Below the pieces are notes generated by a model. That model did not search any database. It saw nothing but the letters and a program-made list of their open reading frames with translations, and had not been told where the DNA came from. 7,585 nucleotides of DNA from an uncultured Clostridia bacterium (GTDB lineage: Bacteria; Bacillota_A; Clostridia; TANB77; CAG-508), in NCBI GenBank assembly GCA_947624715.1, contig CANQLO010000050.1:1-7585 (forward strand), given 5' to 3'. Each line of letters starts with the position of its first letter. Positions within the stretch are counted from its first letter, which is position 1. The position numbers were made by a program, and so were the translations under genes. Shown piece by piece: positions 1-7,585 of this stretch.

Positions 1-593
1 ACTTGGAACACAATTAAACCATCTTTTTCATCAACTGCAACTGGTTTCTTTGTTTTAGCACCAGTTCCCTTAAGTTCACACTTAACAGTGCCCTTAGGTT
101 GTCCTTTTGCCTCTTCAATATAAAGTGGCAAGAAATTTCCTGTGTTCTCATCAGATTTACTTGAAAATTCTGTCCAATTTTTCACATGTTTCAAAGCACC
201 TGTTACATTATCACCATCTAAACTTGCATTTTCACATAAATCTTGAACAGTTTTTTCACCTAAATTTAAAGAAGTTTCCCCACTTGGAATACTTACTTTT
301 ATGTCATCTTTAATTATAGTAAGACTAAAATCAGTTGATTCTTTTTCTTTACTATTTTTATCAGTAACCTTTACTTTAGCTGTATAAGTTCTTGTTTCTG
401 TAAGGTTTTCCTTAAGCTTTACTTTTGTTTCTTCAACTTTAAACTTATCAGCATCTGTACCAGTTAATTCATAAGAATAAGGCTCTGTTCCACCATCTAC
501 AACAACAGAACCTATTTCCTTATCGGTTACTGCATCTGATACTTTTAATGATTCAGATGTAATATTAACTGTTACAGAGTTAATATCGCCCAT
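1..593 (-). CDS. Ig/cadherin-like capsid extension or head decoration protein (partial, 3' end outside window)
   Basis: The frame is open from 593 to the left edge (197 codons seen, no stop). Residues 1-95 look like one bacterial cadherin/Ig-like beta-sandwich: a Thr/Val-rich start, a TDADKFKVE stretch, then YTAKVKVTDKN and a closing FSLTI strand. Residues 96 onward (PSGETSLNLGEKTV, later WTEFSSKSDENTGNFLPLYI and DEKDGLIVFQV) resemble, from memory, decoration/head-fibre domains that follow phage capsid genes. It directly follows the capsid gene in the +1 frame. The only plausible start, ATG at 593, has no ribosome binding site at normal distance (AGGAG lies about 24 nt upstream) and sits inside a small hairpin. 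The frame is open back to 620, so I infer synthesis mainly as a capsid fusion through a frameshift at 604-609. The role would be display on the outer head surface, perhaps binding host surface glycans. The family call is moderate; the reading frame is certain. Confidence 0.75.
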   Translation of the reverse strand, partial: MGDINSVTVNITSESLKVSDAVTDKEIGSVVVDGGTEPYSYELTGTDADKFKVEETKVKLKENLTETRTYTAKVKVTDKNSKEKESTDFSLTIIKDDIKVSIPSGETSLNLGEKTVQDLCENASLDGDNVTGALKHVKNWTEFSSKSDENTGNFLPLYIEEAKGQPKGTVKCELKGTGAKTKKPVAVDEKDGLIVFQ

Positions 594-609
594 TGTGGGC
601 TCACTAGGG
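588..609 (-). promoter_or_regulatory. Candidate +1 programmed frameshift site (CCC-TAG plus downstream hairpin)
   Basis: On the minus strand the capsid gene ends ACA-CCC-TAG (CCC 609-607, TAG 606-604). If the proline tRNA on CCC moves one base to CCT, reading continues AGT-GAG-CCC-ACA-ATG-GGC without a stop into the Ig-like frame, giving a junction TP-SEPTMGDINS. Three nucleotides after the stop comes a perfect 5-bp hairpin, GCCCA-CAA-TGGGC (600-588), that could pause ribosomes. Slippage at a proline codon ending the capsid gene is known from Listeria phage PSA, and frameshift-appended Ig domains are common in phages. No protein evidence is available here. Confidence 0.6.
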
Positions 610-1791
610 TGTTTGCTCTCCTACAGTTTTAACAGTAATATAAGCAGGATCTACTTTTGAAATGTCTAATACAATAGCTGATGTATTATCTTCAGCTTTT
701 CCAAATCCAAACATTTTTGACTTATAAACTCTTTTATCTTCTAAAAATTTAAACTCATCACTATATTCTAATGATGCATTTTTAGAAGCACCTACTCCAA
801 AGAAATATTCTGGTAAAATACAAAGAATTGCCTCACCTTCATCTAATACATTAGATTGAATAACTTCTGTTGGGAATGGGAATAAGTTATTTTTATAAGT
901 TCCATCAGCTGCTTGAACAGTTGTAGCTGGAATAATTTTCTTTAAGTAATCAATAGGATTAACTATTAATTGTACTTCTACAAGTTTTCTAATTTTGTTG
1001 TTCTCTTTCTTAACTAAATGATCAGCAATTAATGAACAATAGTCTTTAATTGAGAAATTTGTAACAGTTATTTTTGATTTTTCAGGATATCCAGTTTCTT
1101 CATTTACTGATACTCCTTTATGAACATCTCTATTTAATCCAACAGGTTCTCCTTTAACACCTTTTCCTTTAAGGATACCAAATTCTAATCCTGCTGCTAA
1201 AGCTTCTTTTAAGATAGTTCTAACATAACTGTCTAAGAAAACTGGACCTAATTCTAGCATATCTAATGCAATTACAATAAATGCACTAAGTTTGCCTTGA
1301 ATAATATCTATGCTCTTGAAAGAACTTTCAATTTGTTTAGTAATTTCAGCATTGATTTCTCCCCAGATAGCCTTATCAGCTGTATGGTCATTTAATAACC
1401 ATTTAGTTAAATATTTAACATCTTTAAAATTAATTCTACTTAATAGTGGATGTTCATCTACTAAATCTTTATATACATCTTCGTAAATTGTTTCTGGCAT
1501 TCCACCATCAGTTTTAATTAAATCTTCTAAAGCTTGTTTTGGATTACTAGATTTTGCCGTTTCAATAAACTTCTCATAAAATTTCTTTTCTTCACTTGTA
1601 AGGACTCTATATCCTCTTTCAGATAATATTTTTTTGTCGTTAGATTCAATAACTGCTTTATAATCACTTTCCATCTTCTTCACTAAAGTTGTATGGAAAT
1701 CTTGAAATGCAGATTGAATCTTCTTGTCATCTCCACTTTTAATGGCATCCATTATAGCATTTGAAAACTTTTGTTCTTCATCAAAATTCAT
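604..1791 (-). CDS. Major capsid protein, HK97 fold
   Basis: This 395-residue protein should form the hexamers and pentamers of the icosahedral head. Residues 1-95 are charged and predicted helical (SEEKKFYEKFIETA), fitting the N-terminal delta/scaffolding domain that HK97-type proheads remove by proteolysis. Residues 112-122 (DEHPLLSRINF) and the stretch EFGILKGKGVKGEPVGL (203-219) match the N-arm and P-domain patterns typical of the phage_capsid family. Its length is normal for a capsid that carries its own delta domain, and no separate scaffold gene is seen. The start ATG at 1791 overlaps the protease stop (ATGA, 4 bp) and has GGAG 8 nt upstream. The gene follows portal and protease in standard order. 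It ends at CCC-TAG, where a fraction of ribosomes may shift +1 into the downstream Ig-like frame, giving a long minor form. Confidence 0.9.
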   Translation of the reverse strand: MNFDEEQKFSNAIMDAIKSGDDKKIQSAFQDFHTTLVKKMESDYKAVIESNDKKILSERGYRVLTSEEKKFYEKFIETAKSSNPKQALEDLIKTDGGMPETIYEDVYKDLVDEHPLLSRINFKDVKYLTKWLLNDHTADKAIWGEINAEITKQIESSFKSIDIIQGKLSAFIVIALDMLELGPVFLDSYVRTILKEALAAGLEFGILKGKGVKGEPVGLNRDVHKGVSVNEETGYPEKSKITVTNFSIKDYCSLIADHLVKKENNKIRKLVEVQLIVNPIDYLKKIIPATTVQAADGTYKNNLFPFPTEVIQSNVLDEGEAILCILPEYFFGVGASKNASLEYSDEFKFLEDKRVYKSKMFGFGKAEDNTSAIVLDISKVDPAYITVKTVGEQTP

Positions 1792-2645
1792 TTTAACATC
1801 TCCTTTTCTAAATTTTTTAAGAACAAAGCAACCATTTTTATTGCTTTTTCATTAGGATTTTCCACACCATCTACATTATCTGATTCTTTCATTTCTTCAT
1901 CACTTGTTTTATCTGAATTCGTATCAACATTCAAATTTTCTTCTTGATTTGAATTATCTTTTTGTTCTTCTTCATCTGTAGAAGAAACTTCAAAAGTTGA
2001 ATTCGAATTACATTCATCTTTAACATTCAAATTTAAAGCCATGTTAATTATTTTTTTCTTAACACTCTGACTTGCATGTTCTTCTTCGCCATCTTCTTCA
2101 TTTGATGTTGCAAAGCCCATCTCTAAAGCTTCTTGAGGTGATATCCAAGTTTCATTATCTAATAATTCTTTTAATCTTTCCAAAGTAATATTTACATGTT
2201 CCATGTAAGCATTTATAGAACATTGACCAATTTTATCTAAATCTTCGGCTTGTTTTCTTAATTCAGAAGAATTACCAACAATAAAAACATATGGATTATG
2301 AATCATTAAACATGAAGTTGTTGGCATAATTCTTTCATCTCCAGCCATAAATATTACACTTGCTATTGAACAAGCAAAACCATCAACATGTGTTCTAATT
2401 TTAGCCTTATGTCTTTTCAAAGCATTATATATTGCTAAACCTTCGGCAACTTCTCCTCCATAAGAATTTATATAAACATCTATAACACTTACATTACCCA
2501 ATTCTTCGAGTTTCTTAGATAAGAGATAACTAGACATTTCTCCAGCTGGCTCATAAGCAAAAGAGCAAATATCACCAAAAATATTAAGAACAGCACTATC
2601 TTCATTTTGAACTAAAGAGTAATACATCTTATTTTTATTATTCAT
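1788..2645 (-). CDS. ClpP-like (S14) prohead maturation protease
   Basis: The product is a serine peptidase of the ClpP/S14 family, expected to trim the capsid delta domain inside the prohead. Counting from ATG at 2645 (285 residues), the nucleophile is Ser93 in GFACSIASVIFMAG and the histidine is His116 in SCLMIHNP. The third ClpP catalytic residue aligns with Glu165 in NETWISPQEALEMGF rather than Asp, which I recall as usual in phage members. The ClpP core ends near residue 180. An acidic, Asn/Glu/Ser-rich low-complexity stretch of about 80 residues follows, then a short basic amphipathic end (KMVALFLKNLEKEMLK); this tail might assist scaffolding or bind the capsid. I chose ATG 2645 over the GTG at 2654 because GGAGG lies 8 nt before the ATG and the GTG falls inside that signal. 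It overlaps the portal stop by 8 bp and the capsid start by 4 bp. Confidence 0.9.
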   Translation of the reverse strand: MNNKNKMYYSLVQNEDSAVLNIFGDICSFAYEPAGEMSSYLLSKKLEELGNVSVIDVYINSYGGEVAEGLAIYNALKRHKAKIRTHVDGFACSIASVIFMAGDERIMPTTSCLMIHNPYVFIVGNSSELRKQAEDLDKIGQCSINAYMEHVNITLERLKELLDNETWISPQEALEMGFATSNEEDGEEEHASQSVKKKIINMALNLNVKDECNSNSTFEVSSTDEEEQKDNSNQEENLNVDTNSDKTSDEEMKESDNVDGVENPNEKAIKMVALFLKNLEKEMLK

Positions 2646-3921
2646 TGTTACCACCTCCCTTCTTTGTACTATCTAAATCATTATTTGAATTATTTGTAGA
2701 GGTATTATCATTATTACTAAAATTTTCATCTTCAACAAAAGTATTTGCATTTTCATTGTTATTGTTGTTAACTGCTTCCATCATTTCTTCAATCTTAGAA
2801 TAATTTTTTGTCATCCAATATTGTTTAGAAAATTCCGTATTTATTATTGGAAGATTTATCATTTTTCTTACTTCATCGATATTAGAAACTCCGTTAGAAA
2901 TTAATTTTTCAACTCCGTTAGCTATATCAAAAATATCTTTGTAATTGATAGATGATATATCAACTTCGACTTTATTATTGGCCAAAATCTCTGCTTCCGT
3001 AAACAAATTTCTTGTAATTTCTTCACCTATCATTTTAGCTATTGGTTTTACTGTAAAAGTAATAAATTGATTGGCTACTTCTTTTAGATTAGAAACATTA
3101 CCATACATCATTGATGGAGGCATTTTAAAAGTTTGAGCAACCATATCAAAAATATCTTTTCTTAAATTTCTAATATCAGATGAATCTGTTTTATCGTTTC
3201 CATTATCAAATTTTTCTAAAACATAACCATTTAATTCTGGAAAAACACCTTCATCTCCTGTTATGAAGTCTTTTAATTGTGTCTCAACATAATTTTTAAA
3301 ATCAGCTTCAAAATTTGGCTCTCCTTGTTTCATGACATCAACTTTTAATTTCCATTTATTATTTATTGATTTTTGATAAACTTTCATTGCATCTGAAACC
3401 ATTTTTTTATACTTATCATTAATTGAATCTAAAATTGATTTTACTTTTTCATCATCTAATTCAAAATAAAAAGAAGTCTCTCTTGTAAACCTCTCTTTTA
3501 TACAGTGATTTTGAATAGTTACATTGTCAAACTCATATCCCAAAATAGAATCATTTGCTAAATTATAACTACTAGCAAAATATATATTATCTAAATATCT
3601 AATCACTAATGACTTACCTTCCAAAACTAATTTTTTTGTAAACATATATTTTAGTCTTGTAGCTGTATCATTAGGATTAGGATTAATATTAAGTTTATAA
3701 TATGTTCGATTTTTAACCTCTTTTTTATCGTTATCATAAATTTTAAATTCACAAGTAGAAATTGCTGAAGCTATATAAGTAGAAACTATATATAAAGCCA
3801 ATTTCATAAATTTTATTTCATTTATTTTATTGCAACAAACTGCTTTAATTTCTGCTTTATCAACCTCTTTATCTAAATAATCATATAAATTATCGTTTTT
3901 ATCTTTAGAAAATAGTCCCAT
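2638..3921 (-). CDS. Phage portal protein, HK97 family
   Basis: This 427-residue protein would form the dodecameric ring at one head vertex, the channel for DNA entry and the docking point for terminase and connector. Family patterns include an N-terminal hydrophobic helix (LALYIVSTYIASAIS, 41-55), the LNINPNPNDTAT and FTKKLVLEGKSLVI stretch (77-107), and the segment FKMPPSMMYGNVSNLKE (265-281), where HK97-type portals carry an almost identical 'PP.mlG' pattern. The region after that (VANQFITFTVKPIAKMI) corresponds to the long channel helix. The C-terminal 45 residues are asparagine-rich and low-complexity, ending KKGGGNNE; such tails are often poorly conserved. The start ATG at 3921 has AGGAGG 5 nt upstream, and that signal overlaps the terminase stop codon (TAGGAGG). 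It lies 9 nt after the large terminase and overlaps the protease start by 8 bp. Confidence 0.92.
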   Translation of the reverse strand: MGLFSKDKNDNLYDYLDKEVDKAEIKAVCCNKINEIKFMKLALYIVSTYIASAISTCEFKIYDNDKKEVKNRTYYKLNINPNPNDTATRLKYMFTKKLVLEGKSLVIRYLDNIYFASSYNLANDSILGYEFDNVTIQNHCIKERFTRETSFYFELDDEKVKSILDSINDKYKKMVSDAMKVYQKSINNKWKLKVDVMKQGEPNFEADFKNYVETQLKDFITGDEGVFPELNGYVLEKFDNGNDKTDSSDIRNLRKDIFDMVAQTFKMPPSMMYGNVSNLKEVANQFITFTVKPIAKMIGEEITRNLFTEAEILANNKVEVDISSINYKDIFDIANGVEKLISNGVSNIDEVRKMINLPIINTEFSKQYWMTKNYSKIEEMMEAVNNNNNENANTFVEDENFSNNDNTSTNNSNNDLDSTKKGGGNNE

Positions 3922-3930
3922 ATATACCTC

Positions 3931-5631
3931 CTAGAATCTTATTATTGGCATAAATTTTACTTTAGGTGTCTCCAATTCTACATCTAAAGTTAATACCATA
4001 CTATGAACAAAGGCCATGAAAGGATCTGTCTTTCTTGACTTCGGTTCTATCTTTTCATATACATAGTTATTATTTGGTCTTGGTGATAATTTTGCATTCC
4101 ATGTAGCCCAACGCATTAAAGGATCTTCTCCCCAAACAATACTATGAGTATTAAAGGCACTTGAAATAGTATTAATAGTCATCATAATATCACTTGGTCT
4201 AACTCGTTTAACTCTAGTTTTATCTTCCTCATCATAGCCTATAGCTTTCAAAGCTTTACTAATATCAGCAAATCTATAATGGTCAGCTGCTACTTTTATA
4301 ATATTATATTTTTGCCTCTGCTCTATAAGCCAATCAGTAATTAATGTTGGTCTTATTTCTGGTTCATCAACAAAAGTTAGTAAACCAGCCTTTTCCCAAT
4401 CTTTTAAAGGTACTTTGATTCTTGGTAAGTCTCTTGATTTACTGCAAACCCATGTATGTTTAATACAATAATAATTTGAATCTTTTTTAAATGTTAAACA
4501 TACTGAAGCAAAATCATCAAATGTAGAAAAGTCTATACCAGCTACACATTTCATTCCAGTTAAATCCGGTATTTTTCTTTCAACAATATTTCCATCTGAA
4601 TCTTCCTCTTGACCTGTTGCTAATATATTTTCCCAAGATGTTACTTGATTTTCATTTGCCATTTGAGGCATATTCATTCTTTTAGTCATGAATGAAGAAT
4701 TACCAATAGGATCCATAACATAATCATTGTACTCTTTTTTCATTTCTTCTAATAAACTTATTCGATATTCAAGAGAAGGATTAGCTTTTTCCCACATTTT
4801 AATATCATTAATTTCCTTCTCATCATCTAATTTACACATAAAAGGTAACAAGCCATTATCAGAAGTACGGCCATATAAAATATTTAAAGATCTTTCTTTT
4901 AATTTGTCTAAAGGACCATCTCTGACATCTCCATCGGTTGTAGTTATTGTTCTTCTGGGATTATCTTTCTTACCAAGTGCTGTTGTAAATACTTTGATAT
5001 TCTCATAGTTTGTGTATGCATGATACTCATCAAAATTTACTGCACCACTCCGTAGCCCATCTTTACTTTTAGCATTATTGGTCCTAAATTTAATTGTACT
5101 ATTAGTTTTTTTGTTGGTTATTGAGGTTTTATTCCAATGAAAATTTCTTTTAAATATTTTTTTATATTCATTATTAGTTGTATTTTCCAAAATGTTATAT
5201 ATATCATCAAATGTTATCATAGCCTGCTCTTCACTTGTTGCACATATATCAATGTCATATTCTGTAATACCATGAGTAGGTGATATAGCACACCAATCTT
5301 CAAAAGCAAGATAATAGTTTTTACCTGTTCCTCTACCTGTATATATAAATAATTCTGGCCATCTTGGTAATCCATTTTGTTTAAATACACAATAATGTAA
5401 AACAAAGACAAATCTTTCCCATTCAAAAAGTGCATTTGGAAAATATTTTTCATAACTGAAATACTTATCAATTTGCTCTTCTGAATAAATAAGAATCTCT
5501 GTCTTAAATACATTTTCTAAATAATCGATTAATAATAATCGTTCTTTATTTACTACAGTTGGATTTTTTTTAATTTTATCAATATAAATTTTTACATGTT
5601 TTGGGAATGGTGTTTTATAGTTCATCTCCAT
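3931..5631 (-). CDS. Terminase large subunit (Terminase_1 type ATPase-nuclease)
   Basis: This is the packaging motor: an N-terminal ATPase pumps DNA and a C-terminal RNase H-like nuclease cuts concatemers. Counting from ATG 5631 (566 residues), Walker A is TGRGTGKN (98-105), Asn replacing the usual Ser/Thr. Walker B is AVNFDEYH (197-204) with Asp201/Glu202, and the coupling motif is TITTTDG (228-234). The nuclease has Asp367 in AGIDFST, Asp450 in AADHYRFADI and Asp536 in KTDPFMAFVHS, the expected acidic triad, so both activities look intact. Length is normal for the family. The start is uncertain: GTG 5640, ATG 5631 and ATG 5625 all overlap the small-subunit gene and none has a good ribosome binding site, implying coupling to small-subunit translation. 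I took the first ATG. It lies between the small terminase and portal genes, with the portal signal overlapping its stop. Confidence 0.93.
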   Translation of the reverse strand: MEMNYKTPFPKHVKIYIDKIKKNPTVVNKERLLLIDYLENVFKTEILIYSEEQIDKYFSYEKYFPNALFEWERFVFVLHYCVFKQNGLPRWPELFIYTGRGTGKNYYLAFEDWCAISPTHGITEYDIDICATSEEQAMITFDDIYNILENTTNNEYKKIFKRNFHWNKTSITNKKTNSTIKFRTNNAKSKDGLRSGAVNFDEYHAYTNYENIKVFTTALGKKDNPRRTITTTDGDVRDGPLDKLKERSLNILYGRTSDNGLLPFMCKLDDEKEINDIKMWEKANPSLEYRISLLEEMKKEYNDYVMDPIGNSSFMTKRMNMPQMANENQVTSWENILATGQEEDSDGNIVERKIPDLTGMKCVAGIDFSTFDDFASVCLTFKKDSNYYCIKHTWVCSKSRDLPRIKVPLKDWEKAGLLTFVDEPEIRPTLITDWLIEQRQKYNIIKVAADHYRFADISKALKAIGYDEEDKTRVKRVRPSDIMMTINTISSAFNTHSIVWGEDPLMRWATWNAKLSPRPNNNYVYEKIEPKSRKTDPFMAFVHSMVLTLDVELETPKVKFMPIIRF

Positions 5632-5971
5632 CAGAACCACTTACACTATCTGATGGTTTTAATTCCAATGATTCTAGTAATTTCGACATTTGCTGAATCG
5701 TTTTATTTAGTTCAGCAATACTATCATTTTTCTTAATACCTTTTTGACCTCCACCATTATCCCATTTAACTGTAACTCCCCTAGCCTCTATATCTGCTTG
5801 TAATGCCTTTGCTGTAGTCCAAAGGCCCATATAATTTTCTATCATATCTAAAAAATATACAGGTGCATTACCTTCTGAATCAGATATTTGTTCGACTAAA
5901 GAACTTTTAAGTTTATAGTATTGTTCTGAATCTTTAAAATCAGCTACTGTCTTAATTTTTTGTTTAGCCAT
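5615..5971 (-). CDS. Terminase small subunit, P27 family
   Basis: This 118-residue protein would recognise the packaging site and recruit the large terminase. The C-terminal half carries the P27-family signature: an insert rich in Gly/Lys (DNGGGQKGIKKND, 71-83) followed by SIAELNKTIQQMSKLLESLELKPS (84-107), the common 'NPA...LNK..K.M.KLL.ELGL.PS' arrangement. In the N-terminal half, residues 36-65 (NAPVYFLDMIENYMGLWTTA and the ADIEARGVTVKW that follows) form the central helices. The tail after 107 is short, acidic and Ser-rich. ATG 5971 has AAGGTGG about 6 nt upstream. The gene is 12 nt downstream of the HNH gene and its end overlaps the large-subunit start, the usual HNH-TerS-TerL cassette of cos phages. 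The family assignment is from motif memory; position supports it. Confidence 0.88.
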   Translation of the reverse strand: MAKQKIKTVADFKDSEQYYKLKSSLVEQISDSEGNAPVYFLDMIENYMGLWTTAKALQADIEARGVTVKWDNGGGQKGIKKNDSIAELNKTIQQMSKLLESLELKPSDSVSGSDGDEL

Positions 5972-5983
5972 TATTCCACCTTC

Positions 5984-6352
5984 TTACCATCTTTCATCAT
6001 TTGTATATTGGTTAGATTTTTTAGAAGAAGAAATAAAACGATCATGTCGTTTGTCATGACATCTATGACATAAAGCAACTACATTTGGTTTTAGACTACC
6101 ATCAATATCAACATAAAATTTTGATAGAGCTAAATCTGGTCGAAGTCTAATAAAATTTATATGATGAACTTCTAAAGGTTCTTCTTTTGTTCCTAATGTC
6201 AATATTCCTTTTTGCTTACAATCATAGCATTCATTGTGTGATTCTTTTAAAACCTCTTCTCTTAATCTTTTCCATTCTTTTAATTTATAAAATAAATATA
6301 TCTTGTTTTTCGCTTCACAATCTCTAATAAATTTTACCAAGTCCATAAGCAT
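5984..6352 (-). CDS. HNH endonuclease of the packaging module
   Basis: This 122-residue protein has a complete zinc-supported HNH (beta-beta-alpha metal) fold: Cys42-x2-Cys45 (CYDC), the LEVHHI core with His63/His64, Asn90 in KPNVVAL, Cys95-x2-Cys98 (CHRC) and His103 in DKRH. HNH proteins encoded just before the terminase genes are known, for example in HK97, to work with the terminase in specific cos cleavage; I infer the same here, not a homing role. The N-terminal 40 residues are basic and helical and may contact DNA. ATG 6352 is chosen because AAGGA lies 5-6 nt upstream; a second in-frame ATG two codons later is less well placed. It is the first gene of the leftward operon, preceded by a structured leader (6371-6515). 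No catalytic residue appears missing. Confidence 0.9.
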   Translation of the reverse strand: MLMDLVKFIRDCEAKNKIYLFYKLKEWKRLREEVLKESHNECYDCKQKGILTLGTKEEPLEVHHINFIRLRPDLALSKFYVDIDGSLKPNVVALCHRCHDKRHDRFISSSKKSNQYTNDERW

Positions 6353-6370
6353 TAATTCCTTTTCTACTTT

Positions 6371-6411
6371 TAAGGAATAATAGCAGATGGTGGCAAATCT
6401 ATTATCCCTTA
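6371..6411 (-). other. Leader stem-loop nearest the HNH gene
   Basis: As minus-strand RNA, 6411-6399 (UAAGGGAUAAUAG) pairs with 6383-6371 (CUAUUAUUCCUUA) over 13 bp with one G-U wobble, leaving a 15-nt loop (AUUUGCCACCAUCUG). It lies 18 nt before the HNH start. It shares four nucleotides (6408-6411) with the neighbouring long stem, so the two cannot both form completely, which would permit a switch. There is no U-tract, so it is not an obvious terminator. Confidence 0.55.
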
Positions 6412-6453
6412 TAAATAGAAAAAGACATTAATATGCCTTTCCCTATTTACAAG
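6408..6453 (-). other. Long leader stem-loop, 21 bp with tetraloop, supported by G-U pairs
   Basis: As minus-strand RNA, 6453-6433 pairs with 6428-6408 over 21 consecutive positions around the loop AUUA, with four G-U wobbles and no mismatch. Read as plus-strand RNA, those four positions would be A-C mismatches. The asymmetry suggests the element acts as RNA in the leftward transcript ahead of the HNH gene. The distal arm is U-rich (UCUUUUUCUAUUU) but has no U-run after the stem, so terminator function is possible but not clear. Confidence 0.6.
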
Positions 6454-6485
6454 TTTACGAAGTTCGTATGAAACGAATCAATAAC

Positions 6486-6515
6486 CATATAGCAAAATCC
6501 TAATATTGCTATATG
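6486..6515 (-). repeat. 10-bp inverted repeat at the likely 5' end of the leftward leader
   Basis: CATATAGCAA (6486-6495) and TTGCTATATG (6506-6515) are perfect inverted copies separated by 10 nt. If the leftward promoter proposed at 6521-6531 is used, the transcript would begin at about this hairpin, which could protect the 5' end. It could equally be a protein-binding dyad, since it touches an inverted copy of the 10-bp repeat (GATACC, 6515-6520). A smaller dyad, TACGAA-G-TTCGTA, lies at 6456-6468. Confidence 0.5.
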
Positions 6516-6520
6516 ATACC

Positions 6521-6531
6521 ATTTTAACATA
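6521..6531 (-). promoter_or_regulatory. Possible leftward promoter (extended -10) for the head operon
   Basis: On the minus strand TATGT-TAAAAT gives an extended -10 (TAAAAT at 6526-6521). No good -35 sits at 16-18 nt (nearest CTTTTA/TTTTAA), consistent with a promoter that needs an activator. The tandem 10-bp repeats at 6549-6588 lie immediately upstream, where such an activator would bind. AT-rich sequence makes chance matches common, so this is weak. Confidence 0.3.
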
Positions 6532-6548
6532 TATTCACAGTATTAAAA

Positions 6549-6588
6549 GGTGTCATTCGGTATTATTTGGTGTCTTTTGGTATCATTT
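6549..6588 (-). repeat. Four tandem 10-bp repeats (consensus AAATRAYACC on minus strand)
   Basis: On the minus strand the units are AAATGATACC, AAAAGACACC, AAATAATACC and GAATGACACC, head to tail with no spacer (plus-strand units start at 6549, 6559, 6569, 6579). ACC is invariant and most differences are R/R or Y/Y. A fifth copy in the opposite orientation (ATATGATACC) lies at 6511-6520. The 10-bp period places each copy on the same DNA face, suggesting cooperative protein binding: either small-terminase sites near cos or sites for a late-gene activator. Confidence 0.7.
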
Positions 6589-6603
6589 TATAATTACATT
6601 TAT

Positions 6604-6703
6604 CAAACCTCCCCTAACACGCACAAAAAACCGTTTTGTATTAAGGGCCCTGCGTTGCCAAGAAGGTTTGTAAAAATACCCCCATAGGGTGTGTGGGGGG
6701 TAT
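6604..6703. other. GC-rich dyad-rich island: candidate cos (packaging initiation) region
   Basis: By hand count about 47% of positions 6601-6705 are G or C, far above the surrounding DNA. It holds nested dyads: CAAACCT (6604-6610) with AGGTTTG (6664-6670); ACAAAA (6623-6628) with TTTTGT (6634-6639); the palindrome AGGGCCCT (6644-6651); and ATACCCCC (6676-6683) with GGGGGTAT (6696-6703) around 12 nt. It lies upstream of the HNH-terminase genes, where cos phages carry their cut site, and no convincing gene covers it. The cut position cannot be read from sequence alone. Confidence 0.45.
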
Positions 6704-6926
6704 AGTTTTTAATTTTTTTATTTATTTTTTTTATAAATTTGAGAAAAAAATTTTGAAATTTAAGAGAATAATTTAAAATACAAAAAAATAAATTGAAATA
6801 TAAAAAATTAAATATGTGATCTATCATTGAAGAGTGATCCAGTATGATTAAAGATTTATTTTAAAATTATTATTGCTTATAAATTAAGGATTTGAAATAG
6901 ATTTTAAAAATAAATTTAAAAAAGTA
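6704..6926. other. AT-rich non-coding stretch with repeated A/T tracts
   Basis: This stretch is almost all A and T, with many runs of five to eight A or T (for example TTTTTTT at 6713-6719 and AAAAAAA near 6744-6750), some spaced roughly one or two helical turns apart, so intrinsic bending is plausible beside the proposed cos and repeat sites. I see no gene: the one long frame here, on the minus strand, has no ribosome binding site and a low-complexity product. Confidence 0.4.
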
Positions 6927-6955
6927 TTGACATCTTACCACTTATATGATAAGAT
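6927..6955 (+). promoter_or_regulatory. Strong sigma-A-type promoter for the rightward small-gene operon
   Basis: A consensus -35 TTGACA (6927-6932) is followed after exactly 17 nt by -10 TAAGAT (6950-6955), preceded by TGA that gives an extended -10 (TG at 6947-6948). Transcription would start near 6962. The spacer and -10 lie inside the palindrome 6931-6956, so a bound repressor would block RNA polymerase. Confidence 0.8.
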
Positions 6956-6956
6956 G
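6931..6956 (+). promoter_or_regulatory. Operator-like palindromic repeat, copy 1
   Basis: Arms CATCTTA (6931-6937) and TAAGATG (6950-6956) are perfect inverted copies. With transition differences the symmetry extends inward (ATCTTACCAC against RTGRTAAGAT). The copy spans the promoter spacer and -10. Copy 2 at 6997-7022 matches it at almost every position, and such duplication is typical of repressor sites. Confidence 0.65.
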
Positions 6957-6960
6957 TATT

Positions 6961-6983
6961 TGTCAAGCGAAAAAGGCTTGATA
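6961..6983 (+). other. Hairpin at the predicted 5' end of the rightward transcript
   Basis: TCAAGC (6963-6968) pairs with GCTTGA (6976-6981) around GAAAAAG; including flanking U-A and G-U pairs the stem is 8 bp (6961-6983). It begins at the predicted transcription start and lies between the two operator copies. It may stabilise the mRNA. No U-tract follows. Confidence 0.4.
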
Positions 6984-6996
6984 AAATAATGCAATA

Positions 6997-7022
6997 TATC
7001 TTACTATTTATATGATAAGATG
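6997..7022 (+). promoter_or_regulatory. Operator-like palindromic repeat, copy 2
   Basis: Arms ATCTTA (6998-7003) and TAAGAT (7016-7021) repeat copy 1, including the central TTATATGA. Start-to-start distance is 66 bp. It repeats the extended -10 (TGATAAGAT) but has no -35, so any promoter here would be weak. It ends 8 nt before the ribosome binding site of the 48-residue gene, so a bound protein could also act as a roadblock. Confidence 0.6.
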
Positions 7023-7041
7023 AGCAAGAAAGGAGTTATAA

Positions 7042-7188
7042 ATGAAATTAAAAAGAGACATCAAGCGAATATTAAAAAAGAGTATAATAGATATTTCAAT
7101 TAAAGATTTAGAATATCTATATAACTCTCATCAAATTGCAACAATAAAGGTTGCAAATAATTGCTTAGTATTATTCAAAGAGAACTAA
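7042..7188 (+). CDS. Small basic protein, 48 residues, function unknown
   Basis: I do not recognise this protein. The frame starts with ATG 7042, with AGGAG (7031-7035) 6 nt upstream, and ends TAA at 7186-7188. Residues 1-13 (MKLKRDIKRILKK) form a strongly basic amphipathic helix. A second likely helix follows (SIKDLEYLYNSHQ) and then a short beta-like end (ATIKVANNCLVLF). Net charge is about +5, so nucleic-acid or membrane-surface contact is possible, but no classical helix-turn-helix is clear. A consensus promoter with two operator-like repeats precedes it and a strong hairpin follows 6 nt after the stop, so it is the first and perhaps mainly the only gene of that transcript. It reads away from the head operon. 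It might be the autoregulator of its promoter, an antitoxin-like or an accessory phage protein; none is demonstrated. Confidence 0.7.
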   Translation: MKLKRDIKRILKKSIIDISIKDLEYLYNSHQIATIKVANNCLVLFKEN

Positions 7189-7193
7189 GCAAA

Positions 7194-7219
7194 CCAAGAG
7201 AGAGGCTTCTCTCTCTTGG
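7194..7219 (+). terminator. Perfect 11-bp hairpin after the 48-residue gene (terminator or attenuator)
   Basis: CCAAGAGAGAG (7194-7204) and CTCTCTCTTGG (7209-7219) pair perfectly around GCTT. The tail is AACTAATTATAATATATTTT, AU-rich but without an immediate U-run, so termination may be partial, letting some transcription reach the 76-residue gene. On the opposite strand only UUU follows. It may also act as an mRNA 3'-end stabiliser. Confidence 0.55.
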
Positions 7220-7266
7220 AACTAATTATAATATATTTTAAAAAAAAAGTAAAGGAGATTGAAAAA

Positions 7267-7497
7267 ATGAAAATAGAAAATATTAAAGAATATTTAAAAG
7301 ACAAAATTAATAATAGATGGTATTTATTTGCTAAAGAGGATTATAACATTGATGGTCACTTTATAGATTGCGAGTTGTTAGATAATGACCATTTAAAAAT
7401 AACTTGGGAAGAAATGGGAAATATAAACGAGTTGATTATTGCTTATTATTGGAACTATGGATTAGAACAATTATATAATATTTGGATGGAAAGATAA
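7267..7497 (+). CDS. Small acidic tryptophan-rich protein, 76 residues, function unknown
   Basis: I do not recognise this protein. ATG 7267 is chosen because AAGGAG ends 9 nt upstream; a longer reading from TTG at 7216 has no ribosome binding site and begins inside the hairpin. The product is compact and acidic (15 Asp/Glu against 8 Lys/Arg, net about -7), with four tryptophans (18, 47, 62, 73) and many Tyr/Ile. The pattern suggests a first helix (KIENIKEYLKDKINN), beta strands around residues 18-48 (WYLFAKEDYNIDGHFIDCE, HLKITW) and a C-terminal aromatic helix (ELIIAYYWNYGLEQLYNIW). It has no signal peptide or clear membrane helix. It lies 78 nt after the basic 48-residue gene beyond a strong hairpin; TATAAT at 7227-7232 lacks a -35. 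A small acidic protein beside a small basic one allows a toxin-antitoxin, inhibitor or DNA-mimic hypothesis, which the sequence alone does not support further. Confidence 0.72.
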   Translation: MKIENIKEYLKDKINNRWYLFAKEDYNIDGHFIDCELLDNDHLKITWEEMGNINELIIAYYWNYGLEQLYNIWMER

Positions 7498-7513
7498 AAA
7501 TGGACTTTAAAAA

Positions 7514-7542
7514 TAGACTTATAAAAAAAACTATGCTAAAAT
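7514..7542 (+). promoter_or_regulatory. Weak candidate promoter before the third rightward gene
   Basis: TAGACT (7514-7519), 17 nt, then TAAAAT (7537-7542) with an extended-10 TGC. The predicted start would fall near 7549, at the ribosome binding site itself, leaving almost no leader, so the match may be chance in AT-rich DNA. Confidence 0.25.
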
Positions 7543-7558
7543 ATTAACGAGGTGACTT

Positions 7559-7585
7559 ATGGATAGCAAAGAAAAATATTTAAAA
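7559..7585 (+). CDS. Start of a further rightward gene (partial, only 9 codons)
   Basis: ATG 7559 is preceded by GAGGTGA (7549-7555), a good ribosome binding site, and reads MDSKEKYLK to the right edge of the window without a stop. It lies 61 nt after the acidic 76-residue gene in the same direction and may belong to the same operon. Too little is visible to suggest a product; the start signal is the only support. Confidence 0.5.

Follow-up and report, generated by a model that had tools for sequence, protein, structure and literature searches.

A probable programmed +1 frameshift at the end of a phage capsid gene and the candidate recoding cassette that accompanies it

How an open reading frame that overlaps the end of a phage capsid gene, displaced by one base and lacking a usable start, comes to be expressed is the question raised by this locus. 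The window considered here is the whole stretch of 7,585 nt that was analysed (an uncultured Clostridia bacterium, contig CANQLO010000050.1). The original prediction, drawn from the letters of the window alone, was that the capsid is extended by +1 slippage at a terminal CCC-TAG. Comparison with other genomes points the same way: some copies of the shell protein very probably acquire an additional surface domain, owing to a one-base forward slip of the ribosome at the last codon.

The minus strand of the window is a tailed-phage head module that comprises an HNH endonuclease, the terminase subunits, portal, protease, capsid and the +1-frame ORF (Table 1). The capsid is HK97-type by its match to PF05065 (E 1.1e-8, 35.3 bits against a cut-off of 24.2 bits), matches the major head protein family phrog_10 at E 7e-30 and is 33% identical over 99% of its length to Cps of Listeria phage PSA; against solved structures it gave no match at E 0.01. 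Rfam and PADLOC searches gave no match. Positions 6380-7585 are AT-rich, with a small ORF on the plus strand (7261-7497) that diverges from the head module, and have no PHROG, PADLOC or over-cut-off Pfam match.

Table 1. Features of the window, with positions, strand and basis of assignment
Feature	Positions	Strand	Basis
Extension in the +1 frame, S-E-P-T-M-G-D..., cut by the window edge; PKD/cadherin/Ig-like N-terminal domain and phrog_31690 beta domain	3..605	-	Pfam, PHROGs
Possible second stem adjoining the first	561..587	-	RNA folding; helix 2 of the type-I alignment
Probable stimulatory hairpin GCCCA-CAA-TGGGC, 6 nt past CCC	588..600	-	sequence, RNA folding
ATG in the +1 frame, only start codon listed past the slip site; within the hairpin, without Shine-Dalgarno, unconserved	591..593	-	sequence
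UAG stop in the A site; UGA 603-601 next in the same frame	604..606	-	sequence; TAG frequency at CCC|stop junctions
Major capsid protein, HK97-type, PSA Cps family, 395 aa, ends ACA-CCC-TAG	604..1791	-	Pfam PF05065, phrog_10
CCC slip codon (putative P site), would re-pair on CCT in +1	607..609	-	sequence; in 38/38 +1 junctions; aligned with the PSA slip codon
Mosaic breakpoint: capsid DNA resembles L006 up to 631, cassette resembles L028 from 612 (ACACCC); 18 nt match neither	612..631	-	DNA comparison
ClpP-type head maturation protease	1788..2654	-	PF00574 E 2.4e-31
Portal protein	2638..3921	-	PF04860 E 1.7e-30
Terminase large subunit	3931..5640	-	PF20441 E 1.1e-13, PF03354 E 6.1e-10
Terminase small subunit	5615..5971	-	PF05119 E 9.6e-9

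On the minus strand the junction reads ACA (612-610), CCC (609-607), TAG (606-604) and a second zero-frame stop, TGA (603-601). The zero frame at the capsid 3' end is GAG CAA ACA CCC TAG TGA and the +1 reading is CAC CCT AGT GAG CCC ACA ATG GGC; the +1 frame has no stop between 620 and the left window edge, where it is cut off after 206 aa. All the sequence elements on which the original prediction was built are present, base for base. The slip from CCC to CCT, proposed as a way past the stop, would bypass both TAG and the TGA behind it. The 5-bp hairpin, 3 nt past the stop, is formed by GCCCA (600-596) and TGGGC (592-588) around CAA (595-593), and the sole downstream ATG (593-591), 10 nt past the stop, does lie inside it and has no Shine-Dalgarno match of at least 4 bases.

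Several other routes past the stop were considered. Readthrough of UAG in frame is rejected because TGA 603-601 follows at once in the zero frame. The slip site has no homopolymer run longer than CCC, which speaks against transcriptional slippage here, and the -1 frame, as would be used by a shift of the T3 or A2 type, is open only from -22 to +32 nt around the stop. A phage frameshift-suppressor tRNA was sought in the window with ARAGORN and none was found; the tRNA-Pro(UGG) genes at two other loci, L045 and L043, are ordinary. A possible upstream stimulator, AGGAG placed 8 nt before CCC in the window, was dismissed because the 24 nt displayed for each of the other 29 junctions contain none. 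In RF2-type +1 frameshifting a Shine-Dalgarno sequence stands close upstream of CUU-UGA, whereas the window has CCC-UAG and its AGGAG is unshared among the 29 junctions compared. To our knowledge, few cases of natural bacterial +1 frameshifting outside RF2 have been described.

A protein search with the extension gave 88 relatives, 14 of which have an HPSEP-like start and three HPSPAT, corresponding to the +1 reading of ACA-CCC-TAG. A genome scan whose query aligned the window extension to 27 of these relatives gave 39 loci, all in MAGs of uncultured Bacilli or Clostridia whose isolate names, 'Lapin-...', point to rabbit gut; further whole-genome scans yielded more distant relatives. With a profile of the C-terminal domain, 71 domain ORFs were obtained over the loci once ORFs with the same DNA across the domain's first 150 nt had been removed, and these divide into 40 in the +1 frame, 21 in the -1 frame, eight in frame and two without an upstream ORF. 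L041 and L156, in which the domain is far inside a long in-frame ORF, were dropped from the +1 class, leaving 38 junctions; from the -1 class L145, L155 and the second L051 ORF (domain deep in an in-frame ORF) and L168 (own start and ribosome-binding site) were dropped, leaving 17. A non-redundant set contains 32 of the 38 +1 junctions (85% identity over 120 nt).

Loss of the CCC codon or of frame continuity in relatives had been named as the outcome that would count against slippage. When this comparison was run, CCC was found at the slip position in all 38 non-identical +1 junctions, directly before TAG or TAA in 36 and as CCC-AGT|TAA in two. The stop is TAG in 30, TAA in eight and TGA in none (30, six and none at the 36 CCC|stop junctions), and the preceding codon is ACA in 20 of the 38. 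TAG thus ends 30 of 36 CCC|stop junctions against 68 of 321 other ORFs (Fisher p 2e-13, related sequences being counted as independent). UAG at the slip site had been expected to be a variant of the PSA case; it does differ from the UGA and UCC of PSA, but at these frequencies it is no oddity. Across the first 39 loci and the window CCC accounts for 103 of 131,246 codons (0.8 per 1000), and all 28 ORFs of at least 150 aa that end in a Pro codon there end in CCC before TAG or TAA. The conservation of CCC-TAR may in part be due to shared ancestry of the cassette.

A sequencing or assembly frameshift, or decay of a former in-frame fusion, would produce a similar picture at a single locus, and in-frame fusions of the C-terminal domain do exist (e.g. 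L039, L046 and L054). Such an origin is scarcely conceivable given that 38 non-identical loci share the +1 junction and its slip codon, nearly all of them with a stem, and that the extension has a median dN/dS of 0.24 over the 430 pairs with dS below 1.2 (maximum 1.09). For the window against L028-L031 the values are 0.15-0.29. By these ratios, the extension is evolving as a protein under purifying selection.

Alternatively, the extension could be a separate gene, translated from ATG 593 or by termination-coupled reinitiation to give a free decoration protein. Besides the ATG 10 nt past the stop in the window, many database relatives start with MAIPS..., apparently called from a GTG inside the type-II hairpin, and a free gene with the C-terminal domain is found at L168 behind GGAGG-N6-ATG. 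Set against these, 33 of the 38 junctions have no ATG between slip site and domain and 12 no start codon whatever; a start behind a Shine-Dalgarno match of at least 5 bases is found in none of the 38 extensions and behind one of 4 bases in a single case. Among 287 long ORFs of the same loci, a more permissive control in which any start in the first 60 codons was accepted, 148 have a match of at least 5 and 207 of at least 4 bases. ATG 593 is peculiar to this phage, the other 9 of the 10 type-I junctions (eight loci plus L209) having other codons at that place. Independent initiation at Met593 is therefore disfavoured, as had been argued from the window, and a separate gene, which would leave the constant rare CCC, the constant +1 relation and the stem position unexplained, is very improbable. 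With CCC at every site, a stem behind it at nearly all and no obvious alternative start, the comparative data strongly support a +1 frameshift at CCC-TAG.

Structured RNA is present 3' of the slip codon in the window, as in frameshifts of the PSA type. The segment 603-560 folds with -14.2 kcal/mol (z = -4.5), and none of 200 shuffles is as stable. When the best stem is sought with a start anywhere from 0 to 8 nt past the stop, it begins 3-4 nt past the stop in 34 of the 36 CCC|stop junctions, the exceptions being L053 (2 nt, same core) and L171 (1 nt, long loop). Where the junction is CCC-AGT-TAA (two cases), the stem lies 1 nt past the stop and so keeps a distance of 7 nt from CCC; the constant distance is thus that to the slip codon, not that to the stop. 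If the start is confined to 5-7 nt past CCC, a stem of at least 4 bp is found in 31 of the 32 non-redundant junctions, at 6 nt in 12 and at 7 nt in 19; L171 has none there and L139 has a weak stem only. By the same search 23 of 32 junctions score at least 14 for their stem, compared with 25 of 411 other gene ends; at a score of at least 12 the counts are 30 of 32 and 60 of 411. The 32 +1 junctions have a mean folding z of -2.44 and the 17 -1 junctions one of -0.76, as compared with 0.02 and 0.03 in the two control windows.

Whether this stem has been selected as RNA is less direct to judge, and it could be a by-product of the conservation of the linker peptides (PSxPEEG, PSPAT..KVA), slippage then requiring CCC-UAG alone. 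Core pairs hardly vary within each stem type, the linkers are conserved peptides, and L171 has CCC-TAG without the stem. Covariation within types is weak, and the near-invariant cores are of little use in deciding for or against selection: for type II the score is reached by 22 of 500 shuffles and two-sided changes are no more frequent than in shuffles (495 of 500 as high), and for type I the corresponding figures are 11 and 246 of 500. Stems of differing sequence nonetheless occupy one position, namely GCCC/GGGC, GCCAC/GTGGC, GACACGT/ACGTGTC, GCCCTCA/TGAGGGC, GCCGAT/ATCGGC and CCTGGAG/CTTCAGG, and such stems of other sequence at the same place include those of L172, L152, L157, L034 (at 9257) and L170. 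Among 11 distinct arm pairs, pairing is 0.95 with the own partner and 0.56 when arms are swapped (permutation p 5e-5), a test that leans towards pairing, since the arms entering it had been selected for pairing best. It is also precisely the arms that carry rare codons: all eight type-I rows have CCC for Pro (3.4% of Pro codons) and GGC for Gly (8.8%), and all 18 type-II rows have GCC for Ala (5%). This codon choice, to which common ancestry contributes, adds weight to selection of the stem as RNA, and a mere by-product is unlikely. The second stem of the window, of 10 bp, has 74% of cells paired over the 10 type-I junctions, and three of its 10 pairs show changes in both partners; stacking on the first stem is one possibility, a reflection of the repeated peptide another.

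The signal can also be searched for without reference to the domain. The type-II pattern, CCCTAR-N3-4-GCCAC-N3-14-GTGGC, was run over 243 genomes and a type-I pattern over 193, with the patterns reversed as control. There were 18 and 4 matches, respectively, and none for the control. Each of the 22 coincides exactly with the end of a zero-frame ORF (at least 116 aa; one runs off the contig end) and leads into a +1 ORF of 123-232 aa; those in G983, G820 and G231 had been missed by the domain search and have extensions of the same kind. In IMG/VR a variant of the type-II pattern has five matches, which are probably due to chance because none of them ends an ORF of at least 100 aa. Taking the 38 conserved junctions and the signal scan together, the junction is, as a sequence arrangement, far beyond chance.

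The likeness to phage PSA is closer than the original prediction could tell, since the capsid itself is distantly homologous to PSA Cps, and in the alignment, which finishes with ACA-CCC on ACA-CCC, the slip codon stands at the same place. The direction of the shift, the CCC as putative P-site codon with the +1 frame open across it and the stem close behind are likewise shared. PSA cps slips at ACA_CCC, and its stimulator is termed a pseudoknot in the part of PMC5009743 on this phage; in the PSA record the cps stem is 8 nt past CCC, and tsh has ACA-CCC-TGA with a stem 6 nt past CCC (the tsh codon preceding CCC is printed as AAA in that part of PMC5009743 and is ACA in the record). The published A-site codons, UGA in tsh and UCC in cps, differ from the UAG of the window capsid gene (UAA in some relatives). 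This is taken as variation and not as defining, because PSA itself uses two different A-site codons. The extension is also longer, a two-domain module of 200-plus aa against about 53 aa in PSA, and unlike in PSA the cassette sits on several gene families.

CCC is present in the last 14 codons of 3 of 14 capsid relatives from phage records (PSA, LP-030-2 and LWP01) and absent in 11. The capsid gene of Listeria phage LWP01 ends in ACA-CCC-TGA, with the +1 frame open for 157 nt past the stop and an ACCCCAG/CTGGGGT inverted repeat 6 nt past CCC (L216 2293-2456). It differs from the window in its UGA stop and short extension, and its record gives only the short form, annotated as a plain capsid protein. 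From its sequence it is a probable unannotated frameshift of the PSA type. Minor, C-terminally extended capsid or tail subunits that display a beta domain are likewise known from T3 10B, Lactobacillus phage A2 and phage Ig domains; the T3 and A2 frameshifts are -1 as treated in PMC5009743, whereas that of the window would be +1, with a common signal that appears to move with the domain.

The genes upstream of the extension are diverse. The upstream ORFs of the 38 +1 junctions form 13 BLAST clusters, part of which probably share a fold. Beyond the window's own capsid, 22 +1 upstream proteins (18 belonging to the 38 junctions and 4 found by the signal search) were scanned against PHROGs and 21 have a match, the exception being L203. 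Major head protein families matched are phrog_10, 422, 544, 1328, 212, 267, 29 and 247. A 112-aa upstream protein matches phrog_909, which is labelled major head protein, and in L065 also matches head-decoration families. The upstream protein in L034 is a major tail protein (phrog_88), with which those of L035 and L056 cluster, and in these three loci capsid and tail genes each bear a copy of the cassette, the copies being 81-88% identical in DNA. In the -1 class, 7 of 8 upstream proteins scanned are head proteins and one matches a family of unknown function; the slip sites there are A9-A11 runs in 14 of 17, AAACCCT in two and ACTTTTTAG in one.

Frameshifted phage Ig domains are explained in the 2016 review, in its section 9 (PMC5009743), by chance landing in or out of frame, and by this explanation each slip site here would have evolved locally afterwards. 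The use of other slip sites by the -1 class fits with it. The +1 junctions do not: 21 type-II junctions on different genes, among them capsid and tail genes, align from CCC on with 76% mean column identity, whereas over 351 pairs of junctions on unrelated upstream genes nucleotide identity is 0.37 per site upstream, 0.69 at ACA, 0.45 in the spacer and 0.62 at the stem start. Spacers in this profile vary in length by one, and CCC scores 1.00 by construction because junctions with another ending were skipped. In the window, the capsid DNA is 79.5% identical to L006 up to query base 1161 and the cassette 82% identical to L028 from base 1180, the first A of ACACCC, so that the match of the cassette begins at the slip site. 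L006 has the closest capsid found (78-79% identical), with a normal end and no extension. Since this capsid lacks an extension and since -1 and in-frame arrangements of the domain are found too, the cassette seems to have been gained separately and not passed down together with the capsid. The breakpoint at ACACCC, the linker DNA common to different genes and the extension-free L006 together indicate that the signal most likely came with the domain, and chance landing for each case is quite improbable.

For the +1 class, travel of the signal with the domain is accordingly the favoured reading of these sequences. It is likely, though with less confidence than the frameshift itself, that (ACA)CCC-UAR, a stem-loop 3-4 nt behind it and a display domain form a self-contained mobile recoding cassette, travelling together and able to give abundant head, decoration and tail genes of many kinds a minor extended product, with in-frame joining at CCC as the only need. 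A search of the open-access literature found no description of this cassette. According to PMC10885494, which presents a 2024 prediction tool, forward frameshifts have no general motif identified so far. The 38 sites, with one slip codon, UAR stops, one stem spacing and several gene backgrounds, form a natural series that can serve as a comparative dataset, and they bear on the question treated in that section of PMC5009743, whether frameshifted phage Ig domains stem from chance out-of-frame landings.

The extension had been described as Ig-like. An Ig-like signal is found in its N-terminal part, through weak Pfam matches only, and the description is now refined to two domains, the C-terminal one being a beta domain that matches phrog_31690 (E 1.4e-9). 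Matches to Big_3_3 are below the curated cut-off both for the window extension (E 0.026) and for P0001 (E 0.034), a database protein 99% identical to the extension and complete at 227 aa from ATG 593; the relatives P0008 and P0010 exceed the PF22352 cut-off of 27 bits with 28.8 and 32.8 bits. The predicted structure of P0001 is mostly beta strands (mean pLDDT 73.7, first 24 residues predicted poorly), and the model is consistent with two beta domains. Against solved structures the extension has only weak matches, at E 0.11 or worse, and a search for Ig homologues in phages, plasmids and IMG/VR found none. By likeness to gut-phage Ig/PKD proteins, for which the relevant part of PMC13370021 shows binding to mucus or host surfaces, a displayed adhesin may be guessed at. 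Those proteins are likewise phage-encoded PKD/Ig-type domains; as described in that part of the paper they differ in being human faecal phage proteins assayed by display on another phage. Were the domains here to bind mucus or host surfaces, the cassette could allow dosage-controlled sharing of adhesins between phages.

Taken as a whole, these comparisons make it highly likely that a programmed +1 frameshift of the PSA type at the capsid gene end gives a minor extended capsid, and that slip codon, stop, stem and extension are one recombined cassette. Most ribosomes would stop at UAG and release the 395-aa capsid. In a slipping fraction, peptidyl-tRNA-Pro(UGG) would sit on CCC while release at UAG in the A site is slow, presumably with a role for release factor 1, and the stem 6-7 nt downstream, near the mRNA entrance, would aid the slip from CCC to CCU. 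Continuation in +1 would produce a minor capsid subunit whose two-domain C-terminal extension is displayed on the virion, and most of the Ig-like protein, as originally proposed, would be this minor extended capsid. Slip codon, stop, stem and extension would have reached this capsid gene as a cassette by recombination; in related phages the recipients would have been other head genes, a decoration-like gene and genes for major tail proteins. What the data show directly is the junction sequence and its conservation, the stem, the lack of alternative starts, the purifying selection on the extension and the mosaic breakpoint; the occurrence of slippage, its rate, incorporation into the virion and an adhesive role are inferred.

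Some observations concern the tRNAs and the other arrangements of the domain. In two host MAGs the only tRNA-Pro found is UGG (1 of 34 and 1 of 26 tRNAs, sets that look incomplete). The tRNA-Pro(UGG) genes mentioned above, L045 1089-1164 and L043 1718-1793, are several kb upstream of cassette-bearing head genes. That of L045 is, by eye, about 1.2 kb upstream of an HNH-like ORF, and because of this adjacency the phage may itself carry a tRNA that reads the slip codon. At L027 (4090-4483) a capsid relative combines the CCC-AGT-TAA slip form with another +1-frame extension, which matches HeH/LEM (E 1.2e-11) and, below cut-off, Big_2.

The C-terminal domain lies in the -1 frame behind 9-11 A in L040, L042, L047, L048, L051, L052, L057, L058, L064 (two), L153, L174, L178 and L179; these could use either -1 ribosomal slippage or transcriptional slippage. 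Junctions of the -1 class without an A-run are L144 1499 and L146 1493 (A_AAC_CCU before UAA, genome G542) and L138 1466 (UUU before UAG, genome G116). In-frame fusions of the C-terminal domain are found in L039, L046 (2972-3988), L048 (8335-9390), L051 (8335-9387) and L054. The in-frame partner in L048 and L051 resembles P0046 (tail tube PF04630, below cut-off), and the head gene there uses the -1 form, while L046 has a +1 capsid in addition to its in-frame fusion.
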